A DNA stretch of 60,530 bases, from NCBI GenBank assembly GCA_028724545.1, contig JAQYCU010000059.1, positions 1 to 60,530 of the forward strand, written 5' to 3'. The notes beneath the pieces are model-generated. The model was not told the origin of the DNA and ran no database searches. It worked only from the letters and a program-made list of their open reading frames with translations. Of this stretch, positions 1 to 60,530 are shown piece after piece. Both the position numbers and the translations under genes were made by a program. The stretch is from a bacterium. GTDB taxonomy: Bacteria > Bacillota > Clostridia > Lachnospirales > Lachnospiraceae. The stretch's first letter is position 1. Every line of letters starts with the position of its first letter.

Positions 1-216
1 TGGACGACGAGTTTTATTAACAGTACGAACAACTACAGCCTTAACAACATCACCCTTCTTTACAACACCGCCTGGTGTTGCATCTTTAACAGAAGCAACG
101 ATGACATCACCGATGTTGGCATATCTTCTGGTTGAACCACCCAAAACTCTGATACAAAGAAGTTCTTTAGCACCTGTATTATCAGCTACTTTAAGTCTTG
201 ATTCCTGCTGTACCAT
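1..216 (-). CDS. rplN: 50S ribosomal protein L14, partial (3' end off window)
   Basis: The 72 visible codons begin [20 protein letters not shown] and continue through the conserved L14 segments [20 protein letters not shown] and [11 protein letters not shown]14 is a 122-residue protein of the large-subunit interface, so about 50 C-terminal residues lie beyond the left edge. The start is the ATG at 214-216, preceded on the minus strand by ATGGAGGTAATC, a good ribosome binding site. It is the last visible gene of the S10 operon and follows rpsQ by 27 bases, the canonical order in Firmicutes. Confidence 0.97.
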
Positions 217-243
217 GATTACCTCCATATTCCGCAAAATAAA

Positions 244-498
244 TTATTTTGCTCTCTCAATTACTTCTACAAGTCTCCATCTTTTATCCTTAGATAATGG
301 TCTTGTCTCCATAACTCTAACTCTGTCACCAATTTTGCATGTATTCTCTTCATCATGAGCTTTTAATTTGTAAGTTCTCTTGATGATTTTACCATAAAGT
401 GGATGCTTTACGTTATCTACTACTGCAACAACGATTGTCTTATCCATTTTATCACTAACAACCTTGCCTACACGAGTCTTTCTAAGATTTCTCTCCAC
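244..498 (-). CDS. rpsQ: 30S ribosomal protein S17
   Basis: The product is 84 residues beginning (V/M)[19 protein letters not shown] and carries the S17 OB-fold core ([31 protein letters not shown]). S17 is a primary 16S rRNA binder of the small subunit. I chose the GTG at 496-498 because AAAGGAGGACACGATC lies directly in front of it on the minus strand. The open frame extends upstream to an ATG near 543, but that stretch has no family similarity and would overlap rpmC. Length agrees with the usual 84-88 residues. Confidence 0.97.
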
Positions 499-543
499 GA
501 TCGTGTCCTCCTTTCCATGTTGTCTGCAAACGAATTGAATCAA

Positions 544-744
544 TTAGTTCTGTGCTGCTGCGAGCACTGTCTGAATTCTTGCGATATTCTTCTTAACTTC
601 TTTGATTCTACTTGTATTATCCAACTGGTTTGTTGCGTTCTGGAATCTTAAATTGAAAAGTTCCTTCTTTGCTGCAACTAAATCCTCGTTTAATTCTGCA
701 ACGGATTTACCTTTTAATTCTTCCATAAACTGCTTACTCTTCAC
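544..744 (-). CDS. rpmC: 50S ribosomal protein L29
   Basis: The product has 66 residues and the L29 helical-hairpin features [20 protein letters not shown] and [15 protein letters not shown]29 sits at the polypeptide exit tunnel of the large subunit. Two in-frame GTG codons are possible (751-753 and 742-744). The first is buried in the AGGAGG ribosome binding site, whereas the second lies 8 bases beyond it, so the second was chosen. The start overlaps the end of rplP by 11 bases, which suggests translational coupling. Confidence 0.95.
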
Positions 745-1171
745 TGCCCGCACCTCCTTCTAAGTCTGCACGAGATACGACTTTACATTTAATAGGCAAC
801 TTGTGTGTTGCAAGACGTAAAGCTTCTCTTGCTACTTCTTCAGATACGCCTGAAATCTCGAACATTACGCGACCTGGCTTAACAACTGCTACCCAGTACT
901 CCAATGCACCTTTACCTTTACCCATTCGAGTTTCAGCTGGAGTCTTTGTTACTGGCTTGTCTGGGAAGATTTTAATCCAAACTTTACCACCACGCTTGAT
1001 ATAACGGGTCATAGCGACACGGGCTGCTTCAATCTGGTTGGATTTAATCCAAGCAGGCTCTAAAGCTACGATACCATATTCGCCGTTTGTGATTTTATTT
1101 CCTCTGAGCGCTTTTCCTGTCATTCTACCACGGAACTGCTTACGATGTTTTACTCTCTTTGGCATTAACAT
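734..1171 (-). CDS. rplP: 50S ribosomal protein L16
   Basis: The 145-residue protein starts [20 protein letters not shown], the typical L16 N-terminus of Firmicutes, and contains the conserved [10 protein letters not shown]-type segment (here [20 protein letters not shown]). L16 binds near the A site and helps organise the peptidyl transferase region. Its ATG shares one base with the rpsC stop codon (TAATG arrangement), and its end overlaps rpmC. Length matches the family (about 137-147). Confidence 0.97.
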
Positions 1172-1839
1172 TATTTATCGCTCCCTTCCTTTTTGTCATT
1201 CTTCTTGGCTGGAAGTACTTCGCCATTGTATATCCATACTTTTACACCAATTTTGCCGTAAGTTGTGTTTGCTTCAGCAAAACCGTAATCAATGTCAGCA
1301 CGTAATGTCTGAAGTGGGATATTTCCTTCGCTGTAAAACTCTGTACGAGCCATATCAGCACCACCAAGACGACCTGAGCAAGCTGCTTTGATTCCCTTAG
1401 CACCTGTCTTTAATGTTCTGCTCATTGCAGATTTCATAGCACGACGGAAGGAAACACGGTTTTCTAACTGCTGTGCAATGTTTTCAGCTACTAACTGTGC
1501 GTGTTTGTCAGGGTTCTTAACATCCATAATCTTGATGTCAAGTGCAACCTTTCTGTCTAACACTTTCACTAATTCTTTCTTTAAATTCTCAATTTCAGCT
1601 CCGCCTTTACCGATTACGAAACCAGGCTTTGCTGTATGAATGATAACTCTTACCTTGTCGGTAGGTCTTTCAATTTCAATCTTTGAAATACCAGCGCTGT
1701 ATAATTTCTTTTTAACAAATTCTCTAATCTTGTAATCTTCAACAAGATAATCTGCAAAATTGTCTTCTGCATACCAATTAGAATCCCAGTCACTGATAAC
1801 GCCGACTCTTAAACCATGAGGATTGACTTTCTGTCCCAT
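1171..1839 (-). CDS. rpsC: 30S ribosomal protein S3
   Basis: The 222-residue protein begins [20 protein letters not shown]. It carries a type II KH RNA-binding domain with the GxxG loop in [12 protein letters not shown] (about residues 72-83), and the C-terminal S3 domain [22 protein letters not shown]3 forms part of the mRNA entry channel. A GAAAGGAGATTAAA ribosome binding site precedes the ATG. The short lysine-rich C-terminus ([12 protein letters not shown]) is a common variable tail. Confidence 0.98.
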
Positions 1840-1868
1840 TTTAATCTCCTTTCATAGACCATTTATTT

Positions 1869-2258
1869 CTAACGCTCGTTAAGAATAATTGTGATGTGAC
1901 TCATTCTCTTCTCGATACGGTAAGCTCTACCCTGAGCTCTTGGTCTGATTCTCTTCATTGTCGGTCCCTTATTTGCGAAACACTCTTCAATATATAAATC
2001 TGCTGGATTCATACCATTGTTGTTCTCAGCATTTGCAATTGCAGACTGTAATAATTTCAAAATGATGCTGGAAGCATATCTTGGGTTGTATGATAAAATA
2101 CCGATTGCTGTCTCTACATCTTTGCCTCTGATGGCGTCCAACACGTAACAAGCCTTCTGAACTGAAATTCTTGCATAAGATAACTTTGCTGAAGGTCTGG
2201 TGTCTTTCTGGTTGTCATTTCTCTCTCGCTTAATTTGAGATCTATGTCCCTTTGCCAT
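1869..2258 (-). CDS. rplV: 50S ribosomal protein L22
   Basis: The 129-residue product contains the L22 core (AKLSYARISVQKACYVLDAI) and the C-terminal beta-hairpin region MKRIRPRAQGRAYRIEKRMSH, which lines the exit tunnel and is the usual site of macrolide-resistance changes. The sequence there looks ordinary. There is a basic N-terminal extension of about 20 residues (MAKGHRSQIKRERNDNQKDT), often seen in Clostridia. A GAAAGGAGGCTTCACTA ribosome binding site supports the ATG start. Confidence 0.97.
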   Translation of the reverse strand: MAKGHRSQIKRERNDNQKDTRPSAKLSYARISVQKACYVLDAIRGKDVETAIGILSYNPRYASSIILKLLQSAIANAENNNGMNPADLYIEECFANKGPTMKRIRPRAQGRAYRIEKRMSHITIILNER

Positions 2259-2307
2259 TAGTGAAGCCTCCTTTCAAATAACTGCTTATTGTCTACGGTG
2301 TTACCGT

Positions 2308-2586
2308 TTATTTTTTACCTTTTTTCTCGTCTTTTCCATGTCCTCTGTAAGTTCTTGTTGTAACGAACTCACCAAGTTTATGTCCAACCATATCCTCTGT
2401 AACATATACAGGTACATGCTTTCTTCCATCATGTACTGCAAATGTTAATCCAACAAAAGATGGGAAAATAGTGGAACGACGAGACCATGTTTTAATAACC
2501 TGCTTGTCGCCTGATGCTACCATAGCATCTACCTTTTTCAGAAGGCTCTTGTCAGCGAAAGGTCCTTTTTTTAATGAACGTGCCAT
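2308..2586 (-). CDS. rpsS: 30S ribosomal protein S19
   Basis: The product is 92 residues, [20 protein letters not shown]..., with the S19 signature [31 protein letters not shown] split over about residues 44-75. S19 contacts S13 in the head of the small subunit. The ATG at 2584-2586 follows GATTGGAGGATACA. An upstream in-frame start would add only four residues (MEDT) and would include the ribosome binding site. It is 49 bases upstream of rplV. Confidence 0.97.
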
Positions 2587-2641
2587 TGTATCCTCCAATC
2601 TGCCGGACTGTTCCGGCTATTCCTAACTCTTTACGAAGTGA

Positions 2642-3490
2642 CTATTTTGTGTTTAATGCTTTACCGTCTCTTCTTCTTACAATCATCTTGTTTGACTTAT
2701 TGTTCTTTTTACGTGTCTTCAAGCCAAGAGCAGGTTTACCCCATGGAGTACATGGACCTGGACGACCAATACCTGCCTTACCTTCACCACCACCGTGTGG
2801 ATGGTCATTAGGGTTCATAACAGAACCACGAACAGTAGGTCTGATACCCATGTTACGCTTACGTCCTGCCTTACCAATATTGACAAGTGCATGCTCACCA
2901 TTACCGATAACACCGATAGTTGCACGGCAGATGATTGGAACCATTCTCATTTCTCCGGATGGAAGTCTGAGTGTTGCATACTTTCCTTCTTTAGCCATCA
3001 GCTGTGCGCTGTTACCTGCTGCACGTACAAGCTGACCACCCTTACCCGGATAAAGTTCGATATTGTGAATCTGTGTACCTACTGGAATGTTTTCCAATGG
3101 AAGGCAGTTACCAACTTCGATTTCTGCTGTTGGTCCGTTAAGAACTTTCTGTCCAACCTTTAATCCGTTAGGAGCAAGGATATATGCCTTCTCTCCATCA
3201 GCATATGCGATTAATGCAATGTTTGCTGTTCTGTTTGGGTCGTACTCGATTGTCTTAACTGTTGCTGGTACACCATCTTTGTTTCTCTTGAAATCAATAA
3301 TTCTGTATTTTCTTCTAGCACCGCCACCACGATGTCTGACAGTAATTTTACCCTGTGCATTACGTCCGGCGTTTTTCTTCAATGACACTGTCAATGACTT
3401 CTCAGGCTTGTCGGCTGTAACCTCAACCTTATCAAGAACTGACATCTGTCTTCTGGAAGGTGTATATGGGTTAAATGTTTTAATTCCCAT
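2642..3490 (-). CDS. rplB: 50S ribosomal protein L2
   Basis: The 282-residue product begins [20 protein letters not shown] and ends with the very conserved [19 protein letters not shown] segment, which carries the His needed near the peptidyl transferase centre, followed by [15 protein letters not shown]. Start choice: the ATG at 3488-3490 follows GAAAGGAGAAAACGTC. An upstream in-frame ATG (MKGENV) would sit on that ribosome binding site. Unusually for this operon, 163 bases separate it from rplW. That spacer contains a duplicated piece of the rplW 3' end (see findings). Confidence 0.97.
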
Positions 3491-3604
3491 GACGTTTTCT
3501 CCTTTCAATTATCATTTTTATAAATGATTCACGCGCGATCGGTTTTCCACGCGATTTTTCACTTCATATCAGAACTGTATTTTTCCTACAGTCCTTCAAA
3601 ATCT

Positions 3605-3622
3605 CAATTTCTGAAGAAATTG
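3605..3622 (-). promoter_or_regulatory. Stem-loop in the rplW-rplB spacer
   Basis: A perfect 7-bp stem (CAATTTC / GAAATTG) with a 4-base loop is visible on the transcribed strand. It overlaps the duplicated rplW tail and lies about 115 bases before the rplB start. There is no U-tract after it, so termination is unlikely; processing or translational control of rplB is possible. This is seen only as sequence symmetry. Confidence 0.4.
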
Positions 3623-3653
3623 TTTTTACATTGATTTATCTCAGAACCAATTT

Positions 3654-3953
3654 CTACAGTCCTTCAAAAATCTCAATTTCTTTAGAGTCCTCTGTCAACT
3701 GAACGATAGCTTTCTTTCTCTTAGCTGTCTTTCCTGATGTTCTTCCACGACGACGTGTTTTACCATCTAAGTTCATTGTGTTGACCTTAGCAACCTTTGT
3801 TCCTTCAAAGAGTTTCTCAACTGCTTCTTTAATCTGGCTCTTAGTTGCGTCAGGGTGTACAGAGAATGTATACTTTTTCTCTTCCATAGCCATCATAGAT
3901 TTCTCTGTTACTAATGGTTTCAGGATAATGTCATAATATTTTAAATCTGCCAT
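3654..3953 (-). CDS. rplW: 50S ribosomal protein L23
   Basis: The 99-residue product ([20 protein letters not shown]...) has the L23 hallmarks [27 protein letters not shown] and [17 protein letters not shown]23 is the docking site for trigger factor and SRP at the exit tunnel. Its ATG shares one base with the rplD stop codon. The last nine codons and the stop are repeated about 40 bases downstream. Confidence 0.97.
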
Positions 3954-4576
3954 TATGCGTACACCTCCTCAATCTTAGATACAGCACTCTTTGTAATAAC
4001 AACTGTATCATATTTTAAGATATCATATACATTGATTGCATTTGTTAATACAACGCGAACACCTTCAATGTTTCTTGCTGAAAGAGCAACATTGTCATTG
4101 TCCTCCCCGTCAATTACAACCAAAGCTTTCTTTACTTTTAATGCATCAAGTACATTTACCATTTTCTTTGTCTTGATTTCATCGAATTTCAGAGAATCCA
4201 TAACAAAGAATTTATCTTCGTTTACTCTTGATGTAAGAGCAGACTTGATTGCGTTTGCTTTTTCTTTCTTGTTCATCTTGAAAGAATAATCTCTAGGTGT
4301 TGGAGCAAATACAACTCCACCGCCTGTCCACTGTGGAGCTCTGATAGAACCCTGTCTTGCATGTCCGGTTCCTTTCTGTCTCCAAGGTTTCTTTCCACCG
4401 CCACGTACTTCAGAACGTGTCTTTGCTTTCTGAGTACCCTGACGCTTATTTGCAAGCTGTAATACAACAGCCATATGCATTAAATGTTCATTAACATTAG
4501 CAGCGAATACGTTGTCATTTAAATCCATCTTTCCAACTTCGCTACCTTCCATATTATAAACAGATACGTTAGCCAT
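3953..4576 (-). CDS. rplD: 50S ribosomal protein L4
   Basis: The 207-residue protein has the long L4 loop with [20 protein letters not shown] and [19 protein letters not shown], which reaches into the exit tunnel. The globular part follows ([20 protein letters not shown]). In gamma-proteobacteria L4 also represses its own S10 operon through the leader; whether that happens here cannot be read from the protein. A AGAAAGGAGGAACACACAG ribosome binding site precedes the ATG. It is 26 bases downstream of rplC. Confidence 0.97.
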
Positions 4577-4602
4577 CTGTGTGTTCCTCCTTTCTAAAAG
4601 AA

Positions 4603-5286
4603 TTATTTCGCAGCCTTAACGCTTTCTTTTAACATTACACAAGATTTCTTAGGTCCTGGAACTGCACCCTTAACAAGGATTAAGTTCTGGTCTGCATCAA
4701 CTCTGACAATTTCAAGGTTCTGGATAGTAACCTTTACGCCACCCATGCGTCCTGGCATCTTTTTGCCCTTGAATACACGGCTAGGGTCAGAACAAGCACC
4801 GTTGGAACCTGCATGTCTGTGGAACTTAGAACCATGTCCCATAGGTCCTCTGTGAAGACCATGTCTTTTGATAGCACCCTGGAAACCTTTACCCTTTGTT
4901 GTGCCGCTGACATCAATCTTGTCACCAGCTTCAAAGATATCTGCCTTGATTTCCTGACCAAGTGTATACTCTTCTGCGTTTTCAAACTTGAACTCTTTTA
5001 GATATCTCTTACCAGAAACACCTGCCTTAGCAAAGTGACCCTGTAATGGTTTGTTTACACCATGAGTTCTCTTTACTTCCTTCTTGCCTGTAGCGTCTTT
5101 GCTGATAACTTTGTCTTTCTTGTCAACAAAACCTACCTGCACTGCACTGTAACCGTCGTTCTCAACTGTCTTTACCTGAGTTACAAAGCAAGGACCAGCC
5201 TGAAGTACAGTTACTGGAGTTAATACTCCGTTTTCGTTGAAGATCTGTGTCATTCCGACCTTCGTAGCTAAAATAGCTTTGTTCAT
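4603..5286 (-). CDS. rplC: 50S ribosomal protein L3
   Basis: The product is 227 residues, starts [20 protein letters not shown] and contains the L3 signature [20 protein letters not shown] and [21 protein letters not shown]3 nucleates 50S assembly. It is somewhat longer than the E. coli protein (209), with an extra segment around residues 60-75, which is usual in Clostridia. The ATG is preceded by AACAGGAGGTGCATTTAGA. A 126-base spacer with a perfect hairpin separates it from rpsJ. Confidence 0.97.
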
Positions 5287-5316
5287 TCTAAATGCACCTC
5301 CTGTTAATCTACAGCG

Positions 5317-5340
5317 GATTTCATTACTATGAATGAAATC
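5317..5340 (-). promoter_or_regulatory. Stem-loop in the rpsJ-rplC spacer
   Basis: A perfect 9-bp stem (GATTTCATT / AATGAAATC) with a 6-base loop lies about 15 bases before the rplC ribosome binding site on the transcribed strand. No U-tract follows, so it is unlikely to be a terminator. Its position suggests RNA processing or translational control of rplC. Confidence 0.45.
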
Positions 5341-5412
5341 ATCCTAGATGGTCTATAATGTGCAAGTTCGTAAACCAAAAACTTAGTTTATATAAACCCT
5401 AAGGACTTACTC

Positions 5413-5730
5413 TTATTTTTCTTTCATTTTTAATACAACAGCAACACCAGATGGCATTTCCATTTTTGTTAATGCTTCAATGGTCTTCTGTGTAGGAGCG
5501 ATAACATCAATCAGTCTTTTATGAGTTCTCTGCTCGAACTGCTCTCTGGAATCTTTGTACTTATGAACAGCACGAAGAATTGTAACAACTTCCTTCTTAG
5601 TAGGAAGAGGTACAGGACCGCTAACCTTAGCCCCTGTCTTCTTAACTGTTTCAATGATTTTTCCAGCAGCATGATCAATCTGATTGTGGTCATACGCTTT
5701 CAGTGTAATTCTCATTACATTTGTTGCCAT
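5413..5730 (-). CDS. rpsJ: 30S ribosomal protein S10
   Basis: The 105-residue product ([20 protein letters not shown]...) contains the S10 signatures [26 protein letters not shown] and [17 protein letters not shown]10 (NusE) belongs to the 30S head and also to the NusB-NusE antitermination complex. The start is the ATG at 5728-5730, preceded by AAAGGAGGCGGC and seven T. It is the first gene of the operon, behind a leader of about 290 bases. Confidence 0.98.
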
Positions 5731-5760
5731 AAAAAAAGCCGCCTCCTTTTCGCACTTTTG

Positions 5761-6017
5761 CAGACATTACTGATCTTGGATTTCTCCATGTCTGTTTACT
5801 TGAGCGGAACAAGTGGTGACTGTACACTTAACCGGGCGTGTCCTGTTTCGGTTTACAATTAAACAGAACATCCCCCTCTGCATTTCGCAGAATTATACTA
5901 TTGTACAGTGACTTGTCGCCAGTTTCCTAACTTGACATTCGCTCCACGGAAAACCTGCAACCTCAATATTTTCAAGGTGCAGCAACCTCACGCTTCATCG
6001 CTATCAATGTCACAGCA
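5761..6017 (-). promoter_or_regulatory. Structured 5' leader of the S10 operon mRNA
   Basis: Between the predicted transcription start near 6017 and the rpsJ ribosome binding site the transcribed strand can form several helices. The outer long-range stem pairs 5911-5916 with 5809-5814 and 5903-5909 with 5819-5825. It encloses two hairpins, 5840-5869 (9 bp with one wobble) and 5877-5891 (5 bp). A separate 7-bp stem-loop, 5761-5794, lies just before the ribosome binding site. Leaders of S10 operons are known sites of feedback by L4 in E. coli; the same role here is inference. Confidence 0.5.
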
Positions 6018-6023
6018 AGAGTT

Positions 6024-6052
6024 ATTATACTATAGTTTTTCTGCTTTGGCAA
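6024..6052 (-). promoter_or_regulatory. Promoter of the S10 operon
   Basis: On the minus strand TTGCCA (6047-6052) is separated by exactly 17 bases from TATAAT (6024-6029), a strong housekeeping-sigma promoter. It is preceded by a long A-rich tract with 21-bp repeats (6086-6140) suited to act as an UP element. Transcription would start near 6017. Confidence 0.85.
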
Positions 6053-6085
6053 GTGTTTTTTTGCGATTTTTTTATTTATTTTTTT

Positions 6086-6148
6086 CAGTTTTTGCAGTTG
6101 TTTTTTCAGTTTTTGCAGTTGTTTTTTCAGTTTTTGCAATTCGGTTTT
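6086..6148 (-). repeat. 21-bp phased A-tract repeats upstream of the S10 promoter
   Basis: Three tandem copies (starting at 6086, 6107 and 6128) read TGCAAAAACTGAAAAAAC.. on the minus strand, the third degenerating after about 12 bases. The period is 21 bp, two helical turns, so the A-tracts are in phase and the DNA should be curved. The stretch 6053-6190 is nearly pure A/T-tracts. It probably boosts the S10 promoter by alpha-CTD contact or curvature. Confidence 0.7.
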
Positions 6149-6218
6149 TTATAATTTTTTCAATTGTTTCCCTTTTTTCGCTTTTTGCATTTTAGTTCAT
6201 TACGTTCCTATTATATAT

Positions 6219-6250
6219 GAAAAAACTACGGGGCACATCTGCTCCGTAGC
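6219..6250 (-). terminator. Terminator of the ABC transporter operon
   Basis: On the minus strand a stem CTACGG..CCGTAG, extended by GCA/TGC across one mismatch, is followed by TTTTTT. It closes the operon that ends with the permease at 6278 and insulates the S10 operon. It closely resembles the terminator at 11350-11380, which lies behind spoVG. Confidence 0.85.
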
Positions 6251-6277
6251 TTCCTCTTACTATACATGAATATCTTT

Positions 6278-7111
6278 TTACAAATTAATATCTTCCTTTT
6301 TAAATATGTAATAACCCAATATGACGCACGCAACAATTCCCACAGTCAATGCAATAATTGACGCATTGCAGTCAAGCCCGTTCTTACTGATACAGTCCAT
6401 ACGATATGGCATTCCCCAGTTTCCCGGCAAAAGCCAGCTGGTGATATAAGTAGAACCTACCAGAACAGCAAAAACGATACAAAAAGAAATCATTGGCTCC
6501 AGCAAAAAGCTCAATACCATTTGTAACATTCCTAGCAGTACTGCCAGCAATATCGGCTGCACTATTGTAATAAGAAACAACCTCGTCATAGAAATTTTCA
6601 TAAATGACATTTTTGCAAACTCTGCCATCATATCAGCTGTCGGATGCAAATCAAACGCTATGTTGTTTCCCAAAGCATAAATTGCAATCACGGCAAAACT
6701 AATGCCAAAATAAAGCATTACAGACAATGCACACCAACAGCACTTGCCTATCCACCATTGTAAACGGCTCTTAGAACGTACAATAACCTGATATCCCCAG
6801 ACCGTCAGGTCATTTACCGGATATGCATTGACAGATACTAACAAAAGAGTATAGTAAGTTACCCAGATAACCGGCACCTGATACAAAGTATACAAATCAA
6901 ACCGGTATGGTTTTTTTCCTTCTATCAGACAAATCCAGAAATCCATTATCGTTGGCTGCTGCTGAAAATCGCCTGCTTGTATATATCCCATCGCTTTGTT
7001 GCTCTGGCTGATGCAAAATACCAGCGTCAATAGCACCGGCAGCCATAAATACATCATTCTTTTTCCAATTCCTTCTCGTATATCATATTTGCATATTTTC
7101 CACAATTTCAT
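6278..7111 (-). CDS. ABC-2 type transporter permease (second permease of the block)
   Basis: This is a 277-residue integral membrane protein with about six hydrophobic segments (roughly residues 20-38, 80-100, 125-150, 180-205, 208-232, 250-272) and no other recognisable domain. The pattern of N-terminal anchor, long loop and five helices is typical of permeases of bacteriocin-immunity or antibiotic-resistance ABC-2 systems. The start lies 5 bases behind the ATPase gene and uses a GAGGGCGAG ribosome binding site inside it, so the two are co-translated. Substrate unknown. It is the last gene before the terminator at 6219-6250. Confidence 0.75.
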   Translation of the reverse strand: MKLWKICKYDIREGIGKRMMYLWLPVLLTLVFCISQSNKAMGYIQAGDFQQQPTIMDFWICLIEGKKPYRFDLYTLYQVPVIWVTYYTLLLVSVNAYPVNDLTVWGYQVIVRSKSRLQWWIGKCCWCALSVMLYFGISFAVIAIYALGNNIAFDLHPTADMMAEFAKMSFMKISMTRLFLITIVQPILLAVLLGMLQMVLSFLLEPMISFCIVFAVLVGSTYITSWLLPGNWGMPYRMDCISKNGLDCNASIIALTVGIVACVILGYYIFKKEDINL

Positions 7112-7116
7112 AGTAT

Positions 7117-7770
7117 CTACTCGCCCTCTCTTCTTATTTCTTCCGAAATAATTACACCCTCACGCATCTGAATAATTTCGTCTGCCAAAAGTGCCATCTC
7201 TTCCTTGTCATGACATGCTACTATGATGATACGCTCATCCGAGCATAAAGAACGTATTACCTTTCGTATCTCTTCCACGCCCTCTCCATCGATAGCATTA
7301 ATCGGTTCATCCAGAAGAATAATTTCCGGTTTTCCCATAATGGCAGCAGCCACACCCAGTCTTTGCTTCATACCCAGCGAATACTTTCCATACTTTTTCT
7401 TGCCGGCTGATTCCAGACCAACCTGCACTAATAGTTCTTTTATCTCTTCGTCCGAAACATTTCCCTGAAGCATAGCAAGCATTTTTAAATTGTCAAAACC
7501 GGAGTAATCTGCCAGAAAGGATGGATTTTCTATCAAAATACCAATACTTTCCGGTATGGAAATATCCTTGTGAAGTTCTTTGCCATTAATCACAACACGT
7601 CCTTTTGTCGGCAAAATCAGCCCTGCGATTGTACGCATTAACATCGTTTTTCCACATCCATTTTTGCCTTGCAAACCATATATCGTTCCACCTGTCAGTT
7701 CTAGATTAATATCTTTTAATACCAGGTTCCCTTTTATTTTCTTTTCCAGTCCCTGTATCTCTATTTTCAT
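7117..7770 (-). CDS. ABC transporter ATP-binding protein
   Basis: This is a 217-residue single nucleotide-binding domain with Walker A GKNGCGKT (about residue 37), signature YSLGMKQRL, Walker B IILLDEP, and H-loop ACHD. The short length, and the GLQGKNGCGKT start of the loop, fit the BcrA/NatA-like group that powers ABC-2 permeases in peptide immunity and export. It is flanked by two permease genes of different sequence (6278-7111 and 7883-8737), suggesting a heterodimeric channel. The ATG follows GAAAAGAGGAGTGCAATATT. Confidence 0.92.
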   Translation of the reverse strand: MKIEIQGLEKKIKGNLVLKDINLELTGGTIYGLQGKNGCGKTMLMRTIAGLILPTKGRVVINGKELHKDISIPESIGILIENPSFLADYSGFDNLKMLAMLQGNVSDEEIKELLVQVGLESAGKKKYGKYSLGMKQRLGVAAAIMGKPEIILLDEPINAIDGEGVEEIRKVIRSLCSDERIIIVACHDKEEMALLADEIIQMREGVIISEEIRREGE

Positions 7771-7882
7771 AATATTGCACTCCTCTTTTCATCCCATATC
7801 AATCGATTTTCTCGCTCCTGCTTTCTATCCTGTTGCAGCATTTCTTTCATTAATTATCTTCGCATCTTTTTCCGACACATTT

Positions 7883-8737
7883 CTATACCACCTTTTCTCT
7901 TCGCTTTCCAATAATATAGAACAGCAGAAAAGATACCAATGTGCCCAGTAAGCAATATAGTAAAACAAAACTTACCGTCATATTTTCATGTGCACCCGTT
8001 GCCATCGGATTAATGATATGCATTACCGTCCATTTGTTCCATCGAAATTCCGAAAAAATAAAATTCTGCAAAAGATAAATCAAAAACGGTGAAAATAAAA
8101 CTACCAGATAATTCTTGGCAAAATAAGAAATACTAAGAGCCAGCGTCGCCAGCATCCCTCCAAACAGCATATCAATGCCCAGATAACATAGCAGATACAG
8201 CCACGTTTTCGTATAATAAAACTCGGATAACATTGTAATATCCTGCACAGCACTCTGGTATGTCATCTGATTTGGATTCAAAAACGGAAAACATAACGAA
8301 GCCAGAAAGAAACTACATACAAGAGGAAAAACAGACGCTATCGCTCCTGATGCAAAAGTAGAAAAAAATTTCGATATCATATATGTCTTCTTTTTAGTTT
8401 TTACCAAAATATTTTTTACATATCCACTGTTTTCATCCCCGAAAAAACTAGTTGCAAATGGCAGTGCTGCAAATATAGGAAATAAGTAATAATAAATCTG
8501 ATTAAACACCGTATAACCTTCTCCTCCTATAAAGGATTCGTAGACCACATTAGGATATATTCCAATGGCATAGTCGCCATTGGAAAGCATAAAATCTTTA
8601 TTAAACTCTTCATTAAAACGATATAATGTCTGAAATCCCACAAAATGGCCAGCTGCCAAAATAAATCCCAGAAGCAGGGAGATTTTCATCCCACTACTCT
8701 TTATTGCTCTTTTCCATTCAAACTGAAGTGTATTCAT
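7883..8737 (-). CDS. ABC-2 type transporter permease (first permease of the block)
   Basis: The 284-residue membrane protein has an N-terminal helix (about residues 17-36), a long extracytoplasmic segment with FIGGEGYTVFNQIYYYLFPI, and four or five further helices, ending in IIGKRREKVV. The segment FGDENSGYVKNILVKT is typical of ABC-2 permeases of the lantibiotic-immunity type, where a GxxKN sequence follows the second helix. It is 112 bases upstream of its presumed ATPase and 12 bases downstream of the membrane-anchored protein gene. Substrate not known; a secreted peptide or protein, or an antimicrobial, is the likely cargo from context. Confidence 0.75.
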   Translation of the reverse strand: MNTLQFEWKRAIKSSGMKISLLLGFILAAGHFVGFQTLYRFNEEFNKDFMLSNGDYAIGIYPNVVYESFIGGEGYTVFNQIYYYLFPIFAALPFATSFFGDENSGYVKNILVKTKKKTYMISKFFSTFASGAIASVFPLVCSFFLASLCFPFLNPNQMTYQSAVQDITMLSEFYYTKTWLYLLCYLGIDMLFGGMLATLALSISYFAKNYLVVLFSPFLIYLLQNFIFSEFRWNKWTVMHIINPMATGAHENMTVSFVLLYCLLGTLVSFLLFYIIGKRREKVV

Positions 8738-8749
8738 TGTTAATCTCCT

Positions 8750-9973
8750 TTATTGCACCCTCATATAAGTATAACCTCTTGTTTCCCCCTTGCGTAAATT
8801 AAACGGTTCCTTTTTATATCGTTCTTTTTTTCCACCATTCAGATTCAGATACAAATCTTTCTTCGTAATATCTGTTTTCCGTGGCACGCCAAGAAGATAG
8901 CCTAATGTAATAACTTTATCCTCATTTTCCTGTATCGTTCCAAAATACGCCCGTTTATCTTCCGAAGAAGTGTAGTCGCAGGAATAATATGACATTTCAA
9001 CATTGTCATCATCATCTTTATAATTAGGATACAAGTTAAAAGCAGTGTACATCTCCTGTGAACCCTGCCAGTAATTATGCATTTTTACCTTGATAAAAAC
9101 CATATAGTACTCCTGTCCTTCTCTTCGCCAACACTCCTCTGATGGAAGTACCGTTCCGTCCTTTTTCACACTCACGCTGCCTTCCAGACATTCTTTGTTA
9201 AATTCCTTGTATTTTTTAATATTTTTTACAATATTAACATCCAGAACTGTGGCACCAATAGAATTTTCTATCATTTCCTCTCCCGGCTCCACAACTGTTC
9301 CCTGCTTGGTATCTTCGACTTTGCTGCCACCCTGTCCTTTTAACGCAAATGGGTCAAACTTTCCTGCAGACTTTACCAGATGAAGCTGTTTCAAACTAAT
9401 ATACTGCATATTCGGATAACCACTAACCATAACAGAAAACGGTTCATTTAGCAGGTTTTTATATGTCTTTTCTCTAAAAATCTGCTGATACATATTGTAT
9501 GGCAAAAGGATTGTTCTCTGACCACCAGCCGGCAGATTGATGACTGACTCACAGTTATTCAGTGTTGCAGTACAAAATGGGTCAATCCCATCCGAATGCA
9601 CTTTGCCAAAAATGCGATAATCCGTTAAGTCTATAGCTTTATCCTCTGTTGCACTATTTTTAAACTGCAGAGAAATGCACAATACATATTTTAATCCTCT
9701 TAATATTTCCTCATTATCCCGTCCTGTAGCCCCATCTCTGTTATACATATAATATTCCTGTATTTGTGGATATTTCTCCACAAAAGCCGGCATCTCATAT
9801 AGTACTTCGTCTGTTACTGTATATTGAATACCATTATACTCTACGGTTTCTGTATCACTGATATAGGAATTTTTTCCCTGCGCATTATTCCGGTTTACAT
9901 AGGCTATTCTTATAGCCGATATCAAAACCAAAGCAAAAATTATGGCATACCGGACATAGCGTTTCCTTTTCAT
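8750..9973 (-). CDS. Membrane-anchored extracytoplasmic protein of unknown function
   Basis: The 407-residue product has a basic start and one hydrophobic segment (about residues 8-26), then a long hydrophilic, tyrosine-rich exterior part, so it should be anchored with its bulk outside. I do not recognise a family. The part after the anchor looks like two beta-rich units (about 40-200 and 235-400) joined by a glycine/charged linker (GKFDPFALKGQGGSKVEDTK). It sits between the small secreted protein and the ABC-2 permease in one operon, so it may be a receptor or accessory factor for them. The start follows GTAAGAGGGTGAAAAA. Confidence 0.6.
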   Translation of the reverse strand: MKRKRYVRYAIIFALVLISAIRIAYVNRNNAQGKNSYISDTETVEYNGIQYTVTDEVLYEMPAFVEKYPQIQEYYMYNRDGATGRDNEEILRGLKYVLCISLQFKNSATEDKAIDLTDYRIFGKVHSDGIDPFCTATLNNCESVINLPAGGQRTILLPYNMYQQIFREKTYKNLLNEPFSVMVSGYPNMQYISLKQLHLVKSAGKFDPFALKGQGGSKVEDTKQGTVVEPGEEMIENSIGATVLDVNIVKNIKKYKEFNKECLEGSVSVKKDGTVLPSEECWRREGQEYYMVFIKVKMHNYWQGSQEMYTAFNLYPNYKDDDDNVEMSYYSCDYTSSEDKRAYFGTIQENEDKVITLGYLLGVPRKTDITKKDLYLNLNGGKKERYKKEPFNLRKGETRGYTYMRVQ

Positions 9974-10022
9974 TTTTTCACCCTCTTACAATATAACTTT
10001 ATTTATGGTTACTACGTTAAGG

Positions 10023-10481
10023 TTAACCTACGATATGATAATTCTTAGTGCTATCTGGGCTCCATTCCCCATAAGTCGATACATTCCCACTCTCATCTAA
10101 ATTTACAGATACTCTAAGACGTGCTTTTGAATATTCCTTCTCATATACCGTATTAGTAACACTACACTGTACTAATTTAGGAATCGATACCCACTTGCTA
10201 CAACGTGTTTCTGTCATGCGTTTATCCGTGTTGCGATTCACACCCGTACCACGGACTGATAAATATGACTTGTAGCCATCAGCACAAATACAATATACTT
10301 TTGTACTATTAGTCTTTTTTCTGGCTCCTGTATCACTATATCTTCCATCTTCCTTTGAGTTATACCTATAAACGGTATCCTTTACATTCCCACTCGTAGC
10401 TGATACATAACTGTTGCTCGCCATCATCACTCCAATGCCTAATAAGGCAAGAAACATCCCATTTTTTAATACTCTTTTCAT
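10023..10481 (-). CDS. Small secreted protein of the LytTR-controlled operon
   Basis: The 152-residue precursor has a clear signal peptide (MKRVLKNGMFLALLGIGVMM, cleavage probably after VSA at residue 28). The mature part is about 124 residues, basic, beta-rich and tyrosine/serine-rich, with four cysteines (64, 66, 94, 106) that could form two disulfides, and ends in GEWSPDSTKNYHIVG. The general build (secreted, about 120 residues, WSPDS-like end, ABC genes next door) recalls small secreted proteins encoded beside bacteriocin-type ABC transporters, but I cannot assign a family. It is the first gene behind the LytTR-type promoter at 10526-10595 and has a AAAAGGAGAAAAACA ribosome binding site. 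Confidence 0.65.
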   Translation of the reverse strand: MKRVLKNGMFLALLGIGVMMASNSYVSATSGNVKDTVYRYNSKEDGRYSDTGARKKTNSTKVYCICADGYKSYLSVRGTGVNRNTDKRMTETRCSKWVSIPKLVQCSVTNTVYEKEYSKARLRVSVNLDESGNVSTYGEWSPDSTKNYHIVG

Positions 10482-10525
10482 TGTTTTTCTCCTTTTCTAT
10501 GCATGGTTAACTTGTTTCTATCTCT

Positions 10526-10554
10526 ATGATAGCAAACGCCTATAACCCCTTCAA
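10526..10554 (-). promoter_or_regulatory. Promoter of the secreted-protein/ABC operon
   Basis: On the minus strand TTGAAG (10549-10554) and TATCAT (10526-10531) are separated by 17 bases. The LytTR-type direct repeats lie immediately upstream (10564-10595), the position expected for an activator. The start of transcription should fall near 10519, about 38 bases before the secreted-protein gene. Confidence 0.75.
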
Positions 10555-10563
10555 TAGAAAAGT

Positions 10564-10595
10564 CAACGAACGTCGTTTTTTTGCAACGAACGTCG
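10564..10595 (-). promoter_or_regulatory. LytTR-type operator (two direct repeats)
   Basis: The 12-base sequence CGACGTTCGTTG (minus strand) occurs twice exactly, at 10564-10575 and 10584-10595, with a 20-base period. GACGTTCGT fits the published AgrA/LytTR half-site pattern at 8 of 9 positions, and such sites come as direct repeats about two turns apart. The repeats end 3 bases before the stop codon of the LytTR regulator gene and begin 10 bases upstream of the -35 box. Confidence 0.8.
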
Positions 10596-10597
10596 AT

Positions 10598-11284
10598 TTA
10601 CATACAATCCATTCGTTTCATTCCATATCTCATAAATGCTTTTTCCACCTTTTTTCTATTTCGCACACTAATCGGAATTTCCATCCCCTCTACCCATATT
10701 TTAGTATCTTCTAACATATCTACATATTTAAGATTTACCAGCCATTTTCTATGTACCCTGATAAAGTCTGCCACTTCCAGTGTTTGTTCCAAAGCCTGCA
10801 GACTATCCCGTTCTATTTCTTCTCCCTGATTTTTCAGGTAAATTTTCACATATTCTTTTTCTGAACATATGCAGGCAATATCGCTACTCTTATATTTTCC
10901 TGCAACCATAATATCCCTGTTTATCAATTCGACGATACGCTCTAATATACCTGGCATTTTTTTCTCTATTTCTTCCTTACGGATATAGCCAATGACATCT
11001 CTTCCAAATGCATTCTGCATATACCATGCATAATTGGTAACGAAAACAATATACGGACTTTTGTCTTCTAATTCCAGTCTGTCTTTCACGCCAATCCCAT
11101 TGATACCAGACATTTCTATATCCATAATAAGCAAATCATACTCACTTGCTTTTTCTAGCACTTCTTCTCCACTTTCTGCCTCCGTTATTTCAAACGGATA
11201 CTGATTCTCCTCAAAATATTTCTGACAAACCTCTTTTATTATGTACCGAAAAACTTCTTCATCATCACAAATACAAACTTTCAT
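10598..11284 (-). CDS. LytTR-family response regulator
   Basis: The 228-residue product has an N-terminal receiver domain (MKVCICDDEEVF acidic pair, phospho-acceptor Asp in LLIMDIEM near residue 56, Thr in VTNYAW, Lys in GYIRKEE) and a C-terminal LytTR DNA-binding domain (about 130-228: CICSEKEYVKIYL, FIRVHRKWLVNLKYV). It resembles AgrA/BlpR regulators. No sensor kinase gene is in the window, so it is an orphan here. The Lys region of the receiver (GYIRKEEIEKK) is slightly unusual: canonical members have YLxKP. The likely target is the repeat pair directly downstream of its own gene. Confidence 0.9.
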   Translation of the reverse strand: MKVCICDDEEVFRYIIKEVCQKYFEENQYPFEITEAESGEEVLEKASEYDLLIMDIEMSGINGIGVKDRLELEDKSPYIVFVTNYAWYMQNAFGRDVIGYIRKEEIEKKMPGILERIVELINRDIMVAGKYKSSDIACICSEKEYVKIYLKNQGEEIERDSLQALEQTLEVADFIRVHRKWLVNLKYVDMLEDTKIWVEGMEIPISVRNRKKVEKAFMRYGMKRMDCM

Positions 11285-11349
11285 TTTTCCTCTCCCTCAT
11301 CATCTGACAGTATTTTCTTTTTCTTCCATACGCTCTTATTTTACGCACC

Positions 11350-11380
11350 AAAAAACTACGGAGCTCACCTGCTCCGTAGT
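11350..11380 (-). terminator. Terminator behind spoVG
   Basis: On the minus strand a perfect 10-bp stem ACTACGGAGC / GCTCCGTAGT with a 6-base loop is followed by TTTTTT. The stop codon of spoVG lies 14 bases before. The same stem core recurs at 6219-6250, at the other end of the accessory block. Confidence 0.92.
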
Positions 11381-11393
11381 TATCAAAATCATT

Positions 11394-11675
11394 TTATTCA
11401 TTCGTCTGCTGCGATTCCTCATTCAGAACTGCCTCATACTTTTCTAAAATTATATTCTGAACCTTCTCCCTCGTATCAGAATTAATCGGATGAGCAATAT
11501 CACGATACTCTCCATCTCCGGCACGGCGACTCGGCATAGCAATAAACAATCCTTTCTCGCCCTCAATAATCTTAATGTCGTGAATAACAAACTCATCATC
11601 TAACGTGATAGACACTACTGCTTTCATCTTTCCTTCCTTAGTGATTTTTCTAATTCTCACGTCTGTTACCTGCAC
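11394..11675 (-). CDS. spoVG: Septation/sporulation regulator SpoVG
   Basis: The 93-residue protein [20 protein letters not shown]... has the SpoVG core [40 protein letters not shown] and a short acidic tail. SpoVG is a conserved site-specific DNA- and RNA-binding regulator affecting septation, sporulation, virulence and cell-wall genes in Firmicutes. The start is a GTG at 11673-11675 behind AAAGGGGGTTAATACTA. It has its own promoter (11726-11754) and terminator, hence is monocistronic. Confidence 0.97.
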
Positions 11676-11725
11676 TAGTATTAACCCCCTTTGGTTATTA
11701 TTTTCTTTTTATAAGTGCTGCTTCG

Positions 11726-11754
11726 ATTGTAACACCAAACATAAAAAATAGCAA
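11726..11754 (-). promoter_or_regulatory. spoVG promoter
   Basis: On the minus strand TTGCTA (11749-11754) and TACAAT (11726-11731) are 17 bases apart. This is a housekeeping-type site; I see no convincing sigma-H consensus, which drives spoVG in Bacillus. Confidence 0.7.
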
Positions 11755-11843
11755 ATAAAGATATAGTACAACTATATAATAGGAAGAAACCTGTATCATG
11801 CAATCAACGCATCGTATTCACATAGCCCGAAAAACATCTGTGG

Positions 11844-12965
11844 CTACAGTGCATAACGCTCGTTCATCTCAACTACAATCTTGACTTCCCCATCTTCGCC
11901 AATATGTGTTGTGTTTGCACGGATTGTATCTCTGCTCTCTACGATACAATTCTCAATGCGCGTGTTATCACCAATATAAACATCATTTAAGATAATCGAA
12001 TTTTTGATTACACAATTATTTCCCACAAACACCTTTTTAAACAGAATGGAATCTTCCACCGTTCCATTGATAATACAGCCACTGGACACCAGACTGTTTC
12101 TTACATCTGAACCTGCATTATATTTTGCCGGTGGCAAATCTTCCACCTTAGAATAAATATCAGGATACTGTTTGAAGAAATAATCCCTGATATCCTTCTT
12201 TAAAAAGTCCATATTTGTTCTGAAGTAAGAATCTACCGAAGAAATGTTACTCCAGTAATTCTCCATCGGATATGCATATATCTTCTTGACATTTTTGTAA
12301 CGAATCAGGATATCTTTTACAAAATCATATCTTTCTTCGTCGATTGATTTTTCGATTAACTCAATCAACAGTCTTCTTCTTACAATATAAATACCGGCAG
12401 AAACCTGGAAGCTGTTTGCATCAATTGGTTTTTCCTCAAACTCAACGATTCTTCCGTCACTGTCCGTCCGGATAACACCAAAACGGCTTGGGTCATCTTT
12501 CTGCTCGACATTTGCCGTTACTACCGTGAAATCTGCTTTCTTCGCAATGTGGTACTCTAACACCTTGTTGTAATCCATCTTGTAAACGCCATCACCGGAT
12601 GCAATCACAACATATGGCTCATGACTGTTCTTTAAGAAACTCAAATTCTGTGCCATCGCATCTGCTGTTCCACGATACCAGTAACTGTTTTCTGGTGTTG
12701 TCGTTGGTGTGAATACAAATAATCCACCCTGCTTACGTCCGAAATCCCACCATTTGGAAGAATTTAAATGTTCATTCAACGATTTCGCATTATACTGCGT
12801 GAATACTGCAACTTTCTGAATATGGGAATTGCTCATATTACTTAATACGAAATCAATACTGCGAAAGCCACCTGCAATCGGCATGGCCGCTGTAGCTCTC
12901 TTGTTAGAAAGTTCTCTCATCCTACTGTTGTTACCACCAGCTAAAACAATACCAATCGCTCTCAT
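11844..12965 (-). CDS. glgD: GlgD, regulatory/catalytically weak subunit of ADP-glucose pyrophosphorylase
   Basis: The 373-residue product is a GlgC paralogue with N-terminal nucleotidyltransferase fold (GIVLAGGNNSRMRELSNKRA, SGDGVYKMDY, FEEKPIDANSFQVSAGIYI) and a C-terminal left-handed beta-helix. The GlgC-type catalytic and allosteric residues are partly altered, for instance GGNNSRMRELS in place of GGxGxRLxxLT. In Firmicutes GlgC and GlgD form a heterotetramer that makes ADP-glucose for glycogen, with GlgD enhancing GlgC. The ATG overlaps the glgC stop by one base, which supports equal co-translation. Confidence 0.96.
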   Translation of the reverse strand: MRAIGIVLAGGNNSRMRELSNKRATAAMPIAGGFRSIDFVLSNMSNSHIQKVAVFTQYNAKSLNEHLNSSKWWDFGRKQGGLFVFTPTTTPENSYWYRGTADAMAQNLSFLKNSHEPYVVIASGDGVYKMDYNKVLEYHIAKKADFTVVTANVEQKDDPSRFGVIRTDSDGRIVEFEEKPIDANSFQVSAGIYIVRRRLLIELIEKSIDEERYDFVKDILIRYKNVKKIYAYPMENYWSNISSVDSYFRTNMDFLKKDIRDYFFKQYPDIYSKVEDLPPAKYNAGSDVRNSLVSSGCIINGTVEDSILFKKVFVGNNCVIKNSIILNDVYIGDNTRIENCIVESRDTIRANTTHIGEDGEVKIVVEMNERYAL

Positions 12966-14236
12966 TATCTGTCACCTACCTTAATTAATGTTTCACCACC
13001 TGCAAGTTTTCCATCCGGATAATCGGATGCTTCTGTCTGGCCGGAAATAGCTGTATTCTTGCCAATTTCCACGCCGTCCGGAATCGTGGTGTTTTCGCCT
13101 ATTGTTACCAAACCAAAGGCATAAACATCTGGTTTTACCTTGTTTGGTACTTCTTCACCAACGCCTAATCTGCAGTTGGCTCCCACCGTGACATTTTCTG
13201 CGATAATCGACTTATCTACAACCGTTCCTTTTCCTATTACTGTCGAACTCATAATAATAGAATCTCTTACTACGGCACCCGGCTCAATCACAACTCCGGA
13301 ACCTATTACGGAATTGTGCACCTCACCATAGATTTCTGTCGCCTCACCGATAATTGCCTTGTCAACCACGGCGTCTGATGCGATATATTGTGGTGGAATA
13401 CGGTCTGCTCTTGTATAAATCTTCCAAAATTCTTCATAAAGATTGAATACCGGAATCAAATCAATCAATTCCATATTGGACTCCCAGTAAGAACCCAGTG
13501 TTCCTACGTCTTTCCAATAACCGTTGTATTCATAAGCAAAAATGCGCTTGCCCTGCTCATGGCAATATGGAATAATATGTTTTCCGAAGTCACATGCCGG
13601 CTGGTCTTTTAACTTAATCAGTGCCTCCCTCAATACCGGCCAGGAGAATATGTAAATTCCCATAGATGCCAGATTACTGCGTGGATGCTCTGGTTTTTCT
13701 TCAAATTCCTGAATCTGTTTCTTGTCATCAGTAATAACAACACCAAAACGGCTTGCCTCTTCCATCGGTACCGGAATCGTCGCCAGTGTAACATCTGCAT
13801 GATTCGCTTTGTGGAAGTCAAGCATAACTTCATAATCCATCTTGTAGATATGGTCACCACCAAGTATCAGAACATAGTCCGGATTGTAATATTCCATATA
13901 GCGCAAGTTCTGATAAATTGCATTTGCTGTACCGGTATACCACTCGCTGCTTGTGCTTTTTTCATATGGTGGCAGAATAGAAACACCACCAACGTTTCTA
14001 TCTAAATCCCACGGGATACCAATTCCAATATGCGTATTCAGTTGCAGTGGCTGGTACTGTGTCAATACACCTACCGTATCGACTCCAGAGTTAATACAGT
14101 TACTAAGAGGGAAGTCAATAATACGATACTTTCCACCAAATGCAACTGCGGGCTTCGCTACGTTTGCTGTAAGAACTCCCAGACGTGAACCTTGTCCTCC
14201 AGCTAATAACATCGCTATCATTTCTTTTTTAATCAC
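12965..14236 (-). CDS. glgC: Glucose-1-phosphate adenylyltransferase
   Basis: The 423-residue enzyme makes ADP-glucose from ATP and glucose-1-phosphate, the committed step of glycogen synthesis. It shows the GlgC motifs [71 protein letters not shown] and the beta-helix repeats ([23 protein letters not shown]). The start is the GTG at 14234-14236 after TAAGGGGTGATAAC. It is transcribed from its own promoter (14267-14295) together with glgD, and divergently from murC. Confidence 0.97.
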
Positions 14237-14266
14237 GTTATCACCCCTTACGTTGAGAATAGTTAA

Positions 14267-14295
14267 ATTATATCATAGAATATACAAAATGTGAA
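14267..14295 (-). promoter_or_regulatory. glgCD promoter
   Basis: On the minus strand TTCACA (14290-14295) and TATAAT (14267-14272) are 17 bases apart. The start point would be near 14260, about 24 bases before the GTG of glgC. Confidence 0.8.
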
Positions 14296-14407
14296 TAATT
14301 TTTACGAATTTTCTGGCTTTTTTCGTATTTTTTTATGCAATTCGCATAAATTTACTCAGATTTTACCAATCTCTTACATTGTTGCAACAATTCGCTTTCT
14401 TTCATTC

Positions 14408-14436
14408 TTGCGTTGTAACCTGCTATCCGTTATAAT
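14408..14436 (+). promoter_or_regulatory. murC promoter
   Basis: TTGCGT (14408-14413) and TATAAT (14431-14436) are 17 bases apart on the plus strand, giving a leader of about 115 bases before murC. The rest of the glgC-murC gap (14296-14407) is A/T-rich with no further element that I can see. Confidence 0.8.
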
Positions 14437-14558
14437 GAAATTTAGTATGTATCAAAGCAGTTCGTTCCTTTTAAACGAATTTTATTTTCAAAAGGAAATG
14501 TTTGCAGACAGGGCTGCTTTGGATAGCACGATTAATAAGACAGGATGGTGAAGAATTT

Positions 14559-15938
14559 ATGTACCAGATTGATTTAAAAAATCCATGTACTGTGTATTTT
14601 ATGGGCATTGGTGGTATTAGTATGAGTGGTTTTGCGAAACTTCTTCATGCCAACGGATTTACCGTAAAAGGCTCTGATTCACAGGAAAGCAAAATTACAA
14701 GACAGCTTGCCTCTTTGGGAATTAATATAATATATGGACAGACTGCACAGAATATTACTGATGATATCGACTTAGTCGTATACACGGCTGCAATCCACCC
14801 GGACAATCCGGAATTTATGGCTGCACAGGAAAAAGGGATTCCTATGATGGAACGTGCCGTTATGGTCGGCCAGGTAATGAAAAATTACAAAAATGCCATC
14901 GGCATTTCCGGAACGCATGGAAAAACAACGACAACTTCTATGCTTTCCCATATTTTTCTGACTGCTGAAAAAGACCCGACAATTTCTGTCGGTGGTATTC
15001 TCGATGCCATTCAGGGAAATATCCGTATCGGACATTCGGAAAACTTCATTACAGAAGCCTGTGAATATACCAACAGTTTTCTGAAGTTTTTCCCGACAGC
15101 AGAAATTATCTTAAACATCGATGCTGACCATTTGGATTTCTTTAAAGACATTGATGATATCCGTCATTCTTTCAAGGAATATACAAAACTTCTTCCGGAA
15201 GACGGTGTCCTTGTTATCAATGCTGACATTCCGAATTATCAGGAAATCATTTCCGGACTTTCCTGCAAAGTAATTACATTTGGTCTGGAATCGGATGCCG
15301 AATATACAGCTACCAATATTTCTTTTGACGAAAAAGGAGATGGTGTTTTTGAGCTGGTGCACAACGGCAAAAACACCGGCGAAATGATTCACCTTAACGT
15401 AATTGGAAAACACAATATTGCAAATGCTTTGTCAGCAATTGCACTTTCTTCCTATTATGATATTCCGATGGAACAGATTAAAAAAGGTCTGGCTGCATTT
15501 GCCGGTACCGAACGACGTTTTGAACTGAAAGGAAGCTTTAACGGAGTTACTGTTGTAGATGATTATGCACATCATCCAACGGAAATCAAAGCGACATTAC
15601 AGGCTGCCCAAAAATATCCACATAAGCATCTCTGGTGCGTTTTCCAGCCACATACTTACAGCCGTACCCGCGCCCTTCTCAAAGAATTTGCCGAAGCATT
15701 GTCCCATGCTGAAAATATTATTCTGGCTGACATTTATGCAGCCAGGGAAGCCGACCCCGGGGATATTTCTTCCCGTACTTTACAGGATGAAATTAAAAAA
15801 CTCGGAAAAGATGCTTACTATTTTTCAGATTTTGAAGACATTAAAAAATTTTTATTAAAAAATTGTATCGACGGCGATTTGTTGATAACTATGGGTGCCG
15901 GAAATGTTGTAAATATCGGGGAAGACCTCGTAAAATAA
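14559..15938 (+). CDS. murC: UDP-N-acetylmuramate--L-alanine ligase
   Basis: The 459-residue Mur ligase adds L-Ala to UDP-MurNAc, the first amino acid of the peptidoglycan stem. Motifs: N-terminal Rossmann part MGIGGISMSGFAKLL, ATP loop GISGTHGKTTTTSML, EACEYTNSFLKF, and C-terminal DDYAHHPTEIKATL with FQPHTYSRTRALL. I chose the ATG at 14559 (MYQIDLKNPCTVYF), which follows AGGATGGTGAAGAATTT. The frame is open back to 14502, but that part has no ribosome binding site or family similarity. Length is normal (456-460). Confidence 0.97.
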   Translation: MYQIDLKNPCTVYFMGIGGISMSGFAKLLHANGFTVKGSDSQESKITRQLASLGINIIYGQTAQNITDDIDLVVYTAAIHPDNPEFMAAQEKGIPMMERAVMVGQVMKNYKNAIGISGTHGKTTTTSMLSHIFLTAEKDPTISVGGILDAIQGNIRIGHSENFITEACEYTNSFLKFFPTAEIILNIDADHLDFFKDIDDIRHSFKEYTKLLPEDGVLVINADIPNYQEIISGLSCKVITFGLESDAEYTATNISFDEKGDGVFELVHNGKNTGEMIHLNVIGKHNIANALSAIALSSYYDIPMEQIKKGLAAFAGTERRFELKGSFNGVTVVDDYAHHPTEIKATLQAAQKYPHKHLWCVFQPHTYSRTRALLKEFAEALSHAENIILADIYAAREADPGDISSRTLQDEIKKLGKDAYYFSDFEDIKKFLLKNCIDGDLLITMGAGNVVNIGEDLVK

Positions 15939-15941
15939 AAC

Positions 15942-16097
15942 TTATCCACATTATCCACAATATATTTGTTATTTTTCCTCAACAAATAATTGTGGATAAT
16001 TTTTTGTCAAAATTTCTTGCTTTTTTGGGGTATATCGATTTTTGCTTTAACTTATCCACATTTTCCACAACTGTTTTGTTATCTTCTTTGTGGAAAG
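15942..16097. promoter_or_regulatory. DnaA-box cluster upstream of the DnaD-like gene
   Basis: Perfect consensus boxes TTATCCACA lie at 15942-15950, 15951-15959 and 16052-16060 (plus orientation) and 15991-15999 (minus). TTTTCCACA at 16061-16069 has one mismatch, and CTTTCCACA at 16089-16097 (minus) has two. Two pairs are exact head-to-tail tandems with no gap. The cluster lies between murC and a DnaD/helicase-loader operon, just upstream of a promoter at 16106. Four perfect boxes in 120 bases are far beyond chance. Role: DnaA-dependent regulation, DnaA titration, or an accessory replication site. Confidence 0.85.
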
Positions 16098-16105
16098 TGG
16101 GAGTG

Positions 16106-16134
16106 TTTCCAAGCCTTTCAAACTATGTTACAAT
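16106..16134 (+). promoter_or_regulatory. Putative promoter of the dnaD-like/dnaI-like operon
   Basis: TTTCCA (16106-16111) and TACAAT (16129-16134) are 17 bases apart, starting transcription about 40 bases before the DnaD-like ATG. It lies 9 bases after the last (weak) DnaA box, so bound DnaA would sit right upstream of RNA polymerase. Confidence 0.6.
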
Positions 16135-16180
16135 ACTATGCGTGCAAGTAAAACGTTTTGTGAAAGAAGGTATATTATTT

Positions 16181-17524
16181 ATGGACCAGATTTTATTATG
16201 CTCCAATCATATTCCACTTACTACCTCGATTAACAATACATTTATACAGAACTATATGCTGAACGCTAATGGAAGTTATGTGAAAGTTTATTTATATTTA
16301 TCGATGTGTATACAGTCAGGAAAGGAGAATTTATCAATTTCTTCTCTCGCTGATATGATGGAAAATACAGAAAAAGACATTCTCCGTGCATTACGCTACT
16401 GGGAGAAGCAGGGCCTTATGGTTTTGCAAAAAGACGAAGAAAGCAATGCCATTACCGGCATTGAAATCACAAATCCGGACAAACTGGCTGACAGTTCTTC
16501 CAAAAAGAAGGCACAGGCAGAGGAAGTTTCGGTACAGAAGACACAGGCAAATGAACCTGCAGTACAAAAAGTGCAGAAAAAAGAAACCAAAGTACTGGCA
16601 GATGAATCCGTGATACAGACAAGTGAACCTGTAGTACAAACAGGCGAATCCGCGACACAGGCAGACGAATCCGTGACACACAGCAAGCGTGTACATACCG
16701 GTTCTTCGACGGTTATGCCAAAGGCTGACACACCGGATGCCCACAGTGATTTACCTGCAAATAACAGTGATAATGCAGATGCCGTTGAAAGCAGTTCTAC
16801 TCAAAAACGGATTGCTGACATTACTGCAGTTTCGCAGGAGCAGATTACACGTCTGTCGCAGGATGACACATTCAGCTGGACCTGCCTGATTGTGGAAAGT
16901 TATCTGGAACGTCCGTTGAAACCCGGTGAAGTGCAGTTATTAACTTATCTTTATGATACTTTGCAATTTTCCAAGGAACTGATTTTGTATCTGTATGAAT
17001 ACTGCTGTTCTCTTGGCAAGACAAATGTAAAATATGTGCAGACAGTTGCCCTGTCGTGGGCAGACCATAAAATCACTACACCGGAACAGGCACAACAGTA
17101 TTCTTCTAATTATAATGCTGCTTATACGGCAATTTCCAAAGCTCTCGCTCTGGGAAGGCCTCTTGCCGGTATTGAACGCCAGTATGCTGAACGTTGGCAG
17201 AATGAATGGAATATTGATTTATCCGTTATTTTGGAAGCCTGCAACCGGACAATGCTTGCTATTCAGAAGCCGGATTTTAAGTATATTGATGGTATTCTGA
17301 GCCATTGGCACAAAGAAAATGTACACACACTGCAGGATGTGAAAGTCTGCGATGAGAATTATAATAAGAAGAAAAGTGCGGGCCGGTCTGCCGATACAAA
17401 ACGCAATGCAAGTGGAAACACAACCGGAAACAAGCCAAATAGAAATCAGTTTCAGAATTTCCAGCAGCGAAATGCTTCACCGGAAGAGATGAAACAGTTA
17501 GAAAAACTGTTGCTGACACAGTAA
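16181..17524 (+). CDS. DnaD-domain primosome protein
   Basis: The 447-residue protein has an N-terminal winged-helix domain (about 1-90: LSISSLADMMENTEKDILRA and LRYWEKQGLMVL, as in DnaD/PF14-type N-termini). A Q/E/S/T-rich linker follows (about 100-215) with repeated units of the kind VQT.EP/VQK.ET. Then come two DnaD/DnaB (DDBH2) domains: about 225-300 (FSWTCLIVESYLERPLKPGE, YVQTVALSWADHKITTPEQA) and about 308-388 (YTAISKALALGRPLAGIERQ, PDFKYIDGILSHWHKENV). A basic Asn/Gln-rich tail ends it. The family loads the replicative helicase with DnaC/DnaI. The neighbour 18 bases downstream is such a loader. The ATG at 16181 was chosen over upstream frame because of GAAAGAAGG and because murC covers the rest. 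Confidence 0.88.
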   Translation: MDQILLCSNHIPLTTSINNTFIQNYMLNANGSYVKVYLYLSMCIQSGKENLSISSLADMMENTEKDILRALRYWEKQGLMVLQKDEESNAITGIEITNPDKLADSSSKKKAQAEEVSVQKTQANEPAVQKVQKKETKVLADESVIQTSEPVVQTGESATQADESVTHSKRVHTGSSTVMPKADTPDAHSDLPANNSDNADAVESSSTQKRIADITAVSQEQITRLSQDDTFSWTCLIVESYLERPLKPGEVQLLTYLYDTLQFSKELILYLYEYCCSLGKTNVKYVQTVALSWADHKITTPEQAQQYSSNYNAAYTAISKALALGRPLAGIERQYAERWQNEWNIDLSVILEACNRTMLAIQKPDFKYIDGILSHWHKENVHTLQDVKVCDENYNKKKSAGRSADTKRNASGNTTGNKPNRNQFQNFQQRNASPEEMKQLEKLLLTQ

Positions 17525-17542
17525 GCCTGGAAAGGAGACACT

Positions 17543-18547
17543 ATGGGAATCTCAAATACGCAATATCGTGACATTATGTTTGAATATGACCAGACACGCA
17601 TGCGAAACCAGCGTCTGCTTGACTCGCGATATAAAGAACTTTATGAAAAAATACCGGAATTAAAAGAAATTCACGATAAAATCGTGGAACTTTCTGTGGA
17701 GCAGGCACGACAGGAACTGCTGAATCCTGAGGACGCTTCCAGACACGCAGAAAATTATTCTGCACAAAAAGAATCGTTACTGCAGCGTAAAGCAGATATT
17801 TTGCTGGAAAATCATTATCCGAAGGATTATTTATGCCCGATTTATACCTGCAAGGACTGTAAAGATACCGGATATATTGACGGCAAACCGTGCCATTGTT
17901 TTACGCAGGCGAAGTTGCAGGCACTATATGAAAATTCAAATATCAGTGAAATATTGGAAAAAGAAAATTTTGATACATTTTGCGAAGAGTATTACGACGA
18001 TACGGTAATCCACGAAAATCTTTCAATTACGCCACGCGAGAATATCCGTCGCGTCAAGGAGATTTGTCTGGATTTTGTCAAACATTTTGATAATATTTAT
18101 GACAATATACTGTTCTACGGCCCTACCGGCGTTGGCAAAACATTCATTACACACTGCATCGCAAAGGAACTTTTGGACAGTGGCCATACGGTGGTTTACT
18201 TGACTTCTCTACAACTTTTTGATATTTTAGAGAAAAACAAGTTCTATAAAGAAGATACTTATACAACCAATGAACAGATTTCCTATATTTTAGACAGTGA
18301 TTTGTTAATCATTGATGATCTTGGTACAGAACTTTCTAATTCTTTTACCACTTCACAGTTATACCGTTTTATAGACGAAAGGATTTTGAAAAAACGCTCC
18401 ACTATTATTTCTACAAATCTGTCTTTTTCGGATTTGCGTGAGCGTTATAGTGAGAGGCTCTTTTCGCGCTTTACGGGAAATTATGACTTTAAGCAGATTG
18501 TCGGAAGCGATATCCGGATACAAAAGGCTCTGAAGGGCAATAAATAA
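17543..18547 (+). CDS. DnaC/DnaI-family helicase loader ATPase
   Basis: The 334-residue AAA+ protein has a coiled-coil-rich N-terminal domain, a four-cysteine cluster at about residues 98-114 (CPIYTCKDCKDTGYIDGKPC, likely zinc), Walker A GPTGVGKT (about 197), Walker B LLIIDDLG (about 260), sensor-1 STNLS and the arginine finger region RYSERLFSRF. This is the Clostridia DnaI/DnaC type that loads DnaB at the origin and at restarted forks, acting with the DnaD protein encoded just before it. An AAGGAGACACT ribosome binding site precedes the ATG. Confidence 0.92.
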   Translation: MGISNTQYRDIMFEYDQTRMRNQRLLDSRYKELYEKIPELKEIHDKIVELSVEQARQELLNPEDASRHAENYSAQKESLLQRKADILLENHYPKDYLCPIYTCKDCKDTGYIDGKPCHCFTQAKLQALYENSNISEILEKENFDTFCEEYYDDTVIHENLSITPRENIRRVKEICLDFVKHFDNIYDNILFYGPTGVGKTFITHCIAKELLDSGHTVVYLTSLQLFDILEKNKFYKEDTYTTNEQISYILDSDLLIIDDLGTELSNSFTTSQLYRFIDERILKKRSTIISTNLSFSDLRERYSERLFSRFTGNYDFKQIVGSDIRIQKALKGNK

Positions 18548-18721
18548 ACTGTTGAAATGCTACTATATTATAGCGAAGTAATAGTATATAAGGCAATATT
18601 TCACAGCACAGTAAACACCGTAATAAGTATGCAAAATAATATCGCAAAGCAAAATAATAATATGCAAAGCAATTATTGCAAAATAATATCACATAAAACA
18701 ATATCTTAGATGGAGGTTATC
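18548..18721. repeat. A/T-rich direct repeats before prs
   Basis: The spacer contains GCAAAATAATATC twice (18631-18643 and 18678-18690) and further GCAAAG/AATAAT pieces between them. No terminator with a U-tract is visible, so prs may be co-transcribed with the helicase-loader gene. Confidence 0.5.
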
Positions 18722-19894
18722 ATGAAACGACACGACAAATTAGCAGAAACAATTCCTGTAGGAACACTTGGCATTCTCGCTCTGGAAAGCAGCCGGGATA
18801 TGGGCAAAAGGGTAAATGATTATATTGTAGACTGGAGAAATGACCGTGCACAAAAGCAAACAACAGCTTCTTCTTTTGCAGGATACAACAGAGATTCTTT
18901 TATCATTGATTGTGCCTGCCCACGTTTTGGCTCTGGTGAGGCAAAAGGAATTATCCGTGAGTCTGTACGTGGAGATGACTTATATCTGTTAGTAGACGTT
19001 TGTAATTACAGCCTGACATATTCCGTTTGTGGGCAGACAAACCATATGTCACCGGATGACCATTATCAGGATTTGAAACGTATTATCGCTGCTGTTGGTG
19101 GAAAAGCTCGTCGTATTACTGTTATTATGCCTTTCCTGTATGAAAGCCGTCAGCACAGAAGAAGCGCCCGTGAATCTCTTGACTGTGCCCTTGCACTTCA
19201 GGAGCTGACACAGATGGGTGTTGAAAGCATTATCACTTTTGATGCACACGACCCTCGTGTACAGAATGCGATTCCTCTGAAAAGTTTTGAAACAGTACAG
19301 CCTACTTACCAGTTTATCAAAGCACTTCTGAAAAATGTTGATAATCTTCAGGTAAATGCAGACCATCTTATGGTTATCAGCCCGGATGAAGGTGCAATGG
19401 GACGTGCTGTTTACTATGCAAACGTGCTGGGAATTGATGTCGGAATGTTCTATAAACGCCGTGATTACAGCAAAATTGTTGACGGACGCAACCCGATTAT
19501 CGCACATGAATTTCTTGGTTCTGATTTGGAAGGAAAAGATGTTATCATTATTGATGATATGATTTCTTCCGGCGAAAGCATGATTGATGTTGCTACGGAG
19601 TTAAAGAGAAGAAAAGCCGGACGTATTTTTGTGGCAGCTACTTTTGGCTTGTTTACAAATGGTATGGAAAAATTTGATGAAGCCCACGAAAAAGGACTGA
19701 TTGACCGTGTGCTGACAACAAATCTGGTATACCAGCCAAAAGAAGTGTTAGAGAGAGATTATTATATCAATGTTGATATGAGCAAATATATTGCACTGTT
19801 AATCGATACTTTAAACCATGACCAGTCCATCAGTGAACTGTTAAACCCTTCAGAACGTATCCAGAATATTCTGAAACAGTATGGTCAGCGCTAA
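18722..19894 (+). CDS. prs: Ribose-phosphate pyrophosphokinase, long divergent form
   Basis: The 390-residue enzyme is predicted to make PRPP from ribose-5-phosphate and ATP for nucleotide, His and Trp synthesis. The PRPP-binding loop is clear (VIIIDDMISSGESMIDVATE, about 270-289), and MPFLYESRQHRRSARESLDC and FDAHDPRVQNAIP correspond to the ATP/flexible-loop and DLHxxQIQGFF regions of classical Prs. It is about 75 residues longer than classical Prs (315) and the flanking motifs are divergent; such long forms are usual in Lachnospiraceae. I chose ATG 18722 because TGGAGG lies 6 bases before it; the ATG at 18710 overlaps that site. Confidence 0.88.
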   Translation: MKRHDKLAETIPVGTLGILALESSRDMGKRVNDYIVDWRNDRAQKQTTASSFAGYNRDSFIIDCACPRFGSGEAKGIIRESVRGDDLYLLVDVCNYSLTYSVCGQTNHMSPDDHYQDLKRIIAAVGGKARRITVIMPFLYESRQHRRSARESLDCALALQELTQMGVESIITFDAHDPRVQNAIPLKSFETVQPTYQFIKALLKNVDNLQVNADHLMVISPDEGAMGRAVYYANVLGIDVGMFYKRRDYSKIVDGRNPIIAHEFLGSDLEGKDVIIIDDMISSGESMIDVATELKRRKAGRIFVAATFGLFTNGMEKFDEAHEKGLIDRVLTTNLVYQPKEVLERDYYINVDMSKYIALLIDTLNHDQSISELLNPSERIQNILKQYGQR

Positions 19895-19931
19895 AATAGG
19901 GTGCTAGAGAGAAAGAAGGTTGAATCACTAG

Positions 19932-20840
19932 ATGAAAAAGTATCGTTTATGGCACAAAGTAACAGTATCTGCTATCGTCTGTATTTTGTTATGTTCCGGC
20001 ATTTTTGCTGATTTGCACATTGCACAGGCAAGGCCCGGCGACGGTTATTCTGCTGAAAAAGCAGTTGCCTACGCTGACTCCTGCTTTAAGAAAAAAGGAG
20101 GCTCCTACCGGAAAAGTCCAAACAAAAAATACGGCGAAGAATTGTGCGCCGGCTATGTTTCACAATGCCTCAAAGAGGGTGGTATGGCAATGGATTCCAA
20201 ATGGAAATGGAAACGGCGTGGTAAAACCACCCGTGCCTGGCGAGTATCAAATTCTCTTTTTTCCTATCTGAAAAAAACGGGATATAAAACTACTTATTCG
20301 CCGAAAGCCTCTCAGGTCAAAAAGGGTGATGTGATTTTTTATCGTACGAATGGTGGTTGGGGACACGTTGCCATTTGCGTCGGCAAAACAAAAAGCGGAC
20401 AGCCAATGGTAAATGCCTATAATTCTCCACATTATCATTTTTCGTACTGGAGAATGGGATATCGAACCTGTCTGGTTTCTATGGTAAGTAAAACAGCAAC
20501 ACCGAAAATCAAACAGACAACGGTAAATGGTGGAAAGAAAATTTCGATTTCCTGCAAGACACCAAATGCAACGATTTACTATACATTAAATGGCAAGACA
20601 CCAACGAAATCTTCACGAAAGTATTGTGGTTCTTTTGTGGTAAGTGAGAGTACACAAGTAAAAGCAATTGCCGTCTTCCCTTCCTACAAAAAGAGTTCCG
20701 TTGCAACCAAAAAGATTACGGTATTCTCGCCAGTCAAAAACGATACGGTAACTCCTTCGGATGCCGTTTCTGATGATGCCATCGTGGCAGCTGACGAAAA
20801 TCCAGTTGTTGCCGGCAGTACATCTTCTACCGAAAGATAA
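19932..20840 (+). CDS. Secreted amidase-like (CHAP/NlpC-type) protein with chitobiase-C-like domain
   Basis: The 302-residue precursor has a signal peptide (about 1-34, ending AQA). A cysteine-peptidase-like domain follows, with the probable catalytic Cys in EELCAGYVSQCL (about 74) and His in GGWGHVAICVG (about 141). A beta-sandwich follows of the chitobiase/beta-hexosaminidase C-terminal type (KISISCKTPNATIYYTLNGK, TPTKSSRKY, TQVKAIAVF), and a Ser/Asp/Val-rich tail. It probably trims peptidoglycan peptides outside the cell. It follows prs by 37 bases and ends before a strong terminator. Confidence 0.75.
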   Translation: MKKYRLWHKVTVSAIVCILLCSGIFADLHIAQARPGDGYSAEKAVAYADSCFKKKGGSYRKSPNKKYGEELCAGYVSQCLKEGGMAMDSKWKWKRRGKTTRAWRVSNSLFSYLKKTGYKTTYSPKASQVKKGDVIFYRTNGGWGHVAICVGKTKSGQPMVNAYNSPHYHFSYWRMGYRTCLVSMVSKTATPKIKQTTVNGGKKISISCKTPNATIYYTLNGKTPTKSSRKYCGSFVVSESTQVKAIAVFPSYKKSSVATKKITVFSPVKNDTVTPSDAVSDDAIVAADENPVVAGSTSSTER

Positions 20841-20920
20841 ACCAGTTTTCTTTCTGTTAACATAACGATATTTTAATGTAGTTATGAAGTGAAATATTAT
20901 ATTTGATTCAGCTATAAAGC

Positions 20921-20973
20921 AAAAATACGGTACTTTTATTTCTAATACTGAATAAAAGCACCGTATTTTTTTG
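20921..20973 (+). terminator. Terminator behind the amidase-like gene
   Basis: A 17-bp stem with a single mismatch (20924-20940 with 20951-20967) and a 10-base loop is followed by seven T. The A-run on the other side would also permit termination of minus-strand transcription. Confidence 0.9.
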
Positions 20974-21249
20974 CCTTAAATGGTAATCCTTTCAAATAGA
21001 GCCATATGGTATTTCTATTTTACGTTTAGTTTAGATTTACTTCCTTGATTTTATAAACACTTAATAAATAGTACAAATTCCATTCACAATTTTTGGTTAT
21101 ACTGTATTTATCAAGTAAAGAACAAGAGAATAAAACTTGTTGTTAACTTGTATTTCTCATTCGCTTACTGACTTATGTTTGAGATAGATTCTTTTTCATT
21201 TTTTTCATTTTAGCCATCGGTAGCTCCCTCTACCGGTGGCTACTCCTTT
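20974..21249. other. Gene-free stretch ending in a strong hairpin
   Basis: No ORF is supported here. The hairpin at 21211-21242 pairs TAGCCATCGGTAG with CTACCGGTGGCTA (13 bp, one mismatch, 6-base loop). It lies right behind the stop codon of the minus-strand membrane protein gene, but the U-rich side (CTCCTTTTTA) is on the plus strand. It may serve the minus-strand operon as a 3' stem, or terminate a plus-strand small RNA. Confidence 0.5.
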
Positions 21250-22449
21250 TTATCCATCTTTTCTGTCGGCCTGTTGAATCAGTTCGCACAGCCAGTTCTC
21301 TGTGTCCTGCGTTAATTCGATACTATGTATCTGTTCTTCATAATTTGCAAATTCCAAATCCGAATATACCTGTACACATTCTCCGTCTGTAAACACTCCC
21401 ATTAAATAATTTTCTTTGTCTTTGTTTTCAAACGCAAGCAGATAACAGTTATCTGGAAATTCTGTTGTAATTTCTCTCCAGTCTTTCTGCTGCGTACCGG
21501 ATGATATCCTCTCTTCTAACCCGTTGCTCTCCTCTTCTGTCGCATTGCTTTTCCCCTCACTGCTTGCTTCTCTTCCCTCTTCCTCTTCGCTCTCCTCTTC
21601 ATAATTATCTGTTGATATGATTTTCAGCAGATTCTCTTTCTGAAAATAGGACAGAAAAATTTCTTTCTGCTCTTCTTTGGTATACATTGCCACTAACTTT
21701 TCTGGTTCGTCCTTGCTTTTTGCCTGATATCTCTCCAGTGTAACGGAACGGATATCGTCAACTGTTTTGATGTCATAAATGTTTTCCAGCACATCTTTGA
21801 CTGTAACCTGATTTTCAATTGTTTCTGATTTGCCTACACCGTTAAATTTTGCAATGGCTGTCGTCCCCTCTTCGTTATCTTTGATAATCAGGTACTTTTT
21901 GCTTTTTCTGTCTGCCAGACAATACACTTCTCTGTCATCTTCCAGCATTCCCATATTATCAAACGCACCCATTTCTGCAGCATTTCCTTTTACTACAACA
22001 TCTTCTTTTTTACAGTCTATCTTATATTTTTCCAACTCGTTGCTTTGCTCTTGCGTCAACACAGCCATCCTGTATTGCGTGGCAAGTCTGTTTTTGCCGG
22101 TATCCGTATCGTCCTTTGGATAAAGATAACGCGTTCTGATGCCACCTGTTTCGCCGGCATCGCACGCTTCCTTCCATAATTTTTCGATACGCTCTGTTGT
22201 CCGTATATTGGTATGTCCACGATAATAACAGAAAACCCCCACAGCAACCAAAAGCAGACATCCTGCTATCAGAGCCGTATAAATCAGTTTTGCTTTTTTG
22301 CGTGGATTTCTAATATTCATTTTTTCTATTTTATAAAAAATTTTGTCCTCGAATCCCTCAGAGTAAAAATCATCCATTTCTTCATCTGTGCTGTTGCCTG
22401 TCTGATATACCTGAAATGCTTCTTTAATTAATTTGTCTTTTTTTCTCAT
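21250..22449 (-). CDS. Membrane protein, probable anti-sigma partner of the ECF sigma factor
   Basis: The 399-residue protein has a cytoplasmic N-terminal part of about 50 residues, one transmembrane helix (about 53-73: AKLIYTALIAGCLLLVAVGV), and a large outside domain containing an acidic low-complexity stretch (EESEEEEGREASSE, about 285-310). It is encoded 22 bases after an ECF sigma gene, the usual place for an anti-sigma factor, and its layout (cytoplasmic head, one helix, sensor outside) fits. I see no ZAS/HCC zinc motif, so the assignment rests on context. Confidence 0.6.
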   Translation of the reverse strand: MRKKDKLIKEAFQVYQTGNSTDEEMDDFYSEGFEDKIFYKIEKMNIRNPRKKAKLIYTALIAGCLLLVAVGVFCYYRGHTNIRTTERIEKLWKEACDAGETGGIRTRYLYPKDDTDTGKNRLATQYRMAVLTQEQSNELEKYKIDCKKEDVVVKGNAAEMGAFDNMGMLEDDREVYCLADRKSKKYLIIKDNEEGTTAIAKFNGVGKSETIENQVTVKDVLENIYDIKTVDDIRSVTLERYQAKSKDEPEKLVAMYTKEEQKEIFLSYFQKENLLKIISTDNYEEESEEEEGREASSEGKSNATEEESNGLEERISSGTQQKDWREITTEFPDNCYLLAFENKDKENYLMGVFTDGECVQVYSDLEFANYEEQIHSIELTQDTENWLCELIQQADRKDG

Positions 22450-22471
22450 AATCTGTCTTCTTTCCCCCTCT

Positions 22472-23008
22472 CTAAATCATCTTTAACAATCTCTTCCGAC
22501 CACGGCTGATTTGCGAACGGACGGTATTATATGGCCGGTTGAGCACATCTGCTATTTCACGTGGTTTCATCTCGTTCAGATAAAAAAGTGATAATACTTC
22601 CCTGTATTCTTCTTCCATCTGGCTGATAATTGTAACAATGTGTCTGACCTCATCGGAATCGCAGACAACTTTTTCCAAATTGAAACTGTCCTCCGGCTCC
22701 TCTGTCAGTTCTTCGTAAGAAAAATCCCGTCTGCCTTTTTTCCGGTAAATGTCAATGGCTGCATTCCTGACAACAGTGCGTACATAGGAAACTGTTCTGT
22801 AGTCCTCTGCACTGCCAATCCTATCCATATGTCTTGACAAGGATAAGATGCTGTTTTGAATGGCATCTTCGGCATCCTGCTGCTGATGTAATACGCTCAT
22901 TGCAACCTGCATCATCATATTTCCGTGTACACGATAAACTTCTTCCAGTTTTTTTCGCGCTGCTTCTTCCCAGGATTCTTTTCTTTTCTGTTTTGCTATT
23001 TTTTTCAC
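22472..23008 (-). CDS. ECF-type RNA polymerase sigma factor
   Basis: The 178-residue protein contains sigma region 2 (LEEVYRVHGNMMMQVAMSVL, HQQQDAEDAIQNSILSLSRH) and region 4 with helix-turn-helix (LNEMKPREIADVLNRPYNTV, RSQISRGRKRLLKMI), and no region 1 or 3. The acidic linker (ELTEEPEDSFNLEKVV) is normal. The first in-frame start is the GTG at 23006-23008, which lies immediately against AGGGGG, so the true start is uncertain. It is co-transcribed with the membrane protein gene behind it. Confidence 0.9.
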   Translation of the reverse strand: MKKIAKQKRKESWEEAARKKLEEVYRVHGNMMMQVAMSVLHQQQDAEDAIQNSILSLSRHMDRIGSAEDYRTVSYVRTVVRNAAIDIYRKKGRRDFSYEELTEEPEDSFNLEKVVCDSDEVRHIVTIISQMEEEYREVLSLFYLNEMKPREIADVLNRPYNTVRSQISRGRKRLLKMI

Positions 23009-23025
23009 CCCCTGCTTTTTGCCGT

Positions 23026-23055
23026 TCTATACTATATAACGATAGGAATTGTCAA
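23026..23055 (-). promoter_or_regulatory. Promoter of the ECF sigma operon
   Basis: TTGACA (23050-23055) and TATAGA (23026-23031) lie 18 bases apart on the minus strand. This is a housekeeping-type promoter; an additional ECF autoregulatory promoter is not evident. Confidence 0.65.
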
Positions 23056-23169
23056 AGTGATGCAATTTTAGGAAGAAATTTTTATATTTTATTTTCAGTC
23101 CTTTTTATCCGGTTAATTTGCATTTTATTTTTAGTACCTTTTGACTTTATAAGACTTATATTTTGTCTT

Positions 23170-25140
23170 TCAGGCGCAAGGTACGCTTCTACTCTTTTGC
23201 ACTTTTTTCTCTTGTGGCTGCTCTGTGTCTGATAATATCTCCTGTACAAAACGCGAAACTTCTGCTTCTTTTCCATACCGTTCTTTCAAATAAGAGATGT
23301 GCAGATGGCTTTTTGCCCGTGTCATTGCCACATAAAACATCCGTCTTTCTTCTTCCATATCTGCGCTGAGTACCGATTTTCCGTGCGGCGTAACCCCTTC
23401 GTTAGCGTCCGGTATGAAAACGCACTCAAATTCCAGTCCCTTCGCTCCGTGCATCGTCATAAGCATAACAGAATCTTCTTTTTTCTCGTTCTGCTGCCTG
23501 TAGTTTTTTGCTGTCTGCTCCCGAAGTTCTTCTTTGTATTTCTGCATATAGACAAACCACTCATCAAAAGTCTGCCAGGACTTGGCTTCTTCCTGCAGTT
23601 CTTCTAACACCTCCAGCATATCTTCGGCACGTATTCCTCTGTATCCGGCATATTCACGGATATAGTCATCATAGCCGATGCCACGCCGGATAAAATTCAC
23701 GGCTGCATATGGTTTCATCTGCGCCAGCATTGCCAAGTCATATTGTAATTGCTCTATTCTTTCTACCATCCATTCTTTGTCTTCATAAAATTTCTTTAAC
23801 TCTTCCCAGTCAACATATGGCTCGGTAAAAGCATTCCGGTGCACATAGCGCGTAGGACGGTTAATAATCCGTAGCACCTGCCCCCGTTCGCGATTGCCCT
23901 GTGCTATCCGGATATAGGTCAGCACATCCTGCACAATCCAATTCTCGTACAGATTCGGAATGACTTCTTTCATCAGAAATGGAATGTTACACTCCATCAG
24001 TTTGGAACTTAACAGGCGTGCCTGCGTATTCGTGCGAAACAGTACGGCCATTTCCTGATAATGAATGCCTGCCCTGCGATATTCCAGTAATTTCCGGCAA
24101 ATGGCTTCATTTTCTTCATTGGCACGCGCAAACTCTTTGATTTCTACCACATCCTGCCTGTCAAAATGTGATTTGGGAACTCCCTCTTCTTTCCGTCCAT
24201 CAAAAAGTGGTTTTGAGGCTGCATTTTTCTTTTTTGCCGGCACAATTTCTTTCGGCAGACGGTTCTGGTTATGCTGTATCAAACGCCCTGCTGCCTCTAC
24301 TATCTCACCGGCACAGCGATAATTAATCCCCAAAAGGCATTGTTTTGCTTCCGGATAATCCTTCAGAAACTGTTTCATAATGTCGGGCTTGGCACCACGG
24401 AAACCGTATATGGACTGGTCATCATCCCCCACTATGAAAATGTTATGCCCCTGTTCTCCCAAAAGCCGTACTACATCATACTGGGTTTTGCTGATATCCT
24501 GAAACTCGTCAATCAGAATATACTGAAACTGCTGCTGCCACAATTTTCTGATGTCCTCGCGCTTACTTAATAATTCGTAGCAATACACCAGCATATCATC
24601 AAAATCAATCAGCCGTTTTCTTTCAAGCGTTTTCTGATACTTCCTGTAAATATCACGAAAAATCTCGCTGGCACAAAGAGGCGAATAATAGTTTTCCAAA
24701 TCCATTCTTTCACCTTTGACACGGCTGATTTCTGATTCCAAATCATTGAGGAACTCATTTTCATCCTGTATTTCTAAGTCCGTTTTGGAAACTAGATTTT
24801 TCAAAATGTCACGCCGCGTTTCGTCCCGTATGATATTGTCTGCTGTGTAATGATAGGCATATTTTAATATCGTGAAAAAAATGGCATGAAATGTGCCAAA
24901 ATGAACTCCACTAGACTGTTGCGAAGAAATCGTCTGATAGCGCTGCTTCATCTCTGTGGCAGCTGCTTTTGTAAATGTGATAACTAAAATATGATTGGGC
25001 TGTACCTTTTTCTCCGTAATCAGATACCGGATTCGCTCCGTGATTACGCGTGTTTTTCCACTGCCCGGACCGGCCAGAACCAGCATCGGTCCTTTGTAAT
25101 GAGTCACAGCCTGCTGCTGTGCTTCATTTAATACCTGCAT
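23170..25140 (-). CDS. UvrD/PcrA-like superfamily 1 DNA helicase
   Basis: The 656-residue protein has all SF1A motifs: Q-motif LNEAQQQAV (residues 4-12), Walker A GPGSGKT, motif Ia FTKAAATEMKQR, motif II ILIDEFQDISKTQYD, motif III VGDDDQSIYGFRGA, motif IV INYRCAGEIVEAA, motif V TMHGAKGLEFECVFIPD and motif VI YVAMTRAK. It is shorter than PcrA (about 740) and lacks the usual long C-terminal tail, so it is a UvrD-like paralogue in repair or recombination. I chose ATG 25140 (MQVLNEAQ), behind AAAGGAAA. The frame is open to 25203 without a better site. It is alone between two terminator-like regions. Confidence 0.92.
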   Translation of the reverse strand: MQVLNEAQQQAVTHYKGPMLVLAGPGSGKTRVITERIRYLITEKKVQPNHILVITFTKAAATEMKQRYQTISSQQSSGVHFGTFHAIFFTILKYAYHYTADNIIRDETRRDILKNLVSKTDLEIQDENEFLNDLESEISRVKGERMDLENYYSPLCASEIFRDIYRKYQKTLERKRLIDFDDMLVYCYELLSKREDIRKLWQQQFQYILIDEFQDISKTQYDVVRLLGEQGHNIFIVGDDDQSIYGFRGAKPDIMKQFLKDYPEAKQCLLGINYRCAGEIVEAAGRLIQHNQNRLPKEIVPAKKKNAASKPLFDGRKEEGVPKSHFDRQDVVEIKEFARANEENEAICRKLLEYRRAGIHYQEMAVLFRTNTQARLLSSKLMECNIPFLMKEVIPNLYENWIVQDVLTYIRIAQGNRERGQVLRIINRPTRYVHRNAFTEPYVDWEELKKFYEDKEWMVERIEQLQYDLAMLAQMKPYAAVNFIRRGIGYDDYIREYAGYRGIRAEDMLEVLEELQEEAKSWQTFDEWFVYMQKYKEELREQTAKNYRQQNEKKEDSVMLMTMHGAKGLEFECVFIPDANEGVTPHGKSVLSADMEEERRMFYVAMTRAKSHLHISYLKERYGKEAEVSRFVQEILSDTEQPQEKKVQKSRSVPCA

Positions 25141-25229
25141 ATAACTCGTATTTCCTTTCTGAAAAGTAACTTGTAATTCCTTGCTGAAAAAATAGCTTAT
25201 CATTCTTATCTGAAAAATAACTAGTAGTT

Positions 25230-25296
25230 TTTTCTAAAAAAGAACTTCTCTCCATGTCATTTTGCATCCAAAATCAATCGCACGGAAAGAAGTTCT
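25230..25296 (-). terminator. Terminator behind gltX
   Basis: On the minus strand AGAACTTCT (right side, 25287-25295) pairs with AGAAGTTCT (25241-25249), with an inner CCGTG/CATGG helix, followed by TTTTTTAG. It separates gltX from the helicase gene. Confidence 0.8.
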
Positions 25297-25315
25297 GCTT
25301 ATTCTTTATGTTATT

Positions 25316-26785
25316 TTACTGCACGTCCTGCTCTAACATTTCGATTCCTTTACGGATACGCGCAAGTGACTCTTCCTTTCCAAGAATTTCCATAATCTCA
25401 TAAGCACCACCCGGTGTCATCTGTTTACCGGATACGGCTGTTCTGAGTGGCCAGAGCACACGTCCGTTTTTCAGTTCGTGTGCAGCAATATACTCTTTGC
25501 AGAGTGCTTCAATTGCCGGAATGGAATAATCATCTAACTCTTCCAGAAGTGGAAGCATATCTTTTAATACTTCCAGTGAATTTTCACTGTTTGTTTTCAT
25601 TTTCTTGTGCGTATACATCGCTGTATCATATTCCGGAAGTTCTTCAAAGAAATCAATTTTCTCTGTAATATCCGGGAATACTTCGATTCGTGTTTTTACC
25701 AGTTCAGCGATTTTTACCAAATCGTAATCCTTTGTAACGACTTTTTTGATAATAGGAAGTGCGTATTCTAAATAACGCTCCATATCCATCGCCTTGATAT
25801 ATTCGCCATTCATCCATTTGGCTTTTGTAATATCAAATACGGCAGGCGATTTGCTGATATGATGATAATCAAAAACCTCTTCCAGTTCTTTCAGGGAGAA
25901 GATTTCTCTGTCATCACTTGGACTCCATCCAAGCAGTGCCACAAAGTTTACAATGGCTTCCGGCAAAAATCCCTGCTCTAACAAATCTTCTACCGAAGAA
26001 TGTCCACTACGCTTTGACAGCTTTTTGTGGTTTTCATCCGTGATAATCGGACAATGCACATATTCCGGTACTTCCCATCCAAATGCCTCATACAGACGAT
26101 TGTATTTTGGAGCCGAAGAAAGGTATTCATTACCACGCACTACATGTGTTATATTCATCAAATGGTCATCCACTACATTTGCAAAATTGTAAGTCGGATA
26201 TCCGTCTGTCTTTATCAGAATCATATCATCTAACTCTTCATTGTCTACCGTAATATCTCCGTAAATCGCATCATGGAATGTAGTCGTGCCCGTCGTTGGG
26301 TTGTTCTGACGGATAACATACGGCATTCCTGCTGCCAGATTTGCCTCTACCTCTTCTTTGGAAAGCTGCAGACAATGTTTATCATATTTTGCAATTTCCT
26401 TGCCATCTTCTGTTGTATCAGATGCACGAAGGCCATCCAGCCGTTCCTTTGTACAGAAACAATAATAGGCTTCTCCTTTTTCTACTAACTGTTTGGCATA
26501 CTCCAGATAAACGCCACTTTCCATTCTCTCACTCTGGACATAAGGACCGTAACCACCATCTTTATCTGGTCCCTCGTCATGCTCTAACCCGGTCAGCTTC
26601 ATTGTATTATAAATAATATCTAATGCTTCCGGAACAAAGCGTTCCTGGTCGGTATCTTCAATACGAAGCACGAAAGTTCCTCCTTCATGCTTGGCAATTA
26701 AATACTCATATAATGCTGTTCTAAGGTTTCCTACATGCATTCTGCCCGTTGGGCTTGGTGCAAATCGTGTTCTAATTTTGCTCAT
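25316..26785 (-). CDS. gltX: Glutamate--tRNA ligase
   Basis: The 489-residue class I aminoacyl-tRNA synthetase starts [20 protein letters not shown]. The HIGH motif is HVGN, and the KMSKS loop is KKLSKRSG (about 253). The zinc-region remnant [12 protein letters not shown] and the anticodon-binding C-terminal domain are present. In bacteria with GatCAB it may also charge tRNA-Gln. Start: ATG 26783-26785 behind TGGAGGCTATT; an upstream ATG four codons earlier overlaps that site. It is 13 bases downstream of the sirtuin-like gene, so the two are one transcript. Confidence 0.97.
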
Positions 26786-26798
26786 AATAGCCTCCATG

Positions 26799-27566
26799 TT
26801 ACTCTTTTTTTATATCATCCTGTATCTTATCATAATCCGTTACATATGTATAGATATCGGAAATATTTCCATATGCACGATAATTTGCTCTTTCATCTCC
26901 CGTTTTCTCTTCGGTGTTAATCAGAATCATCTTATTGCCTTCATAATAACGAAGCATATTTGCCCATGTGACAGAATTTAAAGAAATTCCCAGAACAATA
27001 AGCACATCTGCCTCTTCTATGGCATTGCTGGCTTTCGTAAGACGTCCGTTGTCAATCATTTCTCCAAACAAGGTAAATCCCGGACGCAATGTCACACCAC
27101 ATACATCACATTTCGGAATACCGTCTGATTTCCGGATATAATCAGAGCCAAAAACCTTTCCACAGATAGGACAACGGTTTTCTTCTGCTGAACCGTACAG
27201 TTCAACAACTTCTTCGCAGCCTGCCTTCTGATAATTGCCATAAATCATTCGTGTGACAACCGTTTTTACTTTTCCTGCCCTTTCCAGTGCTGCCGTCGCT
27301 TTATATACATTTGACGGCTTTTTCTTGCTGTCATCCAAAATAACATTTTTGTAGTAATCATAAAATGTATCGACACGGCGGGAAAAGAAAAGAGAGGAAA
27401 CGATTTCATCTCCGGAATAACCGTATTTTTCTTCTACTTCATATACAATCTTTTCTCCACGAATACCATTTAATCCGGCTTCATGCAAGACTTCACTTCC
27501 ACTTACCAACACAATGTTATTACTCGAACGAATCACTTCTCTTATTTTATCTAACTTCTGTTCCAT
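26799..27566 (-). CDS. Sirtuin-like protein with lost catalytic residues
   Basis: The 255-residue protein has the Sir2 frame: a four-cysteine zinc site (C132, C135, C153, C156 in CPIC and CDVC), [10 protein letters not shown] (compare P.VV.FGE), and [16 protein letters not shown] (compare GTSL.V.P). The key NAD/catalytic motifs are replaced. GAGIS is VSGSE (21-25), TQNID.LH is VTRMIYGN (104-111), and the catalytic His of ELHG is Tyr124 in ELYG. It should therefore not deacetylate in the normal way; it may bind a nucleotide or ligand. It lies in one operon with gltX and behind a cytidylate-kinase-like gene. Start ATG after GAGGGGAGGAACCGTT. Confidence 0.8.
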
Positions 27567-27618
27567 AACGGTTCCTCCCCTCGTATGGTATAAGATGCTT
27601 ATGAATGTGATTAACTGT

Positions 27619-28227
27619 TTACTCTCCTAAATATGTGCAGATACACTCAACAGTTTTGTCTATGCCTGAAATATCGCTTCTGATGACCAAATCATAGTTA
27701 TTCAGATTCGTCCACTTTTCTCCTACATGGTAATTGTAATAATTTCCCCGGCGTTTGTCATTTTTTATGATAAATTCTGCTGCTTTCTTCTCATCGATGC
27801 CATAATTTTCAATGGCACGTTTCAAACGGTAATCCATTGATGCACTGACAAAAATATTGAAAACATTTTCCTGTTCTTTCAGAACATAGTCTGCGCATCT
27901 GCCAACGATAACGCACGGCCCTTCCTTCGCAACCTTACGAATGACATCTGACTGTGCCAGAAATATTCTGTCGTCCAGCGACAGTCCGGCAAAACCAAAA
28001 TCCTGATTACCGTATACATTAATGCCCATTGCCAAAGAATACAAAAGACTGTTGGTTGCTTTTTCTTCTGCTTTTTCAAAGGTTTCTTCTGCAAATCCAC
28101 TTTCTTTTGCAGCACGGGTAATTAATTCGTTATCATAAAATGGTATGTCATATTTTTTGGCGATTTTTTCGCCAATTTCACGTCCTCCACTTCCGTATTG
28201 TCTTCCGATTGTAATTACTTTGTTCAT
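27619..28227 (-). CDS. Cytidylate-kinase-like family protein
   Basis: The 202-residue P-loop protein (MNKVITIGRQYGSGGREIGE) fits the cytidylate kinase-like family common in Clostridia. It has the GRQYGSGG nucleotide loop at 8-15, PFYDNELI, GRCADYVL (about 106-113), FVSASMDYRLKRAI and NDKRRGNYYNYHVGEKW. True CMP kinases (about 220 residues) share the fold; the substrate of this subfamily is not established. It precedes the sirtuin-like gene by 52 bases and follows a terminator. A GAAAGGTGGGAGCGAT site precedes the ATG. Confidence 0.85.
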   Translation of the reverse strand: MNKVITIGRQYGSGGREIGEKIAKKYDIPFYDNELITRAAKESGFAEETFEKAEEKATNSLLYSLAMGINVYGNQDFGFAGLSLDDRIFLAQSDVIRKVAKEGPCVIVGRCADYVLKEQENVFNIFVSASMDYRLKRAIENYGIDEKKAAEFIIKNDKRRGNYYNYHVGEKWTNLNNYDLVIRSDISGIDKTVECICTYLGE

Positions 28228-28267
28228 ATCGCTCCCACCTTTCTTAGGATTATGACCTATCTGACAA

Positions 28268-28302
28268 GAAAACAGTTACCCGGTATTCAGTAACTGTTTC
28301 CT
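28268..28302 (-). terminator. Terminator behind the flagellin-like gene
   Basis: On the minus strand AAACAGTTAC / GTAACTGTTT form a perfect 10-bp stem with a 10-base loop, followed by TCTTG after TTT. The U-tract is short but position and stem fit. Confidence 0.75.
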
Positions 28303-28324
28303 CCTCTTTGAGTTAATTTGTGAC

Positions 28325-29083
28325 TTACATATAAAACATTGAAAGTTTCTTCTGCTCCATTTCAGACTGCTTTTTCTGCATCATAAAACGGTATGTCTGA
28401 AGAACCTGGTTTTTCTTGAGTTCTGTTACCATTTCTGCAATATCGGTATCTTCCATCCTGCCCACGGCAGAAGTCAACTGGTAGGCAGTGTTTGTGTTAT
28501 AGCCAATGGCATATCCCAATGCATTGCTTTGTGCCCCGATACTGCTTCTGTTTTCGGATACTTTCTGAATTGCCTTATCAATGGTTTTGATGGAAAACTT
28601 TCCGGTCACATCAAAATCGGCAATTCCCAGTGCCTCTAAAGTAGCATTACCGGTATCCAATGACATTCCGGAACCGTCACTGCCTGTTGCAATGTGCATA
28701 CCGTGATTCGAGCCATCCAGAAGATTTTTGGTGTTAAACTGCGTGTTACTGGCAATATCTGAAATACCCTGCTTTAATTGCTCGATTTCACCCTGGATGA
28801 TTTTACGGTCGCCATCTGATAATGTGGCTGAGTTGGATGCTTTCACTGCCAGTTCACGCATTCGTGATAACTGGTCACCGATGCTGCTTAGTGCTGCGTC
28901 CGAAATATTCAAAACGGACTGTCCATCCTGTGCATTGCGTGTACCTGCCTGATAACCGGCTATCTGGCTTTTTCCCCGCTGGATAACGGCTGACTCTGCC
29001 GGTCCGTCAGCAGCACGCAGGATACTTTTTCCACTCGAAATCTGACTGTAGTAATTTTGACTGATACTTGAAATACTGCTCAT
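28325..29083 (-). CDS. Short flagellin-family protein
   Basis: The 252-residue protein has the D0/D1 core of flagellins. The N-terminal part has SGKSILRAADGPAESAVI, QDGQSVLNISDAALSSIGDQ, LSRMRELAVKASN and NTQFNTKNLLDG. The C-terminal part has NRSSIGAQSNALGYAIGYNT and SAVGRMEDTDIAEMVTELKK. The N-terminus lacks about 20 residues of the usual flagellin start. There are no outer D2/D3 domains. The C-terminus ends RFMMQKKQSEMEQKKLSMFY instead of the usual LLR ending. No flagellar gene is near. It may be a minor filament protein or have another exported role. Ribosome binding site GAAGGAGGTGCCGAT. Confidence 0.85.
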   Translation of the reverse strand: MSSISSISQNYYSQISSGKSILRAADGPAESAVIQRGKSQIAGYQAGTRNAQDGQSVLNISDAALSSIGDQLSRMRELAVKASNSATLSDGDRKIIQGEIEQLKQGISDIASNTQFNTKNLLDGSNHGMHIATGSDGSGMSLDTGNATLEALGIADFDVTGKFSIKTIDKAIQKVSENRSSIGAQSNALGYAIGYNTNTAYQLTSAVGRMEDTDIAEMVTELKKNQVLQTYRFMMQKKQSEMEQKKLSMFYM

Positions 29084-29238
29084 ATCGGCACCTCCTTCCC
29101 CTTTCTGTATGGTCTTGCTGTCACGGGTAAGTCATAAATGTGTGACAATTAACTTATTACAATAAGTATAACATATTTGAAAGCATTTTTCATCCTAATT
29201 TTTCAAATAAGAGTTGGGGGTGTGGCACTTTAAAAGGC

Positions 29239-29458
29239 TGTGATGAAACAGACTTTCCTACAGCAGCACGCTCTCGCTTGGAAACAGATTTTGGCTGCTG
29301 CACACAGTTGGAGGGCTTGTGATGAAACAGACTTTCCTACAGCAGCACGCTCTCGCTTGGAAACAGACACAGTGGTGCATAAGTGGACTCAAAACGTCCA
29401 CTAAGCACCAGTGTCTGTTTGACAGCTGCTTTTAGGAAAATCTGTTTTCATCACAGCC
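29239..29458 (+). repeat. Palindromic element, type A (one partial and one full copy)
   Basis: A 50-base sequence is repeated exactly at 29239-29288 and 29318-29367. The second copy continues into a full hairpin (29316-29458, about 140 bases). Its inner arm AAACAGACAC.GTGGTGC pairs with GCACC.GTGTCTGTTT, capped by GTGGAC/GTCCAC, and its outer arm GTGATGAAACAGA pairs with TCTGTTTTCATCAC. An asymmetric internal loop contains ACGCTCTCGCT. The same element, inverted and with compensatory changes, is at 55775-55920. It contains no supported ORF. Confidence 0.9.
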
Positions 29459-29459
29459 A

Positions 29460-29644
29460 TTTACAAGTTGGCTGTTCTACTGGTTTCAGTAATCTGTTTC
29501 TGTTTTAAATCCAGAGTTTACAAATCGGCTTTTCCACTAGTTTCGGCATTTTATTTCTGTTTCAAGTCCAGCATATACAAAGTAGTTGCTCTACTGGTTT
29601 TGACATTTAATTTCTGCTTTAAATCTAGCATTTGCAAGTTGGCT
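29460..29644 (+). repeat. 57-bp tandem repeat, about 3.2 copies
   Basis: Copies start at 29460, 29517, 29574 and 29631 with an exact 57-base period. Each reads like TT(T/A)(A/G)CAA..(G/C)GCT.TTC(T/C)ACT(G/A)GTTT...TTTCTG(T/C)TT(T/C)AA(A/G)TC(C/T)AG. Because 57 is 3 x 19, a 70-codon frame (29468-29680) shows a 19-residue repeat, but it lacks an ATG and a ribosome binding site. The repeats fill the space between the type A and type B palindromes. Confidence 0.85.
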
Positions 29645-29669
29645 ACAACGCAAAGGTCTTCTGGTAAAA

Positions 29670-29744
29670 CCACGACCTGAATTGCCTGGCAGGGTTGCGC
29701 AGCGAGAGCGTGCCCTTGATAGAAAAGGGAGTCTATGCTGGCAG
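29670..29744 (-). repeat. Palindromic element, type B, shortened copy
   Basis: CCACGACCTGAATTGCCTG (29670-29688), TTGCGCAGCGAGAGCGT (29695-29711) and GATAGAAAAGGGA (29718-29730) match, in order, pieces of the complete type B element at 55478-55638 read on the minus strand. The middle of the hairpin is missing, so this is an internally deleted copy. It carries the shared ACGCTCTCGCT motif on the minus strand (29701-29711). Confidence 0.8.
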
Positions 29745-29808
29745 GTACAACAAAACAATTTCCGAAACAAACAGTTGCTTTTTCCTTCCCCCTGTGCTAT
29801 ATTGATAT

Positions 29809-29838
29809 TGTTCATATGAATAATTGTTCATATGAACA
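29809..29838 (+). promoter_or_regulatory. ArsR/SmtB-type operator in front of the metal ATPase gene
   Basis: TGTTCATATGAATAATTG followed by TTCATATGAACA forms two overlapping imperfect palindromes. The core ATATGAA..TTCATAT (29814-29833) is the pattern recognised by zinc/cadmium-sensing ArsR repressors such as SmtB and CzrA. It lies about 70 bases before the ATPase start, over the presumed promoter (TTGATA at 29802 or TAATAT at 29841). A candidate regulator is the ArsR protein at 37547-37891. Confidence 0.75.
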
Positions 29839-29906
29839 GATAATATGAAAACGATTTTCAATTTCCTGACATAAATTTTTATGCTATTTCAAAAAGGAGG
29901 CTGTTT

Positions 29907-32246
29907 ATGAAGAAAAAATATTCTATTACCGGCATTGACTGTGCTAACTGTGCAGCGAAATTAGAGCAGAAAATGAATGAACTGCCTGAAGTGAAACAGG
30001 TTGTACTTTCTTTTACTACCAGTCAGTTATATGTTGAGGCGCAAAATCCGGACAGTATTCTTCCAGAATTGCAGGCGTTGGCTGATAAAATGGAGCCTGG
30101 CACAAAAATAGAACCTTTGGCGAGAAATGTGGCAAAAAAACAGAATACAGAACATCACCACGAGCACTCGCATGACCATGAACACTGTGGCGAACACGGT
30201 CATGAACACAAGCATTGTGATGAGCATAAACGGGAACACTATGACGAGCATGAGCATTGCGACTGCCACAATAACAAACACAAGAACTGTCACGGAGGAC
30301 ATCACGACCACCAGAAATCCTGCGACTGCCACACGCATACACAGCAGGCAGAAAAAAGCAGTCCTGCGGGTATCCGGAAACTACGTCAGTTTATAGCAGA
30401 AAATTCTGACTTTATTACACTGCCTTCCGGTATTCTCTTTTTCCTGGCAGCAATGATTTTAGAGAATGTGCTGAAAATCAGTTCTTATCTGCCTGAAATT
30501 TGTTTTGTCATTTCTTACATTATTCTGGGTGGCAAAATTGTTGTAACTGCAATTAAAAATCTGTTTCGAGGAAAAGTATTTGATGAAAATTTCCTAATGA
30601 GCATTGCAACCGTCGGTGCTTTTATTGTTGGTGATTTTGCCGAGGCAGTAGGTGTTATGCTTTTCTACCGTATTGGCGAATTGTTTGAAGATATCGCCGT
30701 AAACAAAAGTAGAAAACAGATTATGGATGCCGTGGATATGCGTCCTGAAATTGTACGTCTTTATCAGGACGGAGTGGTGACAGAACTTCCACCGGAAGAA
30801 ATTCAAATCGGTGATTGCATCGAAATCCGTCCGGGTGACCGTATTCCGCTGGATGGTGTTGTTTTGGAAGGCGAAAGCCGTATTGATACTTCAGCCGTTA
30901 CCGGCGAACCTGTTCCGGTTGCCGTAAAAGCAGGCAGCCAAATCCTGTCGGGCTGCGTCAACACTTCCGGAATCTTATATCTAAAAGTTGAAAAAGCCTT
31001 AGAAGATTCTATGGTAACTCGTATTCTGGAAGCCGTTGAAAATGCAGCTGCTTCCAAGCCAAAAATGGACCGTTTTATCACAAAATTTGCACGCATCTAT
31101 ACTCCGTTTGTTGTTGTGCTGGCATTAGCAACAGCTATTGTCCCTTCTCTTTTTACAGGTAACTGGTCCTACTGGATTTATACGGCACTGACCTTTTTAA
31201 TTATCAGTTGTCCGTGTGCTTTGGTTTTAAGTGTTCCTCTTGCATTTTTTGCCGGAATCGGTGCCGGTTCCAAACGAGGGATTCTTTTTAAGGGAGGCGT
31301 TTCCCTGGAAACACTTGCTGACATCAAAGCCGTAGTAATGGATAAAACAGGAACGATTACGGAAGGAAATTTCAAAGTCGAGTCCATCACTGTCGCTTCT
31401 GGTTACACCGAGGATGAAGTGCTTTCGCTGGCAGCCAGTGCTGAAAGTGCATCAACCCACCCGATTGCCACCAGCATTTTAGAGGAAGCAAAAGTCAGAA
31501 ACTGTCTGGTAAGAAAGCCAAAAGAAGTTACCGAGTTTTCAGGCGAGGGAGTTGCTATTTCCCTTGATGACAAAAAAATTCTTTGTGGAAACCAGAAACT
31601 GTTAAACCGGTACAACATTGCTATACCGGAGGATAATACAAAAGGTGCCGGAACCGAAGTATTTGTCGCTTGTGAAAATGAATATGCCGGTAGAATCCAG
31701 ATTAACGATATTATCAAAAAGGATTCCAAAGAGGCGATTCGCGCGATTGCCTCAAAAGGTATCTACACGATTATGCTGACAGGTGACACCTACGAAAATG
31801 CGCAGGCAATTCAGCAGGCAACCGGAATCGATGAATTTTTTGCCCGCCAGATGCCGGAAGATAAATTAAACAATCTGCAGAAAATACGCGAGGAAAAAGG
31901 CAGTGTTATGTTTATCGGTGATGGCATTAACGATGCGCCGGTACTGGCCGGTGCTGATGTCGGTGCTGCAATGGGAAGTGGTGCTGATGCTGCCATAGAA
32001 GCAGCTGATGTTGTATTTATGACTTCGCGCCTGACAGCTCTCGTGGAAAGTTACCGGATTGCCAAAGCAACGGCACGAATTGCCAAACAAAATGTAATCT
32101 TCGCCCTTGCTGTCAAAGCTGCCATAATGGTTCTTGGCCTTTGTGGTATTGCTTCTATGTGGATGGCTGTTTTTGCAGACTCCGGTGTTGCTATGCTCTG
32201 TGTGCTGAACGCAATTCGTGTACTATATAAAAAATATGACAACTAA
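29907..32246 (+). CDS. Heavy-metal (Zn/Cd-type) P-type ATPase with His-rich N-terminus
   Basis: The 779-residue P1B ATPase has an N-terminal HMA metal-binding domain (GIDCANC, Cys12/Cys15). A His/Cys-rich stretch of about 66 residues follows (81-146; 23 His, 7 Cys). Then come the membrane part, actuator TGEP, CPC metal motif ISCPCALVLSVPLA, phosphorylation site DKTGTITEG and hinge GDGINDAPVLAGADVG. The CPC context and the ArsR/SmtB operator point to Zn(II)/Cd(II)/Pb(II) export (ZntA/CadA group) rather than copper. AAAAAGGAGGCTGTTT precedes the ATG. It is monocistronic, ending in a strong terminator. Confidence 0.93.
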   Translation: MKKKYSITGIDCANCAAKLEQKMNELPEVKQVVLSFTTSQLYVEAQNPDSILPELQALADKMEPGTKIEPLARNVAKKQNTEHHHEHSHDHEHCGEHGHEHKHCDEHKREHYDEHEHCDCHNNKHKNCHGGHHDHQKSCDCHTHTQQAEKSSPAGIRKLRQFIAENSDFITLPSGILFFLAAMILENVLKISSYLPEICFVISYIILGGKIVVTAIKNLFRGKVFDENFLMSIATVGAFIVGDFAEAVGVMLFYRIGELFEDIAVNKSRKQIMDAVDMRPEIVRLYQDGVVTELPPEEIQIGDCIEIRPGDRIPLDGVVLEGESRIDTSAVTGEPVPVAVKAGSQILSGCVNTSGILYLKVEKALEDSMVTRILEAVENAAASKPKMDRFITKFARIYTPFVVVLALATAIVPSLFTGNWSYWIYTALTFLIISCPCALVLSVPLAFFAGIGAGSKRGILFKGGVSLETLADIKAVVMDKTGTITEGNFKVESITVASGYTEDEVLSLAASAESASTHPIATSILEEAKVRNCLVRKPKEVTEFSGEGVAISLDDKKILCGNQKLLNRYNIAIPEDNTKGAGTEVFVACENEYAGRIQINDIIKKDSKEAIRAIASKGIYTIMLTGDTYENAQAIQQATGIDEFFARQMPEDKLNNLQKIREEKGSVMFIGDGINDAPVLAGADVGAAMGSGADAAIEAADVVFMTSRLTALVESYRIAKATARIAKQNVIFALAVKAAIMVLGLCGIASMWMAVFADSGVAMLCVLNAIRVLYKKYDN

Positions 32247-32262
32247 TTATAATATGATATAC

Positions 32263-32356
32263 GAGCCATTTTATTTTTCTATAAAATCTTGCAGAAAAAC
32301 GACAGTGTTTTTTCTGCAAAATTATAGAAAAAGTGAAAATGGCTCTTTTCTTTTTA
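32263..32356 (+). terminator. Terminator behind the metal ATPase
   Basis: A long hairpin pairs GAGCCATTTTA (from 32263) with TGAAAATGGCTC (ending 32345). Further in, TTTTTCTATAA pairs with TTATAGAAAAA and TTGCAGAAAA with TTTTCTGCAA. TTTTCTTTTT follows. Confidence 0.9.
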
Positions 32357-32489
32357 AGAATTATTTACAGAAAAATTTTTGAAAACATTTCTATTTTCTG
32401 GAATATCTGCTATGATAGATATGTTGTCTTAAATCTTATATAGCAAATATAGATTTGGGAAACGAACTTAGCATAAAGGAGATAGGAAT

Positions 32490-33203
32490 ATGAGTAATCA
32501 GAAAAAAATAAAACCGGGCAATATCATTATGGATTGCATCATTGCAGGAGCCGTTCTGGTATTGCTGATTGTATTAGGCACTACTTTCTGGGATAACAAG
32601 AAGGAAGACACAGCACAGGACAAGGCAAAGACCGAATCAACAGCATTACCGGCATCCATGCCAAAAGGAAATGGCATTGAAAATTATGAGTGTGTCATTA
32701 ATGATGAAAACAGCAACAATACTGTTTTTTATATTTCCTTCAACACAAACGATATGACATTTGAAGAAACACTGCTTGCAAAGGACCAGTCAAGCACACT
32801 GGACAAGGGCAGCTACAAAGAGGAAAACGGCAAGTACATTACCACTTCTGAAAAGTCCAAAAAAGAACATTCCTATGCAAAAGACGGTAATTATCTTGTT
32901 GTGGAAAGTGAATTATTTGAAGGCGAAGTGCCGGATGAGGATACTTTTAAAGGAACTTTTGTATATGAAGTGCCGGATGAAGTCAGGACGACCATTGCAT
33001 TTAACCTGGACGGAACCTATCAGCAGGAAGTTTTAAGTTATGCAGCAGGCACCGACTCACAGGACGCTAAGCAGGTAACAACCGGAACCTATAAAAGAAA
33101 AGGCAAATTTATACAGCGAAAAGCAGATAATAACGAGCCTTTGTTAGATTTCTATATTTATAACAACAAAATCAGTAATGCCTACTATAAACTAGTGAAA
33201 TAA
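32490..33203 (+). CDS. Membrane-anchored protein of unknown function
   Basis: The 237-residue product has a short basic head, one hydrophobic helix (about 12-34: NIIMDCIIAGAVLVLLIVLG), a charged linker and a beta-rich exterior domain. Two successive parts each contain GxYK/GTYKRKGK and end with a Tyr-rich strand (SNAYYKLVK), like a small lipocalin-type or DUF-type barrel. I do not recognise the family. It lies 22 bases before argJ, with only one promoter-like sequence (TTTCTA-17-TATGAT near 32390-32419), so the two are probably co-transcribed. AAAGGAGATAGGAAT precedes the ATG. Confidence 0.6.
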   Translation: MSNQKKIKPGNIIMDCIIAGAVLVLLIVLGTTFWDNKKEDTAQDKAKTESTALPASMPKGNGIENYECVINDENSNNTVFYISFNTNDMTFEETLLAKDQSSTLDKGSYKEENGKYITTSEKSKKEHSYAKDGNYLVVESELFEGEVPDEDTFKGTFVYEVPDEVRTTIAFNLDGTYQQEVLSYAAGTDSQDAKQVTTGTYKRKGKFIQRKADNNEPLLDFYIYNNKISNAYYKLVK

Positions 33204-33225
33204 ATGCAGAAAGGAATGACTTATT

Positions 33226-34470
33226 ATGACAATGGAACAGTTTGAAGGATATTCATATGTAGAGGGAGGCGTTTGTGCAGCAAAGGGATTTGTTGCCAAC
33301 GGATTGAATTGTGGTATCAACCGTGATAAGTCCAAAAATGACCTGGCTATGATTTACAGCGAAACACCGTGTAATGCAGCAGCCGTATACACACAGAACA
33401 AGGTAAAAGGTGCTCCGATTCTCGTAACCAAAAGCCATCTGGAGAAGACAAACGGCATTGCAAAAGCTGTTATCGCAAATTCTAAAAATGCAAATACCTG
33501 CAACGCAAACGGCGTGGAAATTGCTGAAGAAGCCTGTGGTTTATTGGCCAAAGAACTCGGCATCCAAAAAGAAGAAGTTATCGTTGCTTCAACCGGCGTA
33601 ATTGGAGAACCACTTTCCATCGAGCCTTTCCGTAACGGAATCCCGGCATTGGCAGCAGGAAGTTCCAAAGAGGGACACATCGAGGCAGCCAAAGCCATTA
33701 TGACAACCGATACCGTCAAAAAAGAAGTAGCTGTAGAGTTTCAGATTCAGGGAAAAACCTGTTATCTTGGTGGTATGGCAAAAGGAAGTGGTATGATTCA
33801 TCCAAATATGGCAACCACTTTGAACTTTATTACGACAGATGCTGCCATCTCTTCTGAAATGCTTCACGAAGCATTAAGTGACATTGTAAAAATCACTTAC
33901 AACTGTCTGTCTATCGACGGCGACACTTCAACAAATGATATGGTAAGTGTTATGGCAAATGGTCTGGCAGGCAATGCACCGATTTCCAAAAAAGATGCTG
34001 ATTATGAAATCTTCCGTCAGGCACTTTATATTGTTATGGCTAATATGACGAAAATGCTGGCAGCAGACGGTGAGGGTGCTTCCAAGATGTTAGAATGTAC
34101 CTGTAGTGGAGCAAAAGATGTCGAAACAGCCATTACCGTAGCTAAAAGCGTTATCAGTTCTGATTTGTTTAAATGCGCTATGTTTGGCGAAGATGCAAAC
34201 TGTGGACGTATCTTCTGTGCAATTGGATATGCTGATGCCGACTTTGATATTATGAAAGTCAATGTTGATTTATCTTCCCGTGCCGGAAAAATGGCTGTAT
34301 GCCGTAACGGTTATGGCGTAGAATTTTCCGAAGACCTTGCTTCTAAAATCCTTGCAGAAGATGAAATCTATATTGACATTGACTTGCAGGACGGAGATAG
34401 CACGGCAAAAGCCTGGGGATGCGATTTAACTTATGACTATGTTAAGATTAACGGAGATTACCGTTCTTGA
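33226..34470 (+). CDS. argJ: Bifunctional glutamate N-acetyltransferase / amino-acid acetyltransferase
   Basis: The 414-residue ArgJ recycles the acetyl group from N-acetylornithine to glutamate in the cyclic arginine pathway. The precursor is cleaved autocatalytically before the nucleophilic Thr in KGSGMIHPNMAT-T (about 192-204; canonical KGAGMIAPNMATML). Other family motifs are KVKGAPILVTK, SIDGDTSTNDMV and FGEDANCGR. The rest of the arginine genes (argC, argB, argD) are not here, so argJ is detached from its pathway. Whether it is bifunctional cannot be told from the sequence. Confidence 0.95.
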   Translation: MTMEQFEGYSYVEGGVCAAKGFVANGLNCGINRDKSKNDLAMIYSETPCNAAAVYTQNKVKGAPILVTKSHLEKTNGIAKAVIANSKNANTCNANGVEIAEEACGLLAKELGIQKEEVIVASTGVIGEPLSIEPFRNGIPALAAGSSKEGHIEAAKAIMTTDTVKKEVAVEFQIQGKTCYLGGMAKGSGMIHPNMATTLNFITTDAAISSEMLHEALSDIVKITYNCLSIDGDTSTNDMVSVMANGLAGNAPISKKDADYEIFRQALYIVMANMTKMLAADGEGASKMLECTCSGAKDVETAITVAKSVISSDLFKCAMFGEDANCGRIFCAIGYADADFDIMKVNVDLSSRAGKMAVCRNGYGVEFSEDLASKILAEDEIYIDIDLQDGDSTAKAWGCDLTYDYVKINGDYRS

Positions 34471-34555
34471 TTCGCCATTCTTAATTGCAGATTAATACAT
34501 AAAATCATATCAAAACCAGATAATAAACATCAGCTCTTTGCTAAGAGTTAAAATC

Positions 34556-34608
34556 AAAAAATCGCCCGGAAAGCAGGAAACATATCTGCTTTTCGGACGA
34601 TTTTTCTT
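34556..34608. terminator. Bidirectional terminator between argJ and the L,D-transpeptidase gene
   Basis: AAAATCGCCCGGAAAGCAG pairs with CTGCTTTTCGGACGATTTTT (stem of about 17 bp with mismatches, 8-base loop) and has T-runs on both strands. It serves both converging genes. Confidence 0.88.
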
Positions 34609-34620
34609 TTTGCAAATTCT

Positions 34621-36195
34621 TTAATAGATAAATACCGGTTCTCTGTACTTTGTTAAGTCATAAATCTTCTTGGCATCGCTGACGGACAGATTGATACAGC
34701 CATGCGAACCACGTGTTTTGTACATTGTCTTATTCCAGCTTGACCACGGCTGCCAGGTTGCCGGATGAAAGCCTGTTCCGGTCCAGGTAATGCGAACCCA
34801 GTTCTTTACCGGTGTCGAATAATCGGCTCCTGTCAGCGTATATGCTGCTTTATGCTCTTTGATATAATAAGTTCCCGTTGGTGTCCGTCTGCCTTCTACA
34901 GGCCGTCCTGTGATGCACCGGCAGGAGAACTTTAATTTGCCTTTTCGGAAAACATAAACCTTCTGGTCTTTAATTGATATTTCGGTATAATTTTCTGTGT
35001 CCCAGTCATTTTTAAAGTTTACATAATCTTTTTTGTAAGCTGTATTGGCATAAATTGCTTTGCGCTTCAGCGTAATCTTTTTCTTTGTTTCCTCATTTGG
35101 ATTTTCAATGTATGCCTGCGTATCACTTTCCGGTATGGCTTCTTTCAAAGCCTTCTTGGCCTGCTTAACCATATTTTCATAATCCAGCTGCCAGCCATAA
35201 TCTCCTCCGGCAACCTTGACCATTTTTCCGGTATGGCTCTTGAACTTTCTTGTGATACCGACTGTTTTATATTTCAGACAAAACGCTTCCACCCACTCTT
35301 CGATTTTCTCATTATCGTATTTGATTTTGCCATTCTTACAACTAATCCATTGTGAAATTTCAGCAGGTGTTATCTGTTCCACATTGCCCTTGCCCATATT
35401 CCAGACAATATAACGTGACACGGCACTGTTGCACATCTTAAGCTGTGACGCAATTTCTTCACTGTCTGCTGTATATTTTGGATTTTTATAAACCTTTTCG
35501 CCGGTTTCCTGCTTCGTTAAATCTAACTCGCTGCTACCTTTTTTCATCGTTTCCTGTACGACAGACAACAGATTTTCAGTTACTATTTTGTTCCCCGGAA
35601 CTTCTTTCTGGCAGATGTATTGCTGCTTGTCTGCTGCATATGTAACAAATGCTGATTTTGGTGCCGTAATACTGTAATCACTGCTTCCGGTAACAAGTTC
35701 TGACTGTGTAATAATCTCTTTTAATTTTTGCTCATCATAAGAAATATTAAACTTCTGTGTCCACATTTCTTTGTCGTGAAACAATTTGAACTTCTCATGC
35801 TGTTTTTCAAAAAGAGTATCTATTTCTGAATGCATCTGAAACTGAAAATTAATATCATCTCCGTCAATTGTCAGTTCTCCACCATCTCGCCCTGTTATCT
35901 TCAAAGAATAATCAGCATACTGGTTTTCCAGCGTCTTCTTAGATTCAGCAAGTGTCTGTCCTGATACATCCACTTCGTTGATATAAGTATAACGATACCA
36001 TCTGTTAGCATAATGCAATTTCTGGTATAGCAAAACCGATGCTATAATAAGTACGGCCAAAGCAATGGTACCTCCCAGAAGAAAACGGGTATCGAACTTC
36101 TTTTTTGCTGCACCCGTCACCTTGTCCTGTTGCGTTGCCGTTTCCTGCTTTGCTGCCTTGTCCTGTTCCTGTGTCGTTTTCCCTTCTTTTGTCAT
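34621..36195 (-). CDS. L,D-transpeptidase (YkuD) with peptidoglycan-binding-like domain
   Basis: The 524-residue protein has a Gln/Lys-rich cytoplasmic head, one transmembrane helix (about 42-62), a long region with VDVSGQTLAESKKTLENQYA (PG_binding_4-type repeats), and a C-terminal YkuD domain with the catalytic motif HGCINLS in GSHGCINLSVSDAKKIYDL. GTPT.GTYYIKE is the usual first strand. It makes 3-3 cross-links in peptidoglycan or attaches proteins. ATG 36195 was chosen since AAGGTGG lies 6 bases before it; the GTG at 36204 falls inside that site. Confidence 0.92.
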   Translation of the reverse strand: MTKEGKTTQEQDKAAKQETATQQDKVTGAAKKKFDTRFLLGGTIALAVLIIASVLLYQKLHYANRWYRYTYINEVDVSGQTLAESKKTLENQYADYSLKITGRDGGELTIDGDDINFQFQMHSEIDTLFEKQHEKFKLFHDKEMWTQKFNISYDEQKLKEIITQSELVTGSSDYSITAPKSAFVTYAADKQQYICQKEVPGNKIVTENLLSVVQETMKKGSSELDLTKQETGEKVYKNPKYTADSEEIASQLKMCNSAVSRYIVWNMGKGNVEQITPAEISQWISCKNGKIKYDNEKIEEWVEAFCLKYKTVGITRKFKSHTGKMVKVAGGDYGWQLDYENMVKQAKKALKEAIPESDTQAYIENPNEETKKKITLKRKAIYANTAYKKDYVNFKNDWDTENYTEISIKDQKVYVFRKGKLKFSCRCITGRPVEGRRTPTGTYYIKEHKAAYTLTGADYSTPVKNWVRITWTGTGFHPATWQPWSSWNKTMYKTRGSHGCINLSVSDAKKIYDLTKYREPVFIY

Positions 36196-36529
36196 TGTTT
36201 CCACCTTTTCCTCTTATACTTGATTGTCTTTATTATTATGAAGCCACGCTGGCAGATATGCCTGACAACGTTATTTCCATTAAAATCTGTGGCTGCACGG
36301 CAAAATTTATGTCTGTTTTGTATCATTCTATGCCTGCACAGCAAAGTTTATTATAGTACATATACGGTAAGAAAATGTATCAGAATAATTAAGTTTTCCC
36401 AAAAAATATTACAAAAGTATTAAATGTTGAAATTTCTGCCTTGACATGGCTTTTTTATGTCAGTAAAATCATCTGAAAAGGGCAATACTATGCCTTGTCG
36501 CATCAGGCCTGCCCGGAAAAGAGGAATCT
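36196..36529. other. Intergenic region between L,D-transpeptidase and DUF3783 genes
   Basis: Divergent genes flank it. The right part holds the DUF3783 promoter (36441-36469). The left part contains a TATAAT on the minus strand (about 36351-36356) and a direct repeat CTGCAC.GCAAA.TTTAT (36292-36309 and 36334-36351). No ORF is supported. Confidence 0.6.
36441..36469 (+). promoter_or_regulatory. Promoter of the DUF3783 gene
   Basis: TTGACA (36441-36446) and TAAAAT (36464-36469) are 17 bases apart on the plus strand, about 60 bases before the gene. Confidence 0.75.
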
Positions 36530-36892
36530 ATGGAAAAAATTTTATTATTTCAAATAAAAGAAACAGAACAAATCAGACGTCTTGCAGCGCGTATGAAAAT
36601 CAAAGTATGCTGCATTGATACAAACTGCTATAAGGAAACCTTAAAATCCCTGTATCAGGGCGTAACGGTGCCTTCTGAAGAATATCAGGGTGACGCGCCT
36701 TCTGAAAGCCTGATGGTATTTTGCAATATCCCTGAGAAAAAGTTTGATAAAATGCTGGCAGCACTCAAAAAAGAACACATTTATCCTGACTATAAAGCTG
36801 TAATGACTCCGACAAATGCAAACTGGAATATCCTGCGCCTTTATTTTGAGATGGAAAAAGAAAAGAAAGCATATGGTTTATCCGGCAACTGA
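36530..36892 (+). CDS. DUF3783 family protein
   Basis: The 120-residue soluble protein begins MEKILLFQIKETEQIRRLAA and has the DUF3783 features LMVFCNIPEKKFDKMLAALK and YKAVMTPTNANWNILRLYFE. The family is widespread in Clostridia and its function is not known. Ribosome binding site GAGGAATCT. Its stop codon lies inside the loop of the terminator that follows. Confidence 0.8.
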   Translation: MEKILLFQIKETEQIRRLAARMKIKVCCIDTNCYKETLKSLYQGVTVPSEEYQGDAPSESLMVFCNIPEKKFDKMLAALKKEHIYPDYKAVMTPTNANWNILRLYFEMEKEKKAYGLSGN

Positions 36893-36930
36893 TACTACGC
36901 CGGATAACTTCCGTATGCTTTCTTTGATAT
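36862..36930 (+). terminator. Terminator overlapping the end of the DUF3783 gene
   Basis: 36862-36886 (AAAGAAAGCATATGG, TTTATCCGGC) pairs with 36899-36925 (GCCGGATAA, CCGTATGCTTTCTTT), with a 12-base loop holding the stop codon. A U-rich run follows. Confidence 0.8.
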
Positions 36931-37025
36931 ATTTTCTTTAATATACTTACTTTGATATGTTTTTATAATCCTTGTTATCGGCACGTTTTTACGATGCCAG
37001 ACTTTCTTTCACAAATCTTTCCTGC

Positions 37026-37430
37026 TTAGTCTTTCTTAATGGAAATACCCGGAAGAATCTCTTCGATGTCATCAATCAAATCGCCTGTTTCAACATATTC
37101 CTCATCATATTCCTCGTCTTCTCCGGCAATCTCTGCCATAAACTGGTCAAACGCCTGTGTTACAATGTCATATTCACTTTCATCTATATTGTCAAATACA
37201 GGTTCGCCGTTTTCATCCTCGGAATACTCCAAAACAACAGCCTCGCCCTCTTCAAAGTCCTCTGCCGGCTGTATCGGCATAACGGCAATATATTCCTTGC
37301 CTAACTCCTCGATTTCGAGTGCAGCGACTACTTCTGCCTCCACGTCCTTGCCGTCTTCGTCAGTAAGCGTAATAACTGCCACTTCATCCTGTTCTTCACT
37401 AAAAAATAATTCCTGATTTTTCTTGTTCAT
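37026..37430 (-). CDS. DUF1292 family acidic protein
   Basis: The 134-residue, very acidic protein begins MNKKNQELFFSEEQDEVAVI. The conserved part is VITLTDEDGKDVEAEVVAAL, YIAVMPIQP and VVLEYSEDENGEPVFDNIDE, as in DUF1292 proteins. A Glu/Asp/Tyr-rich second half ends in PGISIKKD. Function unknown. The ATG at 37428-37430 follows GTAAGGGGGCTTTT; the frame stays open to 37523 but without a ribosome binding site. It is the last gene of the GT2-arsR group. Confidence 0.8.
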   Translation of the reverse strand: MNKKNQELFFSEEQDEVAVITLTDEDGKDVEAEVVAALEIEELGKEYIAVMPIQPAEDFEEGEAVVLEYSEDENGEPVFDNIDESEYDIVTQAFDQFMAEIAGEDEEYDEEYVETGDLIDDIEEILPGISIKKD

Positions 37431-37546
37431 AAAAGCCCCCTTACCTGAAACCAGTGTTTTCGTTTCTTTGCTGATAGTAACATTGCCGTTACCGATTGTC
37501 AATTCCTGCTTCGGAAATTTCATAGAAATAACATAATTGCAGACTG

Positions 37547-37891
37547 CTATTCCTCAACGTGTTCGATTCCCTGACGCAATATCGTAAATACGTGTTCATC
37601 TGCAAGGGAATATAGCACCGTTTTTCCTTCCTTACGGTATTTTACCAGACGGTTTTGCTTTAAGATACGCAACTGATGTGATATTGCACTCTGCGTCATA
37701 TTGAGCAGACTGGCAATATCATATACACACATTTCATTTTCAAATAAAACATACAGAATCTTAATCCGTGTCGAATCGCCAAAAACTTTAAATAAATCAG
37801 CCAGTTCATATAATTTGCTTTCTTCCGGCAGTTTTTTCTGGATTTCTTCTACTGTCTTCTCATCGATTGTCATATAATCATTATTCGCCAT
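37547..37891 (-). CDS. ArsR/SmtB-family metal-responsive repressor
   Basis: The 114-residue winged-helix protein contains FKVFGDSTRIKILYVL, MTQSAISHQLRILKQNRLVK and YRKEGKTVLYSLADEH. The helix alpha-5 has Asp98, His100, His111 and Glu114; the spacing (2, 11, 3) and residues equal the zinc site of SmtB (D104, H106, H117, E120). The alpha-3 cysteine pair of CadC is absent except Cys55. It should therefore sense Zn(II) or a similar ion at the dimer interface. The gene overlaps the glycosyltransferase gene by 11 bases. Its likely target is the operator at 29809-29838. Confidence 0.92.
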   Translation of the reverse strand: MANNDYMTIDEKTVEEIQKKLPEESKLYELADLFKVFGDSTRIKILYVLFENEMCVYDIASLLNMTQSAISHQLRILKQNRLVKYRKEGKTVLYSLADEHVFTILRQGIEHVEE

Positions 37892-38858
37892 GTGTATCCT
37901 CCGTTTCTATGCCACAGCGTTTCAATCCTTCCCGTGGTATTTCCTGCGAAGTACGGATATCCAGAATGCTTTCTGTTTCTGTTGCAGCATTCTGATACCA
38001 CAATGCTGCTTCTGCCAAATCGCCTTCTGATTCATAATATTTTCCTAATTCACAGCAAATTTCGGCACAGGAAGCCGTAACAGCATCCTTTAGGGCAAAT
38101 CCAAAAAACTTTGGCAAATTATTTTCTATCCGGTATGCCCTTGCCAGTACGCACATTGCTTCTTTGACTTCTTCCATACTGCGGCCATCTTCTTCTAATG
38201 TCTTTTCAAAAACAGGAATCGCATCAACAAAATCCTGCTCTTTTCCTGATATATATAATTCCATTGCATACATATGGTGCAGTTTCTTTGAAAAACGCTC
38301 CTTACGCATACCGGCACAACAAAGTGCCTCCAAATCACGCTTTGCATGATTTCCTTCCGGACAGTGCTGTATTTCTATCTGACTGTCATACACCACCGGG
38401 TCCGTGCGAAGTGTTTCGTGAATCGGGTCTATCCAGACAAACTTGCGCAACCGGCGATATAATTTGGGCCGGTATTCTTTTTCAAAATTGTAAACCGTGT
38501 TATTCTCGCCGTTTGTGCAGTATAACATCTGCACCATTTCGATTTCCGGCAAAAGAATCGATTTTAACTGCAACAGTTTTTCCTGATTTTCCCTGTCAAC
38601 AAATTCATCAGCATCAGCTGTATAAATATATTCTTTCGTTGCCTTAGAGGCAGCATAATTTCTGGCATCGGCAAAGCTTCCCGTCCACGCAAAATCATAA
38701 ACCTGCGATGTATAACGCTTTGCTATTTCTTTTGTGGAATCCGTAGAGCCCGTATCCACAATGATGATTTCATCCATAACGGGTGCCAGACTATCCAGAC
38801 ACCGGGCAAGTACTTTTTCCTCATTTTTTACTATCATACAAAGACTAATACTGACCAT
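37881..38858 (-). CDS. Family 2 glycosyltransferase with helical-repeat C-terminus
   Basis: The 325-residue protein begins MVSISLCMIVKNEEKVLARC. The GT-A core has VDTGSTDST (about 35-43), the DxD-like ADADEF (about 81-86) and FVWIDPIHETL. After about residue 190 it turns into TPR-like helical repeats (MYISGKEQDF.., ELGKYYESEGDLAEAALWYQ). This domain order is the common "SunS-like/TPR" GT2 type of Firmicutes. Acceptor unknown; a cell-surface or protein acceptor is possible. It shares a transcript with arsR and DUF1292 genes. Confidence 0.9.
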   Translation of the reverse strand: MVSISLCMIVKNEEKVLARCLDSLAPVMDEIIIVDTGSTDSTKEIAKRYTSQVYDFAWTGSFADARNYAASKATKEYIYTADADEFVDRENQEKLLQLKSILLPEIEMVQMLYCTNGENNTVYNFEKEYRPKLYRRLRKFVWIDPIHETLRTDPVVYDSQIEIQHCPEGNHAKRDLEALCCAGMRKERFSKKLHHMYAMELYISGKEQDFVDAIPVFEKTLEEDGRSMEEVKEAMCVLARAYRIENNLPKFFGFALKDAVTASCAEICCELGKYYESEGDLAEAALWYQNAATETESILDIRTSQEIPREGLKRCGIETEDTHGE

Positions 38859-38902
38859 ATCTTCTCCATTTCCCTGATTTCATTCTTCTGTTTGTTCCTT
38901 TA

Positions 38903-38929
38903 TCAGAAATACGTTTTTAGCAACCTGCT
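38903..38929 (-). repeat. 27-bp copy of an internal PBP1A gene segment
   Basis: These 27 bases are identical to 40781-40807 in the PBP1A gene, where they encode QQVAKNVFL. The copy lies about 70 bases behind the PBP1A stop codon, in the spacer before the GT2 gene. The adjoining spacer has a further small repeat, TCGCACAG (twice). Confidence 0.85.
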
Positions 38930-39001
38930 ATCGCACAGCCTTTTGCTATACAACTTTCTGTCGCACAGTTTTTCCTGCCATTCCATTTTCTGTCGTATCG
39001 C

Positions 39002-41533
39002 TTATTCACTCACATCATCCGGAATATCCTCAGCCGGTTCTTCCTCAGCCGGAATGTCCTCCACTGGTTCTTCCTCTTCCGGAGCCGGCTCTGCTGTCGG
39101 CTTTGGCGTTTTTGTTACCGGCTTTTTCGTTACCTTTGGCTTCGCCGTTTCTTCTGGTTCATCTGTCACATCCACATCATCCGGTTCTTCTGTTATTGTC
39201 GCTTCTTCTTCCTCTTCCGAATCTGTTGTCGTTTTCTTCTTTTTCACGACAGAATCTGCTGTTTTAAATTCTTTCCGGTCAAGGCCGTCATGAATTTCTT
39301 CCATAAAGTCATGCCATATGGTCAAAGGATAGGTAGAACCATACAAATCACTCAGCGTCTGAGGCGAATCGTATCCTACCCATACCGTTGTTGTATAGTA
39401 AGGCGTGTAGCCACAGAACCATCCATCTTTCTTATCACTTGTTGTACCGGTTTTTCCTGCACTAGGCATATTGGACAATCCTCTTCCGTGAGCTGTACCA
39501 CGGGTCAATACGCCTTCCAGAATATCAGTCATTGTGCGTGCTGCATTCTTTTTGTATACCTGCTTGGAATCACGGTTTTTCATATTATTCAAAATAACAT
39601 TTCCACTGGAATCTGTAATTTTCTTAATACAGGTCGGTTCCCTGTAAATTCCGTCATTTTCAATCGTTGCATATCCTGCTGCCATTTCCACTGTGCTGAC
39701 ACCATTTGTCAGTCCTCCTAACGATGCTGCCGGATAATAATCACTGTCTACAATTTGTGAAAAATTCATATTTAGAACATATTTTAAACCTACTTTTGGC
39801 GTAAGTTCCTGGAACAGTTTCCATGCGATAACATTCTTAGAACGTTCTACTGCTGAACGCAACGGAATTTTACCGGAGTAAGAGCCGTCTGAGTTCTTAG
39901 GACCTCCCTCAAAATATGTGTCGTCCACAATCGTATTTGGTGTATAATTTCTCTCCAACTGTGGCGTATATACCACAAGTGGTTTGAAGGAACTTCCCGG
40001 CTGACGGTAACTCTGGAACGCTCTGTTTAACGTATATCCTGTCGTATTTTTCTGCTTTCGTCCACCAACAACGGCTACTACAAATCCGGTCTCATTGTCA
40101 ATACACGTTGCAGCTCCCTGCAATTTGTATACACCATCTTTTGTCTTTGATTTGAAACCGGCCAATGTCTGGTTGACCTTTTTCTGCAGTTTACTCTGCT
40201 TGCTACTGCTTAACGAAGTATAAATCTGATATCCACCCGTGTACAAAGAACTGTGACATTCTTCATACAGCGTCTTGTATTCTTTTTCGTACTCTTCCTG
40301 CTCCTCATCCGTCGCGAAATCTGTCTTAAACTCAAAGCCCTGCTTTTTCATCAAATCTTTTGTTGCACAGGTAATGGCATATGTTGCCATATAATCCTGC
40401 GTTTTGATTGCCTCTGCCGGGTCTAGAATGATTTTTTCATAAACAGCATCACTATATTCTGCTGCCGATATTTTGCCCTCTTCCAGAAGCTGCTTTAAGA
40501 TACGCTCTTTTCGTTCATTTGTCGCATCATAATTTTCCAAAGGATTGTAATACGTTGGTCTGTTTGGAATAGCACATAAAAATGCGATTTCTGCCAAATC
40601 CAGTTCTTTCGTTGACTTGCTAAAATATGCCTTGCTTGCTGCCTCAATTCCGAAATGGCCATTCGCAAAGCAGATGGTATTCAGATAAAATTCCATAATT
40701 TCATCTTTGGTATATTTTTCTTCCATTTCCAGAGCGATGAAAATTTCCCTGATTTTACGCTCTTCTGTCCGTTCATTTGTCAGAAATACGTTTTTAGCAA
40801 CCTGCTGGGTAATCGTACTACCACCACGTGTTGTACCTTCGCCTGTCATTTTTCCTTTGACATACAGCACGGCTGCCTTACCAAAGGAAAGTATGCTGAC
40901 ACCGGAGTGCTCATAAAAATCACGGTCTTCCGTTGCTACCATACAGTCAATTGCTTCCTGAGGAATGTCTTCAAATTCGAGATAACTGGAATCCTTATCC
41001 CCACGCAGTTTTGCTATCGGTTTCTTGTTCGACGCATAAATGGTACTTGTTTCCGAAGCACGGAATGTTCCCTTGTTCGACTCTTCTACGACTTGTTTTG
41101 CCTCACGCTTCCAGCGCAATAAATCGTCGCCGTATTTAACATAAAATACAACCAGAACACCCAGAAGGATAATAAGCAAAAGAAGGAAAAATATCTTCAT
41201 AAACAAACGGAATTTTTTAAATTTCTTTGGTTTCTTTCCCTTTCTCTGCTTTTTCGACTGCGTCTGTTCAGCCCGGACACGGCTTGCTGAAGCACTTCTT
41301 TTATTCTGGTTGGAAACACTATTTCTGTTGCCTGCCTGACGATTTGAAGTAGTATTTCTATTACCTGCCTGACGGTTGGAAGCACCATTTCTGCTTCCCA
41401 TCTGACGGCCTCTTCCTGAAGCCTGACGTCCGGATGTATTCTGCTCCCGTTGCATTTCCTGCCACTGTCTGTCGAGCTCTTCCATCGTCGGAATATTTAG
41501 CATAGGTTCAAAATCTCTTCTATCATTACTCAT
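39002..41533 (-). CDS. Class A penicillin-binding protein 1A
   Basis: The 843-residue bifunctional peptidoglycan synthase has a basic, Asn/Arg/Ser/Gln-rich cytoplasmic head with repeats of the NRQAGNRN type (about 35-85). It has a transmembrane helix (about 108-130), GT51 glycosyltransferase motifs EDRDFYEHSGV and GGSTITQQVAKNVFL, and a transpeptidase domain with SSFK (SxxK), SKN (SxN) and KTGTT (KTG). The C-terminal tail of about 85 residues is rich in Lys, Thr, Pro and then Glu/Pro/Asp (TKKPVTKTPKPTAEP). AATGGAGGTAAGAT precedes the ATG. Confidence 0.95.
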   Translation of the reverse strand: MSNDRRDFEPMLNIPTMEELDRQWQEMQREQNTSGRQASGRGRQMGSRNGASNRQAGNRNTTSNRQAGNRNSVSNQNKRSASASRVRAEQTQSKKQRKGKKPKKFKKFRLFMKIFFLLLLIILLGVLVVFYVKYGDDLLRWKREAKQVVEESNKGTFRASETSTIYASNKKPIAKLRGDKDSSYLEFEDIPQEAIDCMVATEDRDFYEHSGVSILSFGKAAVLYVKGKMTGEGTTRGGSTITQQVAKNVFLTNERTEERKIREIFIALEMEEKYTKDEIMEFYLNTICFANGHFGIEAASKAYFSKSTKELDLAEIAFLCAIPNRPTYYNPLENYDATNERKERILKQLLEEGKISAAEYSDAVYEKIILDPAEAIKTQDYMATYAITCATKDLMKKQGFEFKTDFATDEEQEEYEKEYKTLYEECHSSLYTGGYQIYTSLSSSKQSKLQKKVNQTLAGFKSKTKDGVYKLQGAATCIDNETGFVVAVVGGRKQKNTTGYTLNRAFQSYRQPGSSFKPLVVYTPQLERNYTPNTIVDDTYFEGGPKNSDGSYSGKIPLRSAVERSKNVIAWKLFQELTPKVGLKYVLNMNFSQIVDSDYYPAASLGGLTNGVSTVEMAAGYATIENDGIYREPTCIKKITDSSGNVILNNMKNRDSKQVYKKNAARTMTDILEGVLTRGTAHGRGLSNMPSAGKTGTTSDKKDGWFCGYTPYYTTTVWVGYDSPQTLSDLYGSTYPLTIWHDFMEEIHDGLDRKEFKTADSVVKKKKTTTDSEEEEEATITEEPDDVDVTDEPEETAKPKVTKKPVTKTPKPTAEPAPEEEEPVEDIPAEEEPAEDIPDDVSE

Positions 41534-41593
41534 ATCTTACCTCCATTACTCAGTAACTCTATGAAATCACCCTGTCATAAAGTACTTCTTTTT

Positions 41594-41622
41594 ATCATAA
41601 CACATTTTATGAATTTTTGCAT
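41594..41622 (-). promoter_or_regulatory. Putative PBP1A promoter
   Basis: On the minus strand TATGAT (41594-41599) has an extended TG motif and a weak -35 ATGCAA at 41617-41622, 17 bases away. Confidence 0.55.
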
Positions 41623-41660
41623 TCTTTTCCGGTTTTGTATCATTTTCGCTGTGCTGTTTT

Positions 41661-41690
41661 TGTTTACTTTTTGTTTTTCCGGCAATACTG
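41661..41690 (+). promoter_or_regulatory. Putative sigma-F promoter of spoIIR
   Basis: TGTTTA (41661-41666) and GGCAATACTG (41681-41690) are 14 bases apart and match the sigma-F pattern (WGHATA, 14 bases, GGNNANANTN) apart from one base. In Bacillus spoIIR is transcribed by sigma-F in the forespore. Confidence 0.6.
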
Positions 41691-41768
41691 TCACATAACA
41701 GCACAGCATTTGCCATTTTCAGCAAAGCATTGCACACAAATTATTTTTATCCCGAAAGGAGCACATAT

Positions 41769-42440
41769 ATGTTACACACACCAAAAATCATACTGCAACT
41801 ATTTGTATATTCTATGACTTTTGCATTATTACTGACAGGTTTTCGCCTTTGTGCCAAAGAAAATACCCTTTCTCCGGCAAATGTGTCAGCGTCCCAGTCC
41901 CGGCACCAAAAAGAGATTCAGGAAGATATTGCTGACCACGTTGTCCGTCTTCATATTATTGCCAACAGCGATACCGATGCTGACCAGCAATTAAAAATGA
42001 AAGTGCGTGACGAAATTATTTCCTCTTTACAAAATCAGTTAAAAAACACTTCTTCTGTTGCCGATGCACGCAAAATTATTTTGGAAGAACAGGCTTATAT
42101 TCAGGCAGTATCACAATCGGTTCTCCGTCGCTACGACTGTGATGATATGGTTACTGTATCCCTGGTGCCTCGCTATTTTCCCGAAAAGAAATATGGCGAC
42201 CTGACATTTCCGGAAGGTGTTTATCAGGCACTTTGCGTTGAAATCGGCAAAGCTGCAGGATATAACTGGTGGTGCGTCCTGTTTCCAAGTCTTTGCTTCG
42301 TGGACGAAACTACAGCTGTCGTACCAGACAGTTCCAAAGAGAAGTTGCAACAGAATCTGTCAGAAGAGGCCTACGATAGTCTGGAAGAAAAGCCGGAAAT
42401 CCGTTCCGGATTCTTAGACTGGTTTTCGTCCGGGGAATAG
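41769..42440 (+). CDS. spoIIR: Stage II sporulation protein R
   Basis: The 223-residue product has an N-terminal signal/anchor (about 8-28: LQLFVYSMTFALLLTGFRLC) and the SpoIIR domain (VVRLHIIANSDTDADQQLKM, KVRDEIISSL, YPRYFPEKKYGDLTFPEGVY-like LVPRYFPEKKYGDLTFPEG, and YNWWCVLFPSLCFVD). SpoIIR is made in the forespore under sigma-F, exported and triggers SpoIIGA processing of pro-sigma-E in the mother cell. ATG 41769 follows GAAAGGAGCACATAT. Its presence argues that the organism has a sporulation programme. Confidence 0.95.
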   Translation: MLHTPKIILQLFVYSMTFALLLTGFRLCAKENTLSPANVSASQSRHQKEIQEDIADHVVRLHIIANSDTDADQQLKMKVRDEIISSLQNQLKNTSSVADARKIILEEQAYIQAVSQSVLRRYDCDDMVTVSLVPRYFPEKKYGDLTFPEGVYQALCVEIGKAAGYNWWCVLFPSLCFVDETTAVVPDSSKEKLQQNLSEEAYDSLEEKPEIRSGFLDWFSSGE

Positions 42441-42581
42441 GCAAACCCGACAATTTGTGCTATGATATGTTCATAATTGTTCCGTCGATATGACAAAAAC
42501 AACAGTAAAATACCAAAATCAAATGATGGAAAAATATGGAAATCATCAAAGTATACTATAGAACAAAGGCAGGAGAAAAAA

Positions 42582-43013
42582 GTGAACCAGAAGAAAATCA
42601 AAATCACGGTGCAGGGCACACAGCATGATATTTCAGAAGAAAGCATTGAAAATACTTATGAGGCAAATTATGCCATGCTCTCTGACAAACATATTATTAA
42701 ATACAACGAATACACTGAAGAAGACAACGCACAGCAGACAGCTACCAGAAACCTGCTGAAAATCAGCAAAGATGCTGTCCATATCACAAAAAAAGGTGCG
42801 ATAAACACACAAATGCACTTTGAGCAGGGCAAAAAGCACTATGGCGTTTATCAGACACCTTTTGGTAATTTCGATATGATGATAGAAACCAAGCAACTTT
42901 CCATTCAGGAAGATGCAGACTCTTTATCCGTTTGCATCACTTATTTTCTGAGCCTGAACAACTGCCCGGTTTCTAAATGTACGATTCAGATGAATGCAGA
43001 TGGTATCCGATAA
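42582..43013 (+). CDS. DUF1934 family protein
   Basis: The 143-residue protein begins (V/M)NQKKIKITVQGTQHDISE and has the calycin-like DUF1934/YwiB pattern (IIKYNEYTEE, LKISKDAVHITKKG, MHFEQGKKHYGVYQTPFGNF, CITYFLSLNN). Function unknown. The GTG at 42582 follows AGGAGAAAAAA; an open frame back to 42477 lacks a ribosome binding site. It is 142 bases downstream of spoIIR, same strand, and could share its transcript. Confidence 0.85.
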   Translation: MNQKKIKITVQGTQHDISEESIENTYEANYAMLSDKHIIKYNEYTEEDNAQQTATRNLLKISKDAVHITKKGAINTQMHFEQGKKHYGVYQTPFGNFDMMIETKQLSIQEDADSLSVCITYFLSLNNCPVSKCTIQMNADGIR

Positions 43014-43043
43014 TTTTGTTTTACGGTACCTGTTACTATTTAT

Positions 43044-43583
43044 TTATTTCTTTTTCTTGCCTTTCTTATCTTTTTTGTCTGCTTCCTTTTCTTCTTTCTT
43101 TAATTCATCCATTTTCATACGCATTTTCTCTGAGAATTTCAGTTTTCTCTTTCTTGCTTCCAGATTAGAGCGAAGTCCTTTGACATCCATAATGTAAATA
43201 CCACTTACCATAGCACGGACTTCTTTCTTTACAGGAATTAAATCAAAGATTTTTTCATCACAGATTAATGACATAATCTTTGGACCGATTTTTGCCTTTA
43301 CAATCGGCACTTTGCGTCCACGCATATACTTTGGTGTCTGCTCTAACATAATCTGTGGCAATCCTGCCTCATTCAGTTTCATATGCTTCTTGTCGATTAC
43401 GAGAAATGTCACACTCTGGGAAGCGTTTTCCAGTTCTCTCTGGGATGCTTCCTGACGGTCCTGCAACTTCTTTCCATAAATACTTAATGCAACTAATGCT
43501 GCAATTAATACTACAATAACTACAATTGCTACGATAACTCCTGTGCTGATTCCAAATACAGGCACTAAATTCAAATTATTCAT
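43044..43583 (-). CDS. One-pass membrane protein of unknown function
   Basis: The 179-residue product begins with a periplasm-side stub of about 14 residues, one strongly hydrophobic helix (about 15-37: VIVAIVVIVVLIAALVALSI), a coiled-coil-like stretch (KKLQDRQEASQRELENAS) and a compact basic domain with VTFLVIDKKHMKL, MRGRKVPIVKAKIGPKIMSL and VSGIYIMDVKGLRSNLEAR. A Lys/Glu tail (KKEEKEADKKDKKGKKKK) ends it. The arrangement fits a membrane-linked scaffold on the cytoplasmic side. I do not recognise the family. AAAGGAGATTAC precedes the ATG. Confidence 0.7.
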   Translation of the reverse strand: MNNLNLVPVFGISTGVIVAIVVIVVLIAALVALSIYGKKLQDRQEASQRELENASQSVTFLVIDKKHMKLNEAGLPQIMLEQTPKYMRGRKVPIVKAKIGPKIMSLICDEKIFDLIPVKKEVRAMVSGIYIMDVKGLRSNLEARKRKLKFSEKMRMKMDELKKEEKEADKKDKKGKKKK

Positions 43584-43764
43584 GTAATCTCCTTTTTTCT
43601 GTACGATATTCGGGAAATTTTTCTTTTCCCGGAATCACTGCCCTATATATGGCAGAAAACGCTCCGTAAAAATCCCCTAACTGTTAGCATATCATATTTT
43701 TTTCTTTCTGAAAATAGATTTCAAAAACTTTCTGATAAGTTTTTGCTTTCATTTTCTATCATCT

Positions 43765-43858
43765 GCGCCGGTTTCGCCGGACGATTTTTCCTCTACTGTT
43801 TATCCTGCGTCAATTTCGGCGAAGGGTTTTGCTCTGTTGTTTATCCTGCGACGGTTTT
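43765..43858. repeat. Short tandem repeat of about 41 bp behind plsC
   Basis: Copies starting at 43765 (42 bases), 43807 (41 bases) and 43848 (partial) read GCG.C..TTTCG.CG..G.TTTT.CTCT..TGTTTATCCT. They lie in the spacer between plsC and the one-pass membrane protein gene. No further function visible in the 288-base spacer. Confidence 0.6.
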
Positions 43859-43871
43859 AACAGACACTTTT

Positions 43872-44603
43872 CTACAGTTCGGCTTTGTTCTGGTTGATTC
43901 TTTCCTGCAGAATGCTTCTTACCGTCTGCCCAATCTGTTTCTTCTCACTGCGCTCCATCTCATCCATATAAATCGGCTCACAATACTCTATAATAACGTG
44001 TGCCTTGCGAATCCACGGAAGATGCTGTTCAAAGACGGCATCGGTATTGTTAATGGCAACCGGCACAATCGGGCACTTTGATTTTTCTGCCAGTTTAAAA
44101 CTTGCTTCGTGAAATTCGAGCAGTTCATCTCCCGGATTTCTCGTTCCTTCTGGTGCAATATATACAGAAGTGCCATTTTTCAGCAGTTCAACACCCTGCA
44201 AAATAGTCTGTAATCCCTGACGGATATTATCCCTGTCTAAAAACAGACAATTCATAAATTTCATCCAGCGTGATACCATCGGCACTTTGCCGATTTCCTT
44301 TTTGGATACATACGCCGTAGGATACGGTGCCGTAGTATATCCGGCCAGAATATCGAAAAATCCTTTGTGGTTAAATACATAAAGTGCTGCCTGGTCCTGC
44401 AGGATGTTTTCCCTGCCCTTGACAGTTAATTTTACACCGGACAAAAACAGAATCGGTCTGAATCCTATTGTATTGACAATTTTCTGTGCAATAACAGCAC
44501 GCTTCTGAGGATTTATTTTGCCAATAATAAACATAACCAGATATAACGGAATGCTGATTATCGTATATAAAATCAAATAAATTGCTACCAATAAAAGTCT
44601 CAT
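43872..44603 (-). CDS. plsC: 1-acyl-sn-glycerol-3-phosphate acyltransferase
   Basis: The 243-residue membrane-associated acyltransferase has an N-terminal hydrophobic stretch (about 4-30), the catalytic HX4D motif NHKGFFD (about 80), IPMVSRWMKFMNCLFLDRDN-type substrate region (KVPMVSRWMKFMNCLFLDRD) and the EGTR motif APEGTRNPGD (about 151). It acylates lysophosphatidic acid to phosphatidic acid for phospholipid synthesis. It follows the vanY gene by 23 bases. Confidence 0.95.
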   Translation of the reverse strand: MRLLLVAIYLILYTIISIPLYLVMFIIGKINPQKRAVIAQKIVNTIGFRPILFLSGVKLTVKGRENILQDQAALYVFNHKGFFDILAGYTTAPYPTAYVSKKEIGKVPMVSRWMKFMNCLFLDRDNIRQGLQTILQGVELLKNGTSVYIAPEGTRNPGDELLEFHEASFKLAEKSKCPIVPVAINNTDAVFEQHLPWIRKAHVIIEYCEPIYMDEMERSEKKQIGQTVRSILQERINQNKAEL

Positions 44604-44626
44604 ATTTCTTCCCCCATACGGTATGA

Positions 44627-45796
44627 TTATTCTTGATTTTCTGCGTCACTGCCGGAATCAGAAGATGTTTCCGAATCTTCCGGTGGCTTCGTGACAACAG
44701 GTGCCTGCGTCGCTGCCGGATGTTTTGTGACTACCGGTTTTTGCGTCGGCTTCGGTGTCTTGACCGGCTTCGGCGTTTTTGCCGGTTTTGCCGTCTTTTC
44801 TGGTTTTTTTGATGATTTTGGCGTTGCCTTTGGTTTTGCTGTCTTCTTTGGTTTCTTTGACGCTTTTGGCGTTGGCTTAGCCGTCGGCTTAATGGTTGCC
44901 TTCGGTGTCGGTGCTGCCGTCATCTGTGGCTCATTTGCCATACTGGTATCCGTATCCTGGACTACCTCTTCCTGCACGGCCTCATCTAATGTTGTCAACT
45001 GATAATATTCTTCCAATGTTATCTTATTTTTCACAAGATGTTTGGCAAGATTTTTTCCTACATAACGAATATGCCACGGTTCATATGAATATCCCGTTAT
45101 ATCCGTTTTGTTTTTCGGGTAACGGATAATAAATCCATACTTATAACAATTTTTCTTTAACCATTTTCCCTCGTCCGTATTTCCAAAAGACTCCTCAATG
45201 GTACATCCTACGGCACTGCAGGAAACATCAATGGCAAGTCCTGTCTGGTGTTCACTCGTTCCCGGCATTGCCGAAACTTTATCCGTCTTTTTGACGCCTC
45301 TTTTGCTGACATTGTTATTGTAAATCTGCTTTTGTCTGTCATAGGAACGATAAGCAGACACCAGTTTTAATGTATATCCTGACTCCTTCGCTGCACCAAA
45401 CAAATCTTCCAGTGCTGTTGCTGCACGCTGGCGTACATAACTTTTCTCATAAATGCCATAAAAACTAAATGGCACATTCGGCACTACCAGGTCAGCCGGT
45501 ATATAATCTTTTGAAATAGGATATTCCCGGTTAACTAACACCGAATAACTGTCCGGCTTTGTATTGACATCAATCAATTGCGCTGCTGGCGTTTCCGTAG
45601 CCGGCGTAATTTCTCCTTCTGCCATATCCGTATTCTCCGAATCCTCTTCGTTCTCATTATAATAATATTCATATTCCTTTGCCGGGGTGCCAGTCGGTTT
45701 ACTGTCAAGTCCTGCCTTAAAATGTCCCATCTGCGTTGACAGGACACCGGCGAACAAAATGACACAGCCTCCCAGAATTGCGATTTTTCTCTTCAT
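44627..45796 (-). CDS. D-alanyl-D-alanine carboxypeptidase, VanY type, with Lys/Pro/Thr-rich tail
   Basis: The 389-residue precursor has an N-terminal signal/anchor (about 4-22), a linker, and a peptidase M15B/VanY domain (about 90-260) with the zinc motifs SEHQTGLAIDVS (His and Asp) and EPWHIRYVG (Glu and His), plus SAYRSYDRQKQIYN. The last 115 residues repeat TPKP/TAKP/KKP units (KPTAKPTPKASKKPKKTAKP). It trims the terminal D-Ala of the stem peptide. The basic tail may bind teichoic acid or the wall. ATG 45796 follows GGAGGCGAAAG. Confidence 0.92.
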   Translation of the reverse strand: MKRKIAILGGCVILFAGVLSTQMGHFKAGLDSKPTGTPAKEYEYYYNENEEDSENTDMAEGEITPATETPAAQLIDVNTKPDSYSVLVNREYPISKDYIPADLVVPNVPFSFYGIYEKSYVRQRAATALEDLFGAAKESGYTLKLVSAYRSYDRQKQIYNNNVSKRGVKKTDKVSAMPGTSEHQTGLAIDVSCSAVGCTIEESFGNTDEGKWLKKNCYKYGFIIRYPKNKTDITGYSYEPWHIRYVGKNLAKHLVKNKITLEEYYQLTTLDEAVQEEVVQDTDTSMANEPQMTAAPTPKATIKPTAKPTPKASKKPKKTAKPKATPKSSKKPEKTAKPAKTPKPVKTPKPTQKPVVTKHPAATQAPVVTKPPEDSETSSDSGSDAENQE

Positions 45797-45934
45797 CTTT
45801 CGCCTCCAACCACTCATTCATCTATCTGTTTCAATTACTTTTTGTTTCTTTCTACATATTGTAAGCATACTCTATTTACTATACCACATCTAGGTATAAA
45901 GTGCAAAAGAAAATAGCACATTTTTCATTTGAAA

Positions 45935-45963
45935 TTGACACATTTTTCATTTCTAGTTATGAT
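45935..45963 (+). promoter_or_regulatory. ispE promoter
   Basis: TTGACA (45935-45940) and TATGAT (45958-45963) are 17 bases apart. The sequence CACATTTTTCATTT occurs at 45917-45930 and again at 45939-45952, overlapping the -35 box and spacer. Confidence 0.88.
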
Positions 45964-46005
45964 ATGAATACAAGAATATCTTTTCTTATTACAAAGGAGG
46001 TTTTT

Positions 46006-46884
46006 ATGCCGAATCAAATCACTGTGAAAGCACCTGCCAAAATCAATCTGACGCTGGATGTAACCGGACGCCGTCCCAACGGCTACCACGATTTGCAAAT
46101 GATTATGCAGACCATTGACATCTATGACGAAATCACGATTGTGCCGACAGGTTCTCTGGATATTAAACTGACTATGAACAAGGAACTGCCTGACAAGATT
46201 CCGCCTGAGAAAAATCTGGTCTACAAGGCAGCTGCTTTAATGCAAAAAAAATACTCTATTCCTTATGGATTTGATATACATCTGACCAAAAACATTCCTG
46301 CTGCTGCAGGACTTGCAGGTGGAAGTACTGATTGTGCAGCGACGCTGGCAGCCATCAATAAACTGTATGATTTGACATTAACTACGGAAGAATTATGCGA
46401 ACTGGGCGTGACGCTCGGTGCTGATGTTCCTTTTTGCATCCGTAAGGGAACAATGCTCTCAGAAGGTATCGGTGAAATCCTTACACCGCTTGACGAGCTG
46501 CCCCCTCTCTGGACACTGTTAATCAAGCCGGATATCTCCGTAAGTACCGGCTATGTTTACAATCATCTGGATTTGGAACATCTGTCCTATCATCCGGACA
46601 CTATGAAAGTAATGGATGCCATCAGCAGGAAAGATATGGTTACTATGGCGCAGAATCTTTCTAATGTGCTGGAAACCGTCACGATTCCTAAATATCCGGT
46701 TATTGGCGAAATAAAAGAGTTTTTCCTGCAAAATGGTGCAATCGGTGCGCTGATGAGTGGCAGTGGTCCGACAACTTATGGTCTTTTTCAGGATGAAATT
46801 CTTGCCCGTTTCGCATTGCAGTCTGCACAGGAAAAATACTCTGGTTATGACATTATTCTCTGCCAGACAAAAATTCCGGAATAA
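46006..46884 (+). CDS. ispE: 4-diphosphocytidyl-2-C-methyl-D-erythritol kinase
   Basis: The 292-residue GHMP kinase of the MEP isoprenoid pathway begins MPNQITVKAPAKINLTLDVT and has the ATP loop PAAAGLAGGSTDCAATLAAI (about 93-112), GADVPFCI, and LMSGSGPTTYGLF near the C-terminus. It phosphorylates CDP-methylerythritol. ATG 46006 follows AAAGGAGGTTTTT; the frame is open to 45901 but that part lies on the promoter. Confidence 0.96.
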   Translation: MPNQITVKAPAKINLTLDVTGRRPNGYHDLQMIMQTIDIYDEITIVPTGSLDIKLTMNKELPDKIPPEKNLVYKAAALMQKKYSIPYGFDIHLTKNIPAAAGLAGGSTDCAATLAAINKLYDLTLTTEELCELGVTLGADVPFCIRKGTMLSEGIGEILTPLDELPPLWTLLIKPDISVSTGYVYNHLDLEHLSYHPDTMKVMDAISRKDMVTMAQNLSNVLETVTIPKYPVIGEIKEFFLQNGAIGALMSGSGPTTYGLFQDEILARFALQSAQEKYSGYDIILCQTKIPE

Positions 46885-46949
46885 GGCACTAATATTTTTT
46901 TCATTTCATCCGATATTAATTATACAAAGATATCTGTCACAATCCATAC

Positions 46950-46980
46950 TTTTTATAACAAGGTAGCGAAGTTATAAAAA
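46950..46980. other. Perfect 10-bp inverted repeat behind ispE
   Basis: TTTTTATAAC (46950-46959) and GTTATAAAAA (46971-46980) flank an 11-base loop. A second small one, CTACA..TGTAG, follows at 46983. There is no T-run after the stem on the plus strand, so a terminator is doubtful. Confidence 0.4.
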
Positions 46981-47078
46981 TACTACATAATTGTAGCAGG
47001 ATATGCGATTATGACAGGCAGTAAGTTCACGGATGAACAAAGCAGAAAACAGTTTCAGGAAAAGGAGGTTCTATTATT

Positions 47079-47699
47079 ATGGATATGACAGTAAACAATA
47101 ATACAACTACTTATGCTGCAACCACAGCCACTTCTACAACGAAAACGGCTCAGGAAACAGCAGCTGCTACAGAAGAGAAAGACGCAGCAGCAGTTTATGA
47201 AAAGTCATCCACAACAAAAAAGGACAACGCAAACCAGATTTATAACAGAGAAAGCATTATCAAAAAGTTAAAAGCTGACCAGGAAAGCAGAATGCAGTCT
47301 ATGCAGTCTTTGGTAGAGAAACTTTTAAATAAGCAGAAAGGCACATTTGACCTTGCTTCCTCTACCGGTCTTGCTGATACCTTCCGTCAGGCATCAAAGC
47401 TTGCCAGCCCGGAAGACATTGCGCAGGCACAGAAAGACGTTGCTGATGACGGATACTGGGGCGTTGAGCAGACATCTGACCGTCTGGTAAGTATGGCAAT
47501 TGCATTGAGTGGTGGCGATACGGAAAAAGCTGACGAATTAAAGGAAGCGATTACCAAAGGATTCAAACAGGCTACCAGTGCATGGGGTGAGGAACTTCCA
47601 AAACTTTGCCAGGATACCTATGATGCCGCTATGAAAAAAATGGATGATTGGAAAAACGGTGTAACTACAGCAGAGGATTATGCAAACTACCTCTCTTAA
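47079..47699 (+). CDS. Conserved-looking protein of unknown function with Thr/Ala-rich head
   Basis: The 206-residue protein has a low-complexity head (about 1-60, Thr/Ala/Glu/Lys) that resembles the disordered ends of exported flagellar or secreted proteins. The second part is helical (about 65-206), with the segments LVEKLLNKQKGTFDLASSTG, DDGYWGVEQTSDRLVSMAIA, LSGGDTEKADELKEAITKGF and WGEELPKLCQDTYDAAMKKM. There is no signal peptide or membrane helix. I do not recognise a named family. It is alone, with AAAGGAGGTTCTATTATT before the ATG and a strong terminator after. Confidence 0.75.
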   Translation: MDMTVNNNTTTYAATTATSTTKTAQETAAATEEKDAAAVYEKSSTTKKDNANQIYNRESIIKKLKADQESRMQSMQSLVEKLLNKQKGTFDLASSTGLADTFRQASKLASPEDIAQAQKDVADDGYWGVEQTSDRLVSMAIALSGGDTEKADELKEAITKGFKQATSAWGEELPKLCQDTYDAAMKKMDDWKNGVTTAEDYANYLS

Positions 47700-47712
47700 A
47701 GAATACTATTGG

Positions 47713-47757
47713 AAAAGCCGGGGCACTTCGCTTTGATAGCAGGTGCTCCGGCTTTTT
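47713..47757. terminator. Bidirectional terminator between 47079-47699 and atpC
   Basis: AAAAGCCGG pairs with CCGGCTTTT, with an inner GCAC/GTGC after a mismatch; TTTTTG follows on the plus strand and TTTTCC on the minus strand. It closes both the plus-strand gene and the atp operon. Confidence 0.9.
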
Positions 47758-47768
47758 GTTTTTCTATT

Positions 47769-48173
47769 CTATTTTCCTGCCAGATTAATCCGGGTAATCG
47801 CTTTCTTTAATGCAAGTTCGGCACGAAGTACATCTACTTCTTTTTTGCCACTTTTCAACCGGCGTTCTGCACGCTCTTTTGCCTCTTTTGCACGTTCCAC
47901 ATCAATCTCATCAGGCCATTCGCAGGACTCTGCCAGAATAACGACATTATCCTTCTGGATTTTAACGAATCCGTCATGAAGTGCTGCTTCTTTGACTTCA
48001 TCTTCCTGTCTGATTTTAATGACACCCGGTTCAATGATGGCGGTAAGAGGGATGTGTCCGGCCAGAACACCAATTTCCCCTTCCGTCGTCTTCATTTCTA
48101 CCATCGTAACATCTCCGTCGAAAAAGATACGGGTAGGGGAGATAATCTGCAGGTTGAACGTCTTGTCAGCCAT
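47769..48173 (-). CDS. atpC: F1Fo ATP synthase epsilon subunit
   Basis: The 134-residue subunit has the N-terminal beta barrel (MADKTFNLQIISPTRIFFDG, TTEGEIGVLAGHIPLTAIIE) and the C-terminal two-helix hairpin (AKEAKERAERRLKSGKKEVD). It is the regulatory stalk subunit of F1. GGAGATATCCT precedes the ATG. Last gene of the atp operon. Confidence 0.96.
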   Translation of the reverse strand: MADKTFNLQIISPTRIFFDGDVTMVEMKTTEGEIGVLAGHIPLTAIIEPGVIKIRQEDEVKEAALHDGFVKIQKDNVVILAESCEWPDEIDVERAKEAKERAERRLKSGKKEVDVLRAELALKKAITRINLAGK

Positions 48174-48187
48174 AGGATATCTCCTTT

Positions 48188-49603
<1,416 letters not shown>

Positions 49604-49660
49604 TTACTTTGTTTTTGTTTCCATTTCTTTTTATCTGAAATGTTTTCTTACGCTTCTCTT

Positions 49661-50542
49661 CTAAGAAATTGCAGACGCACCTGCAATAATCTCGGTCAGT
49701 TCCTGTGTAATGGATGCCTGTCTTGCTCTATTGTATTTCAGCGACAGGTCGCTTATCATATCTTCTGCATTGCTTGTAGCCGAATCCATTGCCTGCATAC
49801 GGGCACCGTTTTCACTGGCAAATGACTCTACCAGACCACCATATATCAGACTGTTGATATATTTTGGAATGATGGCATCCAACGCTTCTTCCGGCTCCGG
49901 CTCATAATTCATCAGCGTAATTTTGTCTATCGGGTCTTCCGAAACATCCTCTTCTTCTGATACAATATCTTCTGCGTCAATCGGAAGCAGTTTCGTCAGT
50001 GTCGGAATCTGCACTACCGTATTTTTGAATATCGTATACGCCAGATAAATCTCACCGATATTTCCCTGCACAAACTGGCTTAAAACTTCCTTGCCGATTT
50101 GTGTAGCATCACTGTAAAGTGGTTCATTCATTGCCTCGGAATAATCGTTTGCGATTTGATATTCCAGCCGTTCCATACTGTCCCGGCCTTTGCTACCCAC
50201 TGCATAAATGATGGTATTTTCCTTGTTGAAACGCTCATCTTTCGTGATAAGTTTTACAACGTTGGAATTGTAGCCACCGGCAAGTCCCCTGTTAGATGTA
50301 ATCAGGATAACAGCCTTCTTGTCGGACTGGCTTTTTTGCAGAAACGGATGTGACATCTGACCGGATTTGGCAATCATACCAGCGACGGCATCATACATCG
50401 TATCAAAATATGGTTTGGATACTTCTGCACCAACACGTGCCTTCTGCAGTTTAACGGAAGACACCAGTTTCATTGCTTTCGTAATCTGCCCGGTACTCTG
50501 GACACTCTCCTTACGCCTTTTAATATCTCTCATTGAGGCCAT
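49661..50542 (-). CDS. atpG: F1Fo ATP synthase gamma subunit
   Basis: The 293-residue rotor subunit begins MASMRDIKRRKESVQSTGQI and ends YNRARQASITQELTEIIAGA, the coiled-coil termini of gamma; ITSNRGLAGGYNSNVVK is the conserved Rossmann part. There is an acidic insertion of about 12 residues (SEEEDVSEDP). GAGGTGTGATGAT precedes the ATG. Confidence 0.97.
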   Translation of the reverse strand: MASMRDIKRRKESVQSTGQITKAMKLVSSVKLQKARVGAEVSKPYFDTMYDAVAGMIAKSGQMSHPFLQKSQSDKKAVILITSNRGLAGGYNSNVVKLITKDERFNKENTIIYAVGSKGRDSMERLEYQIANDYSEAMNEPLYSDATQIGKEVLSQFVQGNIGEIYLAYTIFKNTVVQIPTLTKLLPIDAEDIVSEEEDVSEDPIDKITLMNYEPEPEEALDAIIPKYINSLIYGGLVESFASENGARMQAMDSATSNAEDMISDLSLKYNRARQASITQELTEIIAGASAIS

Positions 50543-50556
50543 ATCATCACACCTCT

Positions 50557-52071
50557 CTATCTGTTCTTGCTAAACTCTGCCTTGAACGCTTCGATTGCCT
50601 GAATCAGTTTTTGTTCGATATCTTCTTTTATTTCTCCTGTTTCACGGATGCTCTCCGGAACTTCAGGATACTTGGTGTCGATAAATTCAAACAATCCTTT
50701 TTCAAAGTCCAGAATATCTTCTACTTCTACATCAAGCAGATATTTCTTTGTTGCTGCATAAATAATGATAACTTCATTTTCAACAGGCATTGGATTGTAC
50801 TGGTCCTGCTTCAGAATTTCACGGATACGTTCTCCCTGTGCCAGCTGTGCCTTTGTTTCAGGGTCCAAATCAGAACTAAACTGCGAAAATGCTGCCAGTT
50901 CACGATACTGTGCCAGTTCGATACGGATTGGTCCGGAAATTTTCTTCATCGCTTTAATCTGCGCTGAACCACCAACTCGTGATACGGATAAACCTGCGTT
51001 TACAGCCGGACGGAAACCTGCGTTAAACATTTCTGTTTCCAGATAAATCTGTCCATCTGTGATGGAAATAACATTCGTAGGAATGTAAGCTGATACGTCA
51101 CCGGCCTGTGTTTCAATAATAGGCAATGCTGTCAGTGAACCACCACCCAGTTTGTCCGAAAGACGTGCAGCACGCTCTAACAGTCTGGAATGCAGATAGA
51201 ATACATCTCCAGGATATGCCTCACGTCCAGGTGGACGTTTTAATAACAGGGCAAGTGTACGGTAAGCAGCAGCATGCTTTGTCAGGTCATCATAGATAAC
51301 CAGCACGTCCTCTCCGTTTTCCATCCACTCTTCACCAATCGCACATCCGGAATATGGTGCAATATACTGCAATGGAGCCAGTTCACTTGCTGTTGATGCT
51401 ACAACAGTCGTATAATCCATTGCTCCAAATTCTTCTAATTTTTTTACAATACTGGCAACCGTAGAAGCTTTCTGACCAATTGCCACATAAATACATTTTA
51501 CGTTTTGTCCTTTTTGGTTGATAATCGTATCAATTGCGATGGCAGTCTTACCTGTCTGACGGTCACCGATAATCAGCTCACGCTGACCTCTTCCGATTGG
51601 AACCATCGAATCAATCGCTTTAATACCTGTCTGCAAAGGAGTGTCTACTGATTTTCTGGAAATAACACCAGAAGCAACTCTTTCTATCTGACGATATTTG
51701 TCTGTCTTGATAGGTCCTTTTCCGTCGATTGGCTGGCCAAGTGCATTTACAACACGTCCCAGCATTGCATCACCTACCGGCACTTCTACTACTCTTCCGG
51801 TTGTTTTAACGATATCTCCTTCATTGATATTCTTCTGGTCACCTAAGAGTACAGCACCGACATTGTCTTCCTCAAGGTTTAATACCATGCCGTAAACTTC
51901 GCCCGGAAATTCAAGAAGTTCACCCTGCATTGCCTTCTCCAGTCCATGAATACGGGCAATACCATCGGCAACCTGGATTACTGTACCCGTATCCGATACT
52001 TCGAATTTGGTACTATAGTTCTTAATCTGTTCTTTGATTACCGAACTAATTTCTTCAGGCTTCAAATTCAT
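50557..52071 (-). CDS. atpA: F1Fo ATP synthase alpha subunit
   Basis: The 504-residue subunit begins [20 protein letters not shown] and has P-loop [15 protein letters not shown], the arginine finger region and [38 protein letters not shown] 52069-52071 was selected (GAAGGTGCACAAGTATC before it); the open frame to 52131 is the atpH-atpA spacer and shows no family similarity. Confidence 0.98.
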
Positions 52072-52169
52072 GATACTTGTGCACCTTCTTTCTTGATTTT
52101 CTAATAAATTAAGCACATAATTCCTGCTCAACAGCAGAAATGTTATTTATCTTTTACTTTGCTGATTCT

Positions 52170-52721
52170 TTATTTTGCTAACTGGATTTTGGACAAATCT
52201 TTTGCCATATTTGCCAGTTTTGTACGAATACTGCTGTCAACTACCCTGTCGCCTATCTGAATGATAATGCCACCAATCAGACTTTCATCAACCGAATACT
52301 GCATACGGAAAGACTTATATGAGGTTGTCTTTAACAACTTATCCTCGATACTGTCTTTTTCGTCCTGTGTCAGTGAAACGGCAGAAGTAACAACAGCTGT
52401 TCCGATTTTTTTATATTCCCGAACCTGTTCCTGAAAATAGCTGAGAATATTTTCTATTTCTGCGAACCTTCCTTTTTCTACCACCGTAGTAAGAAGTCCT
52501 GTCAACTGGTCGGATACTTTTCCAGCAAACGCTTCTTTCAGCATGGAAACTTTTTCCTCCACCGTGATTTTAGGATGATTCAACAATTTTACATATTCTT
52601 CATTTTCCTGAAAAATAGCAAGCACTGCCTCTGTTTCTTCCATCAGAGAATCAATTGTGCCTTCTTCTACGGCGACCTCAAACAGGGCTTCGCCGTATGT
52701 TTTTGATACTAACTTAGCCAT
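52170..52721 (-). CDS. atpH: F1Fo ATP synthase delta subunit
   Basis: The 183-residue peripheral stalk subunit has the delta/OSCP pattern: N-terminal helices (VSKTYGEALFEVAVEEGTID), the LLNHPKITVEEKVSMLKEAF segment and the C-terminal DESLIGGIIIQIGDRVVDSS followed by IRTKLANMAKDL. It overlaps atpF by 13 bases, suggesting coupled translation. Confidence 0.97.
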   Translation of the reverse strand: MAKLVSKTYGEALFEVAVEEGTIDSLMEETEAVLAIFQENEEYVKLLNHPKITVEEKVSMLKEAFAGKVSDQLTGLLTTVVEKGRFAEIENILSYFQEQVREYKKIGTAVVTSAVSLTQDEKDSIEDKLLKTTSYKSFRMQYSVDESLIGGIIIQIGDRVVDSSIRTKLANMAKDLSKIQLAK

Positions 52722-53263
52722 GTTTCATCACCCATCTCTTCTAAAGTATCTGCAATTAACTGCGACTGTTTTTCTTCATCAAGAGAGGTTGCCACAATCT
52801 TTCCAGCCATAGCAGTTGCCACAGATATCATTTCCTGTTTCACTTCATCCTTTGCCTTGCTCTTTTCCAGTTCTACCTCACGGCTTGCTCTGTCAAGAAC
52901 TCTGGCTGCTTCCTGTTTTGCCTCATTGACAATGTCATTTTCTTTTTTCAAGGCTTTCTTTCGCGTTTCCGTCAAAATCTCTTCTGCTTCTTTTTCAACG
53001 TTTTTTAATTTTGCATCATACTCAGCCTTGAACTGCTCGGCATCACTTCTTTCTCTGGCTGCTGTTTCCATCTGTTCCCGGATTCCATCCTGCCTTTTTT
53101 GCAAAAGATTTCTTGCCGGAACAAAAAGCAGGTAAGAAAGCAACAAAAACAACACAAACATTGCCAGTATTGTAATCGCTGAATCTATCAGAAGCTGTGG
53201 GTCAAGTCCGAAGATATAATCTCCCAATGCGTCACCAGCTAAAGCAACTTTTATTACGCTCAC
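52709..53263 (-). CDS. atpF: F1Fo ATP synthase b subunit
   Basis: The 184-residue b subunit has one membrane helix (about 25-47: IDSAITILAMFVLFLLLSYL) and a long charged coiled coil (EAEEILTETRKKALKKENDI ... ). GTG start at 53261-53263 behind AGAAAGGAGGCTATAAA. A 105-base spacer separates it from atpE. Confidence 0.96.
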   Translation of the reverse strand: MSVIKVALAGDALGDYIFGLDPQLLIDSAITILAMFVLFLLLSYLLFVPARNLLQKRQDGIREQMETAARERSDAEQFKAEYDAKLKNVEKEAEEILTETRKKALKKENDIVNEAKQEAARVLDRASREVELEKSKAKDEVKQEMISVATAMAGKIVATSLDEEKQSQLIADTLEEMGDETWLS

Positions 53264-53368
53264 TTTATAGCCTCCTTTCTGTAAAGTCTTTGCTGACTTT
53301 TACTTTTTCTCCTGCCAAAATGCAGGCACATTCGCATTCTGCCATACTGCTTCCTGCTTCTGTCTTTT

Positions 53369-53656
<288 letters not shown>

Positions 53657-53715
53657 TTAATTACATTACTTTTACAACTCTTATCCCGTTTTTCATTGCA
53701 ACGGCATAATCAGAA

Positions 53716-54492
53716 TCAGGCTTCTTCTCCGATTGCATCTGACACGAAACACATCGTCAGCATACAGAATACATAAGTCTGAATGGCTCCGGAAAATACA
53801 TCCAAATATGCATGGAGTGCTGCCGGCCATATCAAAGTCAATACCTTTGGTAACAGTCCATAAAGCAATCCCATCATAACTGTTCCAGATAAAATATTAC
53901 CAAACAAACGTAATGACATTGATATCGGAGTGGAAAACTCACTAATCAGATTCATTGGGAAAAACAGAAAAATCGGTTCAAACAATGATTTGATTTTGCC
54001 AAACTTCTGATACTTGAATCCGTTGAACTGAATGAGTACCCATGTCATAATCGCCAAAGGAAACGTCACGCCATAATCTGCCGTTGGCGGGCGCAATCCC
54101 AATAATCCGGACAGGTTACACACCAGAATAAATATAAACAAGGAGCCTACATAATTCCGGAATCGCACTGCCTTTTTGGACCCCATAGAACTTGCAACCA
54201 TTCCGTCAAGTGATTCTACAATGAGTTCCACCACATTCAAAAATGGTCCCGGTACTTTGTTTGGGTCTGCCTTCTTAATTGCCCGGTTTGCAAAAATTGC
54301 AAAAACGAGAATGGTCGCAATCACAATTATCATGGAAATATGTGTTGTCGTCAGATAAAGGTCCTGACCGAAAAGGGTAAACTTTGTATCTGTATATCCA
54401 TGTATAAAGAAATCGACCTGCTCGCCGCTGTCAGCATGCAACAATGAACTGCCGCCTAAGCCCGTTGACATACCTAAGATGCCATTTCCCAC
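53716..54492 (-). CDS. atpB: F1Fo ATP synthase a subunit
   Basis: The 258-residue membrane subunit has the essential Arg in ISMSLRLFGNILSGTVM and the helix VFSGAIQTYVFCMLTMCFVS near the C-terminus. It forms the two half-channels beside the c ring. GTG start at 54490-54492 behind GAAGGTGAGAAT; the N-terminal 30 residues are Gly/Ser-rich (MGNGILGMSTGLGGSSLLHA) before the first helix. Confidence 0.96.
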   Translation of the reverse strand: MGNGILGMSTGLGGSSLLHADSGEQVDFFIHGYTDTKFTLFGQDLYLTTTHISMIIVIATILVFAIFANRAIKKADPNKVPGPFLNVVELIVESLDGMVASSMGSKKAVRFRNYVGSLFIFILVCNLSGLLGLRPPTADYGVTFPLAIMTWVLIQFNGFKYQKFGKIKSLFEPIFLFFPMNLISEFSTPISMSLRLFGNILSGTVMMGLLYGLLPKVLTLIWPAALHAYLDVFSGAIQTYVFCMLTMCFVSDAIGEEA

Positions 54493-54565
54493 ATTCTCAC
54501 CTTCCTTTTCTTAGATTCCTGTGTTGCCACAAGTATTTATTGCAACGGCATACCTGCCAATACAA

Positions 54566-54958
54566 TCACTTTGTTTTTCGTTTTTGTAATAAACGATGCA
54601 GCGCCGGATACAACAACGCTGTTATCTTAATTCCAAATATTCCCAAAACGGTTCCCACCGGATGAATATATTGTGGATACAGCAGGGAAACTGCTATGAC
54701 CACACCCATAATCAGTGTCCGTTTGATGGCTGAAAGCTGCGTGTGTGACTGGGCATGTTTTGTATCCATATCTAATGCAATATCCAAATGATAATACATA
54801 TGCCACAGCACCCCCGCTGCCGTCAGAATCCCGACAACTACTCCTGCAAGTAACGCCAGACGATGCGTTCCAATTACCATCAGAATTATGGCAATCAATA
54901 CTGCCCAGCAAAGCAGTCCCAGCATCAGTTCTTTCAAAAGCTGCTTTGTCTGCTTCAT
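54566..54958 (-). CDS. atpI: ATP synthase subunit I (AtpI-like)
   Basis: The 130-residue membrane protein has four hydrophobic helices (about 11-32, 36-56, 80-100, 102-120) and the usual place between atpZ and atpB. AtpI aids assembly of the c ring and Mg2+ or ion handling. I chose the ATG at 54956-54958, 10 bases after GAGGA; a TTG two codons earlier is too close to that site. Confidence 0.85.
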   Translation of the reverse strand: MKQTKQLLKELMLGLLCWAVLIAIILMVIGTHRLALLAGVVVGILTAAGVLWHMYYHLDIALDMDTKHAQSHTQLSAIKRTLIMGVVIAVSLLYPQYIHPVGTVLGIFGIKITALLYPALHRLLQKRKTK

Positions 54959-54972
54959 ATTCAAAATTTCCT

Positions 54973-55323
54973 CTAACTTCTAGCCGGTCCTTTCGGGTCC
55001 GGATATCGTTTTTTCTTGCCTTCCATAACATCCGAAAAGTCTTCCTCCGGATGTGTCTTATGATAATTTTTCAACTCTTCCATATATTCTGCCTTTTCGT
55101 GCTCTTTCTGCATATCTTTTGCATAAAAACTCTTCGTCAGAATGTAAAGATTGCGAAATGCTGCTCCGATTCCCACAACCAGCAACAGCACAAAAAGCAA
55201 TTCCTGATGAAACTGACGATTCAGCCAGTATCCAATCAGACCACACAAAAAGATAGGGACCATCATACTGATACCAAGTTGTGAAACCATAACAAAACTC
55301 TGTAATACTTTTCTGTCTTTCAA
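54973..55323 (-). CDS. atpZ: AtpZ/AtpI family protein, first gene of the atp operon
   Basis: The 116-residue product has two hydrophobic helices (MVSQLGISMMVPIFLCGLIG and LLFVLLLVVGIGAAFRNLYI) followed by a charged tail (EHEKAEYMEELKNYHKTHPE), the AtpZ/AtpQ pattern. The start is taken as TTG 55321-55323 because AGGGGAG lies 8 bases before it; an in-frame ATG at 55359 has no ribosome binding site and lies almost at the predicted mRNA start. Confidence 0.8.
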   Translation of the reverse strand: MKDRKVLQSFVMVSQLGISMMVPIFLCGLIGYWLNRQFHQELLFVLLLVVGIGAAFRNLYILTKSFYAKDMQKEHEKAEYMEELKNYHKTHPEEDFSDVMEGKKKRYPDPKGPARS

Positions 55324-55387
55324 GATGATTTCTCCCCTTACTTCTGCCAAAATTATCATTTTATATAATACAAATATTTACGATTCT

Positions 55388-55416
55388 ATTATAAATTATT
55401 ACATAAGAAAAGTCCA
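55388..55416 (-). promoter_or_regulatory. atp operon promoter
   Basis: On the minus strand TGGACT (55411-55416) and TATAAT (55388-55393) are 17 bases apart. Transcription would start near 55381, giving a leader of about 58 bases before the atpZ TTG start. Confidence 0.78.
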
Positions 55417-55477
55417 CTGCGAACACTTCTTTTTTCAAAATAGATTTTGGGGGATGGCGAGGGTGTTGGCTGTGGCC

Positions 55478-55638
55478 CTGTCATCATTGCTTCCCTTTTC
55501 TAGTAAGGGTACGCTCTCGCTGCGCAAACTACGCAGCAGTACATAGTATCCTGCAAAACAGGATACAAGTACTGGCGAGTTTGTAAGCACCCTTTCATAG
55601 AAAAGGGAAGCAATGATGACAGGCAATTCAGGTCGTGG
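55478..55638 (+). repeat. Palindromic element, type B, full copy
   Basis: The outer arms 55478-55502 and 55598-55622 form a perfect 25-bp stem. Inside, AAGGGT pairs with ACCCTT, CAAACT with AGTTTG and TATCCTG with CAGGATA. The internal loop on the 5' side contains ACGCTCTCGCT (55511-55521), opposite only about five bases (TAAGC). GCAATTCAGGTCGTGG (55623-55638) follows and is shared with the shortened copy at 29670-29688. Confidence 0.9.
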
Positions 55639-55774
55639 GTTCCCAAAGCATAACGTCATCTGAAAAAGGAAACCGTGCTGCCAAACATTTTATATCGTGG
55701 ATTTACGAAACACATCGCCATTTGGATAGCTGGTCTGCGCTGCGCAAGCCACCAGAACAGTCAATCTGTGAATG

Positions 55775-55920
55775 GGCTGTGATAGTAACAGACTTTCTGA
55801 AAGCAACTGTTAAGCAGACACTGGTGCTTAGCTGGCGTATTTTGCCAGCTTATGCACCACTGTGTCTGCTTCCAAGCGAGAGCGTGTTGCTGCAAGAAAG
55901 TCTGTTACTATCACAGTCCC
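55775..55920 (-). repeat. Palindromic element, type A, second full copy (inverted)
   Basis: Read on the minus strand it matches 29316-29458 along its whole length: GTGAT..AACAGACTTTC, CAGCA.CACGCTCTCGCTTGG, CAGACACAGTGGTGCATAAG and so on. Differences fall in pairs that keep the stem, and the terminal helix differs completely (GCTGGC/GCCAGC here, GTGGAC/GTCCAC there). The shared motif lies at 55875-55885 on the minus strand. Confidence 0.9.
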
Positions 55921-56017
55921 TTCCAAATCTGTAACTGCGAAAATCATTCTTTACAATCGCCTGCAAAATCATTATAATTAATCTAATATCTTTTTTTACA
56001 CGAAGGAGATGTGCATT

Positions 56018-56515
56018 ATGAAACAGATACGTCTATTTCGCCGGCGTTTTTTGCCGGATGAATTAACAGAGCTAAAGGATGACCGTATTATTTATATGTC
56101 TGATGATGTTCTGATTACAAAATGGAATGTTTTAAAGCCGAGAAAAGATATCTCGAACGGAGTTTCTGCCTATTTTTTAAAACATGGCATTAAAGTCAGT
56201 AAAATTTATGATGCCGGTCAGAATCTGGTCTACTGGTACTGTGATATTATTGACACAAGGATAGATAATGATACAAATTCCTATACCTTTGAAGATTTAC
56301 TGATTGACGTGCTGGTTTTTCCTGACGGGCACGTAGAGGTCGTGGATATGGATGAATTTGCCGATATAATGGAAAAGAATGTATTAGATAAACGGTTAGA
56401 AATTTCTGCACTGCGCCGAACCGATTATCTGCTCCGGCTGATTTACTCCGGCAAATTTTCCCAATTGACAGACTATATCGAAAAAGCAGAAAAAGAGTTA
56501 CACGCAAATCAATAA
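56018..56515 (+). CDS. DUF402 family protein
   Basis: The 165-residue protein has the DUF402/YtqA fold seen in FAU1/Ntdp-like phosphatases: ISNGVSAYFLKHGIKVSKIY, LVYWYCDIIDTRIDNDTNSY, and DLLIDVLVFPDGHVEVVDMDE (the acidic metal-binding segment). Some members are nucleoside tri-/diphosphatases, so hydrolysis of a nucleotide is a possible role. ATG 56018 follows CGAAGGAGATGTGCATT. It lies about 100 bases behind the type A palindrome. Confidence 0.82.
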   Translation: MKQIRLFRRRFLPDELTELKDDRIIYMSDDVLITKWNVLKPRKDISNGVSAYFLKHGIKVSKIYDAGQNLVYWYCDIIDTRIDNDTNSYTFEDLLIDVLVFPDGHVEVVDMDEFADIMEKNVLDKRLEISALRRTDYLLRLIYSGKFSQLTDYIEKAEKELHANQ

Positions 56516-56540
56516 TGAGATGCTGTGTAACTCTTTTTCT
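56490..56540. terminator. Bidirectional terminator between the DUF402 gene and serS
   Basis: AAAAAGAGTTACAC (56490-56503) and GTGTAACTCTTTTT (56525-56538) form a perfect 14-bp stem with T-runs on both strands; the left arm overlaps the last codons of the DUF402 gene. Confidence 0.92.
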
Positions 56541-56595
56541 ATTATTTATAAAATAAAGAATATGAAATGCACATCCAGAATAGTTCGCTACATTA

Positions 56596-57888
56596 CTATT
56601 TCTTATTTGGAACCAGCACTTCCTTGCCTCCCATATATGGACGGAGAGCCTCTGGTATCTTCACGGTGCCGTCTGCCTGCAGGTTGTTTTCAAGGAAAGC
56701 AATCAGCATACGTGGTGGTGCCACAACTGTATTATTCAATGTGTGTGCAAAATATTTGCTGCCGTCTTCTTTGCGGATGCGAATCTGCAGACGACGTGCC
56801 TGTGCATCACCCAGATTTGAACAGCTTCCTACTTCAAAATATTTCTGCTGGCGTGGTGACCATGCTTCTACGTCAATTGATTTTACTTTCAGGTCTGCTA
56901 AATCACCCGAACAGCATTCCAGTGTACGAACCGGAATATCTAATGTTCTAAAGAGGTCAACGGTGTTTTTCCATAATTTGTCAAACCATTCTTTGCTTTC
57001 CTCCGGTTTACAAACAACAATCATTTCCTGCTTTTCAAACTGATGAATACGGTATACACCACGTTCCTCAATACCGTGTGCACCTTTTTCCTTACGGAAA
57101 CAAGGAGAATACGATGTCAATGTCTTTGGAAGTTCCTTCTCATCTGTAATTGTGTCAATGAATTTTCCTATCATTGAGTGCTCACTGGTACCGATAAGAT
57201 ATAAATCTTCTCCCTCAATCTTATACATCATGGCATCCATTTCGGCAAAACTCATAACACCGGTTACAACATTGCTACGAATCATAAATGGTGGTACGCA
57301 GTAAGTAAATCCTCTGTCAATCATAAAATCTCTTGCATAAGAAATCACTGCTGAATGCAGTCTTGCAATATCGCCCATTAAATAATAGAAGCCGTTTCCT
57401 GCCACTTTTCCTGCTGCATCAATGTCAAGTCCATCAAAACTTTCCATAATTTCTGCATGATATGGCACTTCAAAATCCGGAACTACCGGCTCGCCAAAAC
57501 GCTCTATCTCAACATTTTCGCTGTCATCTTTTCCAATTGGAACACTTGGGTCAATGATGTTTGGAATAACCATCATAATTTTTTTCACTTTTTCCTGCAA
57601 TTCTTTTTCTGCAGCTGATAATTCTTCCAGACGCTTTGCATTACGGCTTACTTCTTCTTTCTTTGCTTCAGCCTCTTCTTTTTTGCCCTGTCCCATTAAT
57701 GCACCGATTTCTTTCGAAATCTTTTTACGGGAAGCACGAAGTTCATCTGCTTCCTGCTGGGTTTTTCTTGCCTGTGCATCCAGTTCAATTACTTCGTCTA
57801 CTAAAGGCAGTTTCTCATCCTGAAACTTATTCTTAATATTCTCCTTAACGATGTCTGGATTCTCTCTCAGAAACTTAATGTCTAACAT
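56596..57888 (-). CDS. serS: Serine--tRNA ligase
   Basis: The 430-residue class II synthetase has the N-terminal tRNA-binding coiled coil (about 30-100), motif 2 PCFRKEKGAHGIEERGVYRI and motif 3 NTVVAPPRMLIAFLENNLQA, plus IGTSEHSMIGKF. It charges tRNA-Ser and tRNA-Sec. AAAAAGGAGAAAATAAA precedes the ATG. Only 54 bases separate it from the CAP protein gene; there is no T-box leader in that spacer. Confidence 0.97.
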   Translation of the reverse strand: MLDIKFLRENPDIVKENIKNKFQDEKLPLVDEVIELDAQARKTQQEADELRASRKKISKEIGALMGQGKKEEAEAKKEEVSRNAKRLEELSAAEKELQEKVKKIMMVIPNIIDPSVPIGKDDSENVEIERFGEPVVPDFEVPYHAEIMESFDGLDIDAAGKVAGNGFYYLMGDIARLHSAVISYARDFMIDRGFTYCVPPFMIRSNVVTGVMSFAEMDAMMYKIEGEDLYLIGTSEHSMIGKFIDTITDEKELPKTLTSYSPCFRKEKGAHGIEERGVYRIHQFEKQEMIVVCKPEESKEWFDKLWKNTVDLFRTLDIPVRTLECCSGDLADLKVKSIDVEAWSPRQQKYFEVGSCSNLGDAQARRLQIRIRKEDGSKYFAHTLNNTVVAPPRMLIAFLENNLQADGTVKIPEALRPYMGGKEVLVPNKK

Positions 57889-57942
57889 TTTATTTTCTCC
57901 TTTTTCATCGGCATCTGCCGTTTTATTGCTTTTTTATTGTGA

Positions 57943-58764
57943 TTATTTACTAAACATCTGTACCCAGTAGTAAGTATAACCGGTAGCAGATTCATAATAT
58001 CCGATACCTATTTTTGTAAACTCAGGGGACATAATATTTTGACGATGCAAATCTGAATTCATCCAGGATTCTACAACCTGTGCCGGTGTTGACTGCCCTG
58101 CTGCAATATTTTCACCAACTGCCAGATACTGATAATTATACTGTTCTAATACGGTAAAACACGAAGTGCCATCCGGTCTGGTATGAGAAAACTGTTCCAC
58201 GATTTCTTTTGCCCTCTCACCGGCAGCACTGCATAATGTTTCATCCAGCGTATACGGACTGAGTCCTGCTGCCGTTCTCTCTTTATTTACCAGAGAAAAA
58301 ACTTCCTGCACATTCTTTTGTGCCCTTGTTTCATCAATTGTCGGCGTATCTTTTTCCGTACTGGTTGTCTTCTTTTTAGAAGGCTTTTTGTATTTTCCGA
58401 TTTTAATCGTCTTGGAAAATTTACCAAATCTGATTCTTGTGCCTTTTGTACGATAGGCACGTACTTTTACATAGTAAACTTTCGTTTTCTTTAATTTTTT
58501 AATTTTCACGGTACGCGAAATCGACGGAATGATTTTATATTTTCCTTTTTTGGAACTTTTGATATAAATATGATATCCTGTTGCTTTTCCTTTTTTCTTG
58601 ATTTTAAGCGTTGCTGTCGTTGGCGTTCTTTTTGTTACCGTAAAACTGGGCTTAGCCGGTCTGGAAGCTGCTGAAACTTTGTTGCTGCCCAGCATGCCAA
58701 TGCTCAGGGAAACGAGTAATGCAACAGCTAACAGTCTTAATCCTGTTTTTTTGTGTTTTTTCAT
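57943..58764 (-). CDS. Secreted CAP/SCP-domain protein with fibronectin-III-like domain
   Basis: The 273-residue precursor has a signal peptide (about 1-33, cleavage after SAA), a very basic fibronectin-type-III-like domain (about 36-125: TVTKRTPTTATLKIKKKGKA, YYVKVRAYRTKGTRIRFGKF), a linker (KKPSKKKTTSTEKDTPTIDE) and a C-terminal CAP domain (VNKERTAAGLSPYTLDETLC, FSHTRPDGTS, GENIAAGQSTPAQVVESWMN, HRQNIMSPEFTKIGIGYY, YYWVQMF). CAP proteins of this kind are common in Clostridia, with unclear function. The basic domain likely binds the cell wall. Confidence 0.88.
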   Translation of the reverse strand: MKKHKKTGLRLLAVALLVSLSIGMLGSNKVSAASRPAKPSFTVTKRTPTTATLKIKKKGKATGYHIYIKSSKKGKYKIIPSISRTVKIKKLKKTKVYYVKVRAYRTKGTRIRFGKFSKTIKIGKYKKPSKKKTTSTEKDTPTIDETRAQKNVQEVFSLVNKERTAAGLSPYTLDETLCSAAGERAKEIVEQFSHTRPDGTSCFTVLEQYNYQYLAVGENIAAGQSTPAQVVESWMNSDLHRQNIMSPEFTKIGIGYYESATGYTYYWVQMFSK

Positions 58765-58784
58765 TTGATGCTACCTGTCCTTTC

Positions 58785-60530
58785 TTATTCTAAAAAGCAT
58801 TTTCCATATACATCATTGCTGACTGCACCATAGTACATATCACCCTCTAGTATATCACATCCTATGGAACGTGCAAATTCTTCCTGCAACTGTGTATGAA
58901 GTCCACCACAGCAGACAGTCAGGCCAAGCTCTTTTACCATCTCGACTATCTTGCACAAAACAATTTTTTCTTTTTCATTTTTCAAATGGTTATGGAAAAA
59001 TTCCCCATGAAATTTAATTCCACTAACCGGGAGGTGACGCAGGGAATGAATAGCCGTATGGTCAGAACCGAACCAGCTTATCATAACACGATATCCACAT
59101 CTGCGCAAATCTTCCAGTGCCATCTGGAAATTAGTTGACAGTTCCTTGAAATAATGTTCCTGTATTTCAAAAATAATATCCGACGGAGATAATTTATTTT
59201 CTTCTACAATTTCATTGATTTTTGCAACTGCGTTCTGCATACACAGCTGACTCGGCGTAATGTCAATGGAAATCGGCATAATTTTTTTGCCCTGTGCTTT
59301 CCACGCTCCCTGGTTGGCACAGACGCTGGACAACACATAAAATACCATCTGCTGGATTTCTTTGCTTCTGTCTACATAACGCCGTAAATCTTCCAGTTGC
59401 ATATAGGTTCCGTCTTTTAACTGGATTCTCGACGTTGCCTTGCAGCCAATTACATTTTCTTTGTCGCCTTTAATACGTGGCAGATAGCAGATTTCCACGG
59501 TATGATTTAACATAGACTCCCCAATGTCCCGGATAACTTCTTCTTCCCAGAACTGGTTTTTCTGCAATTCCTCCGTATAAATGGCATAATGATTGCCGTG
59601 AATCCCCTTAATACTTCTTCTGGCAAAATCAGCCTTTTCCAGCATAGAATCAAGGCTGCTCCTGTCTTCCGGCTGAATCAGGTAAATTCCACTCGTTGCC
59701 CCGTATGTGGAATAACTCTGCTTTTCATCTAAATCCGTCTGTACACGGAGCATACGCGACATTGTCTTTAACAGTTCGTGATGATTTTCATACTGGAAAA
59801 AGACAATGAAATAATCGCCCTTGATACGGGTGCAGAGTTTCTGGTAAGCAAGTTCTGACTGCAATACATCGGCCAGACGCTGCAATATTTCATTTCCGAT
59901 AGAAATGCCATAATGATAATTTAATTTGCTAAACTCGTTAATATCACAACACAGGATTCCGTAATGCTCTGTCCCCCTGCGTTTGTCCAGAATACTCTGT
60001 GCCTTTTGAATCAATTCGTCATAAGACATCAGACCTGTCGTGGTATCTTCGTTTTTCGGTGGCACTTTTGTCCGTTCTTTTACTTTTTCAACAACATATT
60101 CATTTTTCTGTTTCAATGCTTTTGAGTTGACAATCATAAAGGAATGGTCATCCAGAAAACGGGTTTCGCCATAAATCTTGTCTGGCTTTTCTTCTTTTTC
60201 CCCAATCGAAATCATACTGACTTCACAGGAACGATAATCCCCTTTGCTGTCTTTCATCCGGTAAATCGCTCTGGATTGTCCCGATACCCGGAGTCTTTCG
60301 TTTATCATATCCTCAAATAATTCGATATCATCCGGATGGAATATGGATTCCATATAGTCTTCTTTTAGTGGATTTTCTATTTCACTTAACGGAGAATACG
60401 TTCCCTCCAGATATCCGGTACGATACAATTTTTCTTCGGAAACATCATACGTCCACTCTGTTTCCTTCATATATTTCAGCAAAAATTTGGAACGGCGTGC
60501 ACTGTCCCTGAATTTTTCTTCTAATTTTTT
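58785..60530 (-). CDS. Degenerate GGDEF-EAL protein, partial (5' end off window)
   Basis: The frame stays open to the right edge (582 codons incl. stop visible) and begins with a charged helix, so the start lies outside. A PAS-like part (YDVSEEKLYRTGYLEGTYSP, IFHPDDIELFEDMINERL) is followed by a GGDEF-like domain (LMSYDELIQKAQSILDKRRG, ILCCDINEFSKLNYHYG) in which GGDEF is replaced by KGDYF. The EAL-like domain reads CKATSR in place of EALxR, FGSD in place of DDFG and IKFHGEF in place of KID..F. Both domains should be enzymatically dead and act as c-di-GMP or protein binders. GGDEF Asp in CCDINEF is kept. Confidence 0.88.
   Translation of the reverse strand, partial: KKLEEKFRDSARRSKFLLKYMKETEWTYDVSEEKLYRTGYLEGTYSPLSEIENPLKEDYMESIFHPDDIELFEDMINERLRVSGQSRAIYRMKDSKGDYRSCEVSMISIGEKEEKPDKIYGETRFLDDHSFMIVNSKALKQKNEYVVEKVKERTKVPPKNEDTTTGLMSYDELIQKAQSILDKRRGTEHYGILCCDINEFSKLNYHYGISIGNEILQRLADVLQSELAYQKLCTRIKGDYFIVFFQYENHHELLKTMSRMLRVQTDLDEKQSYSTYGATSGIYLIQPEDRSSLDSMLEKADFARRSIKGIHGNHYAIYTEELQKNQFWEEEVIRDIGESMLNHTVEICYLPRIKGDKENVIGCKATSRIQLKDGTYMQLEDLRRYVDRSKEIQQMVFYVLSSVCANQGAWKAQGKKIMPISIDITPSQLCMQNAVAKINEIVEENKLSPSDIIFEIQEHYFKELSTNFQMALEDLRRCGYRVMISWFGSDHTAIHSLRHLPVSGIKFHGEFFHNHLKNEKEKIVLCKIVEMVKELGLTVCCGGLHTQLQEEFARSIGCDILEGDMYYGAVSNDVYGKCFLE

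Follow-up and report, generated by a model that had tools for sequence, protein, structure and literature searches.

A family of MITE-like hairpin elements in Lachnospiraceae with a conserved core that probably folds in one strand

MITEs of bacteria are commonly regarded as passive remnants, with the ends as their defining feature. The hairpin family described here resembles MITEs mobilised by an IS in trans in being short, mostly intergenic and, in three genomes (G014, G026 and G231), bounded by TIRs and target duplications. It differs from them in that its central module is conserved family-wide and is carried by MITEs with different ends, and in that the copies of the genome in which it was first noticed are outward-pointing doublets without recognised TIRs. 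The BOX elements of pneumococcus are composed of end modules and a variable number of middle units, a modular build that is similar by description.

REPINs and REP doublets, as presented in the relevant sections of two reports (PMC3116915; PMC3733652), share with this family their inverted intergenic hairpin doublets, high copy number and possible ssDNA or RNA structure, but their hairpins measure 20-40 nt, compared to about 145 nt here, where a complex junction with a GNRA hairpin is also found. A further difference is that Y1_Tnp is not found in several genomes rich in copies of the present family. A CGTC is seen by eye at the 3' foot of one G014 subfamily. The bcr1-bcr18 repeats of the Bacillus cereus group, in the portion of the account that treats them (PMC6542083), are lineage-restricted mobile repeats of 100-400 bp, with bcr1 at tens of copies; they are alike by description, and differ in belonging to another lineage and in possible site-specific recombination with TTTAT repeats. 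IStrons likewise join a structured RNA to a DNA transposon, but are described in the pertinent part of their source as a group I intron with an IS (PMC4227781), and the hairpin copies were scanned without any Rfam intron match. A description of this hairpin family itself was not found in the full text of open-licence papers and may exist elsewhere.

The best explanation, to which a probability of roughly 0.75 is assigned, is that the hairpins constitute a non-autonomous, MITE-like family of mobile elements of Lachnospiraceae, centred on a conserved module that folds in one strand.

Hairpins of the window and of its genome

The window is the whole 60,530-nt stretch of DNA that was analysed, contig C59 of a 2.27-Mb draft genome in 75 contigs (G000). 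Its features of interest, with scores from a covariance model (R1), are as follows.

29239..29317, no strand assigned: partial left-arm duplication of 79 nt, stopping where the full copy 1 restarts
29312..29458, minus strand (GNRA-loop strand, the proposed functional one): A-type hairpin copy 1; R1 match of 155.2 bits, E 1.7e-36, copy 1 itself being among the 30 sequences that build R1
29349..29356, minus strand: GNRA side hairpin GC-GAGA-GC of copy 1, read from the sequence
29458..29644, no strand assigned: spacer right of copy 1, with three 57-nt tandem units of 71% identity beginning ..TTTACAAATTGGCTGTTCTACTGG
29695..29747, plus strand: truncated B-type hairpin (3' arm and GNRA loop); blastn match to B positions 106-158, 85%
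55477..55621, minus strand: B-type hairpin, the outward-pointing partner of copy 2; R1 match of 90.9 bits
55622..55774, no strand assigned: spacer separating B from A in the divergent pair, taken as the interval between both matches
55775..55921, plus strand: A-type hairpin copy 2; R1 match of 157.3 bits, E 5e-37, copy 2 also being in R1's own alignment
55876..55883, plus strand: GNRA side hairpin GC-GAGA-GC of copy 2, read from the sequence

An earlier note on this DNA had proposed copies 1 and 2 as hairpins that align end to end on opposite strands. Both are present and fold far beyond dinucleotide shuffles (copy 1 at -69.9 kcal/mol, z -9.5; copy 2 at -83.5 kcal/mol, z -11.3; no shuffle among 200 folding as well in either case), and the alignment is confirmed. 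Most of the compensatory changes that it listed between the two are correct, with the exception of the change from CCTA/TAGG to CTTG/CAGA, which is only partly paired, copy 2 bearing mismatches and a G.T there. Uniqueness of the copies, which would have spoken against the note, does not hold, as blastn with the A hairpin returns 61 matches in G000; 33 of these extend over 120 or more of the 143 query bases and the remainder are partial or antisense. The neighbouring B palindrome returns 54 matches. An A-only covariance model also detects B, so that the two share one architecture, and the tally for the genome stands at about 42 A-type hairpins, eight of which are short (~81-84 nt), and 40 B-type hairpins, 82 together, once antisense matches, the weakest matches and those R1 matches that belonged to B copies are set aside.

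A and B lie within 600 bp of one another in 27 cases in G000, with gaps of 35-303 nt, and their GNRA strands point outward in all 27; the three B-B neighbours are tandem. Outward order recurs at L085, L106, L107, L205, L210, L223, L224 and L230, with L206 presenting a tandem pair. The moving unit in G000 is probably, we infer, an A-spacer-B doublet. Neither a clean TIR nor a clean target duplication was found for this unit at 22 loci, 7-bp duplication candidates with consistent geometry occurring at only 3 of them. Long-range pairing between A and B motifs was considered and rejected, given that the complementary 12-mers do not co-vary at loci read by eye. In the window, the B partner of copy 2 is matched by blastn with B positions 25-139 at 93% and by R1 at L023 1203-1347 minus, and copy 1 retains only the B fragment at 29695-29747 beyond the three 57-nt units. 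These units are weakly conserved, and similar ones are seen by eye to the right of A at L002, L014, L020 and L030.

The hairpins are unstable, with partial tandem left arms, short forms and internal deletions at several loci. Positions 29239-29288 are an exact 50-nt copy of the left arm in a tandem step of 79 nt from start to start, and partial left arms of this kind are present at other copies too. Such repeats apparently arise by slippage during replication of the hairpin, since the junctions seen by eye (L003, L007, L020) share short homologies.

Covariation, constant motifs and strand asymmetry

Covariation was assessed by counting pairs against shuffles and slid partners. In an alignment of 30 A copies made by MAFFT, with no structure fitted, 95.1% of cells pair compared to 88.5% in shuffles, 137 cells are doubly changed compared to 49 ± 5 (0 of 500 shuffles reach this), and changes on both sides occur at 26 of 59 pairs compared to 13.8, so that the covariation reported from two copies holds with more. 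The corresponding figures for a 57-row cross-genome alignment, which is biased towards the structure of the first model because it was fitted to it, are 94.7% against 56.7% of cells paired, 1328 against 405 ± 16 cells doubly changed, and 57 of 59 pairs with double changes against 52.1. Slid partners pair in 33-43% of cells. Further pair types show no excess in the 57 rows (191 against 189.5 in shuffles, 213/500), as almost all pair types are already in use at almost all positions of the outer helix.

In the model of the core, the outer helix is long and almost unconstrained in sequence, and it leads to a three-way junction that includes the side hairpin AGC-GNRA-GCGU; the internal loop CUU/UAUG, a lone bulged U and an apical hairpin closed by the loop GUAUUUU complete the module. 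Nearly invariant among the unpaired positions are the internal-loop CUU and UAUG, the bulged U and, in the GNRA loop, its G and A. Over the 57 rows, the loop G is constant in 56 and the loop A in 57, the two U residues of CUU in 57 and 55, and the U and A of UAUG in 57. A family-wide consensus drawn from 33 matches at 27 loci reads CGYCGGYACUUAG-helix-GUAUUUU-helix-CUUAUGURCCGCURCG ... AGC-GNRA-GCGUG. The GNRA loop is found in 29 of the 29 A copies tallied and in 31 of 32 B copies; outside G000, a simple pattern detects such a hairpin, with its stem paired, in 35 of 46 rows, and the remaining rows either escape the pattern or are different. Several cores carry additional material. An extra palindrome lengthens the apical helix at L107 3092-3280, L085 1992-2171 and L031 1981-2141, with a stretch CAAAAGAAA...TTTCTTTTG common to the first two, and a related insertion (GAAAATTATATGAGTGAAACGAACAGCGAG...), apparently a nested small element, occupies the apical part of the core at L186 and L199 of G014.

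The two strands are not equivalent. In outer arms aligned without RNA scoring, the GNRA strand has 67 G.U and 30 A.C mispairs, as counts of non-independent events, or 47:24 by distinct positions summed over groups. The direction is the same in every group (13:6 in G000 A, 27:15 in G000 B, 7:6 in G014, 6:2 in G026 and 14:1 in the others). This excess of G.U over A.C on the GNRA strand points to the folding of one strand, and both RNA and single-stranded DNA fit the counts. G.T is better tolerated than A.C in ssDNA as well, and d(GCGNRAGC) forms a very stable DNA structure, and for these reasons the counts do not prove RNA. Among the 12 tandem-gene contexts of G014, the GNRA strand runs against the genes in 10 and with them in 2, the split in G026 being 7 to 5, both small numbers; the 10-to-2 opposition argues against routine sense transcription in G014.

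The same observations bear on another account, in which the element is a plain palindromic MITE with an unselected fold, its arms being kept complementary by template-switch correction of quasi-palindromes. This would suit a palindromic DNA whose arms change quickly yet remain paired, and the partial tandem copies and internal deletions of an unstable hairpin suit it as well. However, such correction would be expected to erase a one-sided GNRA hairpin and constant asymmetric loops, yet both persist family-wide, and an excess of G.U on one strand is not anticipated by it, making this account unlikely.

Distribution, ends and transposases

The earlier note had called for a covariance-model search of related Lachnospiraceae, and the outcome is that the family extends well beyond the source genome. 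While blastn with A gives matches in only 1 of 27 other genomes of the genus, R1 gives matches in 23 of 28 genus genomes, own genome included, and hence structure outlasts sequence. A second model (R2), used in a family scan with seven candidates scored per genome, matched 156 of 397 family genomes and at least 137 of 334 genera at E ≤ 1e-6. A draw of 398 genomes from the phylum, which doubles as a control against a model favouring any hairpin and which has five same-family genomes among the rows listed, gave matches in 5 genomes, 4 from the same family (own genome among them) and 1 from outside it (G817, two weak matches). Phages, plasmids and viral contigs, each searched with one strict pattern or one 145-nt query, gave no match, and an origin from phage or plasmid was rejected accordingly. 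No Rfam family matches at the hairpins at gathering score (window and 18 loci from other genera), and permissive Rfam scans (801 nt and 4 loci) gave only weak matches far under the gathering scores. The window's sole Rfam match at gathering score is an S10-Clostridia ribosomal protein leader at 5913-6006 minus (RF03136, 91 bits). A TwoAYGGAY RNA (RF01731) occurs at L222 1094-1260 minus, 240 nt away from a hairpin copy.

Evidence of mobility comes from three relatives. Duplications were scored at a length of at least 6 bp with one base of slack at each end, and flanks swapped between loci served as the control. G026 contains near-identical copies of ~274 bp ending in GATGTTAGGGTCAAAAGG or a variant, with ends found in 16 of 18, and direct duplications of at least 6 bp, mostly 7-8 bp, flank 13 of these 16 (control, 6/240). 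In G231, which belongs to another genus, copies with the ends GATTAGGGTGTCAAAAG or variants have duplications in 9 of 9 cases (control, 0/72). The G014 copies of ~213 bp end in TAGG(N3)TTGCGAAAC and have duplications of 10-14 bp in 10 of 14 cases (9 of 13 distinct), against a control of 9/182 that is swollen by one element fetched twice. The MITEs of these three relatives are consequently of two kinds, one with 10-14-bp duplications and IS1182-like ends and one with duplications of roughly 7-8 bp and other ends, and since the ends of G014 differ from those of G026 and G231, a single core is carried between ends of at least two kinds. The search for target-site duplications that the note had advised was positive in G026, G231 and G014 and gave only the few 7-bp candidates described above in G000.

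The ends of the G014 elements are those of an IS1182-like element of 1.74-1.78 kb (in G014, G004, G006, G016 and G001). Ten loci of the IS1182-like transposase were found; both ends lie at a spacing of 1.74-1.78 kb in 5 of them, with 10-13-bp duplications in 4 of the 5. The transposase matches DUF772 above the Pfam cut-off and the IS1182 model and a DDE domain below theirs, as would be expected from the pieces of a frame-broken copy. Only the G014 subfamily was found to have ends in common with an autonomous element. At E ≤ 1e-15, neither G000 nor G026 contains a match to the IS1182-like transposase, and no transposase was identified for the type with 7-8-bp duplications. A pair of TIRs 2.9 kb apart in G231 was discarded as an autonomous element because it encloses an aminoacyl-tRNA synthetase-like gene (by eye). 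Two further observations were made by eye. L288 (G026:C136) is a 238-bp element with the ends of the MITEs that have 7-8-bp duplications and a different hairpin inside, and elements of G231 (L264-L268, L290) adjoin terminator-like palindromes such as GGAAAGTCCTCCGACTTTCC or sit at their foot, suggesting that hairpins are preferred as targets.

Considered as a non-autonomous MITE-like family, then, the elements are short, repeated, largely intergenic and without evident coding function, and bear TIRs and target duplications in G026, G231 and G014. DDE transposases may move the family in trans, as the IS1182-like element would for one subfamily, because ends and duplication length are shared in that subfamily. 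The fold is probably retained because folding copies spread better or are better tolerated in transcripts, and the active form of the folded strand may be RNA within read-through transcripts, with ssDNA as the less likely alternative. The note had left open a MITE- or REP-like palindrome or a structured RNA, and each of these is right in part. Mobility is borne out by the target duplications of three relatives, and a fold kept by covariation with constant motifs on one strand, which may act as RNA, is borne out as well. Given that the carrier ends differ and the middle is kept by covariation in at least 137 of the 334 sampled genera, selection appears to act on the folded strand. The need of a DNA transposon for a conserved RNA-like fold thereby becomes directly testable, and the family supplies a marker element for a dominant family of gut bacteria.

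A different route to one core in MITEs with differing TIRs and duplication lengths would be for the core to be the mobile unit itself, a structured RNA resembling a SINE that entered MITEs with different ends. In G014, direct TGCACA repeats flank the core at the place where a short MITE has a single one (L179 compared to L190, by eye), which favours such an entry. Nevertheless, the short forms L191, L200, L201, L284 and L287 retain remnants of the arms and look like deletions, and thus L190 may be a deletion too; moreover, TCAATT(T)GCACA is seen by eye in the outer arms of the one MITE kind as well as the other, suggesting descent with exchanged ends. Entry of this kind is very unlikely. A broader conjecture, in which the core is a selfish structured RNA, the bacterial counterpart of a SINE, that spreads between unrelated MITEs by end capture or by insertion at palindrome centres and is kept family-wide by selection on the RNA fold, is quite unlikely.

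Also very unlikely is a REPIN-like ssDNA element, in which paired inverted hairpins would be recognised on one strand by an HUH (Y1/RAYT) transposase. The 27 outward doublets out of 27 do resemble REPIN doublets as these are depicted in the section of the source devoted to them (PMC3116915), and the strand asymmetry and a single Y1_Tnp match in G000 are in keeping with this. However, Y1_Tnp was found in 15 of 28 genus genomes and was not matched in G014, G026, G003 and G008, drafts of 83-99% completeness with 12-24 R1 matches each. The RAYT partner suggested by the earlier note does not appear to be required, 13 of the 28 genomes being without a Y1_Tnp match, and RAYT as a necessary universal partner was rejected on the strength of copy-rich genomes in which no match was found. 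The TIRs with target duplications in three relatives also oppose such an element, as Y1 enzymes are not known to produce them.

Genomic context and insertion sites

The copies generally lie between genes. Of 30 A copies in G000, 26 are free of overlap with any ORF of at least 90 aa, and the other 4 overlap only ORFs of about 93-102 aa; the 28 A copies flanked by genes on both sides are found in 12 divergent, 12 tandem and 4 convergent settings. Among 93 copies from several genomes, 5 overlap an ORF of at least 100 aa. A cis-regulatory or host non-coding RNA family, which the strong RNA-type conservation would favour, is highly improbable and was rejected, since the 93 copies show no overall orientation bias (43 of 91 genes downstream and 38 of 85 upstream are co-directional), clusters of homologous neighbour ORFs reach no further than 5 genomes (the widest being of ABC-ATPase type by eye), and 8 of 10 homologous-gene pairs differ in the side or strand of the hairpin. 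The context is that of mobile-element leavings, not of a regulator of particular genes.

These 10 pairs, each comparing G000 with another locus, have the hairpin on different sides in 7 cases and on the same side but the other strand in 1 (60% identity), and the 2 that agree in side and strand are distant (46% and 30% identity). Conserved insertion sites were rejected on this basis; a lack of common sites is moderately supported, and a few shared sites are possible. The gene at 29907-32246 (P-type ATPase-like by eye) has a homologue in 26 of 28 genus genomes, and the hairpin lies upstream of it only in G000, with 0 of 15 loci elsewhere bearing one in the 324-1500 nt upstream, where the neighbouring gene is non-syntenic, such that this is not a strict empty-site test. 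In G004, a hairpin match occurs on the other side of this gene. To the left of copy 1, the gene at 28325-29083 minus starts with MSSISSISQNYYSQISSGKSILRAADGPAESAVIQRG and is flagellin-like by eye, and it has no tblastn match at the homologous loci L111-L125. An inverted repeat of 37 nt with a 9-nt loop and 81% complementarity, perhaps a terminator, is located at 32263-32345 of the window, directly after the ATPase-like gene.
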